This document shows positions 1 through 64,000 of a stretch of 64,000 nucleotides of DNA, one piece after another. Positions within the stretch are counted from its first letter, which is position 1; each line of letters starts with the position of its first letter. Origin of the DNA: Bacillus cereus (GTDB taxonomy: Bacteria; Bacillota; Bacilli; Bacillales; Bacillaceae_G); assembly GCF_002584535.1 (NCBI RefSeq), contig NZ_NUOT01000002.1, forward strand, positions 6,466 to 70,465. The letters run 5' to 3'. The translations under genes were made by a program, and so were the position numbers. The notes under the pieces were generated by a model. It worked only from the letters and a program-made list of their open reading frames with translations. It had not been told where the DNA came from and made no database searches.

Positions 1-53
1 AAAGGGACATTTTCTCTTATTCCATCGATACCTTTTCACCACTAAAATTTTCA

Positions 54-245
54 CTACTTATACAAAAATAATTGATCAACCGTCGTCCCTAATACTTCTG
101 CTAAACGAAATGCCAAGGCTAAACTTGGATCATATTTATTATTTTCAATTGCATTTATTGTCTGCCTTGATACTTTACATTTATCAGCTAATGCACCTTG
201 TGAAATATTATTTTCAGTGCGTAATGCGCAAATTTGATTTTTCAC
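54..245 (-). CDS. small XRE-family (Cro/CI-type) transcriptional regulator
   Basis: A 63-residue DNA-binding protein that is almost entirely one helix-turn-helix domain. The recognition region reads ISQGALADKCKVSRQTINAI, at about residues 14-33, followed by the family's usual NKYDPSLALAFRLAEVLGTTVDQLF tail split over residues 37-61. The GTG at 245 is preferred because AGGAG sits 7 bases upstream; a longer reading frame to 302 has no such signal. Proteins of this size usually repress their own promoter or a neighbouring gene. No target can be read here, and the gene to the right (MFS exporter) has its own TetR regulator. Confidence 0.85.
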   Translation of the reverse strand: MKNQICALRTENNISQGALADKCKVSRQTINAIENNKYDPSLALAFRLAEVLGTTVDQLFLYK

Positions 246-324
246 ATCATTTCTCCTAACCTGTAAAATCCTTTTTACAACATCAGTATATATTCGGTAC
301 ATATAGTTGTCAAAAAATTCCCAT

Positions 325-350
325 ACAAAAAAGAGCCTAAGGCGTCTTTT
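325..350 (-). terminator. rho-independent terminator of the MFS exporter gene
   Basis: A short GC stem (AAGA.GCC / GGC.TCTT, one bulge) ends in a T run on the minus strand just after the exporter stop codon at 363. Confidence 0.55.
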
Positions 351-362
351 CCAGTAAAATTC

Positions 363-1604
363 CTACATCAAAGAATCCGTAATCCCCTTTTGATTCGTAT
401 CCTCTTTTTTATTTCTGGCTTCTTCATTTATTCTCATACGTAAAATTGGCAAAATCGCGAGTAGAATAAGTGACATCGCTATACAAAATACAATAATAAG
501 TGAGGTCGCTTCTTTTAATCCCCCAGCTAGTGAATTTCCAAGTAACATAGTTCCCATAAAAAGCGGTAAAATCGTACCATTTACACGCCCTACCATATTC
601 TCTGGTACAAGCTGAATCATAAGCGTTCCAACAACAACGTTAACACAAGCTAAGCAAATTCCCGTTCCCAATCGCATCAAACTAGTAACCCAAAATGATG
701 TAGACAGTCCTTCTACTAGAAGTGACGTAGCCAATACAATCATACCAAACACAAACATTTTTTTCGGATGTACCTTTGAAGCAAAAACTGGTGCAACGAC
801 GCCTCCAATTAGCATACCTATCCCGTCAGCTCCTGCTAAATATTGAACGGCCTCCTTTTCCATACCTAATCGTTCAATAACAAGAAATATTTCTAATGGA
901 TTTGTTAGCCCTACTGCTAAACCCATAATTGCAAAAGTAATTGTAATCATACATAAATTTTGGGTTTGAAGGACATATCTCCAGCCCTCTTTTATATCAT
1001 TCCATAATGAAATACTCTCCGTTCTCTCTTTTTCAACCCATCTGGGTAAACATGAAAGAGTAATAGCAGATAACACGAATAAGCCGATTAAACTATATAG
1101 TGATGCGAACAATCCAAGTTGTGTATATACAATCGAACCTACAACCGGACCAAAAATTAGAAATAACGACTGTAGCGTTTGGTTAATAGCAATTGCGTTT
1201 GCAACATGTTTTTCTTCTACGTAACGTTTAAATATACGTGACGATGAAGGCTGAGAAAATTGCCCAACAATTGCTGAAACAAGAGTTGCAAAAAATATAG
1301 CCTGCCAATAATCCATTTTTAACAGTGAAATAATCCCTATAATGGATAACATACTTAGCATATCTCCAGCTACCATCGTTCTCTTAGGATTCCAACGATC
1401 TGCTAGCGCACCACCAATGAATGAAAAAATAAAAATAGGTGCATATTCCATAACCGATAATAATGAAACTGAAACAGGATCATTATTTGTTCGCTCCATA
1501 ATGAAATACAACAATGCCATATTTCGAATCCAAATCGCAAACTGCTGTAAAATATCAGACGCCATAACAAGCATAAATGCCCGATTTTTAAATAACTCTT
1601 TCAT
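363..1604 (-). CDS. MFS drug exporter (MFS_3, macrolide-efflux-like)
   Basis: A 413-residue polytopic membrane protein with about twelve hydrophobic segments, the normal size for a 12-TM major facilitator. A loop motif GGALADRWNPKRT near residues 64-76 corresponds to MFS motif A. The N-terminus (NRAFMLVMASDILQQFAIWI) and overall pattern resemble proton-coupled macrolide-efflux-like exporters, but the substrate cannot be read. GGGAGG precedes the ATG. The gene lies 48 bases downstream of a TetR regulator on the same strand, and identical 20-bp operator copies precede both genes, so it is very likely repressed by that regulator until a ligand is bound. Confidence 0.85.
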   Translation of the reverse strand: MKELFKNRAFMLVMASDILQQFAIWIRNMALLYFIMERTNNDPVSVSLLSVMEYAPIFIFSFIGGALADRWNPKRTMVAGDMLSMLSIIGIISLLKMDYWQAIFFATLVSAIVGQFSQPSSSRIFKRYVEEKHVANAIAINQTLQSLFLIFGPVVGSIVYTQLGLFASLYSLIGLFVLSAITLSCLPRWVEKERTESISLWNDIKEGWRYVLQTQNLCMITITFAIMGLAVGLTNPLEIFLVIERLGMEKEAVQYLAGADGIGMLIGGVVAPVFASKVHPKKMFVFGMIVLATSLLVEGLSTSFWVTSLMRLGTGICLACVNVVVGTLMIQLVPENMVGRVNGTILPLFMGTMLLGNSLAGGLKEATSLIIVFCIAMSLILLAILPILRMRINEEARNKKEDTNQKGITDSLM

Positions 1605-1621
1605 GTTATTCCTCCCTTTAT

Positions 1622-1641
1622 AAACCGACCGTTCAGTCTAA
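1622..1641. promoter_or_regulatory. TetR-type operator before the MFS exporter
   Basis: The 20-mer AAACCGACCGTTCAGTCTAA is an imperfect palindrome (core GAC-N-GA-N-CG-N-TC-N-GT). It is repeated exactly at 2267-2286 in front of the TetR gene. Two identical copies at a regulator and its neighbour are the classic pattern of an autoregulated TetR pair. Confidence 0.75.
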
Positions 1642-1667
1642 ATTAATATGAAAGAAAAGCTGCTGAT

Positions 1668-2252
1668 TTATGATTCAGCTGCCAGTCCTTGTAATAATAC
1701 ATCAATTGCTTTTTTGTAAATTCGCTTCATTTCTACAGAATCTAACTCGTAGTAAAGTACACCAAGCCCAGATAGTAAACCATTCACAATATACATAAGA
1801 TCCCGGATATCTCCTTGACGGAATTCTCCAGATTTTATGCCTTCTTCAATTAATTTCTCAAAAACACCATATGATTCTCTTGCTAGAACAAGCATTTCAT
1901 CTAAAATCTCTTTGCTTACAACTTGACTCATGGAAAACTCTTCAACTGCACTAAAAATAGGATGCTGTGTATCCTCTACATGGTACTCTGCAAGTCCATA
2001 TAATTTCTCGGTACTCGTATGATACTGTTTTTCTTTTTCATTCCACTTTTCAAGCCAATCATACGTATGTTGTCTTACCACGAATAAAAATAATTCTTCC
2101 TTACTTTTAAAATGATAATAAATGCTACCTTTACTACGTTCTGTAATTTCGCAAATGTCTTCCATAGATGTTGCAGCGTATCCTTTTTGTGAAAATAACT
2201 CTTCCGCTTGGTACGCTATTTCCTTTTTTATCTCTTCTGCACTCTTTCTCAT
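1668..2252 (-). CDS. TetR/AcrR-family transcriptional regulator of the adjacent exporter
   Basis: A 194-residue protein with the TetR N-terminal DNA-binding domain: FSQKGYAATSMEDICEITER at about residues 20-39, then SKGSIYYHFKSKEELF. The rest is an all-helical ligand and dimerisation domain. The ATG at 2252 is preferred because GAGG lies 7 bases upstream; an in-frame GTG two codons earlier is less well placed. Its own leader carries the 20-bp operator found before the exporter, so autorepression and repression of the exporter are inferred. A second set of unrelated palindromes lies about 170-230 bp further upstream. Confidence 0.9.
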   Translation of the reverse strand: MRKSAEEIKKEIAYQAEELFSQKGYAATSMEDICEITERSKGSIYYHFKSKEELFLFVVRQHTYDWLEKWNEKEKQYHTSTEKLYGLAEYHVEDTQHPIFSAVEEFSMSQVVSKEILDEMLVLARESYGVFEKLIEEGIKSGEFRQGDIRDLMYIVNGLLSGLGVLYYELDSVEMKRIYKKAIDVLLQGLAAES

Positions 2253-2266
2253 GTTCACACCTCACA

Positions 2267-2286
2267 AAACCGACCGTTCAGTCTAA
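2267..2286. promoter_or_regulatory. TetR-type operator before the TetR gene
   Basis: Exact second copy of the 20-bp sequence at 1622-1641, overlapping the 5' leader just upstream of the regulator's ribosome binding site. Confidence 0.75.
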
Positions 2287-2422
2287 TAATAACAAATATA
2301 AAACCTCTATTACAAGAGGCTATATTCCTTATTTAGGAAAATGTATTTTCAAACCAGATTCGAGGTGTATGAATAACTCCAATCTTAAAACCAAGTTTGA
2401 CAATACATACTCCACCGGCAAC

Positions 2423-2485
2423 TAATCAAACGTTTGTTTAGCTGATTCTATACGAGTTCAAGTCCACTAATCAAACGTTTGTTTA
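2423..2485 (-). promoter_or_regulatory. promoter flanked by two identical 18-bp palindromic operators
   Basis: TAATCAAACGTTTGTTTA occurs at 2423-2440 and again at 2468-2485. On the minus strand a possible -35 (TTGATT, 2474-2469, inside the right copy) and -10 (TATAGA, 2452-2447) are separated by 16 bases, so the two palindromes would overlap the -35 and the start-site region. Transcription would run leftward toward the TetR gene. A third exact copy lies at 10634-10651. Confidence 0.5.
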
Positions 2486-2517
2486 AAAAGAAATACGCCC
2501 ATAAAGAGCGCTTCTCC

Positions 2518-2760
2518 TTAATCTCCACCGCCGCCACAGCTACCGCCGTCACCGCCTGAAAAACCGCTATCGCCTCCAAAAGAACTTCCGCAATCATGTG
2601 AACTATCATTATCTGATCCTGCAAAGAATACTGGTGTAGAAGCAGTACTATCACCATTACCTGTTTTATAAAGATTTACTTTTCGTTTATTTTTCTTGAT
2701 CGATTTGGCAATCATTCCAATTAATACTAAAAATAATAATGTTGCTATCACAAAACCCAC
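2518..2760 (-). CDS. small membrane protein with Gly/Ser/Cys-rich tail
   Basis: An 80-residue protein starting with GTG (GGGGGG ribosome binding site 5 bases upstream). Residues 1-20 form one transmembrane helix (GFVIATLLFLVLIGMIAKSI), followed by a basic patch KKNKRK and then a tail of Ser, Asp, Gly and Cys ending GGSCGGGGD. Such low-complexity Gly-rich C-termini occur on other small bacterial membrane proteins of unknown role. It is a lone gene on the minus strand. No function can be assigned. Confidence 0.7.
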   Translation of the reverse strand: MGFVIATLLFLVLIGMIAKSIKKNKRKVNLYKTGNGDSTASTPVFFAGSDNDSSHDCGSSFGGDSGFSGGDGGSCGGGGD

Positions 2761-2905
2761 ATAATCCCCCCTTACATATTTTTACTATTATTTTACATGA
2801 AAATTTTAAATGGTACCACAATATGGTATACAAATGATACTCAGAATTAATATACTAAATAACAGTAAATACTTTATACATACAAACGAAAAGAGGTTAC
2901 ATTGT

Positions 2906-3223
2906 ATGCACGAAAATCATGCTATACAAACTCTACTATTATCCCAGATAGAAAAGCTAGCCCAATCCTTTCATTACGATTTTTTATATGAGGTTGCACA
3001 ACAAAAAACGCTCTGCCAAATTCTTTTAAGAGATGATAATGGATCAATTGTAGCAACACCACTTAGTTTTCATATGTTAATAAACGAAGTTGCTGGGAAA
3101 GGTGAACTGATTTTTTATCACGAACATGGTGAATTTCATCGACAAAAATTTGACATTTATACGGAAGATAGCATTGTTAAATTGCTACTATTCATCCAAG
3201 AACGATTACAAGTAAACCAGTAA
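2906..3223 (+). CDS. conserved hypothetical protein
   Basis: A 105-residue soluble protein with no signal peptide or membrane segment. The ATG at 2906 is chosen because AAGAGG lies 9 bases upstream; an in-frame extension back to 2810 lacks a ribosome binding site. The sequence is mixed alpha/beta and acidic to neutral (for example ILLRDDNGSIVATPLSFHML at about residues 40-59). I do not recognise a family. A hairpin terminator directly follows the stop, which supports it as a real monocistronic gene. Confidence 0.65.
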   Translation: MHENHAIQTLLLSQIEKLAQSFHYDFLYEVAQQKTLCQILLRDDNGSIVATPLSFHMLINEVAGKGELIFYHEHGEFHRQKFDIYTEDSIVKLLLFIQERLQVNQ

Positions 3224-3230
3224 ATAATAC

Positions 3231-3261
3231 GAAAGCAGCCACGTAACACGTAGCTGCTTTC
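3231..3261 (+). terminator. terminator after the hypothetical gene
   Basis: Inverted repeat GAAAGCAGC / GCTGCTTTC with a 13-base loop immediately downstream of the stop codon at 3223. Confidence 0.6.
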
Positions 3262-3321
3262 ATAATTTCTCACTAAAATAATCTATCCCTCACCCATTAC
3301 ACTTCCAAATAAATTTCCCTC

Positions 3322-4863
3322 TTATCTTTTAGTAACATCCATTTCCTCCAGATTCCAAACTCGAGTCACCCAAGACTCATAAAAAGAAGGTTCATGAGAA
3401 ACAAGTAAAATCGTTCCCGTGTATTGCTCTAATGCTTCCTTTAATGCCTCTTTCGCATATATATCTAAATGATTCGTTGGTTCATCTAAAATTAAAAAAT
3501 TGCTTTTCATTAGCATCAGCTCACATAAACGTACTTTTGTCTGTTCTCCGCCACTTAAAGAACATAGAGATTGCCGAATATGATCTGCCTTTAACCCACA
3601 TCGTGCTAAAGATTGCCGAATTTCTTTTTGCGTCATATCCGGACGCCTTGACCATACTTGCCCAAGTGGTGTAATTTCAGCTGCAAAATCTTCTTGCGCA
3701 AAATATGCAGGCTGTACTCTCTCTCCAATATGAACTGCTCCGCTTAATGGTTCTAGTTGCCCTAGTAACGTTTTTAACATTGTTGTTTTTCCAATTCCAT
3801 TATGACCAACAATTGCAATCTTTTCGCCTCTTTTCACTTGTAAATTAAAAGATGAAAATAATGGTTCCGCATAACCAATTTGAATCTGTTTTGCTTGTAA
3901 TATACGGCTCACAGGCTCAGTGTGAATGCTGAAATGAAAATACGGCTTTGTTACATCGTTAGGCTTTTCAACCTTTTTTATTTTCTCCAATACCTTTTCA
4001 CGACTTTTTGCTTGTTTCGCTTTTCGAATTTTATTTTTTTGGATAAAACTCTCTAAATTTGCAATGTCTTTTTGCTGTCTTGTATAAGCTACTTGTAATT
4101 GTTGCTTCTGAAGTTGGTAGCTTTCTAAAAACCTTTCATAATTTCCTGCGTATCGCTTTATTGTTTGCCCTTCTAAATGATAAATAACATTTGTAATGTG
4201 ATTTAAAAATGATTCATCGTGTGAAACGACAATGTAAGCATGCTCATACGCTTGTAAATATGCCCTTAACCAATCAATATGAACTGTGTCTAAATAATTC
4301 GTTGGCTCATCCAGCAATAAGACATGTGGTTTCTCTAAAAGAAGCTTTCCAAGTAATAACTTTGTACGCTGGCCGCCACTTAGTTTTGAAACATCTTTTT
4401 TTATACCTAAGTCTAATAAACCTAAGCCAGCTGCTACTTCTTCTATTTTTGTATGAACTTGATAAAAATTTGAGCCTTCCAATATATTTTGTAATTCTCC
4501 ATATTTCACTAATAACTTTTCTAACTCCGTTTCCTTTCCCATCTTTTCAGCAAGTGTTACCATTTCACGTTCAATTTCATAAAGATGAGAAAAAGCGCTT
4601 TGTAAATATTCTTCAATCGTTGTTCCCTCTTGTAAATCAATATGTTGCTGTAAGAAACCGATCTTCACATGTGGAAACCATTCAATCGTTCCAGCATCAG
4701 GCAAAATTTCTCCTGTTAACAGCCGAAGCAATGTTGACTTTCCTGCACCATTATTTCCAACAAGTCCAACATGCTCCCCTTGTAATAATCGAAAACAAGC
4801 ATTATATAAAATGGTTTTATCTCCATACGTATGCATAAGATTTTCTACTGTTAATACGCTCAT
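3322..4863 (-). CDS. ABC-F family ATPase (ribosome-associated, possible antibiotic target protection)
   Basis: A 513-residue soluble protein with two ABC cassettes and no membrane domain. The first cassette has Walker A GNNGAGKST (about residue 37), signature LSGGQRTKL and Walker B LLLDEPTNYLD. The second has GHNGIGKTT (about 345), LSGGEQTKV and LILDEPTNHLD. A charged helical linker between them (about 235-310, KAKQAKSREKVLEKI) is the segment that enters the ribosome in ABC-F proteins. Members either tune translation or dislodge ribosome-targeting antibiotics. Its leader carries a 12-codon peptide gene, a terminator and a hairpin over the Shine-Dalgarno, as found at drug-inducible ABC-F genes, so induction by a translation inhibitor is inferred. 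Confidence 0.9.
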   Translation of the reverse strand: MSVLTVENLMHTYGDKTILYNACFRLLQGEHVGLVGNNGAGKSTLLRLLTGEILPDAGTIEWFPHVKIGFLQQHIDLQEGTTIEEYLQSAFSHLYEIEREMVTLAEKMGKETELEKLLVKYGELQNILEGSNFYQVHTKIEEVAAGLGLLDLGIKKDVSKLSGGQRTKLLLGKLLLEKPHVLLLDEPTNYLDTVHIDWLRAYLQAYEHAYIVVSHDESFLNHITNVIYHLEGQTIKRYAGNYERFLESYQLQKQQLQVAYTRQQKDIANLESFIQKNKIRKAKQAKSREKVLEKIKKVEKPNDVTKPYFHFSIHTEPVSRILQAKQIQIGYAEPLFSSFNLQVKRGEKIAIVGHNGIGKTTMLKTLLGQLEPLSGAVHIGERVQPAYFAQEDFAAEITPLGQVWSRRPDMTQKEIRQSLARCGLKADHIRQSLCSLSGGEQTKVRLCELMLMKSNFLILDEPTNHLDIYAKEALKEALEQYTGTILLVSHEPSFYESWVTRVWNLEEMDVTKR

Positions 4864-4865
4864 TT

Positions 4866-4911
4866 TTGTTCTCTCCTTTTCTTTATAACTAACAAGCCAA
4901 ATAGAGAGAAC
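4866..4911 (-). promoter_or_regulatory. hairpin sequestering the ABC-F ribosome binding site
   Basis: On the minus strand GTTCTCTC (4911-4904) is complementary to GAGAGAAC (4875-4868), which contains most of the Shine-Dalgarno GGAGAG (4876-4871) of the ABC-F gene. Folding would hide the site, suggesting a translational checkpoint in addition to the upstream terminator. Confidence 0.55.
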
Positions 4912-4943
4912 AGCAAAATAAAGATCTTATTTAATTGTGTATA

Positions 4944-4981
4944 CATGAAAAAATGGGTAAGGTGAATACACCTTACCCATT
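4944..4981 (-). terminator. leader terminator (attenuator) upstream of the ABC-F gene
   Basis: A 13-bp perfect stem (AATGGGTAAGGTG / CACCTTACCCATT, loop 4 bases, 4952-4981) followed on the minus strand by six T residues. It sits between a small leader peptide gene and the ABC-F start, where it would stop transcription unless an alternative fold forms. Confidence 0.8.
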
Positions 4982-5077
4982 ACAATTTCACTTTATTATC
5001 GTAAAAAAGGATTAAGGTTCTTTACCTGCTGTCTTCAATTTGGCCTAAACTTTAAAAATGGGCAGACTCCTCCCATA

Positions 5078-5116
5078 TCAAGCTAAAACCATTTGAAGAA
5101 CAGTTGATAAAGTCAT
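5078..5116 (-). CDS. leader peptide MTLSTVLQMVLA of the ABC-F attenuator
   Basis: A 12-codon reading frame with AAAGGA 4 bases before its ATG and a second AAAGGAG further upstream. It ends 97 bases before the terminator stem. Directly after its stop, ATGGGA (5076-5071) can pair with CCCAT (5062-5058), and the same CCCATT can alternatively pair with AATGGG, the 5' arm of the terminator. This four-segment arrangement is the standard architecture of ribosome-stalling attenuation. Expression of the peptide itself is inferred, not shown. Confidence 0.65.
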   Translation of the reverse strand: MTLSTVLQMVLA

Positions 5117-5189
5117 TTTATCCTTTCACTCCTTTGTAAATCATTATTGTTCTATAACAAGCATATACCATGCTCTTATATTTTATTCG

Positions 5190-5957
5190 TTATAAATCTG
5201 TTTGTTCCTCTTTTTCACTAAAAATTTCTTCATACATTTTCTCCATTACATATGGACTTGTAAAATCAAAAGTTAATGATTTCCACATATGGATTCTTCT
5301 CTGCAATTCTACTCCATACTCTTTACTTGCTATCTTCTTTACTTCTGGAACGTGCTCTTCTTCCTCAAATTGTTTTACCGACTTCTGTTCACCTGTTGTA
5401 TAATCTGTTAAACAGCTGATAACTCCTCGGCCATGTTCTTGTGATTGTTCTTCTAAATCAAACAGAATTGTATGTATACATCCAGTTACAAGAAACATTT
5501 CTCGATGAAGATTTCCTCTTGCTTGCTTATTCATCATTCGATAAAAAGTATTTTTCAATTCATAAAACGTATCTTTCGTATCAAATTCATCATATTTCTT
5601 ACGAAGCAGCATAATTTTGGCTAACTCCGCTCTTGCGTCCATACATTTTAATAAATCTGTTACGAAAGACATCGCATGCTCTACGTATCCTTTTTGAATC
5701 ATAGAATCTGTAAATTCATCGAATATCTGCTCGAATTTCCCTACTAAAAAATTCCCCGTCAATTCTGGTGTTTCTTCTAAAAATTCGTTACGTAATTTCA
5801 TAAAGTCAACTAGCTTTTCCACTTCTTCTGCTGTTACATCGGAATCTTCCACCAAACCAAGCTGCATCATGCTAATCTTGTTCTTCAATTGCGGCTTTAT
5901 CTCTTCTACACTATTTACGTTTAATTCATCTATCATTTGTTGAATTGTTTTATCCAT
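5190..5957 (-). CDS. hypothetical cytoplasmic protein, alpha-helical
   Basis: A 255-residue acidic, Lys/Glu-rich protein with no signal peptide and no membrane helix. The ATG at 5957 is chosen because GGAGGAG ends 5 bases upstream; the in-frame ATG one codon earlier is too close. The N-terminal 60 residues are strongly helical (VEEIKPQLKNKISMMQLGLV) and the rest holds scattered aromatic residues and two cysteines (TGCIH, ISCLTDY). I do not recognise the family. It stands alone, with a promoter element apparently placed inside the loop of the preceding operon's terminator. Confidence 0.7.
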   Translation of the reverse strand: MDKTIQQMIDELNVNSVEEIKPQLKNKISMMQLGLVEDSDVTAEEVEKLVDFMKLRNEFLEETPELTGNFLVGKFEQIFDEFTDSMIQKGYVEHAMSFVTDLLKCMDARAELAKIMLLRKKYDEFDTKDTFYELKNTFYRMMNKQARGNLHREMFLVTGCIHTILFDLEEQSQEHGRGVISCLTDYTTGEQKSVKQFEEEEHVPEVKKIASKEYGVELQRRIHMWKSLTFDFTSPYVMEKMYEEIFSEKEEQTDL

Positions 5958-5973
5958 CATATCTCCTCCATAC

Positions 5974-6022
5974 AAAAAGCCTCTTAACAATCATTATACC
6001 AAAAATTGTTAAGAGGCTTTTT
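5974..6022 (-). terminator. terminator of the thiamin-precursor transport operon, with a -10 element in its loop
   Basis: Long inverted repeat AAAAAGCCTCTTAACAAT / ATTGTTAAGAGGCTTTTT just after the thiZ stop. The loop contains, on the same strand, TTGGTATAATG (5998-5993 is TATAAT with an extended TG motif), a likely promoter for the 5190-5957 gene. Confidence 0.7.
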
Positions 6023-6772
6023 TTACTTCCGCATATAAGGAGCTAATATCCCTAAAATCTCTGCTTTATCTTCTTTTAACTCAAGGGATGTTAACATATC
6101 CATCGTTCGAGGACGAGGTAAATTAACCTTCACCTCACCTACAATTGTTGCTGGTCTTTGTGACATAATGAATACACGATCAGATAACAGAATCGCTTCA
6201 TCTAAGTCATGCGTTACCATTACAATCGTTTGCTTCTCTTGATGCCATGAATCTAAAAGCCAATGATGCACTTCCATTTTTGTAAATGCATCTAACTTAC
6301 CAAACGGTTCATCAAGTAACATAATCGGCTTTTCACATAAATAAGTACGAAGAAAACTAATCCGCTGACGCATACCACCAGACAATGCATCTGGATGATG
6401 ATTTGCATATTCAGCTAAACCAAACTGCTGCAAGGCTTCCATTCCTTCTGCAAGTCGCTCTTTCTTTGGCTTCCCATCAATTTCTAATGGAAGAACAATG
6501 TTTTGTAGTGCTGAGCGCCACGGAAGCAATAGATCTTGCTGCGGCATATAGCTTACAATATCCTGTTTTTGAACAAGAGTATCGTTGTAAATTACCTGAC
6601 CACTAGTCGCCTCTTCAACGCTCGCAATCAGATTTAATAACGTACTTTTCCCGCAACCACTTGGGCCTACAAATGAGACAAACTCACCTTCTTGTATAGA
6701 AGCGCTAATCTTTTCTAGTACATTTTTTCCATCAAATGCTTTCACAACATCTTTTATTTGTAATCCGCTCAT
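6023..6772 (-). CDS. thiZ: ABC transporter ATPase for thiamin pyrimidine precursor (ThiZ-like)
   Basis: A 249-residue nitrate/taurine-type ABC ATPase. Walker A is GPSGCGKST (about residue 36), Q-loop YMPQQDLLLPW (about 73), signature LSGGMRQRISFLR (about 131) and Walker B MLLDEPFGKLD (about 151), with an H-loop in VTHDLDEA. It energises uptake by the permease and lipoprotein encoded upstream in the same operon. Its ATG overlaps the stop of the binding-protein gene (ATGA). The operon starts behind a TPP riboswitch, so expression should fall when thiamin pyrophosphate is abundant. Confidence 0.88.
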   Translation of the reverse strand: MSGLQIKDVVKAFDGKNVLEKISASIQEGEFVSFVGPSGCGKSTLLNLIASVEEATSGQVIYNDTLVQKQDIVSYMPQQDLLLPWRSALQNIVLPLEIDGKPKKERLAEGMEALQQFGLAEYANHHPDALSGGMRQRISFLRTYLCEKPIMLLDEPFGKLDAFTKMEVHHWLLDSWHQEKQTIVMVTHDLDEAILLSDRVFIMSQRPATIVGEVKVNLPRPRTMDMLTSLELKEDKAEILGILAPYMRK

Positions 6773-7767
6773 TTTTCACTTGGAAGGAATTCATTTGTAA
6801 ATGCATCTTTTACATCAATTTTCTTTTTAATCACTTTATTATCGTGTAAGAAATTCATGTAATTCGTCCAAACTTCTTCCTTCTGTACTCCCCATGCTTT
6901 CGCATCATCTTGATACTTCGTGCTTAACCACTTTTGACTCTCTTGTACTAACTCTTTATTAATGTCCGGTACATTTTTTATTAAAATATCAGCTGCTTCT
7001 TTTGGCTCTTTAATTGCAAAGTTATATCCCTCTGCCGTTGCGTTCATGAATTTTTTCACAAAATCCTTATTTTGTTTTGTGTTCTTTTCACTTGTGATAA
7101 TGACAGGGCTATAGAAATCTAATGCTGGATCTAGATCTTTTACCATGATTGTATTTAATTCTTTTCCTTGTCGTTTTGCTTCAATACCGTCCCAGCCATA
7201 ATAAATCCATTCAAAATCTGCATCTCTACCAATTGATTTAAAGAAATCTGTTTGTCCAAGAACGATCTTTTCTACTTTATTAAAATCAGCTTGATGTTTA
7301 TTCATAATTGTTTTCAGTGTTGCTTCTTCTGCTGGCGCTCCCCAACCCCCATAACGCTTTCCTTCAAAATCTTTCGGAGAAGTAATATTATCTTTTTTCA
7401 ACGATGCAAATGCAGATGTGTTATGTTGAATAATTGCTCCAATCGAAACAACTGGTATTCCTTCAACACGAGCTGATGTTACATTTTCTTGATAACTCAC
7501 ACCGAAATCCGCTTTTCCTGATGCAATCATTTGCTCTACCGATACGTTATCACCAGGCTGAATAATTTCTACATCTAAACCTTGCTTTTTATAGTAGTCT
7601 TTCGTCTTTGCTACATATAAACCAGTATGGTTTGTATTTGGAAACCAGTCCAAAACAACTTTTACTTTCTTTTCCTTATCTGTACTCTCTTCTTTCTTCG
7701 CTGCATTACAACCGACAACACCAACTGCAAGTATTGCGGCTAGCATAACTTTCAAACCTTTTTTCAT
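6769..7767 (-). CDS. thiY: thiamin-precursor-binding lipoprotein, NMT1/THI5-like (ThiY)
   Basis: A 332-residue extracellular binding protein with a lipoprotein signal: basic start, hydrophobic core and lipobox VVGC with Cys20. The mature part carries the NMT1/THI5-like signature DWFPNTNHTGLYVAKTKDYY and a Gly-rich loop near residue 120 (KRYGGWGAPAEEATL). Family members bind formylaminopyrimidine or related HMP precursors and pass them to ThiX/ThiZ. The ATG at 7767 is chosen for the AAAGGA upstream and the lipobox spacing; it overlaps the permease stop (ATGA). The adjacent TPP riboswitch supports the thiamin assignment; the exact ligand is inferred. Confidence 0.88.
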   Translation of the reverse strand: MKKGLKVMLAAILAVGVVGCNAAKKEESTDKEKKVKVVLDWFPNTNHTGLYVAKTKDYYKKQGLDVEIIQPGDNVSVEQMIASGKADFGVSYQENVTSARVEGIPVVSIGAIIQHNTSAFASLKKDNITSPKDFEGKRYGGWGAPAEEATLKTIMNKHQADFNKVEKIVLGQTDFFKSIGRDADFEWIYYGWDGIEAKRQGKELNTIMVKDLDPALDFYSPVIITSEKNTKQNKDFVKKFMNATAEGYNFAIKEPKEAADILIKNVPDINKELVQESQKWLSTKYQDDAKAWGVQKEEVWTNYMNFLHDNKVIKKKIDVKDAFTNEFLPSEK

Positions 7768-8540
7768 TTTCTGCCGTCCTTTCTGTATATCCATGGTGCT
7801 GTTAGTCTTGCCATAAATTCTACAATAAAATACAAGAACAATGTGACCATGACAATAATTGCTGCGATACCAAATACACGAGCTGTTAAAAAGGATTTTG
7901 TTGCACGCGTAAGCATGACACCTAATCCTTCACTCGCACCAAGCCACTCCCCAATAATTGCTCCCATCACACTATATGTAACAGCTATTTTTAGTCCTGA
8001 GAAAAAATACGGGAGCACAGCTGGGAATTTTACCTTCTGATAGATTTGCCATTTCGACGCTCGCATTGTTTGTAGTAACTTGAGCATATTTTTATCTACT
8101 GTTTGAAAACCTTCTAAAATACTAAGAGCAATTGGAAAGAAACAAACAAGAATAACGACCATCACCTTTGGAAGCATGCCATATCCAAACCAAATAATAA
8201 ATAAAGGTGCTAGCACGACAATCGGAATGGTTTGTGAAATAACGAGTAACGGATTAATTAACAAACGAAACAATGGAATAACGTCCATAATAATTGCAAT
8301 ACTCGTTCCAAGTAAAATCGCAAAGAATAATCCGATGATAACTTCTTGCAATGTTTGTATTATATTTGGTAGTAATAAATCCTTCATTCCAATCAGTTCC
8401 TGTACAATAGCAGAAGGTTTAGGCAAAATCCACTGTTCAATTTGAAATAATGAAACAGATCCTTCCCATATGGCAATGAGAAGGATTAGCCAAAGCGCTG
8501 TAATTGTTATATTAGATCGTTTCTGGTTTTTCATATTCAT
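7764..8540 (-). CDS. thiX: ABC transporter permease for thiamin precursor (ThiX-like)
   Basis: A permease of about 258 residues with six hydrophobic segments and the BPD_transp_1 cytoplasmic loop (TMRASKWQIYQKVKFPAVLP, about residues 155-174) that contacts the ATPase. The family imports small aromatic or sulfonated compounds; the neighbours make a thiamin precursor the likely cargo. The start at 8540 follows a weak GGAAG site and overlaps the upstream gene by 29 bases; starts at 8534 or 8567 remain possible. Confidence 0.85.
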   Translation of the reverse strand: MNMKNQKRSNITITALWLILLIAIWEGSVSLFQIEQWILPKPSAIVQELIGMKDLLLPNIIQTLQEVIIGLFFAILLGTSIAIIMDVIPLFRLLINPLLVISQTIPIVVLAPLFIIWFGYGMLPKVMVVILVCFFPIALSILEGFQTVDKNMLKLLQTMRASKWQIYQKVKFPAVLPYFFSGLKIAVTYSVMGAIIGEWLGASEGLGVMLTRATKSFLTARVFGIAAIIVMVTLFLYFIVEFMARLTAPWIYRKDGRK

Positions 8541-8832
8541 CACGGTACTTCCAAACTTTCTCATCAATCGTTACACCAGTGCTTGGACGATAATGAATTT
8601 TAATAGACGTAATCACTTCTTCTGCCCCAGCATCAACACAAGCTTGTTGTGCACGTTTGATCACGTCGAGAAGCACATCTAATTCTCCTTCTAGCGTTGT
8701 TTCCATCGCACCTACTTCATAACGAACACCAGATTGTTGTACGACTTCAATTGCTTTATCAACAACGGCATACACATCTTTCGTTTTTGCTTGTGGTACG
8801 ACTGAAAATGAAATGGTAACTTGTTGTGACAT
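8512..8832 (-). CDS. thiamine-binding MTH1187/YkoF-type protein (DUF77)
   Basis: A 106-residue cytoplasmic protein of the MTH1187 family, a ferredoxin-like fold that binds thiamin or its pyrimidine part in characterised relatives. The pattern is typical: strand VTISFSVVPQ, helix VYAVVDKAIEVVQQSG, then the family's YEVGAMETTLEGELDVLL and a final strand SIKIHYRP. It is the first gene after the TPP riboswitch and overlaps the permease gene. It may buffer imported ligand or sense it; the precise role is not known from sequence. Confidence 0.85.
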   Translation of the reverse strand: MSQQVTISFSVVPQAKTKDVYAVVDKAIEVVQQSGVRYEVGAMETTLEGELDVLLDVIKRAQQACVDAGAEEVITSIKIHYRPSTGVTIDEKVWKYRDEYEKPETI

Positions 8833-8861
8833 ACTAAAATCCCCCTTGCAAAATATGTTTT

Positions 8862-8904
8862 GTAAAAAGAAAAGGCTTTCCCACGAAATACGTAGGAAAG
8901 CCTT
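8862..8904 (-). terminator. expression-platform terminator of the first TPP riboswitch
   Basis: Stem AAGGCTTTCC / GGAAAGCCTT followed by TTCTTTTT on the minus strand, between the aptamer and the first gene of the thiXYZ operon. Confidence 0.8.
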
Positions 8905-8950
8905 GCATGCAAGTTATTATACAATAACATCTGCTTACATCACTTTAAGT

Positions 8951-9029
8951 AACTCCCTACGCTGGCATTATCCAGATCAGGTTGAGGGTCGATGCTCACT
9001 TACATCCTCTCAGCCAATTGGCTCCCCGG
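8951..9029 (-). ncRNA. TPP riboswitch (THI element) of the thiXYZ operon
   Basis: The minus strand contains the conserved TPP aptamer blocks in order: GGGGAGCC, GGCTGAGAGGATG, GACCCTCAACCTGATCTGG and ATAATGCCAGCGTAGGGAG. A terminator follows, so TPP binding should stop transcription before the transporter genes. Confidence 0.95.
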
Positions 9030-9271
9030 TTTTAATTCGTTTTCATTGTAGCATGATTTATTTTTTCAAACAAACAAATCACATTTTTTCATCACTTTAC
9101 ACTTAATTTTCTTGAAATAATGTCACAAAATGTAGTGAATGTTACTTTTTACGTGTTATATAATAAAAAAGGTTTATATAACAACTTTCTCTTTGTTTAA
9201 TTTAATAATTATCAGTTGAATTTAAATTATTCAAAAATATCTTACCATATGAATTTCGGAGGTAGTTTATC

Positions 9272-10585
9272 ATGTTTTGGCTACAATTTCTTACCTTGCT
9301 TCTCTGTATTTTTATCGGTGCACGCCTTGGTGGAGTTGGACTAGGAGTAATGGGCGGAGTTGGTATGGCAATACTCGTATTTGTCTTCCACTTACAACCA
9401 ACAGCTCCTCCTATTGACGTTATGCTGATGATTTTAGCAGTCATTACAGCTGCGGGTGCCCTGCAAGCTGCGGGTGGAATGGATTATCTTGTCCATCTTG
9501 CAGAAAAAGCACTACGTAAAAATCCAAAGCGCATTACATTCTTTGCTCCTATTGTAACTTATTTATTTACGTTATGTGCTGGAACTGGTCACGTTGCCTA
9601 TTCTGTACTTCCTGTTATCGCAGAAGTATCACGAGAGTCAGGAATTAGACCGGAACGCCCAATGTCCATTGCCGTAATCGCTTCACAACAGGCAATCACA
9701 GCAAGCCCAATCTCAGCTGCAACTGTGGCCCTATTAGCGATGCTAGCTGATTATAAAATTACATTGTTAGATATTTTAAAAGTAAGTATTCCTTCTACTT
9801 TTATCGCTTGCATGCTAGCTGCTTTCGTTGCAAGCAAAATGGGTAAAGAGTTAAATGAAGACCCAGAATACTTAAAACGATTGAAAGAAGGCATGATTCC
9901 GAAACTTGAAGAAAAGAAAGAATTTATCGGTGCAAAAGGTGCCAAGTTATCTGTTATTCTTTTCTTATTCGCTACACTTTTTGTTGTCCTTCTTGGTTCA
10001 TTCGAAGCACTTCGTCCAGGATGGATGGTAGATGGAAAATTAGTTCGTCTTTCAATGCCAAATACAATTGAAATGGTTATGCTTACAATTGCTGCTCTTA
10101 TTATTATCTTCTGTAAACCAAATGTAGAAAGCATTGTATCTGGTAATGTCTTTAAAGCAGGCGCTACAGCTGTTGTTGCAATCTTCGGTATCGCTTGGAT
10201 GGGAGACACATTCTTCAACGGAAACTTAAATACGATTCAAGGATCGATTCAACACTTAGTAACAAGTGCACCATGGTTATTCGCTATTGCATTATTTATT
10301 CTATCTATTTTACTGTATAGTCAGGCAGCAACAGTACGTGCGTTAGTGCCACTTGGATTATCACTTGGTATTTCACCAGCACTTCTTATTGCGATGTTTC
10401 CTGCAGTAAACGGATATTTCTTCATTCCGAACTACGGAACAATTGTTGCTGCGATTAACTTTGATCGCACAGGAACAACACGTATTGGTAAATATGTATT
10501 AAATCATAGTTTTATGATTCCTGGTTTGGTTGCAACATTTACCTCCATCGGAATTGGAATGCTACTCATTTCAATTATGTTTTAA
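9272..10585 (+). CDS. anaerobic C4-dicarboxylate transporter, DcuA/DcuB family
   Basis: A 437-residue inner-membrane carrier with about ten to twelve hydrophobic segments and the length of E. coli DcuA/DcuB. Recognisable family stretches are GGMDYLVHLAEKALRKNPK (about residues 69-87), CAGTGHVAYSVLPVIAEV (about 108-125), ITASPISAATVALLAML and the C-terminal FDRTGTTRIGKYVLNHSF. Dcu proteins exchange fumarate, succinate, malate or aspartate. The motifs look closer to DcuA. GGAGG lies before the ATG. It is monocistronic with a terminator after it, convergent with ilvA. Confidence 0.88.
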   Translation: MFWLQFLTLLLCIFIGARLGGVGLGVMGGVGMAILVFVFHLQPTAPPIDVMLMILAVITAAGALQAAGGMDYLVHLAEKALRKNPKRITFFAPIVTYLFTLCAGTGHVAYSVLPVIAEVSRESGIRPERPMSIAVIASQQAITASPISAATVALLAMLADYKITLLDILKVSIPSTFIACMLAAFVASKMGKELNEDPEYLKRLKEGMIPKLEEKKEFIGAKGAKLSVILFLFATLFVVLLGSFEALRPGWMVDGKLVRLSMPNTIEMVMLTIAALIIIFCKPNVESIVSGNVFKAGATAVVAIFGIAWMGDTFFNGNLNTIQGSIQHLVTSAPWLFAIALFILSILLYSQAATVRALVPLGLSLGISPALLIAMFPAVNGYFFIPNYGTIVAAINFDRTGTTRIGKYVLNHSFMIPGLVATFTSIGIGMLLISIMF

Positions 10586-10590
10586 CATAT

Positions 10591-10628
10591 AAAAGCACAA
10601 ATTTTTTTCGAATAAAGTTTGTGCTTTT
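10591..10628. terminator. terminator between the dcu gene and ilvA
   Basis: AAAAGCACAAA / TTTGTGCTTTT inverted repeat directly after the transporter stop; A/T runs on both sides allow it to act in both directions. Confidence 0.7.
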
Positions 10629-10633
10629 TCATT

Positions 10634-10651
10634 TAATCAAACGTTTGTTTA
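10634..10651. repeat. third copy of the 18-bp palindrome TAATCAAACGTTTGTTTA
   Basis: Identical to the copies at 2423-2440 and 2468-2485, but here between two convergent genes rather than at an evident promoter. Confidence 0.6.
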
Positions 10652-10657
10652 AATTTT

Positions 10658-11866
10658 TCATTCAATAATTTCTACGTTATACCCTTTCTTTTCTATCCCA
10701 CTTAATACTTCTTCAATATGATTTTTATCCTTCGTCTCTAGCGATAAATGAAGCTGCGCATAACCTGGGAATACCTTTGTTCCAATCCGCTCTAAATGAA
10801 TATGCAACACGTTTGCTTCAAAACTTGTTACAATTTCCAGTAAGTGTTGCAAATGTCCTGGTTTATCTTTAATCATCGTTGCAATATGAACGAATCGCCC
10901 TGCTTCAACCATTCCATGTTCAATAATACGAGTAATGAAGTTTACGTCGACATTACCTCCGCTTAATATTGACACAACTTTCTTCTCTTTCACAGGTACT
11001 TTTTGATAAAGTAAAGCCGCTAATGAACTAGCACCCGATCCCTCTACTAATAGCTTATTGCGTTCAAGTAGCATTAGCATCGTTCGCGCTATTTCCATTT
11101 CATCCACACAAAAAATACCATCTACGTAACGCTCTACAAGCTGAAAAGTATGCTCTCCTGGCCTTTTCACCGCGATTCCATCTGCCATAGTTGGTGAAGA
11201 TTCTACTGTAATTACTTTCTTTTCTTCGATAGATTGCTTCATACCTGGACAGGCAAGTGCTTGTACACCATATATTTTCACCGATGGCTTTTGCTCTTTA
11301 ATCGCCATCGCAACACCTGCGATTAAGCCCCCGCCTCCAATAGGACAAATAACAGCTTCTACATCATCAAGCTGCTGCAAGATTTCTAAGCCTACGGTAC
11401 CCTGACCCGCAATCACCGCTTCATCATCAAACGGATGAACAAATTTCGCTCCCGTTTGTTCTTTCAAGTCTAGCGCATAAGCTAAAGCATCATCAAATAC
11501 ATCCCCTTGTAATTCCACATGTGCACCATATCGCTTCGTCGCCAACACTTTACTAAGCGGTGCACCTTTTGGCATCACAATCGTGCAAGGAATGCCAAGC
11601 ATATTACTAGAATAGGCGACTCCTTGGGCATGATTTCCAGCTGACGCAGCAATGACTCCATTCTCCATTTCACCTTTATCAAGAGAAACCATCTTATTAT
11701 AAGAACCACGCACCTTAAAAGAACCCGTCTTTTGCAAATTTTCCAGTTTTAAATACACTTCATTCTTTGATAATTCACTAAATGTACTTGAATAATCTAG
11801 TGGTGTCATATGTACAATGCCTTTCATTTTCTCATGAGCAGCTATAATGTCTTGTAAAGAAATCAT
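10658..11866 (-). CDS. ilvA: threonine ammonia-lyase with C-terminal ACT domain
   Basis: A 402-residue PLP enzyme that deaminates L-threonine to 2-oxobutanoate and ammonia. The PLP lysine is in KTGSFKVRGS (Lys51), the substrate loop in ASAGNHAQGVAYS (about 75-87) and the phosphate-binding glycines in PIGGGGLIAG (about 180). The last 75 residues form a single ACT-like domain, the layout of the shorter TdcB-like class rather than the long biosynthetic IlvA with two regulatory repeats. GGAGG before the ATG at 11866 fixes the start; 18 codons of an upstream extension lack a signal. It stands alone. Confidence 0.9.
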   Translation of the reverse strand: MISLQDIIAAHEKMKGIVHMTPLDYSSTFSELSKNEVYLKLENLQKTGSFKVRGSYNKMVSLDKGEMENGVIAASAGNHAQGVAYSSNMLGIPCTIVMPKGAPLSKVLATKRYGAHVELQGDVFDDALAYALDLKEQTGAKFVHPFDDEAVIAGQGTVGLEILQQLDDVEAVICPIGGGGLIAGVAMAIKEQKPSVKIYGVQALACPGMKQSIEEKKVITVESSPTMADGIAVKRPGEHTFQLVERYVDGIFCVDEMEIARTMLMLLERNKLLVEGSGASSLAALLYQKVPVKEKKVVSILSGGNVDVNFITRIIEHGMVEAGRFVHIATMIKDKPGHLQHLLEIVTSFEANVLHIHLERIGTKVFPGYAQLHLSLETKDKNHIEEVLSGIEKKGYNVEIIE

Positions 11867-12112
11867 GTTGTCGCCTCCGAAACAATATATGTTCATACAC
11901 GTTAGTTTGAGCGGCACCAATGTTTTTATGCTGAAAAGTAAAACTTTAATCCGTGGAATTGCTTCCCCTGACTATTTCTATCTCATGAATTAAAATTTTG
12001 TTGAACATCGATCTCTCACTTCACCGCCTTGTTTTCCAAAAAAATGTAAGATAAGAATATTAATGCACCAAAATTCCTGCTAAAACCCTTACTTCTGTAA
12101 AAACTACATACA

Positions 12113-12874
12113 TCAAATATGAAATGTATAGTACCTTTGTAATTGAAAAACCTTTACCGCAATATAACCACATAATAAAGCTGTATCTTCAATGACTCCT
12201 TGAATTGCCATTGAGATTTTCAATATAAATTCTTCATAGCTGCCTCTTTTAAAAGATATAGAACTAAGAGCGTCTTTAATTAGACCTCTTCTTTGGTCTA
12301 AGGCAACTTGTAAAACCGCTTGAACCCAAACAGCAAAAGCAGGTGCCTCTTGAATAATTGGTTGTGCAATATAATACCCCATACCTGGCTGAATATCTTC
12401 ATCTACTGCCATTACAAGCTGTTTTTCTCTTTCTCTCACATACCCTGAATAACTACCTTCAAAAGTTCGAATAATATGTAATAATTCATCTATTTTTCCG
12501 TCTCTTGTCACCAAATCTGCTTCTAGCATGCAGAGCGTTCCCATAAAGTCAAATACTACTTGTTCTCCCCATGACTGTAATATATATATCGCATTTGTTG
12601 CCGCTTCTTCTAATGATTCAGCCTCTTGAACTTTTTCATTTAATTCTTCTACTAACGGTTCTGCTTGAATCCATTCCCCTGTGTATCGGTGTAAATACCA
12701 AAATAAACCCATCCATACATTTTCATATAGATAATTAACTTCTCGCACAACCTCTGGTCTTAAAGACTGATTCTCCACTGAATCCCCTTCGAATAATTGC
12801 TGTACAATTTCTTCTATATTATCTGGATTACTTTTTAATGCATCATCTATTTTTATAATGTCATGCTTAATCAA
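12113..12874 (-). CDS. hypothetical protein, third gene of the WXG100-toxin-like cassette
   Basis: A 253-residue acidic protein with no signal peptide and a mostly helical profile. A TTG start at 12874 is supported by GGGAGGGAG just upstream. It lies 17 bases after the membrane protein gene and shares its strand and probably its transcript with the WXG100-domain gene. It contains a moderately hydrophobic C-terminal part (IQGVIEDTALLCGYIAVKVF, about residues 222-241) that may associate with membrane. I do not recognise the family. In such cassettes an additional gene may encode a chaperone or immunity factor, which is only inferred here. Confidence 0.65.
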   Translation of the reverse strand: MIKHDIIKIDDALKSNPDNIEEIVQQLFEGDSVENQSLRPEVVREVNYLYENVWMGLFWYLHRYTGEWIQAEPLVEELNEKVQEAESLEEAATNAIYILQSWGEQVVFDFMGTLCMLEADLVTRDGKIDELLHIIRTFEGSYSGYVREREKQLVMAVDEDIQPGMGYYIAQPIIQEAPAFAVWVQAVLQVALDQRRGLIKDALSSISFKRGSYEEFILKISMAIQGVIEDTALLCGYIAVKVFQLQRYYTFHI

Positions 12875-12891
12875 ATTTCTCCCTCCCTAAA

Positions 12892-13509
12892 TTAAAACCC
12901 ATTAAATTTTGGATTGCCCTTTCCAAAAGCATCAAAATTCGGATGATCAATTTTATAATGTGTAGCTTGAAAAAACATTGAGAGTAATAAAAGTCCCACC
13001 GATAATATTCCTAATACAATTCCACCGCCTACATGTTCTCCATATCTTCCCTGCAGCTCTGTATTTAAAAAATGTCCCGCAAACCCTGCAGTCCCACCCC
13101 CTAAAAAACCTAATCCATAAATAATTTTTCCAATTACTGTTTTAGGATTTATTGCTTCTTTTAAAATAATTTCCCGGAATTTATAACCTATTATTTTACA
13201 TATCAGAAAACACCCTACCATTCCAACACCAATTTCCCACATACTTCCCCATCTATACCACGTTGCCATCAAAGTAAATATGCAAGATAAATCAAACTGA
13301 ATAATACCAAAATAAATTCGCCAACCTAAATACTTCTCCCACTTAAATACATAAGAAAGTACAGCTAACAAAAAGTTTAAAAGCAAGCCAGAAATAACAT
13401 ATAACATACTATCCGGCCATGTAACTAAACATGCACACCCAAAAACGAACGGAAAAAAAACACTATAATAAATCCCTTTATATAGCCTTATATCTTTTTT
13501 TGTGTTCAA
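12892..13509 (-). CDS. polytopic membrane protein, candidate immunity partner of the WXG100-domain protein
   Basis: A 205-residue integral membrane protein with about six hydrophobic segments (for example SMLYVISGLLLNFLLAVLSY, about 29-48, and GIVLGILSVGLLLLSMFF near 165-182) and a Gly-rich loop LGFLGGGTAGFAGHFL. It starts with TTG, with GGAAGTG just upstream. It begins 35 bases after the stop of the WXG100-domain gene. Size and topology recall the membrane immunity proteins (DUF443, TsaI) of the staphylococcal toxin TspA, but I see no clear sequence match, so the role is inferred from context. Confidence 0.65.
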   Translation of the reverse strand: MNTKKDIRLYKGIYYSVFFPFVFGCACLVTWPDSMLYVISGLLLNFLLAVLSYVFKWEKYLGWRIYFGIIQFDLSCIFTLMATWYRWGSMWEIGVGMVGCFLICKIIGYKFREIILKEAINPKTVIGKIIYGLGFLGGGTAGFAGHFLNTELQGRYGEHVGGGIVLGILSVGLLLLSMFFQATHYKIDHPNFDAFGKGNPKFNGF

Positions 13510-13543
13510 ATTTTCACTTCCCTATATACGTTATATAAATCTT

Positions 13544-14683
13544 TCAAGAGAAGATTGAGATTACGGATTTTCCAATTGAATTTCCAATTCCTTTTACTTT
13601 ATCTGAAATCGAATTTCCAACATTTTTTATAACTGCTGATGAACCTTTTAGAAAATCATTTACTCCTTTTTTAACAGTATTATCTATAAAGTTTCCTACC
13701 CCTCCAGAAGATAGGATATAGCTGGCACCTAAACCAACCAAGAAACCAACTGCTGTTCCAACCCCTGGAATTACAGAGCCAATTGTTGCCCCCATCAAGG
13801 CCCCTGATGCTGCAGTTGCAGCTGCCCCAGCAGCTACAGATACGGCTGCTCTGCCTAAATCCACAGTAAGTGCAGATGCATATTCAGTACTTAGTAAGCC
13901 TTTTCCATTAGACAAATATTCTTTTGTTGTACCACCTACAGTTAATAAGGTCCCAAATAAACCTTTCCCTTTCATAATATTTTTTATCGCTTCTACACTT
14001 TTACCTTTTTTAAACAGACTCGTTACATCAAAACTTTCTTTTAACGCACCTTTCACACCATTTCCCAAACTATAATATTTTCCTACTTTTGTATTATCAT
14101 AGTTATATCTTGTCCCATTTAAACCAGATGTTTTCTTCCACCCTAAATACTGCCTATCTACTATTTTTAGAAAAAACCCTGCACTTTTCTTTAATTTTCC
14201 TCCATCTGAAAATCCAGTAAATGGTCTTTTTTGCCCATATAAGTATGTTTTTCCCTTCACAGCATCCGGCTTTATCTTTAAGCCTTTCGCAATTGAACCA
14301 TATCCAGGTATAATCACTTTATAGTAGGCACCACTTAATGTTTTATATAATTTCCCTAAACCTAACGCATTATCTGCATTTAAATTAGAAATGCCCTTAC
14401 TTTTCTGCTGTGAAAGTGCCCCTTCTCTATCTGCTTTCTCAAACTCTTCAGCCTTCTGTCTTAGTTTATCTCCGAGCTCATAATATTGCTTACTAATATT
14501 TTTAGCCACAGTAGAAGCTTGTTGCATTTCATGTTCAATCCGACTCCTTACCTTTACTTCCCATTGTATTTGGGCATACGAACTTCGAAGTTGTCCATCT
14601 GTTTGTTCGATAAAGTAAGCAAACTCCTGTATCTTCTTTGCTAACTGATATAATTTCTCTGGTGTTACTATAATTTTTGTCAT
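13544..14683 (-). CDS. WXG100-domain protein with glycine-rich hydrophobic C-terminus, putative type VII secretion effector
   Basis: A 379-residue protein. Residues 1-95 form a WXG100-like helical hairpin (TPEKLYQLAKKIQEFAYFIE; turn IQWEV with Trp kept but Gly replaced by Val). The second helix contains YELGD, matching the YxxxD/E type VII export signal. A basic, Gly/Lys/Tyr-rich middle follows. Residues 280-335 are a Gly/Ala hydrophobic hairpin (AAGAAATAASGALMGATIGS, PGVGTAVGFLVGLGASYIL), suited to membrane insertion. No nuclease or lipase motif is visible. The following membrane protein could confer immunity. The ATG at 14683 is chosen with AAGGTGA upstream. No secretion machinery lies in this window. 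Confidence 0.75.
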   Translation of the reverse strand: MTKIIVTPEKLYQLAKKIQEFAYFIEQTDGQLRSSYAQIQWEVKVRSRIEHEMQQASTVAKNISKQYYELGDKLRQKAEEFEKADREGALSQQKSKGISNLNADNALGLGKLYKTLSGAYYKVIIPGYGSIAKGLKIKPDAVKGKTYLYGQKRPFTGFSDGGKLKKSAGFFLKIVDRQYLGWKKTSGLNGTRYNYDNTKVGKYYSLGNGVKGALKESFDVTSLFKKGKSVEAIKNIMKGKGLFGTLLTVGGTTKEYLSNGKGLLSTEYASALTVDLGRAAVSVAAGAAATAASGALMGATIGSVIPGVGTAVGFLVGLGASYILSSGGVGNFIDNTVKKGVNDFLKGSSAVIKNVGNSISDKVKGIGNSIGKSVISIFS

Positions 14684-14849
14684 CTTGGCAATCACCTTTT
14701 TTCAAAAAAGATAGAATAATCAGTTTTAACAAACCGATTATATCATACCATTTTTTTCATTTCCATAAAAAGGAATAATATAATGATATACAATTTCATA
14801 TATGTATTAAAATGACACTCGCGCTCTCAAAATAGCTCATTATTATATA

Positions 14850-14882
14850 AGAAAAGCAGCTTATTTCTTTTTAAGCTGCTTT
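14850..14882 (-). terminator. terminator of the thiM-thiE operon
   Basis: Stem AAGCAGCTTA / TAAGCTGCTT followed by TTTCTT on the minus strand, directly after the thiE stop. Confidence 0.75.
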
Positions 14883-14889
14883 CTCTTTC

Positions 14890-15543
14890 TTATTTATTTA
14901 CTTGTTCCATAAGTTTCTTCGTACTTTCATAAGGTGAATCTGCTAAACTTATCGCTGAAATAATGGACACTCCATCTGCCCCTGCCTCTATAACAGAAGC
15001 GGCGTTTTCAGTTGTAATTCCACCAATCCCAACAATTGGGATCGTAATTCCTGACTCTCTAAAATGACGCAACCCCTTCGTTCCTTGTACTGCTTTTGTA
15101 TCCTTTTTCGTGCTTGTTGGAAAGATAGGCCCTACTCCTAAATAATCCGCTCCGTTTGCAATCGCAAAACGCGCTTCTTCTATCGTATGGGCAGATACCC
15201 CAACAATTTTATCTCCCATTTTTTCACGAACGGATGTAATTCCTTCATCATCTTGGCCGACATGAACACCATCTGCATCTAATTCAATTGCTAATTCCAC
15301 ATCATCATTCACGATAAAAGGTACATCATATTCTTTACAAAGCATTTGTAGCTGCTTAGCAAAATGCACTCGTTCTTCTCCAGCTAAAGCTCCTTCACCT
15401 TTTTCACGAAATTGAAAAAGGGTCACTCCACCATCTAGCGCTTCTTTCGTAACTTGCAGTGGATCCTTTTGGCAGTTATTACTTCCCATAATAAAATAGA
15501 CTTGTAATAACTTAGATATTTGTTGTCTATCTATGCGTGGCAT
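14890..15543 (-). CDS. thiE: thiamine-phosphate synthase
   Basis: A 217-residue TIM-barrel enzyme that joins HMP pyrophosphate and thiazole phosphate to give thiamin phosphate. Conserved strands are visible: [11 protein letters not shown] (pyrophosphate side), [10 protein letters not shown] written in the sequence as [23 protein letters not shown] and PIVGIGGI near the C-terminus. The ATG at 15543 gives the usual family length; in-frame starts upstream overlap thiM. It follows thiM by 16 bases under the second TPP riboswitch. Confidence 0.93.
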
Positions 15544-15559
15544 TTCTCTCATCCCCCCC

Positions 15560-16369
15560 TTAGCGAACCCCTTCCACTTCTCCATATTGTTCAACATCAT
15601 TTGCAGTAACATTAGCTAGCTGATTCAAAAATTCAATTTGGAAACTCCCTGGGCCTTGCTCTACCGTTTTACTTGCAGCGATTTCTGCTGCTACACCATA
15701 AAATGTTAATGCAGCAACTGCCGCTTTCACATAATCTTTTTCAACTGCTGCGAATGCTCCCATTACAGAAGTTAATAAACAGCCTGTTCCTGTAACTTTC
15801 GTTAAAATCGGATGGCCGTTACGAATGATAACTGTTCGCTCACCATCTGTTACAACGTCTTCTTTTCCAGTAATCACCACCACTGTATCTAGTTCATCCG
15901 CTGCTTGTTTCGCAATTCCTACAACATCACCGTTTCCAGTTCCAGCATCGACGCCTTTAATTTCCCATTTCTCATTAATTACATTGGCAATTTCCGCTGC
16001 ATTTCCGCGAAGCATTGCTAATTTCACTTCACTCGGAATATATCTTGCTACTTCTGTTCGATAAGAAGTAGCCCCTGCGCCAACTGGATCAAATAATACT
16101 GGTACATGATGTGTATTTGCAGATTTTCCAGCAATGAGCATCGCTTCCACTTCTTCAGGACGAAGCGTACCCATATTTAGAACGAGCGCTCCTGCAATGC
16201 TAGCCATTTCTGCCACTTCTTCTTTTGCATACGCCATCACAGGTGATGCTCCTAATGCAAGTAAGCCATTGGCTGTAAAGTTTGTCACAACGACATTTGT
16301 AATATTATGCACAAGAGGATTAGCCCCTCTTACTGTTTCCACTACTTTTGCGATTTCTTGTATATTCAT
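15560..16369 (-). CDS. thiM: hydroxyethylthiazole kinase
   Basis: A 269-residue ribokinase-like enzyme that phosphorylates 4-methyl-5-hydroxyethylthiazole in thiamin salvage. The N-terminal [20 protein letters not shown], the metal/phosphate stretch [13 protein letters not shown] (about 94) and the anion-hole motif [12 protein letters not shown] (about 191-202) are intact. The ATG at 16369 lies 8-9 bases after AGGAG; an in-frame ATG three codons earlier is too close. It is the first gene after a TPP riboswitch and is co-transcribed with thiE. Confidence 0.93.
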
Positions 16370-16404
16370 TCTCTTCATCTCCTAACTTAATAGTGGGAGA
16401 TACA

Positions 16405-16434
16405 CAAAAAGACACTTTGCGTATGCAAAGTGCC
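16405..16434 (-). terminator. expression-platform terminator of the second TPP riboswitch
   Basis: Stem GCACTTTGC / GCAAAGTGT, then TTTTTG on the minus strand, between aptamer and thiM. Confidence 0.8.
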
Positions 16435-16446
16435 TGAACATGTGCT

Positions 16447-16545
16447 GTTACACTCTCCCTACGCTGGCATTATCCAACAGGTTCTAATGGTCAACGACAG
16501 ATTAGTCGTACTCTCAGTCTGCATCCGCAAACTCCCATGTGTTCT
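16447..16545 (-). ncRNA. TPP riboswitch of the thiM-thiE operon
   Basis: The minus strand shows ATGGGAG, GACTGAGAG, an extended P3 arm TACGACTAATCTGTCG, GAACCTGTTGGATAATGCC and AGCGTAGGGAG in order, with a terminator downstream. The P3 arm is longer than in the first riboswitch in this window. Confidence 0.93.
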
Positions 16546-16830
16546 TATTCATCTAATTCAGAGTCTACTCTTATTCTAATAAAATAACAAGTTTGTATAT
16601 TTTTTATCTTTATATTTAGAAAGATATTTTGGCACATCATCTTTTATCACTTCCACCACTTCGCCACAACACGCTTTGATACTTTTCCATAAAAACGAAA
16701 AACATACCCTACTATTCAAAGATGTAGAGTATTTAATGACTAACAAAAGGTTAGAATCTTCAACATAACTGAATCAAAAAAGGATGTATGCTATATTTAA
16801 CTTATGGAAATTTGAAAGGATGTTTTAAAT
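16546..16830. other. intergenic region, divergent promoters of thiM and topB
   Basis: An AT-rich stretch between the riboswitch and topB. It must hold the promoters of both divergent transcripts. I see no convincing reading frame or structured element beyond the topB ribosome binding site (AAAGGA before 16831). Confidence 0.5.
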
Positions 16831-19020
16831 ATGGCAAAAAGTGTTGTAATTGCTGAGAAACCTTCTGTCGCACGTGATATTGCACGTGTACTACAGTGTG
16901 ATAAAAAAGGTAACGGTTATCTTGAAGGTAATAAATATATCGTTACTTGGGCTTTAGGGCATCTCGTTACATTAGCAGACCCAGAAAGCTATGATATAAA
17001 ATACAAAAAGTGGAATCTAGAAGATTTACCAATGCTACCTGAACGTTTGAAATTAACAGTGATTAAGCAAACTGGCAAACAGTTTAATGCCGTTAAAAGC
17101 CAACTGATTAGAAAAGATGTAAATGAAATTATTGTAGCTACAGACGCAGGTCGCGAGGGGGAATTAGTCGCCCGGTGGATTATTGATAAAGTTAAAATTA
17201 ATAAACCTATCAAACGTCTATGGATTTCATCTGTTACCGATAAAGCAATCAAAGACGGATTCGCAAACTTAAAACCAGGTAAAGCATATGACAATTTATA
17301 CGCTTCAGCTGTCGCTCGTTCAGAAGCTGACTGGTACATCGGCCTAAATGCAACACGTGCATTAACTACAAGGTTTAATGCTCAACTAAACTGTGGTCGT
17401 GTACAAACACCTACTGTGGCTATCATTGCAGGTCGTGAAGATGAAATAAAAAACTTCAAAGCACAAACATACTATGGTATTGAAGCTCAAACAGCTAGCA
17501 AATTAAAGCTAACTTGGCAAGATGCGAAAGGCAATAGTCGTAGCTTTAATAAAGAGAAAGTCGATGCCGTTGTGAAAAAACTCGACAAGCACAATGCTAC
17601 TGTCGTTGACATTGAGAAAAAGCAGAAAAAATCATTTGCTCCTGGTCTTTATGATTTAACAGAGCTACAACGTGATGCGAATAAAATTTTTGGTTACTCT
17701 GCAAAAGAAACGCTAAATATTATGCAAAAATTGTATGAGCAGCACAAAGTATTAACGTATCCTCGTACAGATTCACGTTATATCTCATCCGATATTGTCG
17801 GAACACTTCCAGAACGTCTAAAAGCGTGTGGAGTAGGAGAATATCGTCCTTTAGCTCATAAGGTTTTAAATAAATCTATAAAAGTTTCTAAGGCATTTGT
17901 TGATGATAGTAAAGTAAGCGATCATCACGCAATTATCCCAACGGAAAGCTATGTGAATTTCTCAGCTTTCACAGATAAGGAACGCAAAATTTACGATTTA
18001 GTTGTAAAGCGCTTCTTAGCAGTTTTATTCCCAGCCTTCGAATATGAACAACTAACATTACGCACAAAAATTGGTGATGAAACATTCGTCGCACGCGGTA
18101 AAACAATTTTACATTCTGGTTGGAAAGAAGTATATGAAAACAGATTTGAGGATGATGATGCAGGTGAAGATTTAAAAGAGCAAATTTTACCTCGTATTGA
18201 AAAAGGCGATACATTAAACGTAAAACTAATTGCACAAACATCAGGTCAAACAAAACCACCTGCACGCTTTAATGAAGCAACATTACTTTCAGCGATGGAA
18301 AACCCAACAAAATACATGGATACGCAAAACAAACAACTTGCTGACACATTAAAGTCAACTGGTGGATTAGGTACTGTAGCCACACGAGCTGATATTATCG
18401 ACAAGCTATTCAATTCATTCTTAATTGAAAAACGTGGTAAAGATATTCACATTACATCAAAAGGCCGTCAGTTACTTGATTTAGTACCGGAAGAACTAAA
18501 ATCTCCTACACTAACTGGTGAATGGGAGCAAAAACTTGAAGCGATCGCAAAAGGTAAATTAAAAAAAGAAGTATTCATTGCTGAAATGAAAAGCTATACG
18601 AAAGAAATTGTTACTGAAATTAAAGCGAGCAATAAAAAGTATAAACATGACAACATTTCAACGAAGTCTTGTCCAGACTGCGGTAAACCAATGCTTGAAG
18701 TAAACGGTAAAAAAGGCAAAATGCTCGTATGCCAAGACCGCGAATGTGGACATCGTAAAAATGTATCTCGTACGACAAATGCCCGTTGCCCACAATGTAA
18801 GAAAAAATTAGAACTACGTGGTGAAGGTGCTGGCCAAATTTTCGCGTGTAAGTGCGGATATCGTGAAAAGTTATCCACTTTCCAAGAACGTCGTAAGAAA
18901 GAATCAGGTAATAAAGCAGATAAACGCGACGTTCAAAAATATATGAAACAGCAACAAAAAGAAGAAGAGCCATTAAATAATGCACTTGCAGAAGCGTTAA
19001 AGAAATTAAAATTTGATTAA
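16831..19020 (+). CDS. topB: DNA topoisomerase III (type IA)
   Basis: A 729-residue type IA topoisomerase that cuts one strand through a tyrosine and decatenates DNA. The Toprim domain starts VVIAEKPSVARDIARVL and carries the DxDxE-like motif ATDAGREGELVARW (about residue 102). The catalytic tyrosine is in LTYPRTDSRYIS (Tyr310). The C-terminus (about 612-690) has two Cys4 zinc ribbons, CPDCGKPM...CQDRECGH and CPQCKKK...CKCGY, followed by a charged tail. Length is normal for Bacillus TopB. It is transcribed alone, with a shared terminator against the convergent YhgE gene. Confidence 0.96.
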   Translation: MAKSVVIAEKPSVARDIARVLQCDKKGNGYLEGNKYIVTWALGHLVTLADPESYDIKYKKWNLEDLPMLPERLKLTVIKQTGKQFNAVKSQLIRKDVNEIIVATDAGREGELVARWIIDKVKINKPIKRLWISSVTDKAIKDGFANLKPGKAYDNLYASAVARSEADWYIGLNATRALTTRFNAQLNCGRVQTPTVAIIAGREDEIKNFKAQTYYGIEAQTASKLKLTWQDAKGNSRSFNKEKVDAVVKKLDKHNATVVDIEKKQKKSFAPGLYDLTELQRDANKIFGYSAKETLNIMQKLYEQHKVLTYPRTDSRYISSDIVGTLPERLKACGVGEYRPLAHKVLNKSIKVSKAFVDDSKVSDHHAIIPTESYVNFSAFTDKERKIYDLVVKRFLAVLFPAFEYEQLTLRTKIGDETFVARGKTILHSGWKEVYENRFEDDDAGEDLKEQILPRIEKGDTLNVKLIAQTSGQTKPPARFNEATLLSAMENPTKYMDTQNKQLADTLKSTGGLGTVATRADIIDKLFNSFLIEKRGKDIHITSKGRQLLDLVPEELKSPTLTGEWEQKLEAIAKGKLKKEVFIAEMKSYTKEIVTEIKASNKKYKHDNISTKSCPDCGKPMLEVNGKKGKMLVCQDRECGHRKNVSRTTNARCPQCKKKLELRGEGAGQIFACKCGYREKLSTFQERRKKESGNKADKRDVQKYMKQQQKEEEPLNNALAEALKKLKFD

Positions 19021-19026
19021 ACAAAA

Positions 19027-19054
19027 AGGTTCCTACCGTTTTCAGTAGGAACCT
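19027..19054. terminator. bidirectional terminator between topB and the YhgE gene
   Basis: Stem AGGTTCCTAC / GTAGGAACCT between two convergent stop codons, with A and T runs on either side. Confidence 0.75.
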
Positions 19055-19061
19055 CTTATTT

Positions 19062-21962
19062 TTAATGAATGATTTTACTTCCTTTTGCATTCTCAACGAA
19101 TTTTTCACTCGATTTATTAATCGGTGTTTTCAGTACGAGTGCAAGTACAAGCATAATTACCACAAAGGCACTCAATACGAGAAGATCTCTTATCACAATA
19201 TCCCAAAGCATTCCGCCCACTGTTTCACGAATCGCACTAATTGCATATGTGAACGGTAAGAATGGATAAATTGTTTGGAAGAATTTTGGAAGCATTTGAA
19301 TTGGGAATGTTCCACCCGATCCAGCGACCTGTAGTACGAGTAGAATGATTGCCATCGATTTCCCAACGTTTCCAAAAACAGAAACAAGTGAATACACGAT
19401 ACAAACAAAGACCCCACCAATAAATAAGCTGAATAAAACAAACCAAAACTTATCAACTACATACGTACCAAGTAAGAAAATATCTCCCATCGCTACAATA
19501 AATGCCTGTGCAAGACCTATCGTTAAGAACGTTAAGAAACGTCCAAAGTAAATCTCATGACTCTTATAATTTGCGCCTGGCTCATGTACTTCTACTGTTA
19601 ATAATGAAACCATTAAAAGTGCCCCTACCCATAATGCAAGCACTGTATAGAATGGTGACATCCCCGAACCGTAGTTTGGCATCGCAAATAATTTATTTTC
19701 TTTTAAATTTACTGGTTTTGCAAAGTAATCACTTTGCTGTTCAACATCATTTTTCAATAAACGGATGATGTCTTTTACATCCTCTTCCGACTCAAATTGG
19801 CGAATCTTATCTGCTAATTCTTTAATTTTCTTCTCAGCAGCTGGCATTTCTGCCTTAATATCTTCCACTTTCTTTGTACCTTCTACTAAGCCTTTCGATG
19901 AATCTTCTAGCAGTTTTTTAACATCTGGAAGCTTTTTATCTGCGTCGTTTAAGATTTTAGATGTATTTTTTGACATCTCTTTCGTACGAGCGATTGCTGC
20001 GTTAAAGCTTGGAACGATTTCTGAATCGTAGCGAGCTAAGAAGTCTCCTAATTGTGCTGAACCATTTTTCGATGCTTCATTAATGCTTTCAATTACATCT
20101 TTTGTAGGTTGTTGCCCATTGTTAATAAGTGTGATTCCTTTATTTGTTGCATCGACACCTTTTTGAAGAGCATCTTTTGCTTTATTTAATTTCGCAATCC
20201 CATTATCAAGGTTTTTATCACTATTTACATCAGCTAAAACCTTATTCGCACTCTCTAAAACAGGAATCATATCATCAATCATGCTAATACCTGCTTGGAA
20301 TTGGCCATTTAAGCTGTTTAAAGCTACTTTCGTTGAATCTAGACCATTTACACCTTTGTTTTGCAAGTCTTCTTTTGCTTTTTGAAGGTCAGATTTAGCA
20401 TTCTCAATACTATCTCTTGCCTTATTATATTCCGCCTTTGTTTTTTCGTATGTTTCGTTTATTGTATTAGTTGTTTGATCTTTAAACTGACCTGCTTCAT
20501 CTTTAATTTGTTCAGCAGTACTGACCGCTTTTTCATAATCTGCTACAAACGTTTCATTATAATCTTTTTCAGCTTGATCAATTAAACCATTTACTGCATT
20601 TAATTTTTGATTAACAGCGTCTCTTACATCTTGTTTTACTTCTTGACCTGTACCAATAATATTTACAAGATCTTTAAAACCGTTGTTCGTATTTTCCATT
20701 AATGCTTTAAGATCATTTAAATGTTTTAATCTCGTTTGGAAAAACTCTTTACCTTTAGGGGGTGCTACCTCTTCAAATTTAGTGAACATGTCAATGAGAT
20801 AAGAAACACTATTAATATGACTTTGGAAGTTATCAGAAACCTGATTGATCTCTTTCTTTGCTCCCTCTGAATCAAACTTTCCATTTTGCAATCCATTCAT
20901 AACGCCTTGTGCATATGCAGTTCCCGTACGTGCTGAGCCCAACACATTGTTTACCGTTTGATTAATATTTCTTGCAATATTTTTATATCCCTCAGTATTC
21001 AACTTTGGAAGATCTGGAAGTTGTGGCATTGCCGGGAACTCTGGAAGTTTAGGTAGTTGAGAAAAATCAGGAAGATTCAAGTCAACTCCTGGATTCATTA
21101 AGAAATTAGTAAAGGCTGTTGCCTTATCCATACCATCTTTCACCACAGTTAAGTCTCTTCGTATTGCTCCAGGCGCATCTTTTAACCTTTGGTCATTGTT
21201 CGCAAAGAACTTATCTAAGTTCCCCAATGTTTCCTGCCCATCATTAATCACACTTTCCACAACCGGTAAATCCTCTTGCGCAACTTTCACAAGGTCTTGC
21301 GCTCTAGAAGCATCATCTAATGCTGTATTCACAAGTGTATACATTTCCGGGAATTGTGCTTCTAGCTTAAACACAAGATCTTTTACTTTTTCAATACTTG
21401 GTAAGTTTGTTTCTAAATCGATTCCAAGGTCATTGAAGATTTTAAAAATCTCACCATTCGCTGTTTTAACAAAGTTTTTACTGATTTCTTCTGCTATACC
21501 TGATGCACCTTTTGCCGTAATTTTCGGTGCAATGGCATTAACCTTTTCATTTACAAAATAGTTCAGCTCTGGTTTTTGTGGATTATCGCTAATGACTGTT
21601 GTAATTTTTTCAGAGAAGTCTTTTGGAATCGTAATGCTTGCATAATAGTCTCCACGCTCTACTCCATAAATCGCTTGCTTTTCATCAACAAATTTCCAAC
21701 CAAAATTCTTGTCTTTCTTAAGTGAATCTATAATTTCTTTCCCGATGTTAATATCTTTTCCTCGTAGGTTCGATCCAACATCTTGGTTAGAAACTGCAAT
21801 CGGGATCTCTTTCGTGTTCCCATATGGGTCCCATGAAGCTTTAATGTTAAACCATGCATATAAAGATGGTAAAATCATAAGCCCTATTACAATTACAATC
21901 GCAGCCCAATGTTTGGCTACATTCCGTAAGTCCGTCGTATAAATACGCCATATCTGTTTCAT
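19062..21962 (-). CDS. YhgE/Pip family membrane protein
   Basis: A 966-residue protein with the YhgE/Pip (phage infection protein) layout: one N-terminal membrane helix (about 17-37, WAAIVIVIGLMILPSLYAWF), a long extracellular region, and a C-terminal block of about five helices (about 755-955) of ABC-2 permease character. The extracellular region starts with the conserved NIKASWDPYGNTKEIPIAV and continues as long coiled coil (about 390-745). Pip proteins are phage receptors in lactococci, and some relatives adjoin type VII secretion loci. The ATG at 21962 follows AGGTGAT. It is monocistronic. A cell-envelope role is inferred. Confidence 0.85.
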   Translation of the reverse strand: MKQIWRIYTTDLRNVAKHWAAIVIVIGLMILPSLYAWFNIKASWDPYGNTKEIPIAVSNQDVGSNLRGKDINIGKEIIDSLKKDKNFGWKFVDEKQAIYGVERGDYYASITIPKDFSEKITTVISDNPQKPELNYFVNEKVNAIAPKITAKGASGIAEEISKNFVKTANGEIFKIFNDLGIDLETNLPSIEKVKDLVFKLEAQFPEMYTLVNTALDDASRAQDLVKVAQEDLPVVESVINDGQETLGNLDKFFANNDQRLKDAPGAIRRDLTVVKDGMDKATAFTNFLMNPGVDLNLPDFSQLPKLPEFPAMPQLPDLPKLNTEGYKNIARNINQTVNNVLGSARTGTAYAQGVMNGLQNGKFDSEGAKKEINQVSDNFQSHINSVSYLIDMFTKFEEVAPPKGKEFFQTRLKHLNDLKALMENTNNGFKDLVNIIGTGQEVKQDVRDAVNQKLNAVNGLIDQAEKDYNETFVADYEKAVSTAEQIKDEAGQFKDQTTNTINETYEKTKAEYNKARDSIENAKSDLQKAKEDLQNKGVNGLDSTKVALNSLNGQFQAGISMIDDMIPVLESANKVLADVNSDKNLDNGIAKLNKAKDALQKGVDATNKGITLINNGQQPTKDVIESINEASKNGSAQLGDFLARYDSEIVPSFNAAIARTKEMSKNTSKILNDADKKLPDVKKLLEDSSKGLVEGTKKVEDIKAEMPAAEKKIKELADKIRQFESEEDVKDIIRLLKNDVEQQSDYFAKPVNLKENKLFAMPNYGSGMSPFYTVLALWVGALLMVSLLTVEVHEPGANYKSHEIYFGRFLTFLTIGLAQAFIVAMGDIFLLGTYVVDKFWFVLFSLFIGGVFVCIVYSLVSVFGNVGKSMAIILLVLQVAGSGGTFPIQMLPKFFQTIYPFLPFTYAISAIRETVGGMLWDIVIRDLLVLSAFVVIMLVLALVLKTPINKSSEKFVENAKGSKIIH

Positions 21963-22221
21963 ATAAGCTATCACCTAATTATATATTTTTCCTTCTTTAG
22001 AAAATGATGCATGCATTTTGCAATTATATCATTTTCCTCTTTGTCGCTTAAAAGAAAATGTACTATTTTCCAAAAATCTTTTACTTACTTCATTATATAA
22101 CGAAACCGATAAAGTATTCATACAAAATGACCAAATCGGTTTTACATTCAGTAATAACAAATATATAGGAAATGTCATAAGAAATACAAGTATTTTATCT
22201 TGGAAATACTTGTATTTGCAG

Positions 22222-22262
22222 AAAAAAAATCCTCATAGCGCTTACATGGCCATGAGGATTCC
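22222..22262 (-). terminator. terminator of the alpha-glucoside PTS operon
   Basis: Stem AATCCTCATGGC / GCTATGAGGATT followed by eight T residues on the minus strand, right after the stop at 22270. Confidence 0.75.
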
Positions 22263-22269
22263 TTCTATA

Positions 22270-23061
22270 TTATATATCCAACTGAACTTCTACTCCAAAA
22301 TGGTCTGAAATAACATTTCGATTTACACCATTGAAAATAACTTTTGAAGAAAGAACTGTTGTTGGTTTGTTGCTTAAAATAAGATCAATTCGTAAGTTCT
22401 GCTTATTTTCATCCCAACCAGCAATTTTCCCTTGTACAGTTGTTCCTTCATCTTTTTTCAAAGCTAACTCATATGTGTCATAAAACCCTTTTTGCATAAG
22501 ATAATCATATCCTTCACCTTGCAAACGAGCATTATTATTAAAATCACCCATTAAGAATGAAAGTTCATTTCCATTCACATTCTTGATTAAACAATCTACT
22601 TGGTCCTGAAACGGCTCTTCTTCATCATTCCACCAGCCGAGGTGACAAGAATACAATGTTATATTCTTCCCTTTATAAGAGATTGTTACACTAACAATTT
22701 TCCGTGCTTTCCAATAAGAGATATCCTTACTTTCTGATATAAAGAAAGAATTTTGCTTCACAATCGGATGTTTCGTGATAATAGCTAAACCTTCTTCATA
22801 TATGTCATAACCAATATGCGAGAAATCCCAAACGATATTGTAATTTCTTAAGCCTAACTTCTCAAGCTCTGCAAGTAATACAAGGCCGTAGTTATCCTTT
22901 TTCTTATTACCGCATACATTTTGAGCTTTTATAGACTGGCTGACCTCTTGCAAGGCAATAACATCGTAATCTTCTTCTTGAATCGTTTTAGCGAGATGTC
23001 TTATTTTCTCTATTTGATTCTCTTCTTGCCAAGAATGACAGTTTAAAGTAAGTAATTTCAT
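22270..23061 (-). CDS. endonuclease/exonuclease/phosphatase (EEP) fold hydrolase
   Basis: A 263-residue Mg-dependent phosphoesterase of the EEP superfamily. Catalytic motifs are present in order: TLNCHSW (Asn), VIALQEVSQ (Glu, about 38), YSCHLGWWN (His), MGDFNNNARL (Asp/Asn, about 170) and the terminal SDHFGVEV (Asp-His). There is no signal peptide, so it should act inside the cell. It starts 3 bases after the PTS permease stop and is clearly co-transcribed with it. A phosphodiesterase in a sugar PTS operon is unexpected; the substrate (nucleic acid, sugar phosphodiester or lipid headgroup) cannot be read. Confidence 0.85.
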   Translation of the reverse strand: MKLLTLNCHSWQEENQIEKIRHLAKTIQEEDYDVIALQEVSQSIKAQNVCGNKKKDNYGLVLLAELEKLGLRNYNIVWDFSHIGYDIYEEGLAIITKHPIVKQNSFFISESKDISYWKARKIVSVTISYKGKNITLYSCHLGWWNDEEEPFQDQVDCLIKNVNGNELSFLMGDFNNNARLQGEGYDYLMQKGFYDTYELALKKDEGTTVQGKIAGWDENKQNLRIDLILSNKPTTVLSSKVIFNGVNRNVISDHFGVEVQLDI

Positions 23062-23064
23062 TTA

Positions 23065-24702
23065 TTATGCACCTAACATATCTTGAATGTCTGATTTCAA
23101 CACATCAGCTTTCGGACCGTATACTGCTTGAACACCTTTGTCTTTTACAATAAGTCCCAAAGCTCCGTTTTGCTTCCACTGTGCCTCTGGTGCAACTACA
23201 TCTAGATTTTTTACTGTTACACGCAGACGTGTCATACAAGCATCTACATCAGCGATATTATCTTTCCCACCTAACAAATCAATAACCTTTGTTGCTAATG
23301 AGCCTTCTTTTACATTCGTTGTGCTTTCTTCTGATTCATCCTCGTTATCAATATAGTTACCTGCACGACCCGGTGTTGGTAAATTGAATTTCTTGATTAA
23401 GAAATTGAATAATGTAAAGTTTAAACCGAAGAATACTGCTGAGACAACTACAAAGTTAATTAAGTCTCTTGTTAATCCTGCGTTAACCATCATTGGTGTA
23501 CGTGTAATCAATTCAATAAATCCAAACGCATGAACACGTAAGTTAATAAGATCTGCTAATGCAAATGCAAGTCCTGTTGTAATTGCATATACAATATATA
23601 ATACCGGTGCAATAAACATGAACATAAATTCAATAGGTTCCGTTACACCTGTTAAAAATACTGCTAATGCAGCTGATAAAAACATTGGTTTATATTTTGC
23701 ACGTTTATCTTTATCAACATTACGGAACATTGCAAACGCAATACCGATTAATGATGCAGTTGAACCAATCACTTGCCCAACTTTGAAGCGAGCTGGAACA
23801 ACATTATTTAATAAATCGTTATACGCTTTTGTGTCACCATTTGCTAATAAATTATTCAAATCAGTAATCCATGCAAGCCATAACGGATCTTGTCCTGCTA
23901 CAACCTGACCAACTTTTGCTCCAGTTAACATCGTATACGTTCCGCCAAGCTCTGTATAGTTCATCGGAATCGTTAACATATGATGTAATCCAAATGGTAA
24001 TAACAAACGCTCTAATGTACCATATACGAACGGTGCAACAACTGGTGCACTGTCTTTTGATGCCGCAATCCAACGACCAAATTCGTTTAATCCACTTTGG
24101 ATGAATGGCCATAAAAGTGATAAAACAATAGCAGTAATTGTAGACCAAACAATTACAACGAATGGTACAAATCGTTTTCCATTAAAGAATGCTAACGCTT
24201 GTGGTAATTTATTATAGTTATAATATTTATTGTATAAGGTAGCCCCTAAGAACCCTGTAATAATCCCTACGAATACTCCCATATTTAATGCTGGTGCACC
24301 AAGTACAGAAGTGAAATAATCTTTTACAATTAAATCCCCTGCTAATAATGAAGAAACTTTCGCTTTTGAATCCGCTAACATTTCAGCGTTCACACCGAAT
24401 ATAGCTCCTGTAATTCGGTTTGTTAAGACGAATGCTAATAGCGCTGCAAATGCACCACCTGCCCGATCTTTCGCCCAGGATCCCCCAATTGCTACTGCGA
24501 ATAAAATATGCAAGTTTGTAATAATTGCCCAACCGATGTCTTCCATTACTCTAGCAATTGTATGTACTGCATTTACATCCCCAGCAGACATGCCAATTAG
24601 CTTACCGATGGAAATCATTAGACCAGCAGCTGGCATAACAGCTACAACAACTAGCAATGCTTTCCCGAACTTTTGCCAAAAATCAAAAGACGTAATTTTC
24701 AT
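23065..24702 (-). CDS. malP: PTS alpha-glucoside/maltose-type EIICB permease
   Basis: A 545-residue PTS permease with an N-terminal EIIC domain (about 1-430, ten or so membrane helices) and a C-terminal EIIB domain. The EIIB phosphorylation cysteine is Cys489 in VDACMTRLRVTV. EIIC shows the glucose-superfamily stretches VVAVMPAAGLMISIGKLIG, PFGLHHMLTIPMNY and TGVTEPIEFMFMF. No EIIA domain is attached, so a separate EIIA (often glucose EIIA) must feed it. The neighbouring oligo-1,6-glucosidase and operators point to maltose, isomaltose or trehalose-like substrates; the exact sugar is inferred. Cre/LacI-type sites lie upstream. Confidence 0.85.
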   Translation of the reverse strand: MKITSFDFWQKFGKALLVVVAVMPAAGLMISIGKLIGMSAGDVNAVHTIARVMEDIGWAIITNLHILFAVAIGGSWAKDRAGGAFAALLAFVLTNRITGAIFGVNAEMLADSKAKVSSLLAGDLIVKDYFTSVLGAPALNMGVFVGIITGFLGATLYNKYYNYNKLPQALAFFNGKRFVPFVVIVWSTITAIVLSLLWPFIQSGLNEFGRWIAASKDSAPVVAPFVYGTLERLLLPFGLHHMLTIPMNYTELGGTYTMLTGAKVGQVVAGQDPLWLAWITDLNNLLANGDTKAYNDLLNNVVPARFKVGQVIGSTASLIGIAFAMFRNVDKDKRAKYKPMFLSAALAVFLTGVTEPIEFMFMFIAPVLYIVYAITTGLAFALADLINLRVHAFGFIELITRTPMMVNAGLTRDLINFVVVSAVFFGLNFTLFNFLIKKFNLPTPGRAGNYIDNEDESEESTTNVKEGSLATKVIDLLGGKDNIADVDACMTRLRVTVKNLDVVAPEAQWKQNGALGLIVKDKGVQAVYGPKADVLKSDIQDMLGA

Positions 24703-24764
24703 CTGTTTCTTCCTCCCTCTTATTTATAAAATCCCTAATGATATAGATAATAATTTCTTTTTTT

Positions 24765-24832
24765 ATGAAAACGATACCTCTTTTTTAACGCAAACGTTTT
24801 CATAAACCTATTTTAATAAAAGCGTTTTCACA
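24765..24832 (-). promoter_or_regulatory. cluster of cre/LacI-type operators upstream of the PTS permease
   Basis: Three AACG-centred sites occur within 70 bases: ATGAAAACGATACC (24765-24778), TGAAAACGTTTGCG on the minus strand (24802-24789) and TGAAAACGCTTT on the minus strand (24830-24819). The middle site shares GAAAACGTTTGC with the site upstream of the glucosidase gene. CcpA and a MalR-like LacI repressor are the likely binders. Confidence 0.65.
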
Positions 24833-24859
24833 TTGCAATATAAATTTATTATTTTTCAT

Positions 24860-24892
24860 AAAAAAAGATGCTACGAGAGCATCTTTTTTTAT
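24860..24892 (-). terminator. terminator of the oligo-1,6-glucosidase gene
   Basis: AAAAGATGCT / AGCATCTTTTTTT hairpin touching the glucosidase stop codon; a promoter region for the PTS permease follows it. Confidence 0.75.
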
Positions 24893-26556
24893 CAAGAAAT
24901 ACGATAAACCCTTGTTTCATAAGGTTTTAAAGTAATTGTAGTACATTTGTTATGTTCCGTTACTTCATAGTTATTTAAGAGCAAACGTTTGCGTTCTAGT
25001 GCGAATGAATCCTCATTATACACCGCGTTCTCTTTAGATATATTACTAATTACAATAACTTTCTCATCATTTAACGTACGCGTATACGCATAAATTTGCG
25101 AATCGTCCTCTAAGATTAAATCATATGCTCCATAATTAAATACATCATGCTCTTTTTTAAGTGCAATCATCTTTTTATAGAAATTAAAAATAGAATTAGC
25201 CTCTACTTGCTGTTTTTGAACATTAATTTCTTTATAATTTGGATTCATTCCAAACCACGGTGTACCAGTTGTAAAACCAGCGTTTTCTTCATTATTCCAT
25301 TGCATTGGTGTACGTGAATTATCACGACAAGACGCCCAAATGATTTCCATCATCTCTTGATGAGGTACACCTTCAGCAATTTTCTCGCGGTATAAATTCT
25401 TAATTGCTACATCATCATAATCTTCAATATTCGGGAACTGAACGTTTGTCATACCAATTTCTTGACCTTGATAAATGAATGGTGTTCCATGCATAAAGAA
25501 GTACATTGCTCCTAAAGCCGTTGCACTTTCACGCCAATACTGTTTATCATTTCCCCATGTGGAGACTATACGCGGCTTATCATGGTTCTCAATATAAAGT
25601 GCATTCCACCCTTTATTCTCTAATCCTTTTTGCCACTTTGTTAACACCTTTTTCAGTTCCACAACATCAAGTACTTTTTTCTTTTCTGCATCCCATAAAC
25701 TTAAATGCTCAAACTGAAATACCATATTGAATTTACCATTCTCTTCTCCAACCCAAAGGTCTGCATCTTCAATTTTGACACCATTGGCTTCCCCAACAGT
25801 CATAATATCGTATTTTGAAAATGTATTTTCCTTAAGTTCTTCTAAAAGTGGCTGAATTCCATTTACATTCATATGTTTATCAAAAGAAGGAACATACTTT
25901 AAGCCTTTTGGATTTGGCATGTCTTTTAGACCTTCTTCTTTTTTGATATGACTGATTGCATCTACACGGAAACCATCAATTCCTTTATCTAACCACCAGT
26001 TTACAGTATCATATAAGGTTTCACGGACTTCTGCATTCTCCCAGTTTAAATCTGGTTGTTTACGTGAGAATATGTGTAAGAAATATTGGCCTGTTACTTC
26101 ATCATATTCCCAAGCAGAACCACTAAAAATACTTTCCCAGTTATTCGGCTCTTCTCCATCCTTACCATCACGCCAAATATACCAATCACGTTTTGGATTA
26201 TCTTTAGAAGAACGTGATTCAACAAACCACGGATGTTCATCACTCGTATGGTTAATCACTAAATCAATAATAAGCTTCATATCACGCTTATGCACTTCAT
26301 CTAGTAATTCATCAAAATCAGCCATTGTACCAAACTCATCCATAATGTCTTGATAATCGCTAATATCATAACCATTGTCATCATTCGGTGATTTATACAT
26401 TGGACAAATCCAAATTACATCTATTCCTAAATCCTTTAAATAATCAAGCTTTGCAATAATGCCTTGTAAATCTCCAATACCGTCACCGTTAGAATCCATA
26501 AAGCTACGTGGATAAATTTGATAAGCAACAGCTTCTTTCCACCATGTTTTATTCAT
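24892..26556 (-). CDS. malL: oligo-1,6-glucosidase / alpha-glucosidase (GH13)
   Basis: A 554-residue cytoplasmic GH13 enzyme very close in length to the well-known B. cereus oligo-1,6-glucosidase (558). The four GH13 regions are present: DLVINHTSDEH, GFRVDAISHI with the nucleophile Asp199, MTVGEANG with the acid/base Glu256, and IENHDKPRIVS with the third Asp near 328. The residue after Asp199 is Ala, as in DexB-type dextran glucosidases, where classic oligo-1,6-glucosidases have Val. Substrate preference may therefore differ. The ATG at 26556 follows AAAGGAGAG. It precedes the PTS permease and is likely co-regulated with it. Confidence 0.88.
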   Translation of the reverse strand: MNKTWWKEAVAYQIYPRSFMDSNGDGIGDLQGIIAKLDYLKDLGIDVIWICPMYKSPNDDNGYDISDYQDIMDEFGTMADFDELLDEVHKRDMKLIIDLVINHTSDEHPWFVESRSSKDNPKRDWYIWRDGKDGEEPNNWESIFSGSAWEYDEVTGQYFLHIFSRKQPDLNWENAEVRETLYDTVNWWLDKGIDGFRVDAISHIKKEEGLKDMPNPKGLKYVPSFDKHMNVNGIQPLLEELKENTFSKYDIMTVGEANGVKIEDADLWVGEENGKFNMVFQFEHLSLWDAEKKKVLDVVELKKVLTKWQKGLENKGWNALYIENHDKPRIVSTWGNDKQYWRESATALGAMYFFMHGTPFIYQGQEIGMTNVQFPNIEDYDDVAIKNLYREKIAEGVPHQEMMEIIWASCRDNSRTPMQWNNEENAGFTTGTPWFGMNPNYKEINVQKQQVEANSIFNFYKKMIALKKEHDVFNYGAYDLILEDDSQIYAYTRTLNDEKVIVISNISKENAVYNEDSFALERKRLLLNNYEVTEHNKCTTITLKPYETRVYRIS

Positions 26557-26588
26557 AATAGTTCTCTCCTTTTGCATCCCTTCGGAAA

Positions 26589-26610
26589 TTTATGCAAACG
26601 TTTTCGTAAC
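26589..26610 (-). promoter_or_regulatory. cre/LacI-type operator upstream of malL
   Basis: The minus strand reads GTTACGAAAACGTTTGCAT, a palindrome around AACGTT that matches the core of the operator at 24789-24802. It lies about 35 bases before the start codon, where a bound repressor would block transcription. Confidence 0.65.
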
Positions 26611-26774
26611 ACTATCATAACAAAATATGAGGAGTTTGCAACGAGAATTTTTATCTTATTATTAAATATCTACTTTTCATTAAGAAACAATACTCTCTTC
26701 TGATTGACCTTACACATTTTTTATACTGCTCCAAATTTTTAACTCTCCTTTCTCATGAATATAAGCACAAATAA

Positions 26775-26822
26775 AAAATCATCCAATTTATGTCCGATTT
26801 CCCGTAACATTTTGGATGATTA
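26775..26822. terminator. terminator-like inverted repeat between malL and the hypothetical membrane gene
   Basis: AATCATCCAA / TTGGATGATT with a 27-base loop and A/T flanks. It follows the stop codon of the gene at 26884 on the minus strand and probably ends that transcript. Confidence 0.5.
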
Positions 26823-26883
26823 AAGTTTTCTTATCTCTTTCATTTTTAATTATTTCTCCCAAAAATCCCCTTGTTATACTAAG

Positions 26884-27567
26884 CTAATTATATATCTTAT
26901 GATTTTCATTCAATAACTGCAATTCGATATTTGGTACTTTATTTTCTAATACAGTCTCCCCATTGCCAACTGGAATTTGAAATTCAACTTTCTTTGTTTC
27001 ATGGCGCTGTAAATAAACAGGTGTTGGCACTTGATAACTTTTCACTTTCTTGTTTTCATCTTGATATAGAACTAGCTGTAACGATTGTGAATGATTACGA
27101 TAATTTTTTAAAGTGACGACGCAATTTTGCTTAAAATGCTCTCCCTTTTTTTCCATCTTACATTGACTATCTTCTTTTTTATATTCAATTGCCTCTAGTC
27201 CTTTTTTTCCTGTATAGTGCCATGTTTTATCAAGGGTTTGAAGTACTTTATTTAAAGTAAATGGCATCATTATAATCAAACTACTTATGCACACTACTTT
27301 TATTTTATTAAGCTTCTTTAACCAATTCGAATCATTCTTTTCTAACCATTTTATAAGAAATAGAAAAGAAATTACTTGTAGTACTAAAGAACAAATCCAG
27401 ATATTCGAAATCTTATACCCCATATAAATATATGTATCTACTGGAATTCCATATGTATGAAATAGTTTTTCCCCGATTAATTCATTGTCGTTTGGTATTT
27501 TTATTAATAGTAATACTCCAATACTATAAAAAATAGCTACTAATCGATCATATTCAATCCGAATCAT
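26884..27567 (-). CDS. hypothetical membrane protein with extracytoplasmic C-terminal domain
   Basis: A 227-residue protein with three or four hydrophobic segments in its first half (for example LVAIFYSIGVLLLIKI, about 9-24; ISNIWICSLVLQVISFLFLI, about 53-72; CISSLIIMMPFTL, about 93). The second half (about 120-227) is polar with an Ig-like beta pattern (KQNCVVTLKNYRNHSQSLQL) and two cysteines. I do not recognise the family. It is a single gene between the malL and arc regions, facing left. Confidence 0.65.
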   Translation of the reverse strand: MIRIEYDRLVAIFYSIGVLLLIKIPNDNELIGEKLFHTYGIPVDTYIYMGYKISNIWICSLVLQVISFLFLIKWLEKNDSNWLKKLNKIKVVCISSLIIMMPFTLNKVLQTLDKTWHYTGKKGLEAIEYKKEDSQCKMEKKGEHFKQNCVVTLKNYRNHSQSLQLVLYQDENKKVKSYQVPTPVYLQRHETKKVEFQIPVGNGETVLENKVPNIELQLLNENHKIYN

Positions 27568-27652
27568 TCTTTCTCCCTTCCCCTTGTTTTTTATTATCGA
27601 TTTTAGCTAAAATTATCGGAATATACAATCTTTTTATAGGGAATAACATAAA

Positions 27653-27682
27653 AAAGTTCCTTATAAATATATAAAGAACTTT
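27653..27682 (-). terminator. terminator after arcR
   Basis: AAAGTTC / GAACTTT stem extended by A/T pairs and followed by TTTTTT on the minus strand, downstream of the arcR stop. Confidence 0.65.
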
Positions 27683-27769
27683 ATTAATATATAATACGAA
27701 TAAGAGAATTAATATGTAATTTTACTATTTTAATAACACTTCTCTTATCTACTATTTATTATGCAGTTT

Positions 27770-28459
27770 TCACATCGAAATTTCCTCAAAATAAGTTGGA
27801 TCATGTATTGTAATTTTTTTACCTAAAACCGTAACAATACTATCATTCTTTAACTGTTTTAATACACTACTCACAGTCTCTCGAGAAGTTCCAGATATTT
27901 TGGAAATTTCAATTGTCGTGAGCGGGCATGAAATTACAATCTCTTGACCATTCTGCTCACCTAAATCGTTCATTAAATAATTTAATGTCTGAATGACGCG
28001 ATCTTGTGCATTGGGGATTGTAATATTTTGCACACGATTTTCGTTAATTGTTAATATAGAAGATAACTGCTGAACAACATACATGAGCTGTGTTCTGCTT
28101 GACTTCATCATATCTTCAAAAATCACTGTAGGAATATAATATACTTCTACATCTGTCATTGCTTCAGCTGTATAATTATATCTCTCATCAGTAAACATAC
28201 CACCATAAGGAAAAATAGAAAGTCGTTTTACATAGTCTTCATATAATAAATTCCCGCTTTGATTCACTCGCTCTAACTTTACAAAACCATCTAGCATGAA
28301 ATAAATTCTTTCTCTTGAATCACCTTCTAAAAATAAAAATTGACCTTTCTTATAAGTTCGCCAATAAACAAACTCTGTTAGGCCTTTCAATTTTTTTTCT
28401 GTTACATGCGAAAATAATTCAAACTGCTTTAGATCTTTAACTACATTCCGTCTATTCAT
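27770..28459 (-). CDS. arcR: Crp/Fnr-family regulator of the arginine deiminase pathway (ArcR)
   Basis: A 229-residue Crp/Fnr regulator: N-terminal cyclic-nucleotide-binding-like barrel (about 20-125, FLFLEGDSRERIYFMLDGFV), dimerisation helix and C-terminal winged helix with ISGTSRETVSSVLKQLKND (about 190-208). There is no N-terminal cysteine cluster, so it is not an oxygen-sensing FNR with an iron-sulfur cluster. It is the last gene of the arc cluster, separated from arcC by a long hairpin, and so resembles ArcR, which activates arc genes under anaerobiosis in related bacteria. Confidence 0.87.
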   Translation of the reverse strand: MNRRNVVKDLKQFELFSHVTEKKLKGLTEFVYWRTYKKGQFLFLEGDSRERIYFMLDGFVKLERVNQSGNLLYEDYVKRLSIFPYGGMFTDERYNYTAEAMTDVEVYYIPTVIFEDMMKSSRTQLMYVVQQLSSILTINENRVQNITIPNAQDRVIQTLNYLMNDLGEQNGQEIVISCPLTTIEISKISGTSRETVSSVLKQLKNDSIVTVLGKKITIHDPTYFEEISM

Positions 28460-28590
28460 AGAACTCCCTCTCTCTTGCTATATGTTGGAGTGAAACGTCA
28501 GGAAAGCGCATTCAAGTTTATTTTATCATAGTTAACCTATATATCTTGATCTTATCATGAATACTTTATGAACATTAGTTATCAAAAAAT

Positions 28591-28647
28591 TACTAGTAAG
28601 TAAAAAAGAATGAAGTTATTAACTCCATTCTTTTTTACTTACTAGTA
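28591..28647 (-). terminator. very long hairpin between arcC and arcR
   Basis: A 57-base near-perfect inverted repeat (arms start TACTAGTAAGTAAAAAAG and end CTTTTTTACTTACTAGTA, loop of about 3 bases, one mismatch). It follows the arcC stop and should separate arcR from the rest of the operon or protect the upstream mRNA. Confidence 0.75.
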
Positions 28648-28662
28648 ATGAAAGAGCTATAT

Positions 28663-29625
28663 TTATACACACACACATGCATCCTGATTAGAAATAATAG
28701 TACCTGCCTTTTCTTCTAATGCTTCATATACCTTTTCTAAAGAAGTAATAATTGTTTTTCGTTTTGGATCTGTATTAGCAAAGTTTATAGCAGCTTCAAT
28801 TTTTGGGAGCATACTACCTGCTGCAAATTGATGATCCTGTATATATCCTTCTAATTCATCAACTGTAACAGCCTCTAATCTCTTTTGATCAGGTTGATTA
28901 AAATTCACATAAACATAATCAACTGCAGTTAAAATGACTAGCGTATCAGCATCTACTAATTCTGCTAACTTTTGAGCTGCAAAGTCTTTATCAATAACAG
29001 CCTCAGTACCTGTTAAACCTTCCTCAGAGTCAATAACTGGGATTCCGCCACCTCCAACAGCAATGATTATATTTCTATCTTCTACTAATGAATTGATTAT
29101 TTTATGCTCATGAATACTCACAGGCTTTGGCGATGGAACAACTCGTCTCCAGCCCCTTCCTGCATCCTCTTTAAATACCGCTTTTGTTTCTTCCATTAAC
29201 TTTCTCGCTTCTTCTTCTGTATAGAAAGGCCCAATTGGCTTTGTAGGATTTTGAAAAGCTTCATCCTTTTCATCCACGACAACACGTGTTATAACCGTTG
29301 CTACCTCTTTCTTTATTTTACGCTTTTTCAAAGCCTTCTCAATTGCATTTTCCATCCAATATCCAATCATTCCTTGGCTCATAGCACCACAAGTATCTAA
29401 CGGCATTGCCGGTGTTTTTTCTGTATCGGCAGCTTTTTGTTGCAATAAAATGTTACCTACTTGCGGACCATTGCCATGTGCAATAACAACATCCACATCG
29501 TTTTCCATAATTTTAACGAGTTGCTCTGCCGTTCTTTCTAACGCTTCTTGCTGCGCCTCAGCAGTAGCCTTTCCAGATTGTATAGCATTTCCCCCTAGTG
29601 CAACTACGATTTTTCTTCGTTTCAT
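28663..29625 (-). CDS. arcC: carbamate kinase
   Basis: A 320-residue amino-acid-kinase-fold enzyme that converts carbamoyl phosphate and ADP to ATP, ammonia and CO2, the energy-yielding last step of arginine fermentation. The start [15 protein letters not shown] and [15 protein letters not shown] (about 48-62) form the phosphate site; [10 protein letters not shown] (about 198) and [15 protein letters not shown] bind substrate and nucleotide. It ends in an unusual Cys-containing tail DACVCV. It follows arcD by 37 bases. Confidence 0.95.
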
Positions 29626-29662
29626 ATTTCAACCCTCCAATTGATTTCATTTTCACAAAAGT

Positions 29663-31078
29663 TTATAAAGTAATACTTCCTGTAATCAATCCGTAAATCG
29701 CAAAAAATGCTAAGGCACCAATAGCTACAGAAGATGCCAGTTCCACACGAGTAAATATTTGTTTTGGATTCGTTTGCTTTTGAACATTGTAAAAGATGAA
29801 AATACCTGGCGCATATAATGTCATTGTTAGTAATAAATAATCTAAACCCGCTGCATACACTAACCAAACTCCATAAATACTTGCCACCAAACCAATGATT
29901 ATATTTTTTGTTCGATCTTTTTCTTCAGATTGTAAACTATACTTAAATTGATAGAATGCTGACAAAGCATAAGGAATTAAAATAGCCGAGGAAGCAAGAG
30001 AAAATGCAAAGTTATATGCTTGATCTGAAACAACAAATGTTAATAAGAAAAGTTGAATTAAGCCATTTGTTATCCATAATGAATTTACAGGAGCTTTGTT
30101 TTTATTTTCTTTCGCAAACCACTTTGGAAACACTCCGTCTTTAGCAGCTAAATACGGAATTTCAGATGCAAGTAAAGTCCATCCTAGCCAAGCACCTAAT
30201 ACAGAAATAACTAAACCTAAGTTAATAAAGATAGCGCCCCATTTTCCGACAACACTTTCAAATAAATACGCCATAGCTGGGTTTTTTAGATTCGCAACAT
30301 CTGCTTGTTGCATAAGTCCAAGAGATAATAATGTAAGTAAAATATAAATGATAAGTGTGCCAATTAATCCGATAACAGTTGCTTTCCCAACATCACTTCG
30401 GCTTTTAGCACGACTGGATAAGACAACAGCCCCTTCTACACCGATAAATACCCAAAGAGTTACAAGCATTGTACTCTTAACTTGGCTTCCTACCGCTCCC
30501 CAAGAAAAAGAACCTGCTTGGCCCCAAAATCCATCCAAGAAAATATCAAAGTGAAAAGCGAAAATACCCACCACAATAAATACAAATACAGGCACTAATT
30601 TTGCAATTGTTGTGACTAAATTTACTAGTGCTGCTGATTGTACGCCGCGTAAAATTAGCATGTGAACACACCATAGCAATACGCTCGCTCCGATAATCGA
30701 TGCTACATTTTGTCCACCTTCAAAAACCGGAAAAAAGTATCCAAGTGAAGAAAATAGCAATGTACCGTAAGCTACATTACCAAGCCAAGCAGACAGCCAA
30801 TACCCCCACGCACTATTGAACCCCATAAAATTACCAAATCCTGCTTTTGCATAACTAAAGATACCGCCATCTAAATCTGGTCTTTTTACCGTTAAATTTT
30901 GAAATGATAATCCAAGAGCAATCATCCCGATTCCCGTTATCACCCAACCGATAATAATAGCCCCGGAGCCAGCACCTTTTGCCATATCGCTTGCTAAGTT
31001 AAATGCCCCACCACCTATCATGGAACCAACAACAAGAGCTGTTAAAGTAAATAATCCTAATTTCTTTTCTTCACCCAT
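29663..31078 (-). CDS. arcD: arginine/ornithine antiporter
   Basis: A 471-residue APC-superfamily exchanger with about twelve to thirteen membrane helices that imports arginine and exports ornithine. The TM1 motif [20 protein letters not shown] (about 14-33) is typical of basic amino acid antiporters. The ATG at 31078 lies 6 bases after AGAGGTG; a GTG three codons earlier is a weaker choice. It is placed between argF and arcC in the arc operon. Confidence 0.93.
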
Positions 31079-31139
31079 TACACTCACCTCTCTTTAATTG
31101 CAATAAGAATAAACTCAATAGTGAATGATAGTGTCTAAA

Positions 31140-31180
31140 GGAGTAAAGAAGGAAGGAAGATCTCCTTCCTTCTTTACTCC
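31140..31180 (-). terminator. argF-arcD intercistronic hairpin containing the argF stop codon
   Basis: A perfect 17-bp stem (GGAGTAAAGAAGGAAGG / CCTTCCTTCTTTACTCC, 7-base loop). The argF stop codon TAA (31176-31174) lies in the stem. Only CTTTAG follows on the minus strand, so it is more likely a partial terminator or processing/stability element than a full stop. Confidence 0.65.
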
Positions 31181-32172
31181 ATATTTCCTAGAGTAGCAGC
31201 CATAACCGCTTTAATTGTATGCATTCTATTTTCTGCTTGATCAAATACTTTTGAATGCTTACTGCGGAATACTTCGTCACTTACCTCCATTTCTTTTAAT
31301 CCATATTTTTCATATATATCTTCCCCATACGCTGTTTCTACATCATGGAATGCAGGTAAACAATGTAAGAACATCACATTATCATTTCCAGTCTTTCTAA
31401 TCATCTCCATATTTACTTGATAAGGTGCTAATAGTTCAATACGTTCAGCAAATTTGTCTTCTTCTCCCATTGATACCCATACATCTGTATAAATTACGTC
31501 TGCACCGGCAACGGCTTCATCTACATTACTTGTTACCATAACTTGATCATTATATTTTTTAGCTGTATCGATTATTTCTTGTGCTGGGAATAATGATTCT
31601 GGCGTACAAATACATACGTTCATCCCTACAATCGCTCCGCCGACTAACAAGCTATTCGCTACGTTGTTCCGTCCGTCTCCAACGTATACAAGCTTAACAT
31701 CTTTTAAACGTCCGACATGCTCTTTAATTGTTAACAAATCTGCAAGTGTTTGGGTTGGATGCCACATATCTGTTAAACCGTTCCATACAGGTACACCGGA
31801 GTTTTCAGCTAAAGATTCCACTGTTGCATGAGCGAAACCACGGAACTCAATTCCGTCAAACATACGTCCTAAAACTTTTGCTGTATCTTCAACTGATTCT
31901 TTCTTCCCAAGCTGAATATCATTTTTACCTAGGTATTCAGGATTTGCCCCTAAATCCGTACATGCCACCGTAAATGCACACCGTGTACGAGTGGAAGTTT
32001 TTTCAAATAAAAGGGCTATATTTTTACCTTCTAAATAACGATGCGGAATACCATTTTTCTTTTTCTCTTTTAATTCTGCTGCTAAATCTAGAAAATATAA
32101 CATTTCTTCCTCTGTAAAATCTTTTTCCGCAAGAAAACTTCTTCCTTTTAAGTTTGGTTTAGTCATCAACAT
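31174..32172 (-). CDS. argF: ornithine carbamoyltransferase (catabolic)
   Basis: A 332-residue enzyme interconverting citrulline and ornithine plus carbamoyl phosphate. Carbamoyl phosphate binds at [14 protein letters not shown] (about 56), and the ornithine loop is [10 protein letters not shown] (about 271-280). Its place between arcA and arcD marks it as the catabolic enzyme (ArcB role) whatever the symbol used. The start at 32172 is 8 bases after AGGGA; an internal ATG two codons on is possible. It follows arcA by 30 bases. Confidence 0.94.
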
Positions 32173-32202
32173 GATTCATCCCTACTTTCTTCGTTATTTA
32201 TA

Positions 32203-33435
32203 CTAAATGTCTTTTCGAACAATCGGCATACTCATGCAACGTGGACCCCCACGACCGCGTGATAATTCCGAACTTAATACTTCAATAACTTCTATACCAT
32301 GTTCACGTAATAAAGCATTTGATACATAGTTGCGATCATATGTAACAACTACTCCCGGCGCAATCGCCAATGTATTAGATCCATCGTTCCATTGTTCACG
32401 AGCAGAAGCAATCACATCTCCTCCTCCGCAAGGGATAAGTACTAATTCACTTAAACCTAACACTTCTTTTAACGCTTCAGTTAAAGATGTACGATGTGTA
32501 ATTTTAAGAGTTTCTTCATCCTGTCCTTTTTCTAAAATATAAATGTTCATATTTCCTTTTGGTCCTTGGATAGCTGGGTGAATTGTAAATTTATCATAAT
32601 CGACCATTGTAAATACTGTATCTAAATGCATAAATGCACGACATTTTGGGATTTCTATTGCTAGCACTTTCTTAATTTTATTTTGACGGCTAAATAAATT
32701 CTTAGCTAAACGCTCAATCGCTTTAGCTGAAGTACGAGCAGATACTCCAATTGCAATTGTTTCCTCATTTAAGATGAGCTCGTCGCCGCCTTCAATTGGG
32801 AACTTATGATCACGATCTAACCAAACTGGCACATCATGACTTGCAAATCGTGGATGATGTTTAATGATATATTCCATAAACAATGATTCACGTCTCCGTG
32901 CTGGTTCTCTCATTTTGTTAATTGTTAAACCGTCACCTATACTAGCTGCTGGGTCACGAGTAAAATATAAATTTGGCATTGGATCTAAATAAAATGGATA
33001 ATGATCTTCCATTAATTCATACAGGTGCGTTTTTTTACTAGTTTCAATTTCGTTTTTACGTACGCCCCCCATAATTTTCTGAATCAATTCTTCATTTGAA
33101 AAGGAAAGTAAATATTCTTTTAAAGTTTGATGTGCAACATTTACGTCAGCCTGTCCTTCTTTTAAAATACGATCAACAAATTCTTCACGAAGTTTTTTAT
33201 CAACTAACGCCTCAGCTGCTAGTTTTTCTAAATAAAGAACTTCAACACCCCGATTGCGTAATGTTTGTGCAAAATAATCATGTTCTTTTTGAATAATTGG
33301 TAAATATGGGATATCGTCAAATAATAATTGTTGCAAATAATCTGGCGTTAAGTTTTCCACTTCTTTACCTGGACGTTTTAATAAAACCGTTTGTAATTCC
33401 CCAATTTCTGAAGTAACATGTATCGGATGTTTCAT
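32203..33435 (-). CDS. arcA: arginine deiminase
   Basis: A 410-residue guanidino-modifying enzyme that hydrolyses arginine to citrulline and ammonia. Active-site motifs are all visible: [12 protein letters not shown] (Asp), [20 protein letters not shown] (His-Asp, about 272) and the nucleophile Cys400 in [11 protein letters not shown] near the C-terminus. First gene of arcA-argF-arcD-arcC. A perfect catabolite-responsive element lies about 75 bases upstream, and argR is divergently separated only by terminator and promoter, so carbon source and arginine both likely control it. Confidence 0.96.
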
Positions 33436-33506
33436 TTGTTGTACCTCCTTTTAAATTTGTTTGATGTCTACAAGTACATAATAAACGGTACGTGCTTCCC
33501 CCTTTG

Positions 33507-33520
33507 TGAAAACGCTAACA
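33507..33520 (+). promoter_or_regulatory. cre site (CcpA) upstream of arcA
   Basis: TGAAAACGCTAACA matches the consensus TGWAANCGNTNWCA at every position. It lies 72 bases upstream of the arcA start, so glucose repression of arginine fermentation is expected. No clear ArgR box was found by eye in the same region. Confidence 0.8.
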
Positions 33521-33665
33521 CTATCAAGTTAAATATTTCACAAGTTATTTTTTAAAATAATATATATTTGTATTTTTATAAGGTTTTTCGCTCCCTATTT
33601 TGTAAAACAGCTATATATTACGCATATATAGTGAATATCGATTTCCCTAATTTATATTAAAATCC

Positions 33666-33708
33666 TAAAAAAGTCCTGTTTCTAGTAACAATTAGAAACA
33701 GGACTTTC
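33666..33708 (-). terminator. terminator of argR
   Basis: AAAGTCCTGTTTCTA / TAGAAACAGGACTTT stem followed by TTTTTTAGG on the minus strand, adjacent to the argR stop at 33711. Confidence 0.8.
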
Positions 33709-33710
33709 AC

Positions 33711-34160
33711 CTACATAATTAATTTCAACCTTTCTTCTAAAACTTTCCTATCCGATTCTGATTGAGAAATTACAAGGCATGTATCATTTCCACATATACA
33801 TCCTACTTTTTCTTTCCAATCTAAAGCATCTAATAAGACACCGATAACGTGAGCATTACCAGGTAACGTTTTAATAACCGTTAATTGATCTACATAATCA
33901 ATCTTTACGACAACTTCTCTTAACTTTTTCTTTAACTTCGTATCAGTTTGTAAATTATCCTCTGAGAGAACCTTATATATAGTTAAACCGTTTGAAGAGG
34001 TTGCCTTTATTAAATTTAATTCACGAATATCTCGCGAAATAGTGGCCTGTGTAACTAACACACCATGCTCTTCTAATAATTCTACTAATCTCTCTTGTGT
34101 ATCTATTTCATACTCTCTTACCAATTGTTTTATTAGCCGTTGTCTTTTTTCCTTTTTCAT
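33711..34160 (-). CDS. argR: arginine repressor ArgR/AhrC family
   Basis: A 149-residue regulator with an N-terminal winged helix (KRQRLIKQLVREYEIDTQER, then VTQATISRDIRELNL, about 38-52) and a C-terminal arginine-binding, hexamer-forming domain (LPGNAHVIGVLLDAL and GCICGNDTCLVISQS, about 125-135). The ATG at 34160 follows AAAGGGTG by 8 bases; the longer frame to 34214 lacks a signal. Next to the arc operon it probably acts as its arginine-dependent regulator; a second ArgR elsewhere in the genome is likely for biosynthesis. Confidence 0.92.
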   Translation of the reverse strand: MKKEKRQRLIKQLVREYEIDTQERLVELLEEHGVLVTQATISRDIRELNLIKATSSNGLTIYKVLSEDNLQTDTKLKKKLREVVVKIDYVDQLTVIKTLPGNAHVIGVLLDALDWKEKVGCICGNDTCLVISQSESDRKVLEERLKLIM

Positions 34161-34283
34161 AAAAGACACCCTTTCGAATATTATAACTTCATTATATCTT
34201 GCTATAATTTCCATTCGAAAGAGACAGGGATAAATGTTGCGGAAACGTTCATAGTTTTTAATCTTTATCCAAAGTATTATTTT

Positions 34284-34412
34284 CTAGAATATAAAGATAC
34301 AAAACCCAGTATGTACACCTTTTCGTTGTGCTTCCTCTACAATAGCAAATATATCTGCATACGAATGACCAGCACCAATGATTGTATTGCCTTCATAATA
34401 TTTATTTTCTAT
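34284..34412 (-). pseudogene. possible remnant of a Rossmann-fold oxidoreductase
   Basis: Between two stops on the minus strand about 42 codons read as IENKYYEGNTIIGAGHSYAD followed by IFAIVEEAQRKGVHTG. This looks like a strand-GxGxS-helix dinucleotide-binding element rather than random translation, but it has no start codon, no ribosome binding site and stops abruptly. It may be the relic of a flavin- or NAD-dependent enzyme beside an intact flavoenzyme gene. The stretch 34161-34488 otherwise contains no gene. Confidence 0.3.
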
Positions 34413-34488
34413 CTATAGTGTAAACACTCCTAAACAAGCTTTCTCATACAATAGTAAAAACCAATCTTATATGGAAAGGAACAATATA

Positions 34489-35823
34489 ATGACAAAAACA
34501 AAATTAACAGGGCGCATTGTAACTCCAGAAGATCCTGAGTATGATGTAGCCCGCATAAACTTAAATTTAAGTATTCCAAAACTCCCCTGCATAATTGTCT
34601 TCTGTCAAAATACTCAAGATGTATGCAATGCCTTGAAGTGGGCCCGTGAACGTCATATACCATTTCGTATACGAAGTGGTCGCCATAGCTATGAAAACTT
34701 TTCTCTTTTGAATCGTGGACTTATTATTGATGTAAGTGAAATGAATCGAATTATAGTCCAGCAAGACAGCTTGACAGCAACCATTGGAGCTGGAGCGAAT
34801 CTTGGTGCTGTTTATAAAGAGCTGTGGAAATATGGCGTCACATTACCAGCCGGCACCAGTGCTAGCGTTGGAATTGTTGGATTAACACTTGGCGGTGGCA
34901 TTGGTATGTTATCACGTTTATTTGGATTAACTTGTGATCAACTACTAGAAATAGAAATGGTGCAAGCAGTCGGTAAATCTGGAGCAAAATCTATTCGTGC
35001 CAGCGAAAGAGAAAACGCTGATTTATTTTGGGCATGCCGCGGTGGTGGCGGTGGGAACTTTGGAATTGTTACATCTTTAACATTTCGTGTTCATCCTATT
35101 CAAAACGTCTCTATTTTTTCACTCACCTGGGAATGGAAAGACTTTATTACCGCATTTCAAGCTTGGCAAAACTGGGCACCTTATATAGACGAGCGTCTTA
35201 CTTCATCTATTGAATTATTTTCTAAACAGAGAAATAAAATTAAAGTGCAAGGGGAATATGTTGGTCATCCTTCTAAACTCCTCGATTTATTGGCACCTTT
35301 ATTACAAGCTGGAACCCCTTCTCTGTTCATAGAAGAAGTCCCTTATATACAAGCAGTTGAATTCTTTAATAGTGGTAACATCCCAGAAAAATTCAAACGT
35401 TCTGGTTCTTATGTATATAAGACGATTCCACTTAAAGGTATTCAAGTTCTAAAACATTTTCTTAGTCATGCCCCAAACCCTTCAGCCAGCGTTTGGCATC
35501 AATCACTGATAGGAACTGTAGAAGACATTGCTCCTAGTGAAACAGCTTATTTCCATCGAAAGGCAATTATTGCTCAAGAATACCTTACTTCTTGGAAATG
35601 CGACAATGAGGAACAACAAAATATACGTTGGATTAAAAATTTACGAAATGCTATGGCACCTTATACATTAGGTGATTATGTCAATTGGCCTGATATTGAT
35701 ATTATAGATTGGCAAAACTCTTACTATGGCACCAACTTTACAAGATTACGTAAAGTAAAAACAGTATATGACCCTTGTAATGTTTTTCGATTCCCACAAA
35801 GTATCCCTCCCTTCCACAAATAA
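34489..35823 (+). CDS. FAD-linked oxidoreductase, berberine-bridge type (YgaK-like)
   Basis: A 444-residue PCMH-type flavoenzyme with FAD-binding (about 35-200) and C-terminal BBE domains (YYGTNFTRLRKVKTVYDP near the end). The histidine for covalent FAD attachment is present in IRSGRHSYENF (His66). The cysteine that gives the second flavin link in bicovalent members is Ser124 here (AGTSASVGIVG), so only a single covalent link is expected. Length fits B. subtilis YgaK. The ATG at 34489 has GGAAAGGA upstream. Substrate unknown; relatives oxidise sugars, alkaloids or peptides. It stands alone. Confidence 0.87.
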   Translation: MTKTKLTGRIVTPEDPEYDVARINLNLSIPKLPCIIVFCQNTQDVCNALKWARERHIPFRIRSGRHSYENFSLLNRGLIIDVSEMNRIIVQQDSLTATIGAGANLGAVYKELWKYGVTLPAGTSASVGIVGLTLGGGIGMLSRLFGLTCDQLLEIEMVQAVGKSGAKSIRASERENADLFWACRGGGGGNFGIVTSLTFRVHPIQNVSIFSLTWEWKDFITAFQAWQNWAPYIDERLTSSIELFSKQRNKIKVQGEYVGHPSKLLDLLAPLLQAGTPSLFIEEVPYIQAVEFFNSGNIPEKFKRSGSYVYKTIPLKGIQVLKHFLSHAPNPSASVWHQSLIGTVEDIAPSETAYFHRKAIIAQEYLTSWKCDNEEQQNIRWIKNLRNAMAPYTLGDYVNWPDIDIIDWQNSYYGTNFTRLRKVKTVYDPCNVFRFPQSIPPFHK

Positions 35824-36004
35824 AACACACATTTTTATTTTCTTCTAAACCTCTTTTTATCACCTTACTAGGAGAATTCTCTTCCTAATTCCACGTCCCT
35901 CAGACAATGTTTTTCGCAAAAAATAAAGGGTTTTGGCACTTTATGACTAATAACAAAAATAAGAGACAACATTTGTAAAATACAAATTTGACTGGGGGGT
36001 TGGT

Positions 36005-36727
36005 ATGATTCAAGTTCAAAATCTAGTAAAATCATTTGGCTCATTAGACGTTTTAAAAGGAATTGATTTAGAAGTAAAAGAAAAAGAAGTTGTTGTTTTA
36101 ATTGGCGCAAGCGGTTCAGGAAAAAGTACTTTACTTCGTTGCCTCAACTTTTTAGAAATGTACGATGAAGGATCGATTCATTTACAAGGTGAACGAATCG
36201 ATCCCAAAAGTACAAATTTAAACAAAGTCCGCGAAAATGTTGGAATGGTATTTCAACATTTTAACCTCTTTCCACATATGACCTCATTAGAAAACATCAT
36301 AGAAGCACCTATTCATGTGAAAAAAATGGACAAAACAAAAGCAAAAGAGATTGGTAATGACCTTTTAAAAAAGGTTGGATTACAAGACAAAGCAAACGTA
36401 ACACCTCACCTTCTATCTGGTGGACAAAAGCAACGTATTGCAATCGCACGCGCACTTGCAATGAATCCAAAAATCATGTTATTTGATGAGCCTACATCAG
36501 CTCTTGATCCTGAACTTGTTGGAGAAGTACTCCAAGTTATGAAAGAGCTGGCTGGTGAAGGAATGACAATGGTAATCGTCACCCATGAAATGAACTTTGC
36601 ACGAGATGTAGCAGATCGCGTCATTTTCATGGATGATGGACAAATTGTAGAGGATGCACTACCAGAACAATTTTTTTCAGCACCGTCAAACGAGAGAGCA
36701 AAACAGTTTTTACGAAACATTTTATAG
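36005..36727 (+). CDS. polar amino acid ABC transporter ATPase (GlnQ-like)
   Basis: A 240-residue ATPase: Walker [10 protein letters not shown] (about 33), Q-loop [14 protein letters not shown], signature [16 protein letters not shown] (about 136) and Walker [18 protein letters not shown] (about 158), the standard GlnQ/ArtM/TcyC pattern. GGGGGG precedes the ATG. It is followed by a binding protein and a permease on the same strand, making a complete importer, although an ATPase-first order with gaps of about 150 and 115 bases is unusual and suggests internal regulation. The cargo cannot be named. Confidence 0.92.
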
Positions 36728-36874
36728 AGATGGACTTCGCTCCCAACGAATACTTAAAGCATTAAAACTCATACGGGTAGCCTAAATTACCCCACCCTTA
36801 GAAACTTTCTATATAAAATACGAATACGGCGATACAACCCGTATGTGCAGGATAAATATATAGGAGGGGTTTTG

Positions 36875-37660
36875 ATGAAAAAGAAAATACTTACTGTTTT
36901 TGCAACAATTACACTATGTGTCTCTTTCATACTTGGAGCCTGTAGTAAGGAAACTTCAACAAATGAAGGGAACGAATTTCGTTATGCAATGAGCGGTTTA
37001 TATAAACCTTTTAATTTCAAAGAAAATGACGGAAAACTAGTTGGCTTTGATGTCGAAATTGGTGAGGCACTCGCAAAGAAGATGGGAATGAAGCCTGTTC
37101 CAGTGACAAATCCTTGGGAAACATTAATTCAAGGTCTAAAAGCAAAAAAATATGACGTCATATTAGGAAGTATGGCAATTACAGAAGACCGCCTAAAAGC
37201 CGTTAATTTTACGAATCCATACTATCGCTCTGGTGCACAAATTTTCGTAGCTAAAAAGAACAATTCCATTTCTTCAGTAGAAGACTTAAAAGGAAAAAAA
37301 ATCGGTGTTGTAAAAGCTAGTACATTTAAAACCCTTGTGGAAAAACATACAGATCAAATCACTGAATACGACAGTGACATTACAGCTCTTATGGATTTAG
37401 AACCAGGCCGAGTAGATGCTGTTATTACGGATCAAATGGTTGGTCTTCGTATGATAAAAGAGGGAAAATCAAATATAAAAGAAGCTGGCAAACCATTAAA
37501 TCTTGAGGAAATGGGAATTGCAATTCGTAAAGACGATAAAGAAATGGTGAAGAAAGTAAACAAAGCGTTGGAGGAAATTATTAAAGATGGCACATATGAA
37601 AAAATCAGTAAAAAATGGTTTGGAAAAAATATTCTTGGAGAAGAGGAAAAAACAAAATAA
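36875..37660 (+). CDS. amino acid ABC transporter substrate-binding lipoprotein
   Basis: A 261-residue SBP_bac_3 protein. The signal peptide ends in lipobox LGAC (Cys23). The mature part has the family's GLYKPFNFKENDGKLVGFDV and EIGEALAKKMG (about 42-72), the NPWETLIQGLKAKKYDVILG hinge and FTNPYYRSGAQIFVA. It should hand a polar or cystine-like amino acid to the permease encoded next. The ATG at 36875 follows AGGAGGGG; an in-frame start ten codons upstream would displace the signal peptide. Confidence 0.9.
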   Translation: MKKKILTVFATITLCVSFILGACSKETSTNEGNEFRYAMSGLYKPFNFKENDGKLVGFDVEIGEALAKKMGMKPVPVTNPWETLIQGLKAKKYDVILGSMAITEDRLKAVNFTNPYYRSGAQIFVAKKNNSISSVEDLKGKKIGVVKASTFKTLVEKHTDQITEYDSDITALMDLEPGRVDAVITDQMVGLRMIKEGKSNIKEAGKPLNLEEMGIAIRKDDKEMVKKVNKALEEIIKDGTYEKISKKWFGKNILGEEEKTK

Positions 37661-37706
37661 AAGGATGTACCCTTCTAAAAAACAAATCATTTTTCATTCA
37701 TAAGCG

Positions 37707-37731
37707 ATGCCCCACCTCAGCCGTGGGGCAT
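37707..37731 (+). repeat. intercistronic stem-loop between binding-protein and permease genes
   Basis: ATGCCCCAC / GTGGGGCAT, 9-bp perfect stem with 7-base loop CTCAGCC, in an AT-rich gap and without a T run. It resembles the subterminal hairpins of IS200/IS605 elements but no transposase or other end is near. It may keep binding-protein mRNA more abundant than permease mRNA. Confidence 0.5.
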
Positions 37732-37775
37732 TCACATCTATTTCTTAAAATAAATTCTATATTGAGGTGACTCTA

Positions 37776-38468
37776 ATGTTTGAAATTTTCATATCTACGT
37801 ATCCAACACTTTTAAAGGCTGTTGGTATAACATTACAATTAACGTTAACTTCCTTACTACTCGGTTCATTAATCGGACTACTATTTGCCTTCTTTCGTAT
37901 CTCTAATAATAAAATATTAAATAGTATTGCACATGTTTATATTGCTATTATCCGTGGTACACCTTTAATCGTACAAATTGCTATTCTTTACTTCGGGATT
38001 ACATCTATCATTGTCTTCACCCCTTTTTGGGCGGGGGCAATCGCTTTAGCTATTCATAATGGAGCATATATTACAGAAATTTTTCGTGGATCTATTCAAT
38101 CCGTCGATCGTGGACAATTAGAAGCTGCCCGCTCCCTTGGAATGTCTTATCCACTTGCTATGCGGCGCATTATCTTACCACAAGCATTCCGGCTCTCTAT
38201 TCCGCCCCTAGGAAACCAATTTATTATTGGGTTAAAGGATTCTTCACTTGTTGCCTATGTAGGTATGTCAGAATTATGGGGCTCTGGTCTCTCTATAGCA
38301 GCTGGTAATTTTCAACAATTAGAAACATATATTGTTGTTGGTATCTATTATCTTGCACTCGTACTTTTATTTACCTATCTCGTAAACCTCTTAGAGAAAA
38401 GGCTTCAACGTAAACAAAGTAATTCTTTGCACTTAAATAAAAAGAAAGAAAAAGCACTCTCTTTATAG
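37776..38468 (+). CDS. amino acid ABC transporter permease
   Basis: A 230-residue His/Glu/Gln/Arg-type permease with about five membrane helices. The N-terminal family motif TLQLTLTSLLLGSLIGLLFA (about 19-38) and EAA loop QLEAARSLGMSYPLAMRRII (about 123-142, ending PQAFR) are clear. It likely works as a homodimer with the ATPase at 36005. The ATG at 37776 follows GAGGTGA. The C-terminus is a Lys/Ser-rich tail. Confidence 0.9.
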   Translation: MFEIFISTYPTLLKAVGITLQLTLTSLLLGSLIGLLFAFFRISNNKILNSIAHVYIAIIRGTPLIVQIAILYFGITSIIVFTPFWAGAIALAIHNGAYITEIFRGSIQSVDRGQLEAARSLGMSYPLAMRRIILPQAFRLSIPPLGNQFIIGLKDSSLVAYVGMSELWGSGLSIAAGNFQQLETYIVVGIYYLALVLLFTYLVNLLEKRLQRKQSNSLHLNKKKEKALSL

Positions 38469-38560
38469 GAAAAACCGCAAAAAATATTTCATCTATTAGA
38501 TTGAAAAAAATGCATGAAAAGTTACTATTACATACAAAAAAACATGTCAAAATACAAAAT

Positions 38561-38597
38561 AAAAAGCAAACTACTTTTTAGGTAGTTTGCTTTTTTA
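38561..38597. terminator. bidirectional terminator between the permease and the desaturase
   Basis: AAAAGCAAACTAC / GTAGTTTGCTTTT hairpin with A and T runs, between convergent genes. Confidence 0.75.
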
Positions 38598-38630
38598 TAG
38601 TTAAAGGGTTCTAAATAATCTACTTCACAA

Positions 38631-39716
38631 TCATGGATTCACTTTTTTAATAGTTTCCTGCTCGTCTATATGCTCCTCACGATATGAAATATTATCAGGA
38701 TCTAACCCATTCCCTAAAGAACCATAGAAATGTTCTTTATGAGGGTCAACTAATTCACTGCCTTGATAATATACACGAGGTGTGTTCCAAAGCGCTGCTA
38801 ATGCTTTCGTCATCGGCATTTCATGATAACGCTCCGGCCACATTTCTTTAATTTTTTCTTTTACTAATGGGTAATACTTTGAACTCATAGCAGGGAACAA
38901 ATGATGTTCCGTATGATATGAGAAATTAAAATGCAAAACATCAACCCAGCGCGGCACTGTTACAGATAAACAGTTAGCTAATGGATCATTTACAGGAACA
39001 ATTGGATTTAAGCGGTGATTTGTTGCAATATATGCCATTACAATAAAGTTTGCAATTAATAATGGAATCACGTATGCAAATAACCACTTCGCAGGCCCCA
39101 TAATAAATAATAAGCTAATCCAAACCGTCCACGGCAAGACAAGTTGAAGCCATACAGACTTCTGATTCGATGACTTAAACTCTTTTATAAAATGAAAGAA
39201 CATACGAGTTGAATGTATTGTAAATTGAATTGTTAGTGACAGAAAACTGAAGAAAGAACGTACATGAAGTGGCATACGATACACCCATCTTAAAAATTTA
39301 CTCTTCTTCATCTTTTCAAGTGTTGGCCACGCATCCGGGTCATGTTCCTCATGTTGTGTATGCACATGGTGCGTCGCATTATGCCACTTTCTCCATAGTT
39401 TCGGCCCTGTAGACAATGGCATAAATGCAATTGCCCCTAAAAAATCACGAAGCCATGCTTTTCTTACAACCGTTCCGTGCAAAATTTCATGTCCTAAAAA
39501 TCCAAGTGAGGCAAAACATAATCCGAGAACAATTGCAATCCCAAGATTTGCCCACACATTCAAGTCAAATAAACCAATCGTTATTAACCCAGCTACCGCC
39601 ACAAGTAAATAAGCCAGTCCACCAAATAAACGAGTTGGAACTGGTTTAAATGCTTTTTTTGGCAAATGCGGCGATACACGCGCTGCATACCATCCAAACG
39701 TATGAAGCTCCTTCAT
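38631..39716 (-). CDS. membrane acyl-lipid fatty acid desaturase
   Basis: A 361-residue membrane di-iron desaturase. The three histidine boxes are complete: HEILHG (about 103), HNATHH (about 133) and HTEHH in FNFSYHTEHHLFPAMSSKYY (about 290). Hydrophobic segments flank them in the usual four-helix arrangement. These enzymes insert a double bond into membrane lipid acyl chains using reduced ferredoxin or flavodoxin and are typically cold-induced in Bacillus. The B. cereus group has two such enzymes with different regiospecificity (DesA, DesB); the position near the arc genes suggests DesB, from memory only. AAAGGGG precedes the ATG. Confidence 0.9.
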   Translation of the reverse strand: MKELHTFGWYAARVSPHLPKKAFKPVPTRLFGGLAYLLVAVAGLITIGLFDLNVWANLGIAIVLGLCFASLGFLGHEILHGTVVRKAWLRDFLGAIAFMPLSTGPKLWRKWHNATHHVHTQHEEHDPDAWPTLEKMKKSKFLRWVYRMPLHVRSFFSFLSLTIQFTIHSTRMFFHFIKEFKSSNQKSVWLQLVLPWTVWISLLFIMGPAKWLFAYVIPLLIANFIVMAYIATNHRLNPIVPVNDPLANCLSVTVPRWVDVLHFNFSYHTEHHLFPAMSSKYYPLVKEKIKEMWPERYHEMPMTKALAALWNTPRVYYQGSELVDPHKEHFYGSLGNGLDPDNISYREEHIDEQETIKKVNP

Positions 39717-40313
39717 CCTTTTGCCCCTTTCTTATGCCGCGCTTACGCAACTTGCATAAATCAATTCTTGTTTCCAGATTGATAACACTAGGTAATTACA
39801 AAAAGCATTTATAATAAGCAAATCATACTCACTCATTTTCGCTTTTATTATCAATGAAAAACATTTCTCTTTTTACTCTTTATCAACCTTTCCACATGAT
39901 GAATCATATCAATAGACTTTCTGTATTGTCAATAACTTTTATGACCTAGTAATAAAATGTGGTTGTATTTTCATAATAATATTTTATTTCACCAAAGGAA
40001 AAACATAGATTTCATAAGCTTTTATCCATTATATATATAAATACTTTCACATATACGAAAATCAGCTTCATACAAGAGTAGCTTATATGTGAGCATAAAT
40101 AATCCTTTATAAAATTGGCTATCATTTAAAATATCTTTATGACAAAACACACATTTTAAATTATATTAAAATAACATTTTTATTTTACAAATATTTAAAA
40201 CTTATTCTTAACTGTACAGTATCCCTTCTTCTGAAGTAAAAGTAATCTACATGAATTTGATAAAAGTTGGAAAAATTAAGTAGTACATTATTTTAAAACA
40301 GGAGGATCATACG
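39717..40313. other. 600-bp AT-rich intergenic region, divergent promoters
   Basis: This gap separates the leftward desaturase from the rightward Rieske flavoprotein. It is very AT-rich with many short direct A/T runs. I found no supported reading frame, terminator or recognisable operator. The ribosome binding site CAGGAGGATC at its right end belongs to the flavoprotein gene. Confidence 0.5.
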
Positions 40314-41840
40314 ATGGCAAACCATTCATTTCCCAAATTTCCAGAACCATATTGGCGTGACTCTACTTCACTCCCTATTTTCCCCAAGTTATCCGAAAAT
40401 ATAAAAACAGAAGTCGCGATTATCGGCGCTGGAATTACAGGTATCACAACTGCTTATTTACTTGCAAAAGAGGGCTTGAAAGTTGTGTTAATCGATTCTG
40501 GAAATATTTTAAATGGAACGACAGGCCATACGACCGCAAAGATTACAGCACAACACGATCTCATTTATGATGAGCTAATTCATCATTTGGGGGCTGATCA
40601 AGCTCGCCTATACTATGAGGCAAATGAAAAAGCATTACAATTTATAAAAGAAACAGTTAAAACAAATAACATTGACTGTGATTTTACTGAAGAAAATGCC
40701 TACTTATATACAAACTGCAATGACGGATTACGGAAATTAACAAAAGAATACGAAGCTTATAAAAAGCTAAATATTCCTTGTGATTATGTAGAGTCCATTC
40801 CACTTCCGATCTCAGTTCAGGCGGCACTTGTTATGAAAAACCAAGCACAATTCCATCCTCTTCATTATTTAAAAAATCTAGTAGAACAGTTTATTGAAGC
40901 AGGTGGAACAATCTATGAACAAACCACTGCAATTGATATCGAAAAAGGTTTCTATCCACAAGTCATTACAAAAGATAGTCATCGCATTACATGTGGATAT
41001 GTCGTTTCCTGTTCCCATTTTCCTTTCTATGATGCGAACAGCTTTTTCTTCGCAAGAATGTATGCAGAGCGTTCCTATGTTCTAGCAATCAAAGCGAAAA
41101 AAGATTATCTCGGAGGCATGTATTTAAGCATAGACAACCCTACACGCTCCTTACGCTACACAACAATGAATGGAGAAAAACTTATTCTTGTTGGTGGTGA
41201 AAGCCATAAAACAGGACAAGGAATCAATACAATGCTTCATTATGAAGCACTGTACTCTTTCGCAGAAGAAACATTTGGAATAGATGAAATTCCTTATAGA
41301 TGGTCCACACAAGACTTAATTACTCTAGATAAACTTCCTTACATTGGGCATATCAATGAAAGGAATCCAAACATATTTGTTGCAACAGGCTATCGGAAAT
41401 GGGGGATGACAACGGGAACTGCTGCAGCGCAGCTATTAAAAGCCTCGATTACAAAAACAGATAGTCCCTACAAAGAACTCTTTGCTCCATCACGATTCCA
41501 TGCAGATTCAGATATAAAAACATTTGTTTCTCAAAATCTTGATGTGGCAAAACATTTAATTGAAGGAAAGCTAGAGTTTGCTTTGCGTAAACCAGAAGAC
41601 CTTGAAAATGGCGAGGGTGCCGTTGTAAGAGTAAACGGAAAACGGGCAGGTGCTTATAAAGATGATGAAGGAAAACTACATATTGTTGATACGACATGTA
41701 CACACCTTGGCTGTGAAGTAGAATGGAACGACGGTGATTGTACGTGGGATTGTCCTTGTCACGGATCACGTTTTTCAATTGAAGGAGATGTGATTGAAGG
41801 GCCTGCGGATAAGCCATTAAAACGGGTTGATGGAGAATAA
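40314..41840 (+). CDS. FAD-dependent oxidoreductase with C-terminal Rieske [2Fe-2S] domain (YhfW-like)
   Basis: A 508-residue fusion. Residues 35-400 are a DadA-type FAD oxidoreductase with the dinucleotide motif VAIIGAGITGITTAYLLAKE. Residues about 425-508 are a Rieske domain: CTHLGCEVEW carries Cys-x-His and CPCHGSRFS the second Cys-x-x-His pair, with an extra CTWDC cysteine. B. subtilis YhfW has the same architecture. The electron acceptor and substrate are unknown; an amine or amino acid dehydrogenation passing electrons to the cluster is plausible. AGGAGG lies before the ATG; a hairpin terminator follows. Confidence 0.9.
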   Translation: MANHSFPKFPEPYWRDSTSLPIFPKLSENIKTEVAIIGAGITGITTAYLLAKEGLKVVLIDSGNILNGTTGHTTAKITAQHDLIYDELIHHLGADQARLYYEANEKALQFIKETVKTNNIDCDFTEENAYLYTNCNDGLRKLTKEYEAYKKLNIPCDYVESIPLPISVQAALVMKNQAQFHPLHYLKNLVEQFIEAGGTIYEQTTAIDIEKGFYPQVITKDSHRITCGYVVSCSHFPFYDANSFFFARMYAERSYVLAIKAKKDYLGGMYLSIDNPTRSLRYTTMNGEKLILVGGESHKTGQGINTMLHYEALYSFAEETFGIDEIPYRWSTQDLITLDKLPYIGHINERNPNIFVATGYRKWGMTTGTAAAQLLKASITKTDSPYKELFAPSRFHADSDIKTFVSQNLDVAKHLIEGKLEFALRKPEDLENGEGAVVRVNGKRAGAYKDDEGKLHIVDTTCTHLGCEVEWNDGDCTWDCPCHGSRFSIEGDVIEGPADKPLKRVDGE

Positions 41841-41854
41841 ATTCCTGTAAGCTA

Positions 41855-41900
41855 AAATTGACTCATACAGAAAAACGCTTCTTTTTGTATGAGTCAATTT
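41855..41900 (+). terminator. terminator of the Rieske flavoprotein gene
   Basis: AAATTGACTCATACA / TGTATGAGTCAATTT, 15-bp stem directly downstream of the stop. Confidence 0.75.
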
Positions 41901-42009
41901 ATTATGTAAGTACACTTATTTAGGCGAAACGTACATCAGTGGGGATTTACAGAGCGTTTATCTCCTACCTAATTCTCTAGCTCTCACTTTGTTTTGACGT
42001 ATCATCTAA

Positions 42010-42035
42010 AAAAGCAGCACACCAAATTATCGGTG
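42010..42035 (-). terminator. terminator overlapping the end of the nucleotidyltransferase gene
   Basis: Minus strand AGCACC / GGTGTGCT then GCTTTTTT. The stop codon of the nucleotidyltransferase lies in the hairpin. Confidence 0.55.
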
Positions 42036-42806
42036 CTCTGTCCCTCTCTTAAATAATATATCCCTAAATAAATCATTCAACTTCTCAACTTCAATGCCCT
42101 TTCCCTTTTCAATTTCTTTTACATATTCTTGATAATAAGAAATCTGCTCCTCCAAAAATTCATTTAATAATGTAATTTTCGGGCCAGCATCCAGCTCGAC
42201 ACCACTTTTTTTCTTTATTAGTAAATCATTAATCTCAGCTAGAAGATTTTGTTTTAACGCCAGTTCATTCATTAACTCCTCAAACTCTACAGGCGGCAAT
42301 GTCCCTTTCTCTTCTAACCATTTGCAAGCTAAAATAGGACGTAATACATAGAAGTATTTTTTTAACTTCACACTCTCTTCTTGTAGAAATTCACGATAGT
42401 TTTTTGAAGCCATATGTAAGTAATGATACATTGTTGCCTTTGGATCAAAATCATCTCCGCTTATTTTTTGTAAACGTTCTGGAAGATCCGAGTTCTTAGA
42501 GTAAAAGATTGGCGAACGGATCCACTCTAATAATGCAGGATTTGATTTTGCAAATAGCTGCAAGGCTTTTCGAATATCCCAGCCACTTATATCCAATGCA
42601 TCACTAATTGGATATTCAATGACATCACGCTTCTCATTAATAGATAAATACCAATCTACTTGATGAATATATACAAATCTAACATCATAGTCACTATCTT
42701 TCGACGGAAATCCCCATGCCCGGCTTCCAGATTCTACTGCAAATAAAATGTTCACATCGTTCTCTTTCTCGATTTTCTCTAATTCCAATTGAATTTTATC
42801 TCTCAT
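42027..42806 (-). CDS. nucleotidyltransferase superfamily protein (YcgL-like)
   Basis: A 259-residue cytoplasmic protein with the polymerase-beta-like catalytic signature: ESGSRAWGFPSKDSDYDVRF (about 23-42), i.e. GS followed by DxD, so metal and nucleotide binding look intact. The rest is helical (KNYREFLQEESVKLKKYFY). B. subtilis YcgL is similar; its substrate is unknown. The ATG at 42806 has AGGGTGAT upstream. It lies just downstream of the duplicated ATPase gene on the same strand and may be co-transcribed. This fold also occurs in stand-alone toxins, but no antitoxin is evident. Confidence 0.82.
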   Translation of the reverse strand: MRDKIQLELEKIEKENDVNILFAVESGSRAWGFPSKDSDYDVRFVYIHQVDWYLSINEKRDVIEYPISDALDISGWDIRKALQLFAKSNPALLEWIRSPIFYSKNSDLPERLQKISGDDFDPKATMYHYLHMASKNYREFLQEESVKLKKYFYVLRPILACKWLEEKGTLPPVEFEELMNELALKQNLLAEINDLLIKKKSGVELDAGPKITLLNEFLEEQISYYQEYVKEIEKGKGIEVEKLNDLFRDILFKRGTEHR

Positions 42807-42917
42807 ATGTATCACCCTCATATTCTGATCATTTCCCTGGAAATTCGACAACTATAATACTAATTCTACTACATTTCAAAACAGCTGTCAGGAATTTCCT
42901 TACAGCCCAAAACTTTC

Positions 42918-44027
42918 CTACTTTTGTTTCTGAGTATCAACCTCTGCAAGTCGCTCAAATTCTCTTTGTATTTCTTTTTTATATTCCTCTACCTTTGAAA
43001 AGTCCATAGCAGCAATATAAATCCGCTCTAACTTATCTCGTACTGCTTTTGCTTTTGCCAAGAAGGACATCGCCTCATTCATTTTTGTTTTATATTGAAT
43101 CGAAACATTGCGAATTTCTGTAGCATATTTTTCATCTGTTCCGGGATTAACAATGAGATCATACATATCAATAACCTTGTCACCTTCTCGCTCTGGAAAA
43201 TACTCATGTGGTGCTGTGCTGTCAAAGATTGCAAATCCCAACTCTCTTACAATAATCATATCTAGACTATTTGGATCAAATCCACAATGATATACTTCAA
43301 CTTCAAAACCTTTTTCTTCTGCTGCCGCTGCTATTTTTTTTAACATCGTAGATTTCCCTGACCCAGGGCGCCCTTTTATAAAGTAACGATGAGGAATCCC
43401 TTCAGTTAAATTCGGAACAAAATCAACCGCACCTTTTGGTGTCGCTGCTCCTAAGAAACGGTGCTTTACAACCGCCTGCATTCCTTTGTTAGTTGCAAAT
43501 AACTTTTGTATAAGCTGATTTGTTACTTCATTCGCTTTTTCAAAATCAATATTATCAATATAAATTTTCTCCCAATCATCGTGTATAGCTAATGCCTCTT
43601 TGAAACAAGCATACGCTGATTGAAAGGCACCGCTGGCTTCCGATATATAACGTGTAATCGCATCTTTATGTTTTCGTAACTTTTCTGAATCCCAAGCAAC
43701 GCCTAAGTTTACATATTCTTCTACAACTCCAGGTGTTTTTGGCTCAATGACATGTGGTGCTGTTCCATCTACAATTCCTACTTTTAATTTGGGGATAATA
43801 ACACCATCGATGGATTTGTTATCAGAAGAACAATGCAAAAATTCAATATCATATCCTCTTCCAGTCCACTCATGCCCAATCGCTTTCATCAGTGAGGATT
43901 TCCCTGTCCCTGGACCACCTTTCAAGATGAAAAGCCTTTCCAATCCACTTAAGTTTTCCTCGTATAGACTATAAAAACCTCTAGCTGTATTACCACCAGC
44001 ATAATAATTTAAAATCTTCCCTGTCAC
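42918..44027 (-). CDS. tandem-duplicated P-loop ATPase (PRK06851-type), unknown function
   Basis: A 369-residue soluble protein made of two homologous NTPase halves. Half one has Walker A GGPGTGKSS (about 36-44), then FLHCSSDNKSIDGVIIPKL and VDGTAPH. Half two has GRPGSGKST (about 217-225), then VYHCGFDPNSLDMIIVREL and FDSTAPH. The matching order shows internal duplication with both P-loops retained. Each half ends in a helical, Lys-rich segment. I know of no characterised member. The start is a GTG at 44027, 9 bases after AAAGGA (44036 is an alternative). Its neighbour is the nucleotidyltransferase. Confidence 0.85.
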   Translation of the reverse strand: MTGKILNYYAGGNTARGFYSLYEENLSGLERLFILKGGPGTGKSSLMKAIGHEWTGRGYDIEFLHCSSDNKSIDGVIIPKLKVGIVDGTAPHVIEPKTPGVVEEYVNLGVAWDSEKLRKHKDAITRYISEASGAFQSAYACFKEALAIHDDWEKIYIDNIDFEKANEVTNQLIQKLFATNKGMQAVVKHRFLGAATPKGAVDFVPNLTEGIPHRYFIKGRPGSGKSTMLKKIAAAAEEKGFEVEVYHCGFDPNSLDMIIVRELGFAIFDSTAPHEYFPEREGDKVIDMYDLIVNPGTDEKYATEIRNVSIQYKTKMNEAMSFLAKAKAVRDKLERIYIAAMDFSKVEEYKKEIQREFERLAEVDTQKQK

Positions 44028-44208
44028 TGCACTCACTCCTTTGCAGCAGTTTACTTACATAAACCACCATATGCTGGAATCCTTAGTTGGGTGAATACCT
44101 ATTTTTATTCTTGTAACAAAACGCTTTTTCTTTTCAGCAGCACCATTAAAAATTAAAAATAGTGATGACGCTTTTGCTAGGGCATTCGCGGTTATTTTCT
44201 AATTCAAC

Positions 44209-44239
44209 AAAAAAGCAGAGATCATCATTGATCTCTGCT
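44209..44239 (-). terminator. terminator fused to the end of the PqqD-like gene
   Basis: AGCAGAGATCA / TGATCTCTGCT, 11-bp stem, 4-base loop, followed by TTTTTTG on the minus strand. The last codons and stop of the upstream reading frame lie inside the hairpin. Confidence 0.8.
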
Positions 44240-44605
44240 TCGATATTTTCGATTTAAATTAAGAAAAAACTGTTCAACCCGAGGACGAATCCAGGCAAAA
44301 TAGTCTTTATCTTTCTTTTTCGTACAAATAATTTCTTCTCCATCAACCATTCCGACAAGCTCTAGTTCTAACAATTGCCTCGCAAATTCCAAAATATTTA
44401 CTTCTTCTTTTGGATACTCTTCCTTTAGCTTTTCTTCAATTTCTCCCAATAAAAAGCCGTCACGCATCATTGCAAGTGCATCAATGCAAAGTGGCGGCAT
44501 TTCATATTTTTCTCCTGTAATTGTATCTTTTACAATATAATTCTTTTGATCTTTTTGAAATTGAATCGTGTGTAAACATACGGTCGAATTTAATGTTAGT
44601 TCCAT
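44225..44605 (-). CDS. PqqD-like peptide-chaperone domain protein, probably 3'-truncated
   Basis: A 126-residue protein. Residues about 1-90 fit a PqqD/RRE-like domain: YIVKDTITGEKYEMPPLCID, then a helical part ILEFARQLLELELVGMVDGE. Residues 100-126 (DYFAWIRPRVEQFFLNLNRK) look like the linker into the membrane domain of PqqD-M50 metalloprotease-type proteins, but the frame ends within the terminator hairpin four residues later (SRDQ stop). A deletion that joined the 5' part to a terminator is inferred. A good GAGGTGG site precedes the ATG, so the fragment may still be expressed. Confidence 0.6.
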   Translation of the reverse strand: MELTLNSTVCLHTIQFQKDQKNYIVKDTITGEKYEMPPLCIDALAMMRDGFLLGEIEEKLKEEYPKEEVNILEFARQLLELELVGMVDGEEIICTKKKDKDYFAWIRPRVEQFFLNLNRKYRSRDQ

Positions 44606-44951
44606 CGTACCACCTCTGTCATAATATCAACATAGAAAAAAGGATGCATGTGCACCCCTCTTTTTTAATTCACATAAACCCAACTTGTTATAACCATTCG
44701 TACAAGTAAAAACTACAAACCGGTACATGAGTAATAAAACTTCATGTCGATATTTTCCTCCATTATAAACTAAGTATTTTATAAAAAAAAGCATTCTTGT
44801 AACTTTTCATAAAATGTTTATATTTACACAACAAGAGCACTTTTCTGAAAAGTGCTCTTGTTTTTAAATTCTATATATTCGGCAAGGTTACTTAGCTTTT
44901 TCCCTGTACCAATATAATAAAGGGAGTGCCCCTTCTTTAACAAATAGTTAA
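44606..44951. other. intergenic region with one strong hairpin
   Basis: Upstream of the PqqD-like gene and downstream of the dehydrogenase gene. It holds the PqqD-like promoter and the terminator at 44831-44865; I see no supported gene. A short in-frame stretch after the dehydrogenase stop is not convincing. Confidence 0.45.
44831..44865. terminator. terminator downstream of the homospermidine-synthase-like gene
   Basis: ACAAGAGCACTTTTC / GAAAAGTGCTCTTGT hairpin, T run on the plus strand and A/T-rich on the other side. Confidence 0.6.
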
Positions 44952-46217
44952 TTAGATCCACTTCACTCGCTCATGAAGCAATCCATCTGTAAATGAATTA
45001 TCACCTATCACAAAATCGTTCATATAAACACGTAAATATTCACCATATTTGCTTTTTGTATTAAGTAATAATTCCTCAACATAATATGCACCTGGTGAAA
45101 ATATATCTAACAGCAGGCTGGACAATCCAGCATAAATGCCACAACCAACCTGAAAATAAGTTGCATTCGTCTTATATTTCTGAAAAACCTCACTACTATT
45201 CATTACATTATACATATATTTTTCATTGTCTTCATAAACAAGTAACACACCAACTAAATCCTCTCCAGCTATTTCGTCCTCTGCCGGATTAAAAACCTTT
45301 CGATTCCAATTCCATAATTTATCCACATCATCTAGATTTTTTCGAATTAAATCTGTTGTATATTCATTAATACGGTAAAGGAAACCTACTTCCATATCAA
45401 ATGTTTTTCCAAGAATAAGAACTTCTTCATGTGGCATTAGACAACCATGAAACTCTTTCTCTCCTAATCTCACCTTATACTCCGAAGCATATACATCCTC
45501 ATAAAAATAGATTGGTCGATGATGACTTACATACATTGGATAACTTAATATCGCTTCATCAAGAAAACGTTCTACAGCCCATGAAGCATAAAGAGTATTT
45601 GGTTTTATAAGATTTTGGTCTGCAAAGAAAGAATAATCATGCTCTATAATATAACATGCTCGTGGTTTTTTCTCTGGTTGTTCTTTCATAAGCTGTACAA
45701 CCATCCATTGAACAACACCAGGATTCATTCCTGATCCTATAATAGCTCTTGTGTTTGTAAATTTATTTTTTTCCTTTTCAAATCTCGTATAGCGTTCCGT
45801 AAGCTGAAAACCCATTAAACTATCATCTTGATCAACCTGTTCATCCTCTAAAGCTGAATTTATATAAGAAATTCCTAATTCATTACAACAACTCAGTATA
45901 CTAATCGTATCTGCTCCAGAAACGTCGATAACTACACCAGTATCCGTTTGCTGTAAATGCTGTTTAAACAGTACCGAATTTTGAAGATTTATTTCATGAA
46001 GAAAGAATTTGTCCTTCAAGTTTGGAAATAATTCATCATAATAATTTTTTTCCTTTTGCTTTATATCAACAAGATGAAACTTTAAATCTTTTATCACGGA
46101 ATAAATAGGATCATTGATATTTACCACAGATTGGTTTAACACTGCCAATACTGCTTTAGCTGCTCCACCGCCACTACCAAGTAATGTAATTGAAAATGAA
46201 TGTTTAAGCTGACTCAC
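44952..46217 (-). CDS. saccharopine-dehydrogenase-like protein, related to homospermidine synthase
   Basis: A 421-residue cytoplasmic protein with an N-terminal Rossmann motif ITLLGSGGGAAKAVLAVL (about 10-27), a strand-turn VVIDVSGADT (about 95) and IIGSGMNPGVVQWMV (about 165-179), the region where homospermidine synthases carry GxNPG. The large C-terminal domain contains many Tyr and acidic residues. Homospermidine synthases form polyamines from putrescine using NAD; this protein is somewhat shorter than characterised ones, so the function is uncertain. The GTG start at 46217 is 8 bases after AAGGAG. Single gene. Confidence 0.7.
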   Translation of the reverse strand: MSQLKHSFSITLLGSGGGAAKAVLAVLNQSVVNINDPIYSVIKDLKFHLVDIKQKEKNYYDELFPNLKDKFFLHEINLQNSVLFKQHLQQTDTGVVIDVSGADTISILSCCNELGISYINSALEDEQVDQDDSLMGFQLTERYTRFEKEKNKFTNTRAIIGSGMNPGVVQWMVVQLMKEQPEKKPRACYIIEHDYSFFADQNLIKPNTLYASWAVERFLDEAILSYPMYVSHHRPIYFYEDVYASEYKVRLGEKEFHGCLMPHEEVLILGKTFDMEVGFLYRINEYTTDLIRKNLDDVDKLWNWNRKVFNPAEDEIAGEDLVGVLLVYEDNEKYMYNVMNSSEVFQKYKTNATYFQVGCGIYAGLSSLLLDIFSPGAYYVEELLLNTKSKYGEYLRVYMNDFVIGDNSFTDGLLHERVKWI

Positions 46218-46432
46218 TTTGAAAACTCCTTTAATATTTAATTAGATAATACATAATTTATTCAATTTTGAAAGGGTAGCTTGGACATAATAAACATGCT
46301 CGTACACATTTTTTATTATGAAAATATGCCTTATTAACTCATAACTCTATAAATACAAATTGAAAAAACGACATGCAACCTTTCTTTTTAGGTTGAAGTA
46401 CTACTCCCCATCCGAATGGGAAGACAAAAATA

Positions 46433-46474
46433 GGCTTGCTTTTTCTTTTACATGCATAAAAGAAAAAGCAAGCC
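46433..46474 (-). terminator. terminator after the CotB-related gene
   Basis: GGCTTGCTTTTTCTTTTA / TAAAAGAAAAAGCAAGCC, 18-bp perfect stem with a 6-base loop, just past the stop at 46487. Confidence 0.7.
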
Positions 46475-46486
46475 ATCATAACAAAC

Positions 46487-47155
46487 TTACGGAAAATGAA
46501 CCGATTTTACATGTTGAATATTTAAATATACTTTTTCATCACGCGCCTTGATCAATTCAATATGACCGTCTTCAATTTTTGTCATCTTCCCTATTTTATT
46601 TGAGATCTCTCCTAAATCGAACACCATAATTTTCCCTACTACTTTGATTAGCTGTTCTTCGAATGTTCTAGCTAGTGTAATATTTAATGGATTAACTGGA
46701 AGTTCATTTTTATTGAGAGCATACGGAATTTGATTTTCTTGATAGGGGATTAACCATTTTAAATGTTTTAAAGAAACATATACTGTTTTGTACACGGGGC
46801 TATAGAATACTAAATAGTCATTCATAATACTTGTAACATAACCATGAATAGCGTAATCACCAGCTACATAAATCTCCGTAAAGATCCCTTTCGATGTACT
46901 CAAGACTTTCCTTAGCGAAATTGATGGTGACTCTCTTTTAATAACAGAATCTGTTTCTGGCTTTTGTATTTCGGCCATAGGACTCTCCAAAAATTTATAA
47001 TATTGAATATGATATGAAGAAATATAGATATAATCTTTCCCATCATAAATAACGACAATATCATTGCCTACATCAATTAATAATCCTTTAAACCTTTTCT
47101 CACCGATTAATTTAACATAGATATATTCTCCAATATTTTTGCTTAGGTCATTCAT
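46487..47155 (-). CDS. CotB-related spore protein, divergent
   Basis: A 222-residue protein with three SH3/Lsm-like beta modules, e.g. IGEYIYVKLIGEKRFKGLLI (about 7-26), TEIYVAGDYAIHGYVTSIMN (about 93-112) and QLIKVVGKIMVFDLGEI. Each module ends with an HIQY/HLKW/HVKS-type motif that matches the HIKS/HVKS motif of the two CotB paralogs next door. The GGPES sequence of true CotB modules is missing. GGAGG precedes the ATG at 47155. Co-location with cotB genes suggests a sporulation role; this is inferred. Confidence 0.65.
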   Translation of the reverse strand: MNDLSKNIGEYIYVKLIGEKRFKGLLIDVGNDIVVIYDGKDYIYISSYHIQYYKFLESPMAEIQKPETDSVIKRESPSISLRKVLSTSKGIFTEIYVAGDYAIHGYVTSIMNDYLVFYSPVYKTVYVSLKHLKWLIPYQENQIPYALNKNELPVNPLNITLARTFEEQLIKVVGKIMVFDLGEISNKIGKMTKIEDGHIELIKARDEKVYLNIQHVKSVHFP

Positions 47156-47223
47156 CTGTGTCCTCCTTTCTACAAATACTAATTTTGACAATATCGCTAA
47201 AAATAAGATTGATTATGACCTAT

Positions 47224-47370
47224 TTACAGCACACATTGCTTTTTCATATTTCTAATGACGGAATACAAACATGATCCATTTCTCACAAAAAATGTGCGGG
47301 ACATGTAACCAATATTATAAGAAAAAACAAGACCTATTGAGCAGTCTCCATTCTCGACCCTTGTTTCCAT
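47224..47370 (-). CDS. possible 48-residue small protein
   Basis: A small frame starting METRVENGDCSIGLVFSYN with AGAAGGGG 3-4 bases before the ATG. Part of it coincides with a possible terminator (AACAAG / CTTGTT then TTTTT) of the upstream cotB genes, so it could be a chance reading frame. No family is recognised. Confidence 0.2.
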   Translation of the reverse strand: METRVENGDCSIGLVFSYNIGYMSRTFFVRNGSCLYSVIRNMKKQCVL

Positions 47371-47393
47371 ATGCCCCTTCTTATTTTTAATAA

Positions 47394-47846
47394 TTAATTT
47401 TCTTCTTCATTTTTCTTATTTTTAGTAATTTGATTTACATTTTTAATGTGAAATGTAACAATATAAATCACTTCATCGCGGTTCACTAATGTAATATATT
47501 CATCATTCACTTCACTTAATATACCTTCAACACTTTCTGGACCACCACGATTAATTTTTACCCACTTATGCTTCAAAGTAGCAAGTATATCTTGAAAAGC
47601 TTGCCCCGTCACATATGGCTGCTCGATAAAGCTAGCGGCAACACCTAGTTCTTTTGCTTTATTTATCACGCTTTTAACATGCTCTTGTTGATAATAAACA
47701 ACTTCACCCGTATTGGCTTGAAGAACAAGATAGTCATCTCCAACCGCTAACAACACACCAGTTCGACTCTCTGGTCCGCCGAGGTTCACTTTTACTCCTT
47801 GATACACCAAGCCTTTAATTTGATTGAAAGGCTGTATATTTTTCAA
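47394..47846 (-). CDS. cotB: spore coat protein CotB paralog
   Basis: A 150-residue outer spore-coat protein. Two CotB modules are visible: VKVNLGGPESRTGVLLAVGD with QQEHVKSV (about 15-60), and VKINRGGPESVEGILSEVND with TFHIKNV (about 95-135). B. subtilis CotB has three such modules plus a Ser/Lys-rich tail; this copy has two and a Lys/Glu/Asn tail. The likely start is the TTG at 47846, 6 bases after GGAGG; a longer in-frame option to 47954 would overlap the upstream gene. It is 37 bases downstream of the first cotB paralog and co-transcribed. Confidence 0.85.
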   Translation of the reverse strand: MKNIQPFNQIKGLVYQGVKVNLGGPESRTGVLLAVGDDYLVLQANTGEVVYYQQEHVKSVINKAKELGVAASFIEQPYVTGQAFQDILATLKHKWVKINRGGPESVEGILSEVNDEYITLVNRDEVIYIVTFHIKNVNQITKNKKNEEEN

Positions 47847-47883
47847 TTCCACTCCTCCTTTTCCTCTTTTTCCTTCTTTATCA

Positions 47884-48390
47884 TTATCGGTTTCGACTCG
47901 ACTGTCTTGTTGCTCTTGCTCTATATTGTTGATTATTTGATTGATTATCTTCATCCTCTTCTGCTTGTACTTGTAAACCGTAATTTATGCTTTTAATATG
48001 ATAATGAGCAATCTGTACAACTTCCTCTTTTACGATTAATGTTACAAATTCACAAGATACATCTTGTAAAATCCCTTCAATTTTTTCAGGACCACCGCGA
48101 TTAATTTTCACCCAACGATATTTTAAGTTTTGGAGTAAGCCGTGAAAATCATCACTTTCTACAAATGTTGGTAAACTTACAATTTCCACACCGCTCTCCT
48201 TTACATTCCTTGTAATACTTTTAATATGCTCTAACTGATAATAGAAAACCGTTCCACTTTCACTTAACAAGACAAAGTAATCAGAATAAACCGAAACCAC
48301 TGTACCTTTTTGGGACTCTGGTCCACCTCGATTCACTCTAACACTCTCTCCAATCAATCCATACAGCAAATCACTACTAAGCTCGCTCAT
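47884..48390 (-). CDS. cotB: spore coat protein CotB paralog
   Basis: A 168-residue coat protein with two CotB modules: VRVNRGGPESQKGTVVSVYS ending YQLEHIKSI (about 14-58), and VKINRGGPEKIEGILQDVSC ending AHYHIKSI (about 88-128). The tail (about 135-168) is acidic and then Gln/Arg/Ser-rich, as in coat proteins that become cross-linked or phosphorylated. The ATG at 48390 has AAAGGAG 8 bases upstream. A sigma-K-like promoter lies 42-70 bases upstream, so expression late in the mother cell is expected. Confidence 0.87.
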   Translation of the reverse strand: MSELSSDLLYGLIGESVRVNRGGPESQKGTVVSVYSDYFVLLSESGTVFYYQLEHIKSITRNVKESGVEIVSLPTFVESDDFHGLLQNLKYRWVKINRGGPEKIEGILQDVSCEFVTLIVKEEVVQIAHYHIKSINYGLQVQAEEDEDNQSNNQQYRARATRQSSRNR

Positions 48391-48431
48391 GAGAAAACTC
48401 CTTTCATTCATTTATAAGTCGTTTGCACTGA

Positions 48432-48460
48432 TAGTATATGTATCTGTACATGTTACGTTC
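48432..48460 (-). promoter_or_regulatory. sigma-K-type promoter of the cotB operon
   Basis: Minus strand: -35 AC (in GAACG, 48460-48456), exactly 16 bases, then -10 CATATACTA (48440-48432), matching AC-N16/17-CATAnnnTA. It lies about 42 bases before the first CotB start. Confidence 0.65.
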
Positions 48461-48618
48461 TCTATGATTGTCCCATTATATAAAAATATGTTTTTAACAC
48501 GGAGGTACATTTATCCAATATGTATGTCTCTTATGTACAAAAGACTAACAGGGCTCCTATCAATACCTAGCATGATATCGGCCTCCATTTATGCACATTC
48601 TTTTACTATTTCCGCATA
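48461..48618. other. intergenic stretch with one very short candidate frame
   Basis: Between the cotB promoter and the excisionase-like gene's terminator. A 20-codon minus-strand frame (48573-48511, MLGIDRSPVSLLYIRDIHIG) has GGAGG 7 bases upstream but no further support. Nothing else is visible. Confidence 0.3.
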
Positions 48619-48671
48619 AAAAAATACCGTTTCAAGATACTGATTCTACACATCTTGAAACGGTATTTTTA
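48619..48671 (-). terminator. terminator of the excisionase-family gene
   Basis: AAAATACCGTTTCAAGAT / ATCTTGAAACGGTATTTT, 18-bp stem followed by TTT on the minus strand. Confidence 0.75.
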
Positions 48672-48724
48672 AAAACGATTCTGTATAGCTTTTCATAGGA
48701 TACTACACCATAGACCCATGAATT

Positions 48725-48964
48725 TTAATCTTCGTCTTTTACATCCATATCCTCTGGAATTGGCTCATTTAATATTTCTTCTACTAACTGTTTATATTTT
48801 TCCATCTGCTCTAAATGCGTATTGAACTGTTCTTTATTCAGCAAATATTGCTCACCGTCATATACGGCTCGAATTCGTTTTTGCTGAATCAATTCTTCAA
48901 TGTAAGCTTCCGGAAGATTTAAATATTCTGCTGCTTCTTTTACCGTTATATACAATTGTTTCAT
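48725..48964 (-). CDS. small excisionase-family (HTH_17) DNA-binding protein
   Basis: A 79-residue protein. The first 45 residues fit the MerR-like excisionase HTH: YITVKEAAEYLNLPEAYIEE, then LIQQKRIRAVYDGEQYLLNK with the family's wing and the arginine position. The C-terminal 30 residues are acidic. The ATG at 48964 is taken by homology to this fold; its ribosome binding site (AAGGGA) is unusually close. No integrase lies nearby, so it is more likely a small regulator than a true excisionase. Confidence 0.75.
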   Translation of the reverse strand: MKQLYITVKEAAEYLNLPEAYIEELIQQKRIRAVYDGEQYLLNKEQFNTHLEQMEKYKQLVEEILNEPIPEDMDVKDED

Positions 48965-49117
48965 TCCCTTATTATTTTTTATGTCTAGATCATTATAAAA
49001 GATTTTGTAAATACAAATCAAAAAGCAGGTAGATGCATTCCATATCTTGTATAGTAATATAGAGGATATAAAAAATACAGATGGCACTTATCCATTTACA
49101 AAAAGGAGAGTTAACAT

Positions 49118-49486
49118 ATGGCTACTCATCACATCATTACAATGTTAGAGCAAGCATTACAATCTGAAACAACAAACACCGCTGCTCAGCTTTCTAAAGA
49201 TTTACCAAAAAGAATTATTGAGCAAAGAAAGGCTATAAATGAAAACGTGAACTATAGTACAATTGGAGAATGGTATCAAAATCATTTCTTATTCCAACAA
49301 GATGATTTTCTTTGGGCTAAATATGCTTACTATGATGCATACTGCGAGGCATTACAAAATCAGGGCCGACTTACAAAACGTGTACGCCACATACTAGAAT
49401 CTGTTGCTAGAAAACATGGTAAACAATACATTGCCTCTGTGCAAAACAAGCAATTTCCTGATCATTACGCACAAGGAACAGCATGA
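49118..49486 (+). CDS. conserved hypothetical protein
   Basis: A 122-residue soluble protein with AAAGGAG upstream of its ATG. It is helical and rich in Gln, Ala and aromatic residues (YQNHFLFQQDDFLWAKYAYY at about 53-72), with a basic C-terminal part. It is divergent from the excisionase-like gene and followed by a strong hairpin. Family unknown. Confidence 0.7.
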   Translation: MATHHIITMLEQALQSETTNTAAQLSKDLPKRIIEQRKAINENVNYSTIGEWYQNHFLFQQDDFLWAKYAYYDAYCEALQNQGRLTKRVRHILESVARKHGKQYIASVQNKQFPDHYAQGTA

Positions 49487-49504
49487 TTTTCCTTGCCTTA
49501 AGAA

Positions 49505-49572
49505 AATAGATAAACACCCAGCCTACTTCCTTACTTAATAAAGATAAGAAAGTAACTGGGTGTTTATCTATT
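49505..49572. terminator. bidirectional terminator
   Basis: AATAGATAAACACCCAG / CTGGGTGTTTATCTATT, 17-bp perfect stem with a 34-base loop between convergent genes. Confidence 0.7.
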
Positions 49573-49664
49573 ACAAAGATATTTATTTCAAATCCCTCAT
49601 CATTCATTTACGCATTTTTCTCTATTCATTTCTTTCTTTTCTTTGGCCTTCTTAACACAACCCA

Positions 49665-50714
49665 TTATTTCACCATTTGCTTAATAAGTTCTCGGTTACG
49701 CTGTTTGAAAACATCATTATGTGAAGAAACCATTCCATATTCACTCGCATCTGGCTGAATAAATTGTTTCGCCTTATTTACAGCATTGCCACCATCTTGG
49801 AAGGCCCCAGCAATTAAGTGCAATTTCCCTTCATGCTTTAGAATATCCCCAGCAGCATATAACCCTTCTATGGAAGATTCACTGCTTGCACTCCCAGCAA
49901 TAAAATAATTATCAACGATTTCAACATTTAGCTCACTATTTTCCAATAACGTCATATCACGTTCATACCCATGATTAATAATGATTTCATCAATAGATAA
50001 ATGAGAAACTTCACCTGTTTCTTGATTCGTTAACTCAATATATTCGATTACTTCGTGATTATCATCAGCCATCAACTTTGTAATAGACGTATTAAAGAAA
50101 CACTCTACCGAACTATTCATAAGTTGAGTAACTTGTGCTTCGTGGCCAGCTAAAGCATCTTTTCTATATGTTAAATAAACCTTTTTCGCAATGGGTTCTA
50201 ATTCATTTGCCCAATCTATCGCAGAGTTTCCTCCTCCTGAAATAATTACAGTCTTATCTTTAAAACGCTTTAAGGATTTTACAGTATAATTTAAATTTGA
50301 GACTTCAAAACTCTCTGCACCTTCAATTGCTAACTTTTGTGGTTTCAATATTCCACTTCCAGTAGCTACAATAACTGTTTTTGAAAAATGCTTTTGACCA
50401 GAGAAAGTTGTTAGTATAAAAATTCCCTCTTCATTCCGAGTGATTGATTCTACCTTTTCATTCAACACTACTTTTGGATGAAATGTTAACCCTTGCTCCA
50501 CAAGTTGCTCAATTAACCGCGCTCCAGTAACTGGTGGCAATCCCCCGATATCCCAAATCATTTTTTCCGGATAAACATGTATCTTTCCACCTAACTGTGG
50601 CTGAAATTCAATTATCTTTGTTTTCATTTCTCTTAGTCCACTATAAAACGCTGAGTAAAGCCCTGCTGGACCTCCTCCAATCACGGTCACATCAAATAAC
50701 TCTTCTTGATTCAT
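49665..50714 (-). CDS. ferredoxin--NADP+ reductase, thioredoxin-reductase-like (YumC/YcgT type)
   Basis: A 349-residue flavoprotein of the TrxR-like FNR family: FAD motif VTVIGGGPAGLYSAFYSGLR (about 9-28), NADPH motif VIISGGGNSAIDWANEL (about 155-171) and C-terminal FAD motif YAAGDILKHEGKLHLIAGA (about 285-303). The CxxC disulfide of thioredoxin reductases is absent, as in YumC. It reduces ferredoxin or flavodoxin; B. cereus-group genomes carry more than one. A Fur-type box lies 30-48 bases upstream of the ATG and the divergent operon is a siderophore importer, so a role in reductive iron release is plausible. Confidence 0.9.
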   Translation of the reverse strand: MNQEELFDVTVIGGGPAGLYSAFYSGLREMKTKIIEFQPQLGGKIHVYPEKMIWDIGGLPPVTGARLIEQLVEQGLTFHPKVVLNEKVESITRNEEGIFILTTFSGQKHFSKTVIVATGSGILKPQKLAIEGAESFEVSNLNYTVKSLKRFKDKTVIISGGGNSAIDWANELEPIAKKVYLTYRKDALAGHEAQVTQLMNSSVECFFNTSITKLMADDNHEVIEYIELTNQETGEVSHLSIDEIIINHGYERDMTLLENSELNVEIVDNYFIAGSASSESSIEGLYAAGDILKHEGKLHLIAGAFQDGGNAVNKAKQFIQPDASEYGMVSSHNDVFKQRNRELIKQMVK

Positions 50715-50743
50715 TTCCGTTCACTCCTCATTCATTGAACAAA

Positions 50744-50762
50744 ATTGATTATCATTATCAAT
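50744..50762 (-). promoter_or_regulatory. Fur box upstream of the ferredoxin-NADP reductase
   Basis: ATTGATTATCATTATCAAT, one mismatch from a perfect 19-bp Fur palindrome. It lies 30 bases before the reductase start codon. Confidence 0.8.
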
Positions 50763-50849
50763 AAAATATATCTTTTTTTCGTTAAATTTACAATTAAAAA
50801 TACTATTGACAAGACAAAAAGATAAAATTATATTATTTAAAGAGTTAAT

Positions 50850-50868
50850 ATTGATAATCATTATCAAT
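50850..50868 (+). promoter_or_regulatory. Fur box upstream of the siderophore operon
   Basis: ATTGATAATCATTATCAAT is a perfect 19-bp Fur palindrome, about 170 bases before the receptor start and 87 bases from the box serving the divergent gene. Confidence 0.88.
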
Positions 50869-50930
50869 ATGTAAACTATTAACAAAATTGGTAGGAAAAT
50901 AAAGATTCATTTTTAGATCAATCAAGTATT

Positions 50931-50970
50931 TTATTCTTATAAATCTCGATATCAAGATTTATAAGAATAA
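50931..50970 (+). repeat. 40-bp palindrome in the siderophore operon leader
   Basis: TTATTCTTATAAATCT and AGATTTATAAGAATAA flank a GATATC centre, forming 16 perfect pairs. It is downstream of the Fur box and about 70 bases before the start codon, with no T run. It could be an mRNA stem or an operator for a second regulator. Confidence 0.6.
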
Positions 50971-51038
50971 TTAATAGCGAGACACCTAGCTTGTTAGAAA
51001 TCTATACATTACAAACACTTTATAGAAGGAGAAGAAAA

Positions 51039-51962
51039 ATGAAAAAATTATTCATTTCACTTACAGTTCTATTTGTACTCGTTATGAGTGCTTGTAGCAA
51101 TGGCTCTACAGATAAGAAAAACGCTTCAAATGCAAAGGAAAGTAAAACAGAAACAATTACATACCAATCCGAAAACGGGAAAGTTGAAGTTCCCGCAAAT
51201 CCAAAACGTGTTGTTGTACTATCATCATTCGCAGGTAACGTAATGTCTTTAGGTGTAAATCTTGTTGGTGTAGATTCTTGGTCTAAAATGAATCCACGTT
51301 TCGAGAAACAATTAAAAGATGTTACAGAAGTATCTGATGAAAATATTGAAAAAATCATCGAATTAAATCCAGATTTAATCATTGGTTTATCAAACGTTAA
51401 AAATATCGATAAGTTAAAGAAAATCGCTCCTACTGTAACATTCACATATGGAAAAGTAGACTACTTAACACAACATTTAGAAATCGGTAAACTACTAAAT
51501 AAAGAAAAAGAAGCACAAGCTTGGGTCGATGATTTCAAAAAACGTGCACAAACTGCAGGAAAAGATATTAAAGCAAAAATTGGTGAAGATACAACCGTTT
51601 CTGTTATCGAAAACTTTGACAAACAAATTTATGTATTTGGTGATAACTGGGGACGTGGAACGGAAATTCTTTATCAAGAAATGAAATTAAAAATGCCTGA
51701 AAAAGTAAAAGAAAAAGCGCAAAAAGATGGATACTATGCATTATCTGCTGAGGTTCTACCTGAATATGCTGGAGATTACTTAATCGTAAGTAAAAACAAT
51801 GATGCAAATAATTCATTCCAAGAAACAGAATCGTATAAAAATATTCCAGCTGTTAAAAACAATAAAGTTTTTGAAGTAAATGCAAAAGAATTCTACTTTA
51901 ATGATCCAATTACGTTAGATTTTCAATTAGATTTCTTCAAAAAAAGCTTTCTTGGTAAATAA
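51039..51962 (+). CDS. yxeB: ferric hydroxamate siderophore-binding lipoprotein (YxeB/FhuD2-like)
   Basis: A 307-residue class III binding protein. Signal peptide with lipobox MSAC (Cys19). The mature part tracks staphylococcal FhuD2 closely in pattern: PKRVVVLSSFAGNVMSLG, LNPDLIIGLSNVKNIDKLKK, IAPTVTF and especially FGDNWGRGTEILYQEMKLKM (about 205-224), then NDPITLDFQLDF near the end. FhuD2 and B. cereus YxeB bind hydroxamates such as ferrioxamine. The ATG at 51039 follows AGAAGGAGAAG. Followed by two permease genes; the Fur box upstream predicts iron repression. Confidence 0.88.
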   Translation: MKKLFISLTVLFVLVMSACSNGSTDKKNASNAKESKTETITYQSENGKVEVPANPKRVVVLSSFAGNVMSLGVNLVGVDSWSKMNPRFEKQLKDVTEVSDENIEKIIELNPDLIIGLSNVKNIDKLKKIAPTVTFTYGKVDYLTQHLEIGKLLNKEKEAQAWVDDFKKRAQTAGKDIKAKIGEDTTVSVIENFDKQIYVFGDNWGRGTEILYQEMKLKMPEKVKEKAQKDGYYALSAEVLPEYAGDYLIVSKNNDANNSFQETESYKNIPAVKNNKVFEVNAKEFYFNDPITLDFQLDFFKKSFLGK

Positions 51963-51971
51963 TACAACAAT

Positions 51972-51998
51972 GAGGAATTCTTATTTTAAGAATTCCTC
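51972..51998 (+). terminator. hairpin between receptor and first permease gene
   Basis: GAGGAATTCTTA / TAAGAATTCCTC with a 3-base loop, then TTCCTTTATT. A weak terminator or 3' stabiliser here would keep receptor mRNA in excess over permease mRNA. Confidence 0.6.
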
Positions 51999-52010
51999 TT
52001 CCTTTATTCT

Positions 52011-53045
52011 ATGAAAAGAAAAGATGTGAAACTGATGACAAAAGACAATCTACGTTCCACCTCCTTTATATACAAGTTCATTTTAGGAATCATTATGTTC
52101 TTCCTTATTTTTATGCTTGCCATGGTATTTGGCGCAGCAGATACCACCATACAAGATGTATGGACCGCACTTACTTCTAACGCTACTGGAGAAAAGCTCT
52201 CCCTCATCCGTGAACTTCGGCTACCCCGTGAAATTGCAGCCATTTTTGTTGGAGCTGGGCTCGCTGTTTCTGGTGCAATTATGCAAGGCATAACGCGAAA
52301 CCCACTCGCTGATCCAGGATTACTTGGGCTAACTGGTGGCGCCAACGCTGCCTTGGCGATTACAATTGCCTTTATCCCTTCTGCAAACTATTTTCATATA
52401 ATGATTGCTTGTTTTATTGGTGCCGCTGTCGGGGCCATTATGGTCTTCGGAATTGGTATGATGAAAAAAGGTGGCCTTTCTCCTCTTCGTATTGTACTCG
52501 CTGGTGCCGCGGTTTCAGCATTTTTAATCGCGATTTCAGAGGGCATTGGGATTTACTTTAAAATTTCACAAGATGTATCTATGTGGACTGCCGGAGGAGT
52601 AATCGGAACATCATGGAGCCAACTGCAGGTCATTGTTCCAGTTATTTCAATTAGTATATTCATAGCAATCTTATTTTCAAAGAAACTGACTATTCTTAGC
52701 CTAAGCGAAGAAGTTGCAGTCGGATTAGGTCAAAAAATTATCGTCATTAAAATCATTCTTTTTATCGTTATCATTTTACTTGCTGGTGCTTCTGTTGCAC
52801 TTGTTGGAAATACGGCATTTATAGGTTTAATGGTACCTCATATGGTCCGTCCTATTGTCGGACCTGACTATCGGTTTGTTATACCGATGTCTGCCATTAC
52901 CGGTGCTTCTTTTATGTTATTAGCAGACACACTTGGACGTACAATCAACGCACCGTATGAGACGCCAATCGCTGCAATTATCGCAATAGTAGGCTTACCA
53001 TTCTTCCTATTTATCGTACGCAAAGGAGGAAGATCGTTCTCATGA
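52011..53045 (+). CDS. iron-siderophore ABC permease, FecCD type (FhuB-like)
   Basis: A 344-residue FecCD permease with about nine membrane helices. Family landmarks: LIRELRLPREIAAIFVGAGL (about 63-82), SGAIMQGITRNPLADPGLLG (about 86-105) and the C-terminal GNTAFIGLMVPHMVRPIVGP (about 265-284), the region that docks the ATPase. The start is uncertain: the ATG at 52011 has no clear ribosome binding site and an in-frame ATG at 52035 is equally weak. It overlaps the next permease gene by 4 bases (ATGA). Confidence 0.9.
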   Translation: MKRKDVKLMTKDNLRSTSFIYKFILGIIMFFLIFMLAMVFGAADTTIQDVWTALTSNATGEKLSLIRELRLPREIAAIFVGAGLAVSGAIMQGITRNPLADPGLLGLTGGANAALAITIAFIPSANYFHIMIACFIGAAVGAIMVFGIGMMKKGGLSPLRIVLAGAAVSAFLIAISEGIGIYFKISQDVSMWTAGGVIGTSWSQLQVIVPVISISIFIAILFSKKLTILSLSEEVAVGLGQKIIVIKIILFIVIILLAGASVALVGNTAFIGLMVPHMVRPIVGPDYRFVIPMSAITGASFMLLADTLGRTINAPYETPIAAIIAIVGLPFFLFIVRKGGRSFS

Positions 53046-54043
53046 TTCAACAATCTAAAAAACAACGAGTAATTGTGCTCATCTTACTTATACTTATTGC
53101 AACAACCATCACAATTGGAATGGGCCTAGGGGCTGCTTCGCTATCCTATGATAGGCTACTGCCGACACTTTTTGGCCAAGGCACATTTAAAGAAGAGTTT
53201 ATTTTATTTTCTCTTCGATTACCTAGAATTGTAATTACACTATTAGCAGGTATGGCCCTTGCACTATCAGGAGCTATACTACAAGGCATAACGCGTAATG
53301 ATTTAGCTGAACCTGGTATTATCGGTATTAATTCAGGAGCAGGTGTTGCAATTGCCCTTTTCTTTTTATATTTTCCAATAGATGCAGGGTCATTTGTTTA
53401 CTCACTACCAATTGTTGGATTTATCGGCGCCTTTATTACAGCTTGTCTCATCTATGCATTTTCATATAGTAAAACTGCCGGACTTCAGCCGATAAGACTG
53501 ACACTAACAGGAATTGGATTTTCATTCGCTCTTTCTGGAATAATGATTGTACTTATTTCATCTGCTGAACGTGCAAAAGTAGACTTTATCGCAAAGTGGA
53601 TTGCTGGTAACATTTGGGGGGACGACTGGATTTTTGTTTTCGCACTCCTTCCATGGTTAGCTGTGCTCATTCCATTTACTCTCTATAAAGCAAATCGATT
53701 GAATCTCCTTGCATTAAACGAGCATGTAGCAATTGGTGTTGGTGTTGCACTCGAAAAAGAACGCCGCTCACTCCTTATAGCAGCCGTTGCATTAGCTGCT
53801 TCTGCCGTTTCGGTCACAGGAGGAATCGCCTTTATCGGACTCATGGCTCCTCACATCGCAAAATCTTTAGTCGGGCCGAGACATCAATTATTTATTCCTG
53901 TAGCCATTCTAATCGGTGGCTGGTTATTGTTACTGGCAGACACGGTTGGTCGTAATATTGTAGAACCAAGCGGTATTCCTGCTGGGATTATGGTTGCTTT
54001 AATTGGAGCTCCTTATTTTATGTATTTGTTGCTTAAAAAATAA
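53042..54043 (+). CDS. iron-siderophore ABC permease, FecCD type (FhuG-like)
   Basis: A 333-residue FecCD permease, paralogous to the preceding one: LFSLRLPRIVITLLAGMALA (about 57-76), SGAILQGITRNDLAEPGIIG and GGIAFIGLMAPHIAKSLVGP (about 260-279). The two permeases should form a heterodimer under the receptor. No ATPase gene follows, so an ATPase (such as FhuC) encoded elsewhere must power the importer. A strong hairpin terminator comes right after its stop. Confidence 0.9.
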   Translation: MIQQSKKQRVIVLILLILIATTITIGMGLGAASLSYDRLLPTLFGQGTFKEEFILFSLRLPRIVITLLAGMALALSGAILQGITRNDLAEPGIIGINSGAGVAIALFFLYFPIDAGSFVYSLPIVGFIGAFITACLIYAFSYSKTAGLQPIRLTLTGIGFSFALSGIMIVLISSAERAKVDFIAKWIAGNIWGDDWIFVFALLPWLAVLIPFTLYKANRLNLLALNEHVAIGVGVALEKERRSLLIAAVALAASAVSVTGGIAFIGLMAPHIAKSLVGPRHQLFIPVAILIGGWLLLLADTVGRNIVEPSGIPAGIMVALIGAPYFMYLLLKK

Positions 54044-54085
54044 AAAACCCCCTTGAGAATGAATTTTTTCTCAAGAGGGTTTTTG
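54043..54085. terminator. bidirectional terminator after the siderophore permeases
   Basis: AAAAACCC.CTTGAGAA / TTCTCAAG.GGGTTTTT hairpin with T runs on both strands. On the minus strand the DeoR remnant reads directly into it. Confidence 0.75.
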
Positions 54086-54250
54086 TTCACTTGATTTGCT
54101 AAGCATTGCTTGTTTCGCTTCCCCTTCATCGATAGACGTATCTGTCAAACCTTCATGAAAGCTCAGCGTTTTACTTGAAATAAAGGCTTTATCAATATAA
54201 ATTGACTCTAAATACTGTTTTAAAGAAGCTCCCCTAACAGATAAAAATTT
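54077..54250 (-). pseudogene. remnant of a DeoR-family regulator, C-terminal part
   Basis: On the minus strand an unbroken frame without start codon reads VRGASLKQYLESIYIDKAFI, then SSKTLSFHEGLTDTSIDEGE and AKQAMLSKS. DKAFIS followed by a GLTD loop and ExxxKQAM helix is the sugar-sensing domain of DeoR-type regulators. The N-terminal winged helix is missing, and the frame ends in the terminator of the convergent permease gene. It is judged a decayed fragment; no insertion element explains it. Confidence 0.5.
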
Positions 54251-54418
54251 TCACCAAATGAGGTTATGGAAAAAGACCGGCTTGAAATTTCAAATAATAT
54301 TCAAATTAGAGTTAGCGTTATTGATGGTATCTTTTACTATAATAGAATGAAAGGAAACAATAAATTTTACCAGTATCGCATCTATTTTAAGAGAAAAAAC
54401 ATTACATTTCTAAAACAA

Positions 54419-54435
54419 TTGATAATTATTTTCAA
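54419..54435 (+). promoter_or_regulatory. Fur-like box upstream of ahpC
   Basis: TTGATAATTATTTTCAA differs from the Fur palindrome TTGATAATNATTATCAA by one base. It lies about 150 bases before ahpC, upstream of the PerR-like box. Confidence 0.5.
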
Positions 54436-54493
54436 TAAAGTTATACATTTCCCTTGACAAAATAAACAATTTTATATGATAATTAATATCGAA

Positions 54494-54508
54494 TTAGAAT
54501 TATTATTG
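54494..54508 (+). promoter_or_regulatory. PerR-like box upstream of ahpC
   Basis: TTAGAATTATTATTG matches the Per box TTATAATNATTATAA at 12 of 15 positions and lies 75 bases before the ahpC start. Peroxide induction through PerR is the known control of ahpCF in Bacillus. Confidence 0.65.
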
Positions 54509-54582
54509 TTAATTTAAAAACTTTATTCTATGAGCAAGCTAATCTATAATGCTCAAAACCCACATTTAGGAGGAATTTTAAT

Positions 54583-55146
54583 ATGTTATTAATCGGAACA
54601 GAAGTAAAACCGTTTAAAGCGAATGCTTACCATAATGGAGAGTTTATCCAAGTTACTGACGAAAGTTTCAAAGGAAAATGGAGCGTAGTTTGCTTCTATC
54701 CAGCAGACTTCACATTCGTATGCCCAACTGAACTTGAAGATTTACAAAACCAATACGGGGCTTTAAAAGAACTAGGCGCTGAAGTATACTCTGTATCTAC
54801 AGACACTCACTTCACACATAAAGCATGGCATGATAGCTCAGAAACTATCGGCAAAATCGAATACATTATGATCGGCGACCCTACTCGCACAATCACTAGC
54901 AACTTCGACGTATTAGTTGAAGAAGAAGGTCTTGCTGCTCGTGCTACATTCATCATCGATCCAGACGGCGTTATCCAATCTGTGGAAATCAATGCTGACG
55001 GTATCGGCCGCGATGCAAGCATCCTTGCTAACAAAATTAAAGCAGCACAATACGTTCGTAACAATCCAGGCGAAGTTTGCCCAGCTAAATGGAAAGAAGG
55101 ATCTGCAACACTTAAACCAAGCCTTGACCTTGTAGGCAAAATCTAA
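54583..55146 (+). CDS. ahpC: alkyl hydroperoxide reductase subunit C (2-Cys peroxiredoxin)
   Basis: A 187-residue AhpC1-type peroxiredoxin that reduces H2O2 and organic or nitrite peroxides. The peroxidatic cysteine is Cys47 in [13 protein letters not shown] and the resolving cysteine is in [10 protein letters not shown] (about 166). The conserved Arg lies in GDPTRTI. The length is standard. AGGAGG precedes the ATG. The ahpF gene follows 14 bases after the stop and supplies the electrons. PerR-like and Fur-like boxes are upstream. Confidence 0.97.
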
Positions 55147-55160
55147 GGAGCCTGATCAAA

Positions 55161-56687
55161 ATGATACTAGATGCAGATATAAAAACACAACTAACCCAAT
55201 ACCTTCAATTAATGGAGAACGATATTCTACTTAAAGTTAGCGCAGGATCCGATGACGTATCTAAAGATATGTTAGCTCTAGTAGATGAATTAGCTACTAT
55301 GTCATCTAAGATTACAGTGGAAAAAGCTGAGCTTGAAAGAACACCAAGCTTTAGCGTAAATCGCATCGGTGAAGACACTGGAGTAACTTTCGCTGGTATT
55401 CCTTTAGGACACGAATTTACTTCATTAGTGTTAGCGTTACTACAAGTGAGTGGACGTGCTCCAAAAGTTGAACAAAAAGTAATCGATCAAGTTAAAAACA
55501 TTCAAGGTGAATATCATTTTGAATCTTATATCAGCTTAAGCTGTCATAACTGCCCGGATGTTGTACAAGCACTTAATGTAATGAGCGTTCTTAACCCTGG
55601 TATTACACATACTATGATTGACGGCGCTGCATTTAAAGAAGAAGTGGAAAGCAAAGACATCATGGCAGTACCAACTGTTTACTTAAATGGTGAATCCTTC
55701 GGCAGTGGTCGTATGACACTTGAAGAAATTCTAGCTAAGATGGGTAATGGTCCTGACGCATCAGAGTTTTCTGATAAAGATCCATACGATGTTCTTGTTG
55801 TTGGTGGCGGTCCAGCTGGTGCAAGTGCAGCAATTTACGCAGCACGTAAAGGCATCCGCACAGGTATCGTTGCTGAGCGCTTCGGTGGTCAAGTAATGGA
55901 TACAATGGGCATTGAGAACTTCATTAGCGTAAAACGCACTGAAGGCCCTAAGCTAGTAGCAAGCCTTGAAGAGCACGTAAAAGAGTACGATATTGATGTA
56001 ATGAAATTACAACGTGCGAAACGGTTAGAAAAGAAAGAACTTATTGAAGTGGAACTTGAAAATGGCGCTGTTCTGAAAAGTAAGAGCGTAATCATTTCAA
56101 CAGGTGCTCGTTGGCGCAATGTTGGCGTACCAGGTGAAGCTGAGTTCAAAAACAAAGGTGTAGCATACTGCCCTCACTGTGACGGTCCACTATTCGCTGG
56201 AAAACACGTAGCAGTTATCGGCGGCGGTAACTCTGGTATTGAAGCTGCAATCGACTTAGCAGGTATCGTAAAACACGTAACTGTTCTTGAGTTCATGCCA
56301 GAATTAAAAGCTGATGCTGTCTTGCAAGAACGTCTTTACAGCCTACCTAACGTAACGGTTCTAAAGAACGTTCAAACAAAAGAAATTACTGGTACTGACA
56401 CAGTAAACGGTATTTCTTATATCGATCGTGAAACTGAAGAAGTTCATCATATTGAACTTCAAGGTGTATTCGTTCAAATCGGTCTTGTACCAAACACAGA
56501 TTGGTTAGGCGATACTGTTGAACGTGTTCGCGGTGAAATCGTAACAGACAAGCACGGTGCTACAAATGTACCGGGAGTGTTTGCTGCAGGCGACTGTACA
56601 AATAATCCGTACAAACAAATCATTATTTCTATGGGATCAGGAGCGAATGCAGCTTTAGGTGCATTTGATTATCTAATCCGAAATTAA
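55161..56687 (+). CDS. ahpF: alkyl hydroperoxide reductase subunit F
   Basis: A 508-residue NADH-dependent flavoprotein that re-reduces AhpC. The N-terminal double-thioredoxin domain carries the CxxC Cys128/Cys131 (SCHNCPDV). The thioredoxin-reductase-like part has FAD motif [20 protein letters not shown] (about 213-232), a second CxxC at Cys337/Cys340 (YCPHCDG), the NADH motif [17 protein letters not shown] and the final [13 protein letters not shown]. All redox centres are intact and length is normal. Operon with ahpC. Confidence 0.97.
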
Positions 56688-56707
56688 TGAACTGATATGA
56701 ACTTTAC

Positions 56708-56737
56708 AAAAGCAGGTGTCTTATCGACACCTGCTTT
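56708..56737. terminator. bidirectional terminator between ahpF and the methyltransferase
   Basis: AAAGCAGGTGTC / GACACCTGCTTT with a short loop between convergent stop codons. Confidence 0.8.
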
Positions 56738-56739
56738 CT

Positions 56740-57348
56740 TTATAATTCTAATCTATAAACTAAAAACCTCTCATTCCCGTTCTTTTCATAAGCTCCAGGC
56801 AATCTAACTTCCTTGTTCAGGTCAAAAGCAGTCTGATTCTCTAAGAAAAAGATATAATCTTCCGACGGATAATACAAAATAAGTTCAACATCCCTCTCTA
56901 CTTCTTCTACCGAAAGCAAAATGTTATTCACTACGTTCATAAATACTTGCACTGAAAATGGATTAAAGAAATAAAATCGATTATCACGTGGATCAATTTC
57001 ATATTCTTGTGCTAAACAACATTGAAATTGAACTTTATCCTTAATATTCTTTGATTTTCTTGCATAACGCTCACGGTTTTCCATTGCTTCCTTATAGAAC
57101 TCTTCATTCATTTCAATCCCAACTGCTGAAGCACCGCACTTATGATGCATATAAAAGTTTAGTCGCCCTTTTCCGCACCCAAAGTCTACTATTCGATCAT
57201 TACTACTTATTTCATATTGATTCAACAGTTCTTCTAGACCACTATATGGCGTTGGTTCATAGCGATGATAATGTAAAGATTTATTAAATCCTTTTTGTTC
57301 TCCAACTGTTTTTATATTTAATACCGCGTCATAATATTGTTCGTTCAT
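56740..57348 (-). CDS. class I SAM-dependent methyltransferase
   Basis: A 202-residue protein with SAM motif I RIVDFGCGKGRLNFYMHHKC (about 52-71), acidic strand GIEMNEEF (about 77) and a later strand-turn FYFFNPFSV (about 126) at the substrate side (NPF in place of the usual DPP/NPPY). The C-terminus is FLVYRLEL. The substrate is unknown. RBS AGGGTGA lies before the ATG. Single gene convergent with ahpF. Confidence 0.82.
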   Translation of the reverse strand: MNEQYYDAVLNIKTVGEQKGFNKSLHYHRYEPTPYSGLEELLNQYEISSNDRIVDFGCGKGRLNFYMHHKCGASAVGIEMNEEFYKEAMENRERYARKSKNIKDKVQFQCCLAQEYEIDPRDNRFYFFNPFSVQVFMNVVNNILLSVEEVERDVELILYYPSEDYIFFLENQTAFDLNKEVRLPGAYEKNGNERFLVYRLEL

Positions 57349-57523
57349 GTGTTCACCCTACTCTCTACAAAAAGAATCTTGATACAATCCAGAATCTTTT
57401 CGATTTTCCGTCTTTTATTTTCTACGGAATCCAAATTACATGCGATCCAATTTTATCATATGAATCAATTTCATAATTTCCAATTCTAATATACCAAGGA
57501 TTTTGAGGACACAAAAAGGAGTA
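57349..57523. other. intergenic region upstream of the methyltransferase
   Basis: AT-rich; holds the methyltransferase promoter region. No supported gene or structure was seen. Confidence 0.4.
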
Positions 57524-57655
57524 CTATTCCAAATTTTTGTATAATGCAAATAACGACACAAACCAAAAACAAGAGAAGCCGTTAATTTCCTCTATGCTTA
57601 TTATATGATTTAGAGTTAATAAGACGATTCCAAACGTTTTTTCTATCTTGATCAT
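57524..57655 (-). CDS. possible 43-residue small protein
   Basis: A short frame with a strong AGGAGG 4 bases before its ATG. It reads MIKIEKTFGIVLLTLNHIIS, then ends FSCFWFVSLFALYKNLE, and is moderately hydrophobic with one or two possible membrane segments. No family is recognised and it may be a gene relic. It lies downstream of the terminator after the RpiR-type regulator gene. Confidence 0.3.
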   Translation of the reverse strand: MIKIEKTFGIVLLTLNHIISIEEINGFSCFWFVSLFALYKNLE

Positions 57656-57735
57656 CGAACCTCCTATCGAAAGTACTTCAAAATCTTGTCTTGATGGCGA
57701 TGCTATGATTCTTCTAATAGTAAAAGTTATACAAA

Positions 57736-57768
57736 GAAAAAAGCCTTATCTTAAATAGACATAGGCTC
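57736..57768 (-). terminator. terminator at the end of the PTS disaccharide operon
   Basis: Minus strand AGCCTATGTC / GATAAGGCT then TTTTTTC, downstream of the RpiR-type regulator stop. Confidence 0.65.
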
Positions 57769-57846
57769 TTTAAATAACAGTTCAATAACTACGCAGCAAA
57801 AATCACAGGTAAATAATTTGTAATGAGACTTATTACACTTTATATC

Positions 57847-58710
57847 TTAGAAGGATTTTTTTCCTGTGAATCTTAATACTGATTCTCTTGAACGTTCAAT
57901 TTCTTTAATATTTTCATCATAATATTTTGATGCATATGCATAAAAGATTATGTCAATAGTCAGAAATTGTGCGAATAACGAACTAGTTGCTGCACTACGA
58001 AATTTTGCCTCTGGTGCACGAACATGTTGCAAAGACATATCGACTTTGTTAGTTAATCTGTTATTACCAAATCGTGATAATCCAATTGTTTGAATACCAG
58101 ATGCTTTAGCAATATCAACAAGTTGCAGTACTTCTTCAGTTTCTCCACTATTAGATATACTGAAAAAAACACAATTTTTTGTGGATGCAGCAAGTGCTGT
58201 CGCCATGATATGTGCGTCTTGATTTGCACTTACAATCTTTCCTAAACGTAACCATTTATGAGTAATATCTTCCGCAACAAGCCATGAAGCTCCTAATCCA
58301 TAGGCATAAATAACATCAGCATTTCTCATAGTTTCAACAATTTGATTAAGAATAACTTCATCTAAATAAATCGCTGTTTCTTGTATCGCCTGTACAGAGT
58401 TAGAAACTATTTTTTCTTTAATTTCCGCTATTGTTTCATTTGGTTCAATATCATAAAAACCTTTCTTCTCTGGTTGTGAGATATACGATGATAGAGATAC
58501 CTTTAACTCCGAAAAACTAGCAATTTCGATAGAACGACAAAGTCTAGTGACCGCCGAACTACTAGCATTAGCATGCGCAGCTAATTCATGTATAGTCATT
58601 CTAATCACTTCTTGAGGATTGTCTAAAATATATTGTGCTATTTTCCCTTCAGACTTTGGTAATTGATGTAATAAACTCTCGATTTTTAACAATACATTTA
58701 CAACATGCAT
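57847..58710 (-). CDS. MurR/RpiR-family transcriptional regulator
   Basis: A 287-residue regulator: N-terminal HTH_6 domain (SEGKIAQYILDNPQEVIRMT, then ELAAHANASSSAVTRLCRSI, about 40-59) and a C-terminal SIS sugar-phosphate-binding domain (VIYAYGLGASWLVAEDITHK, about 133-152; VFFSISNSGETEEVLQLVDI, about 180-199). The family senses phosphosugars such as MurNAc-6-P or GlcN-6-P. It is the last gene of the PTS operon, 25 bases after the kinase start region, so it likely controls the operon. RBS AAGGGAG lies 8-9 bases before the ATG. Confidence 0.9.
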   Translation of the reverse strand: MHVVNVLLKIESLLHQLPKSEGKIAQYILDNPQEVIRMTIHELAAHANASSSAVTRLCRSIEIASFSELKVSLSSYISQPEKKGFYDIEPNETIAEIKEKIVSNSVQAIQETAIYLDEVILNQIVETMRNADVIYAYGLGASWLVAEDITHKWLRLGKIVSANQDAHIMATALAASTKNCVFFSISNSGETEEVLQLVDIAKASGIQTIGLSRFGNNRLTNKVDMSLQHVRAPEAKFRSAATSSLFAQFLTIDIIFYAYASKYYDENIKEIERSRESVLRFTGKKSF

Positions 58711-58735
58711 ATTGAATGGCTCCCTTACCTTTTAA

Positions 58736-59632
58736 TTAACTCATATATTTCAGAGCTAAATAATATCCCCCTAATGTAGATGATACATCTTCTAAAATAA
58801 ATTGGACTTTCGGTTTTTCTTGTTTAATATTTTCAATAAAGGCGGTTTGTACAGACGGTATATTAGTTAATATACCCCCTTTAATAGCAATTGTAACATC
58901 GTTATCAAAATTTAGTTTCTTCCAAACAGCAAGCGTAGTCTTGGCAAGGTGATAGCCCGCTTGCTTGAGAATATTCTCTGCAAAATCATCTCCTGCTTTT
59001 GCTTGTTGAACGATTATTGGAACAAATGACGCAATATCCGCTTTAGTTGAGGAATAAATAAATGTTTTTAATTCTAGTACATTCTGATAACCAAGTTTTG
59101 TTAGTACCAACTTAGTTAGGTCACTATAATTCCCTTCCCCATCTTCCTCTTGCGTCATTTTAATAAAAGCCTGCATAGCAATCCAATACCCACTTCCTTC
59201 ATCTCCAAGAATATGTCCCCAACCACCTGCTAATTTTTCAATACCATTATGAATTCCAATACTAACAGAACCGGTTCCTGAAATTGTTAAAATACCATCT
59301 TTCCCTTTTAGTAAAGCTGCATGTGCAATAATTCCATCATTGACAATCGTAAACGGAATATGAAACGCCTCAGAGAGAGCATCTTTTATACCTTTTGTAT
59401 TTTTAACCCCTCCATACCCGGCCAATCCTAGGCATATATACTGGCATTCTTCCTTTTTTAAAGGAACTAAGCATTGTTCAATCGCACTAATAATATTATG
59501 CATAGCTTGTTTTTCATCTAAAAGTAAATTTCCGAACCCTGCTTTACCTTCACTTATTTTTTCACCATTTAAATTATAAGCTACCGCTTCCGTTTTAGTA
59601 CCTCCACCGTCTACTCCAATAATATAACTCAT
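58736..59632 (-). CDS. BadF/BadG-type ATPase, N-acetylglucosamine/MurNAc kinase-like
   Basis: A 298-residue actin-fold kinase. Phosphate 1 motif IIGVDGGGTKTEAVAYNLNG (about 4-23), phosphate 2 motif ILTISGTGSVSIGI (about 113-126), GGWGHILGDEGSGYWIAMQA (about 136-155) and adenosine motif AIKGGILTN (about 247) are intact. Relatives phosphorylate GlcNAc, GlcN or MurNAc. In a PTS operon that delivers a singly phosphorylated disaccharide, it would phosphorylate the released free sugar. Located between the bcr1-like repeat and the RpiR gene; AGGAGG before the ATG. Confidence 0.87.
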   Translation of the reverse strand: MSYIIGVDGGGTKTEAVAYNLNGEKISEGKAGFGNLLLDEKQAMHNIISAIEQCLVPLKKEECQYICLGLAGYGGVKNTKGIKDALSEAFHIPFTIVNDGIIAHAALLKGKDGILTISGTGSVSIGIHNGIEKLAGGWGHILGDEGSGYWIAMQAFIKMTQEEDGEGNYSDLTKLVLTKLGYQNVLELKTFIYSSTKADIASFVPIIVQQAKAGDDFAENILKQAGYHLAKTTLAVWKKLNFDNDVTIAIKGGILTNIPSVQTAFIENIKQEKPKVQFILEDVSSTLGGYYLALKYMS

Positions 59633-59650
59633 ACAGGTTCCTCCTTGTGT

Positions 59651-59809
59651 ATAAAGTGAAACTTTAATTAGTGGGGGTTTTCTTCATCCCCCACTGATTA
59701 TCAGCCCTCACCAATCGGGCTTTTACGGACAGTCGATCTCCCACCTACCTTCTTTGCTTTTGCCGAATTTTGAGGTGGGAGTCTTACTGTCCGTAAATAA
59801 CAGTATAAA
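59651..59809. mobile_element. bcr1-like intergenic repeat element (non-autonomous)
   Basis: About 149 bp bounded by direct ATAAA repeats (59651-59655 and 59805-59809), equivalent to the TTTAT duplication described for bcr1. It contains a hairpin AGTGGGGG / CCCCCACT and a nested cruciform: TTTACGGACAGT pairs with ACTGTCCGTAAA, enclosing CTCCCACCT / AGGTGGGAG. It has no transposase. It lies inside the PTS disaccharide operon between the DUF871 and kinase genes, so it would be transcribed as a structured RNA segment. Confidence 0.75.
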
Positions 59810-59872
59810 TAAAAAGAGAAGGAGCGTTCTGTCCCTTCCCTTTCCCTTACTTTGAGGTTTTTCTCGATAAAA

Positions 59873-60958
59873 TCACTTAATTGAAAATTGGAATTTCTCC
59901 CAAGGATCGAGATAATCAAGGAGAAAAATTTCTTCTTCAACTATCCGGCCAACCACATTCGTTTTACCTGAATTCTCCATGTCTTTCAACGCAATCTGTA
60001 ATTCACCCTTGTATTGTCCATATAGCTCATTCTCAATTAAAATGTCTCCTCTTCTAATATCAGGGGTATAGGTTGGTTTAAGTTCTTCTCGTTTATATTT
60101 TACACGTGATTGAGTCGAGCGAATAAGGTATTCTGAAACGTCTCCACGATAAAAATGAAATTCTTCCAGCACAATCTTTTTCTCTAACTCTGTAATTGTG
60201 TCATATAGTTCTATATGAAACGTTAGCAATTTACTGTTTAATGTACTGAGGGCTTCTAATTCAATCTTTGATGCATATGCGTTAGCAATAATCACATCAT
60301 CTATTACTCCAGTTGCAAATAAGTGTTTGGCTTGCGTTACAATTGGTAATTCACGATGCATTTCTAATGTACATAAACCTTCTGTTACCGGCCAAGGTCC
60401 GTAAGTTGCTGCTTGTGAACTAATGAATGCTGCTGTACGAATATTATGGTGTTTAAATTGCTCACAGCATTTTAGAAAATGAGCATAGCTTAATCCCGCA
60501 TAACGATGAGGATAGAAATTATGTGACCCTACTAAATTCTCTTTATTAGGCTTATAAGCAATGAGATTATCTAAATAATGCGTTGCATTGCTCATATTAA
60601 TTTCAACTTTTAAATTATAGGGATTATGTGTCATGATGGACTCTTCAGTTCCTGTAAATCCCATATCTAGACGGATTCCGTACGCTCCTAAATCAGCAAA
60701 GAATGATAAGTCTTTATAGGAAATATCTAAATCTCCAAATACACGAGGAGATATATCAACCATTACTTCCATACCTAATTGATTTGCAAATGCAATTGTT
60801 TCTTTAAATTCCCTCATAATTTTTTCCTTATCACCTTCTACTGACAGCAAGCAAGTAAAGATTTTTTTAAATCCATATTTGTGTGCAAGTGCAATATACT
60901 CTATATCTTTTTCTACGGTTGAATGTTCTGGATAAATGGAGATACCTAATTTTCTCAT
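59873..60958 (-). CDS. DUF871 protein, MupG (6-phospho-N-acetylmuramidase)-like
   Basis: A 361-residue cytoplasmic protein. The first two thirds form a TIM barrel beginning LGISIYPEHSTVEKDIEYIA, with MVDISPRVF (about 88), LRLDMGFTG written GIRLDMGFTG (about 117) and NFYPHRYAGLS (about 151-161); the C-terminal part is a small cyclophilin-like domain (RRGDILIENELYGQYKGELQ). Staphylococcal MupG of this family splits MurNAc-6-P-GlcNAc. The ATG at 60958 follows AAAGGTGAT. Its place beside a GH4 enzyme and a GlcNAc-type kinase supports disaccharide-phosphate cleavage; the actual substrate is inferred. Confidence 0.83.
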   Translation of the reverse strand: MRKLGISIYPEHSTVEKDIEYIALAHKYGFKKIFTCLLSVEGDKEKIMREFKETIAFANQLGMEVMVDISPRVFGDLDISYKDLSFFADLGAYGIRLDMGFTGTEESIMTHNPYNLKVEINMSNATHYLDNLIAYKPNKENLVGSHNFYPHRYAGLSYAHFLKCCEQFKHHNIRTAAFISSQAATYGPWPVTEGLCTLEMHRELPIVTQAKHLFATGVIDDVIIANAYASKIELEALSTLNSKLLTFHIELYDTITELEKKIVLEEFHFYRGDVSEYLIRSTQSRVKYKREELKPTYTPDIRRGDILIENELYGQYKGELQIALKDMENSGKTNVVGRIVEEEIFLLDYLDPWEKFQFSIK

Positions 60959-60990
60959 CTTTACATCACCTTTACCTTCCCACATCCCAA

Positions 60991-61320
60991 TTATTGTTGT
61001 GGCGCCAGTTTTTTTATGATACGGATCATATGTTCAATCAATTTTTGTTCGCTTATCGCGGTCATTAAGTGATCTTGAGCATGAATCATTAGCAACGTTT
61101 TTTCACTTGGAATTCCGTTCAATTCAGCTTGAATTAACTTTGTTTGTGTCTTATGAGCCAAGCTAAGTTCTTCTGCAGCTTGGTTAATAAGATTCGCTGC
61201 TCTTTCAAAGTCAAATTCCTCTGCAGCTGTTAATGCTTCATAAGCTAAACCTCTTGCATTTCCACCATGAGAAATAATTTCAAAAATTTCCATTTCGTTA
61301 TTATTGATTTCCGTTGACAT
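60991..61320 (-). CDS. PTS lactose/cellobiose-family EIIA
   Basis: A 109-residue helical EIIA of the lactose/cellobiose/chitobiose class. Typical stretches are IISHGGNARGLAYEALTAAE (about 15-34), AHKTQTKLIQAELNG and the phosphorylation-site motif MIHAQDHLMTAI (about 79-90). It passes phosphate from HPr to an EIIB that is not in this window (probably beyond the right edge). The ATG at 61320 follows GGAG. Between the GH4 and DUF871 genes. Confidence 0.93.
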   Translation of the reverse strand: MSTEINNNEMEIFEIISHGGNARGLAYEALTAAEEFDFERAANLINQAAEELSLAHKTQTKLIQAELNGIPSEKTLLMIHAQDHLMTAISEQKLIEHMIRIIKKLAPQQ

Positions 61321-61435
61321 ATCATAGCACTCCATATCGTAGTAAAGTATGGGACAATATTCTCTAACTGAAGTTACGTTTCAGAAAATATCATGTCTCA
61401 ATTTGTCTTTCATATTAAATTTATTATTCTCCTAA

Positions 61436-62758
61436 TCATCTAAAAAATTGAGGCAAATACTCTTTATGGGCTTCTAATAACTTCTGTAATATAGCTTCCG
61501 CTAAATCATCACTTGGAATAAGTGGATTAATTGTTAAAGCTAATAAAGCCTTATCATAAGAACCCGTTACGGCTGCCTCAGCACCTACTCTTTCGAATGA
61601 TTTGATTTGCTGAATTAATCCTTGAATTTGAATAGGCAATTTCCCCATCGTCAAAGGAACTGGTCCATTTTTTGTTACAATACAACTCACTTCAACCGCT
61701 GAATCATAATCAACCTCATTAATTGCGCCTTTGTTTTGAATATTTAATACTTGAATTTCCTTTTTGTCATTATAGATAGAAGAAATTACATTACACGCTG
61801 CATCACTATAGTATGCACCACCCCGCTTTTCTAATTGTGGAGGTTTCATGTCTAGCTTTTCATCTTTATACAACTCAAATAGATCTTCCTCTAATTTCTT
61901 GACAATTTCAGCACGCGTTTTCCCTGATTTAAATGCTTCTAATTCTTCATCTAGAATATTTTTTGTTTTGTAATAATAACGATGATAGGGGCAAGGTACT
62001 ACGCCTAATGATTTCAAAAATCTTGGATTCCAAGGCAGTGGAGCAATGTTCTTCATTGACATTTGTATCGCTGGATTCCCTAGCATTTCAAGTACTTTCT
62101 CTGTTACTTCTTGATCATCAACATATACATGTATTCCGAATACCATATGGTTTAATCCAGCGAAATCAATGTGTACTCTCTCCATTTCAACACCTAACAT
62201 GTTCGAAATAGACATGTGCATATTAAATGGTACATTACATACACCGATTACTTTTTTATGCTCGCTGTAACGAAGGAGTGCTTCTGTTACCATTCCAGCT
62301 GGATTTGTAAAGTTAATTAACCATGCATTTGAGCAAAGTTCTTGCATTTCTTCTGCGATTTCTAGAAGAACAGGGATTGTTCGTAATGCTTTAAATAGGC
62401 CTCCTGCACCATTTGTTTCTTGCCCAATTAACCCTAGTTGCAAAGGAATACGCTCGTCTTTAATTCGGGCATCTAGTAAACCAACTCTCATTTGCGTTGT
62501 CACAAAGTCAGCATCCTGTAAAGCTTGACGGCGGTCTAACGTCAAATGAATTTCCATAGGAACTCCTGCCTTTTCAACCATTCTTCGTGCTAAGTTCCCT
62601 ACAATCTCAAGTTTTTCCCTTCCGGCCTCAATATCCACTAACCAAAGTTCTCTAACTGGTAGCTCATCATAACGTTTAATAAAACCTTCAATTAATTCTG
62701 GCGTGTAACTAGATCCACCACCAATTGTGGCAATTTTTATTCCGTTTCGCTTTTCCAT
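61436..62758 (-). CDS. GH4 6-phospho-beta-glycosidase (CelF/ChbF/LicH-like)
   Basis: A 440-residue NAD- and Mn-dependent glycosidase that cleaves phosphorylated beta-disaccharides by an oxidation-elimination route. NAD motif IATIGGGSSYTPELIEGFI (about 9-27), LINFTNPAGMVTEALLRYS (about 143-161), metal-ligand cysteine in VIGVCNVPF (about 171) and HIDFAGLNHMVFG (about 196) with the metal histidine are intact. Full length. The paired EIIA/EIIC and GlcNAc-type kinase suggest cellobiose-6-P or chitobiose-6-P as substrate. GAGGTG lies before the ATG. Confidence 0.92.
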   Translation of the reverse strand: MEKRNGIKIATIGGGSSYTPELIEGFIKRYDELPVRELWLVDIEAGREKLEIVGNLARRMVEKAGVPMEIHLTLDRRQALQDADFVTTQMRVGLLDARIKDERIPLQLGLIGQETNGAGGLFKALRTIPVLLEIAEEMQELCSNAWLINFTNPAGMVTEALLRYSEHKKVIGVCNVPFNMHMSISNMLGVEMERVHIDFAGLNHMVFGIHVYVDDQEVTEKVLEMLGNPAIQMSMKNIAPLPWNPRFLKSLGVVPCPYHRYYYKTKNILDEELEAFKSGKTRAEIVKKLEEDLFELYKDEKLDMKPPQLEKRGGAYYSDAACNVISSIYNDKKEIQVLNIQNKGAINEVDYDSAVEVSCIVTKNGPVPLTMGKLPIQIQGLIQQIKSFERVGAEAAVTGSYDKALLALTINPLIPSDDLAEAILQKLLEAHKEYLPQFFR

Positions 62759-62797
62759 TTCACTAACACCTCATTTTAGATAACTTACTTTTTTCAT

Positions 62798-63082
62798 TTA
62801 CGCATAGACAATTGGGTAACAAATTAGTGCACTCGCTACTAATAAAGACAAGAACAAAATTAACGCTTGTTTCTTGTTTTTAAACTTACCTTCAACAAAA
62901 ATAAGAACAAGAGTTAACCCTGCGCTGATTGCAAAGATATTATCTAGGTACAGTGACAAGCGTTTGTCTATTCCAACTGCATTCATTAAAGGATTAAAGA
63001 TAAGATTAAAAACAAGAATAAAACTAAAAAATAGAAACGCACTTTTGTAACTAAAAAAGTGAATTCTAGATGTTGAATTCAT
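62798..63082 (-). CDS. small membrane protein inside the PTS operon
   Basis: A 94-residue protein with three hydrophobic segments (SAFLFFSFILVFNLIFNPLM, about 14-33; IFAISAGLTLVLIFVEG, about 48-64; ALILFLSLLVASALICYPIV, about 72-91). AGAAGGGAG precedes the ATG at 63082. It is tightly placed between EIIC and the GH4 gene, so it is co-expressed with them. No family is recognised; it could be an accessory subunit or modulator of the PTS permease. Confidence 0.7.
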   Translation of the reverse strand: MNSTSRIHFFSYKSAFLFFSFILVFNLIFNPLMNAVGIDKRLSLYLDNIFAISAGLTLVLIFVEGKFKNKKQALILFLSLLVASALICYPIVYA

Positions 63083-63155
63083 TTTTATCTCCCTTCTCTC
63101 TTTTATATGAAAGGAAGTTTGGAGCAATTAGTCCCAAACCTCCTTTCATGTATTT

Positions 63156-64000
63156 TTATAAGGCTACGTTTGTGTCCTCTTTTGTTTCTGTTGGATTTTC
63201 TTGTGCTAATAGCTTTTGATCATACATTTTAAAGAATGGTAGATAAACAATAACTGAAATCGTAATATTGACTAATACAAGAATAATTGCTCTCCAGTCA
63301 CCACCCGTTGAAAGGTAGGCACCTATTGGGGCTGGTAATGTCCATGGAACCATTACATATGTCGGATTTACTAATCCGATTGATGTCGCGACATACGCAA
63401 TTGTTGCACCAATTAATGGTGTCACGACAAATGGAATAATTAAAATTGGGTTTAGCACAATTGGCATCCCAAAAATAACAGGTTCATTGATGTTAAATAT
63501 ACTTGGAACAATTGTTGCTCTTGCCATCGTCTTACTATAAGTAGATCTTGCTGTTAATAACATCGCAATTACTAATCCTAATGTTGCACCAGATCCCCCA
63601 ATCCAAATAAACCATTGGAAGAATGTTTCAGGAGCTACGTGAGGGATCGTCTCACCAGCAGCAACTGCCGCTGAGTTATTAGCCAAGTAAACTTCCCAAA
63701 CTGGACGAGCAACAGCACCTACAACTGATACACCATGAATACCGAATGACCAGAAAAATGTTATTAAAAAGACTGGAATTAATACACCTGGTAATGTATC
63801 CCCAGCTTTAATAAGTGGTGCAACAGCTTTATCAACAAGTGAATGTAGATCAACACCTGCAACTACTGTAATTAATGTCATAATAGAGAGTACGATTGTA
63901 ACTGGTATTAACGCTTCAAATGAACGAGATACGGACGTTGGAACAGAATCTGGCATTTTTATTGTAATATTTTTAGTCTTACATAAACGTATCATTTCAA
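63156..64000 (-). CDS. PTS lactose/cellobiose-family EIIC, 5' end beyond the window
   Basis: The C-terminal about 280 residues of an EIIC permease. Visible family features are FFWSFGIHGVSVVGAVARPV, WIWIGGSGATLGL written WFIWIGGSGATLGLVIAMLL, and the conserved substrate loop FNINEPVIFGMPIVLNPILI. Complete members have about 430 residues, so about one third is missing past position 64000; the ATG-like codon near 63995 should not be taken as the start. The C-terminus is a charged tail. First visible gene of the disaccharide operon. Confidence 0.9.
   Translation of the reverse strand, partial: EMIRLCKTKNITIKMPDSVPTSVSRSFEALIPVTIVLSIMTLITVVAGVDLHSLVDKAVAPLIKAGDTLPGVLIPVFLITFFWSFGIHGVSVVGAVARPVWEVYLANNSAAVAAGETIPHVAPETFFQWFIWIGGSGATLGLVIAMLLTARSTYSKTMARATIVPSIFNINEPVIFGMPIVLNPILIIPFVVTPLIGATIAYVATSIGLVNPTYVMVPWTLPAPIGAYLSTGGDWRAIILVLVNITISVIVYLPFFKMYDQKLLAQENPTETKEDTNVAL

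What the first reader, a model, noticed from the sequence alone, without database searches (positions are those of the whole stretch)
4868..5136. Complete ribosome-stalling attenuator with 12-codon leader peptide before an ABC-F gene
Upstream of the ABC-F ATPase the minus strand encodes MTLSTVLQMVLA with its own Shine-Dalgarno (5116-5078). It is followed by four complementary segments: ATGGGA (5076-5071), GCCCATT (5063-5057), AATGGGTAAGGTG (4981-4969) and CACCTTACCCATT (4964-4952) plus a T run. Pairing 1:2 allows terminator 3:4; a ribosome stalled near the leader stop would cover segment 1 and free segment 2 to pair with AATGGG of segment 3, giving readthrough. Drug-inducible ABC-F genes are known to use this logic, but this leader peptide sequence is not one I recognise.
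Basis: partly seen in the sequence, partly recalled or inferred. Interest (0 to 1): 0.85.

Follow-up and report, generated by a model that had tools for sequence, protein, structure and literature searches.

The report
Drug-sensing attenuator with shared motif
Before a ribosome-protection-like gene lies a conserved RNA switch that probably turns the gene on when antibiotics stall ribosomes, and a 22-base signature inside it also marks the leaders of many unrelated ribosome-drug resistance genes.

Summary
The leader peptide (5116-5078), its SD and the terminator (4981-4952) are confirmed. The ABC-F belongs to a YfmM-side clade (14 proteins, 100/100 support); 13 of 14 keep the leader. The leader ORF is one arm of a ~120-nt hairpin (z -3.0 to -6.3 in 10 of 10 sequences) with covariation. 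Unexpectedly, the core after the leader stop (consensus ACGGGANNNGTCTGYCCWTTTT) hits 116 of 398 genomes of a class I take to be Bacilli. Of 122 sites examined, 108 precede ABC-F, Erm, Cfr, Mph, Mef, FexA-like, RlmA-like, HflX, DUF1062/S4, RidA-like or MFS genes (labels mostly by pattern), and 108 of 117 have a terminator before the gene (shuffles 27 of 585). Rfam RF02452, by its MIN uORF the vmlR leader, carries it. I read it as an RNA-polymerase pause signal shared by drug-sensing attenuators; no description turned up in the papers searched, though one hflX leader motif (PMC8632094) may contain it. Drug response is untested.

The parts
5129..5135 (-). Shine-Dalgarno of the leader peptide (AAAGGAG)
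   Evidence: sequence
5078..5116 (-). leader ORF MTLSTVLQMVLA + stop
   Evidence: leaders of the same kind, e.g. MRLSTVLQMVFG (L082), MFMSVVFQQVLS (L071), MFLSAVLAIVLA (L211)
5005..5127 (-). long leader hairpin (proposed anti-antiterminator): 5127-5120 pairs 5012-5005; leader codons and stop (5112-5080) pair with 5052-5020
5055..5076 (-). core motif ATGGGAGGAGTCTGCCCATTTT (1 mismatch to ACRGGWNNNGTSTGYCCWTTTT), shared with other resistance-gene leaders; proposed RNA-polymerase pause signal
5001..5018 (-). candidate antiterminator 5' arm ACCUUAAUCCUUUUUUAC, pairs with the terminator 5' arm
   Evidence: constrained folding only
4969..4981 (-). terminator 5' arm AATGGGTAAGGTG
4948..4964 (-). terminator 3' arm CACCTTACCCATT and T run
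4869..4912 (-). hairpin over the ABC-F Shine-Dalgarno, a possible translational layer
   Evidence: six sequences folded: z -2.49 in the window, -3.76 L066, -3.68 L068, -4.25 L070; not supported in L071 (0.16), weak in L073 (-1.20)
3322..4863 (-). ABC-F ATPase, 513 aa, YfmM-side clade
   Evidence: the name YfmM is recalled

Best explanation
A ribosome-controlled transcription attenuator of the vmlR kind. Inferred working: without drug the long hairpin (5127-5005) forms, segment 5018-5001 is partly locked away and the terminator 4981-4952 stops RNA polymerase. When a drug holds a ribosome on the leader, the base of the long hairpin cannot form, 5018-5001 pairs with the terminator 5' arm and transcription runs on into the ABC-F gene. 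The core motif right after the leader stop is read as a signal that makes RNA polymerase pause, so that a ribosome can load on the leader before the decision is made; the same signal is reused in leaders with quite different uORFs. Shown here: anatomy, conservation, covariation, and the motif's link to resistance-type genes. Inferred: drug stalling, the antiterminator, the pause.
For: 10 of 11 orthologues carry the core within 500 nt, against 2 of 53 more distant YfmM-like genes (L082 and L044; L082 falls in the leader clade in the tree, leaving 1 of 52). Long hairpin z -3.02 to -6.25 in 10 of 10 sequences (window and 9 others), at most 1 of 300 shuffles as good. In six sequences not used to build the model 220 of 262 cells are standard pairs with 60 two-sided changes in 31 pairs; with partners slid by 1-3 columns 45-54% pair and there are 8-12 two-sided changes. 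In folds with a ribosome footprint, a segment 49-70 nt after the GTCTG of the core pairs with the terminator arm under at least one stall position in 9 of 9 sequences tried. Core: 116 of 398 genomes, reversed-pattern control 9 matches by my count; 108 of 122 sites before the listed gene classes; terminators 108 of 117 versus 27 of 585 shuffles; Erm over the NF000499 cut-off 4 of 8 versus 0 of 22 sub-cut-off paralogues, presumably KsgA; named records with ErmD, cfr, mef(F), mph and an RNA methyltransferase/msr pair. Pause reading: the core fits the elemental pause consensus G-10 Y-1 G+1 given in PMC12288461 (passages). RF02452 holds the MIN uORF and the core (1 mismatch) opposite it; [quoted passage not shown]
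Against: No expression, Term-seq, pausing or drug data. Peptide-level selection on the leader is weak (synonymous share 0.236 versus mean 0.138 after column permutation, 51 of 1000 as high; no third-position excess). The covariation alignment was fitted to the model, and the model also scores the antisense strand of its own members (E 1.6e-4 to 0.01), so its hits in L073, L075 and L082 are no stronger than antisense and L076 was missed. In the window the antiterminator forms even without a ribosome when the terminator 3' arm is left out; in L074 it appears only for the earliest stall tried. Fit to a three-position pause consensus could be chance, and the vmlR figure marking the exact pause bases was not held. 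TTNTTT (TTTTTT 5008-5003) is in the window but not at that place in L066-L070. The pattern sites were chosen by the motif, so conservation inside the 22 letters is by construction.
Confidence: 0.77

Rival explanations
1. One reading: the 1:2 hairpin allows the terminator; a ribosome near the stop covers segment 1, and segment 2 (GCCCATT in the core motif) pairs with AATGGG of the terminator arm.
For: 8-bp UGCCCAUU:AAUGGGUA in the window; UGYCC:GGGUA possible by eye in most orthologues. A ribosome stalled near the stop would leave segment 2 free.
Against: Not clearly better than shuffled terminator arms (window p 0.08; L066-L076 without L068 0.03-0.46; L082 0.89, L211 0.63). In constrained folding chosen only in L072 and L075 at late stalls. 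The 1:2 stem lacks covariation outside L076.
Confidence: 0.2
2. The core is an aptamer or protein-binding site (drug, NusA, a ribosomal protein) and the leader peptide only helps.
For: The same letters are kept in very different settings, after or inside uORFs.
Against: Plausible uORFs were found near the core in most gene groups listed, though the simple scan found none with an SD for some sites (L099, L210, L121, L123, L139). In vmlR and hflXr published mutants show that uORF translation is needed (passages of PMC9226507 and PMC6310831).
Confidence: 0.15
3. Amino-acid-sensing attenuator, trp/his style.
For: A uORF before a terminator; orthologue L068 lacks the motif and has a His-rich uORF.
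Against: MTLSTVLQMVLA has no run of one amino acid, and the gene is an ABC-F, not a biosynthetic gene.
Confidence: 0.03
4. An ordinary terminator of the upstream gene with a chance ORF.
For: Only 54 nt separate the upstream ORF from the leader SD; the promoter scan finds no more than shuffles (2 versus mean 1.8).
Against: Conservation and covariation across other genomes.
Confidence: 0.03

Closest known systems
B. subtilis vmlR leader (PMC9226507, section 18 and passages; Rfam RF02452 ncr1575)
   Same: uORF inside a hairpin that acts as anti-antiterminator, intrinsic terminator, SD-sequestering hairpin, the core opposite the uORF, ABC-F target
   Different: uORF MIN (3 codons) versus 12 codons here; the window scores 22.1 bits against the 60-bit gathering score; different ABC-F clade
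uORFC-6-1 motif (PMC8632094, section 25 read, figure not held)
   Same: covarying leader RNA with a uORF in Bacillales, mainly before hflX, RLR peptide; an HflX locus here (L199) has an R-I-R uORF and the core, so uORFC-6-1 may contain it
   Different: described for one uORF type and mainly hflX; the section names no core shared with other leaders
B. licheniformis ermD/ermK attenuator
   Same: uORF, core about 40 nt after the uORF stop, terminator
   Different: RLR macrolide peptide MTHSMRLRFPTLNQ; methyltransferase target
tlrB (yxjB) leader of B. subtilis (PMC6851288, passages)
   Same: uORF, pausing needed for induction, transcription and translation attenuation
   Different: RYR stall peptide, NusG-dependent pause; I could not check the core in it
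cplR and VgaL leaders (PMC10201436, passages)
   Same: uORF-driven ABC-F attenuation
   Different: short uORFs (MRI in cplR); their published sequences were not examined here
Listeria hflXr rli80 (PMC6310831, passages)
   Same: uORF attenuator upstream of a ribosome-rescue resistance factor
   Different: 14-codon RLR uORF; the published leader itself was not examined here

Membership tests
vmlR-type ribosome-mediated transcription attenuator | short uORF with SD in the leader | tested here: met
vmlR-type ribosome-mediated transcription attenuator | intrinsic terminator between uORF and gene | tested here: met
vmlR-type ribosome-mediated transcription attenuator | exclusive anti-antiterminator / antiterminator / terminator structures | tested here: inconclusive
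   hairpin and covariation supported (75, 76); antiterminator only by folding (74)
vmlR-type ribosome-mediated transcription attenuator | NusG TTNTTT pause motif | tested here: inconclusive
   TTTTTT at 5008-5003 in the window, absent from that place in L066-L070
vmlR-type ribosome-mediated transcription attenuator | drug-dependent uORF stalling and induction | not testable with these tools
   needs experiments
Rfam RF02452 ncr1575 | score at or above the gathering threshold (60 bits) | tested here: not met
   22.1 bits, E 0.64 and 0.36; of 20 other motif loci 2 pass (L127 139.4, L110 103.4)
ribosomal protection-like ABC-F (NCBIfam NF000355) | score over the curated cut-off (380) | tested here: met
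   412.1 bits
named antibiotic-resistance ABC-F families (Vga, Msr, Lsa, Sal, OptrA, CplR) | score over the family's cut-off | tested here: not met
   all of these in the 25 families shown are far under cut-off, e.g. Msr 287 of 680
antibiotic-resistance ABC-F | confers drug resistance | not testable with these tools
   no phenotype data

The most novel reading that the evidence does not exclude
ACGGGANNNGTCTGYCCWTTTT is a general transcription-translation synchronisation element, a programmed RNA-polymerase pause, that Bacilli use in antibiotic-sensing attenuators whatever the uORF, drug class or resistance gene, so that the motif plus a terminator predicts inducible ribosome-drug resistance genes, including unrecognised ones such as the DUF1062/S4 proteins and this YfmM-side ABC-F clade.
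Probability: 0.45. Interest if true: 0.85.

Novelty: new variant of a known kind. Interest (0 to 1): 0.73.

Why it matters
The drug-sensing leaders I read about were described one gene or one uORF type at a time. A short common signature would give a sequence handle to find inducible ribosome-protection and drug-resistance genes without knowing the gene family, points to untested factors (DUF1062/S4, RidA-like, the YfmM-side ABC-F clade), and makes testable why such leaders share one signal.

Tried and rejected
Rfam: nothing at gathering score over the leader in the window or in 8 homologue loci (the one hit in L074 is elsewhere). Genome contigs searched with the ABC-F protein gave 13 distant ABC-Fs (24-40% identity); plasmid and phage protein searches gave only relatives under 60% identity (one search stopped at 5000 records). 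The order of G171 gave nothing above 53% identity, the class of G236 (13 genomes) nothing at E<=1e-178. MAFFT alone misaligned the two orthologue groups, so RNAalifold on all ten found almost nothing; the groups were aligned apart (36-39). Searching 398 genomes with model R1 rang in 8, seven with the known orthologues and G342, where the site precedes a different ABC-F (some rows were antisense). The motif as a universal antiterminator arm was tested and not supported: 10 of 124 loci beat shuffles; 7 of 131 loci had no terminator found. A conserved GGG:YCC hairpin as general feature was rejected. In-frame conservation G-x-x-L-[SP]-[IF]-[FL] cannot explain the motif, because it lies outside the uORF in the window, RLR and vmlR types. 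In an even phylum sample a related pattern rang in 5 of 124 genomes (two of them, G024 and G068, also in the Bacilli sample) against 6 reversed-control matches by my count, so outside Bacilli it is at background in this thin sample. Viral contigs: 2 stretches, not followed up. The window leader has no match in plasmids, L154's leader none in phages.

Literature: no description of the shared motif in the listings of the paper search (112 searched six forms of the core as letters; 19 papers, the 10 listed are unrelated by title), nor in what I read of PMC9226507 (section 18 and passages), PMC8632094 (section 25 and passages) and, in passages only, PMC6851288, PMC10201436, PMC10219788, PMC6310831, PMC12288461, PMC4335068, PMC12421871, PMC6429828. 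Term-seq paper PMC5756622 is not held, supplements and figures could not be read, most subscription papers are absent, and uORFC-6-1 of PMC8632094 may contain the core, so earlier description of part of it cannot be excluded.

Full report
Observation. The coordinates of the finding are right. On the minus strand the leader MTLSTVLQMVLA (5116-5078) follows an SD at 5135-5129; the terminator 4981-4952 is the only terminator-like site nearby. The ABC-F gene (3322-4863) passes the generic NCBIfam model NF000355 (412.1 bits, cut-off 380); the named resistance families among the 25 shown are far under their cut-offs. The upstream ORF 5190-5990 matches no Pfam or NCBIfam family.

Relatives. No genome is held for the window. 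Ten carry a leader ORF of the same kind (MMILSTVLLRD, MFFLSTVLKR, MFMSVVFQQVLS/A, MLKSVVLQQVLS, MFTTVVLAVDLA, MFSFFLAIGLA, MLTTVVLAVRVA) and the same core after its stop, then a terminator. L068 lacks leader and core. Two more are L082 (MRLSTVLQMVFG; a 52% hit, recognised) and L211 (MFLSAVLAIVLA, leader). In a tree of 49 proteins the window, L066-L076, L082 and L211 form one side of a branch with 100/100 support against 35 YfmM-like proteins (17 of the 53 YfmM-like rows were not put in the tree). By those 35 lack the core except for a 2-mismatch hit in L044.

Structure. Each of 10 leaders folds into one long hairpin whose 5' arm is the purine run before the start codon plus the leader ORF; z is -3.0 to -6.3. 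A covariance model from five sequences (R1) finds L072, L074 and L071 at E<=0.001 and L075, L073, L082 at 0.01-0.06, but also scores antisense strands of its own members at 1.6e-4 to 0.01 and misses L076. In those six, 220 of 262 cells are standard pairs and 31 pairs show two-sided changes; slid controls give 45-54% and 6-10 such pairs. The alignment was fitted to the model, so these counts lean towards it. With a ribosome footprint on the leader and the terminator 3' arm not yet made, the terminator 5' arm pairs with a segment 49-70 nt after the GTCTG of the core (window 5018-5001) under at least one stall position in nine of nine sequences tried, in the window under all and even without a ribosome, in L074 only for the earliest stall. 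A hairpin over the ABC-F SD is supported in the window, L066, L068 and L070, not in L071, and weakly in L073.

Leader peptide. Among eight 12-codon leaders the synonymous share of codon changes is 0.236, above the permuted mean 0.138 but reached by 51 of 1000 permutations; third positions are not in excess. RNA pairing may constrain the same letters, so a stalling peptide is not proved.

The core motif. A pattern from the window-type core (up to 2 mismatches) hit 116 of 398 genomes of the class of G171, which I take to be Bacilli; 132 matches by my count, with 9 for the reversed control. Ten of the 132 lie in loci already held; the other 122 were examined as L097-L218. Labels by script and hand list: ABC-F 77, DUF1062/S4 11, Erm 7, Mef-like 3, RlmA-like 3, RidA-like 2, and one each of other MFS, Mph, FexA-like, Cfr, HflX; 14 other or none. 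Family libraries were run on representatives: Cfr, Erm, HflX and one Msr are over their cut-offs; the Mph, Mef and FexA matches are under theirs; of ten ABC-F representatives seven are over NF000355 and three, whose loci end inside the gene, are under it (325-371 of 380 bits); L171, called RlmA-like from memory, matched no NCBIfam model at 1e-40. Among 39 sites with dissimilar upstream DNA the spread of classes remains. 108 of 117 sites have a strong terminator before the ORF, shuffles 27 of 585. These sites were chosen by the motif, so conservation inside the 22 letters is by construction.

Tests not chosen by the motif. Erm genes over the NF000499 cut-off: 4 of 8 within 500 nt at up to 2 mismatches; sub-cut-off paralogues, presumably KsgA, 0 of 22. 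ABC-F orthologues 10 of 11, YfmM-like 2 of 53. Plasmid records found by leader similarity, five looked at: ErmD of B. licheniformis, an RNA methyltransferase followed by an msr gene of Priestia megaterium, mef(F) of Macrococcoides canis and an mph of Planococcus maritimus with 0 mismatches, cfr of pSS-03 with 1. Rfam RF02452, labelled a Bacillus sRNA, has the uORF AUG AUU AAC UAA (MIN), which PMC9226507 gives for vmlR, and the core with one mismatch opposite it; it passes its threshold in L110 and L127 but not in 18 other motif loci.

Reading. The core lies after the uORF (window, RLR and vmlR types) or inside a longer uORF, so nucleotides rather than a peptide are kept. Its fixed letters fit the elemental pause signal G-10 Y-1 G+1 named in the review PMC12288461 (passages). 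In the vmlR leader NusG-independent pauses were mapped across from the uORF in SL-1 and seen in vitro (PMC9226507), which is where the core lies in RF02452. The match of exact bases is my inference. In a thin even sample of the phylum the motif is at background outside Bacilli.

Known or new. It works like the vmlR, tlrB, cplR and ermK leaders as published; the window leader is not a member of RF02452 by score. PMC8632094 describes uORFC-6-1, an RLR-uORF leader motif mainly before hflX in Bacillales (section 25), which may contain the same core. I found no paper that names a core shared across uORF types and gene families, within the searches listed under Tried and rejected. Drug response, stalling and pausing remain untested.

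Noticed in passing
L121-L124, L131, L132, L137, L139, L141, L143, L151: Core motif upstream of proteins labelled DUF1062/S4 (representatives L121 and L151 checked with Pfam; the S4 match is in L121 only): candidate new ribosome-acting drug factors.
   Followed up: partly
L128, L201: RidA-like genes (L128 checked with Pfam) preceded by the motif and a uORF ending in GY/IGYSTAVFF.
   Followed up: no
L110:1421-1607 (-); Rfam RF02452: Rfam's 'sRNA ncr1575' contains the MIN uORF and looks like the vmlR leader rather than an independent sRNA.
   Followed up: partly
L068: An orthologue of the window ABC-F without motif or leader; it has a His-rich uORF MNRTMPNQLHQLHHHHKQR and what look like two terminators (by eye).
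   Followed up: no
L105, L108, L109, L149, L169, L170, L209, L217, L218: The motif lies inside a long uORF and is read in frame as G-x-x-L-[SP]-[IF]-[FL].
   Followed up: partly
window 5190-5990 (-): 266-codon ORF upstream of the leader with no Pfam or NCBIfam match.
   Followed up: no
window 8937-9038 and 16439-16548 (-): Two TPP riboswitches.
   Followed up: no
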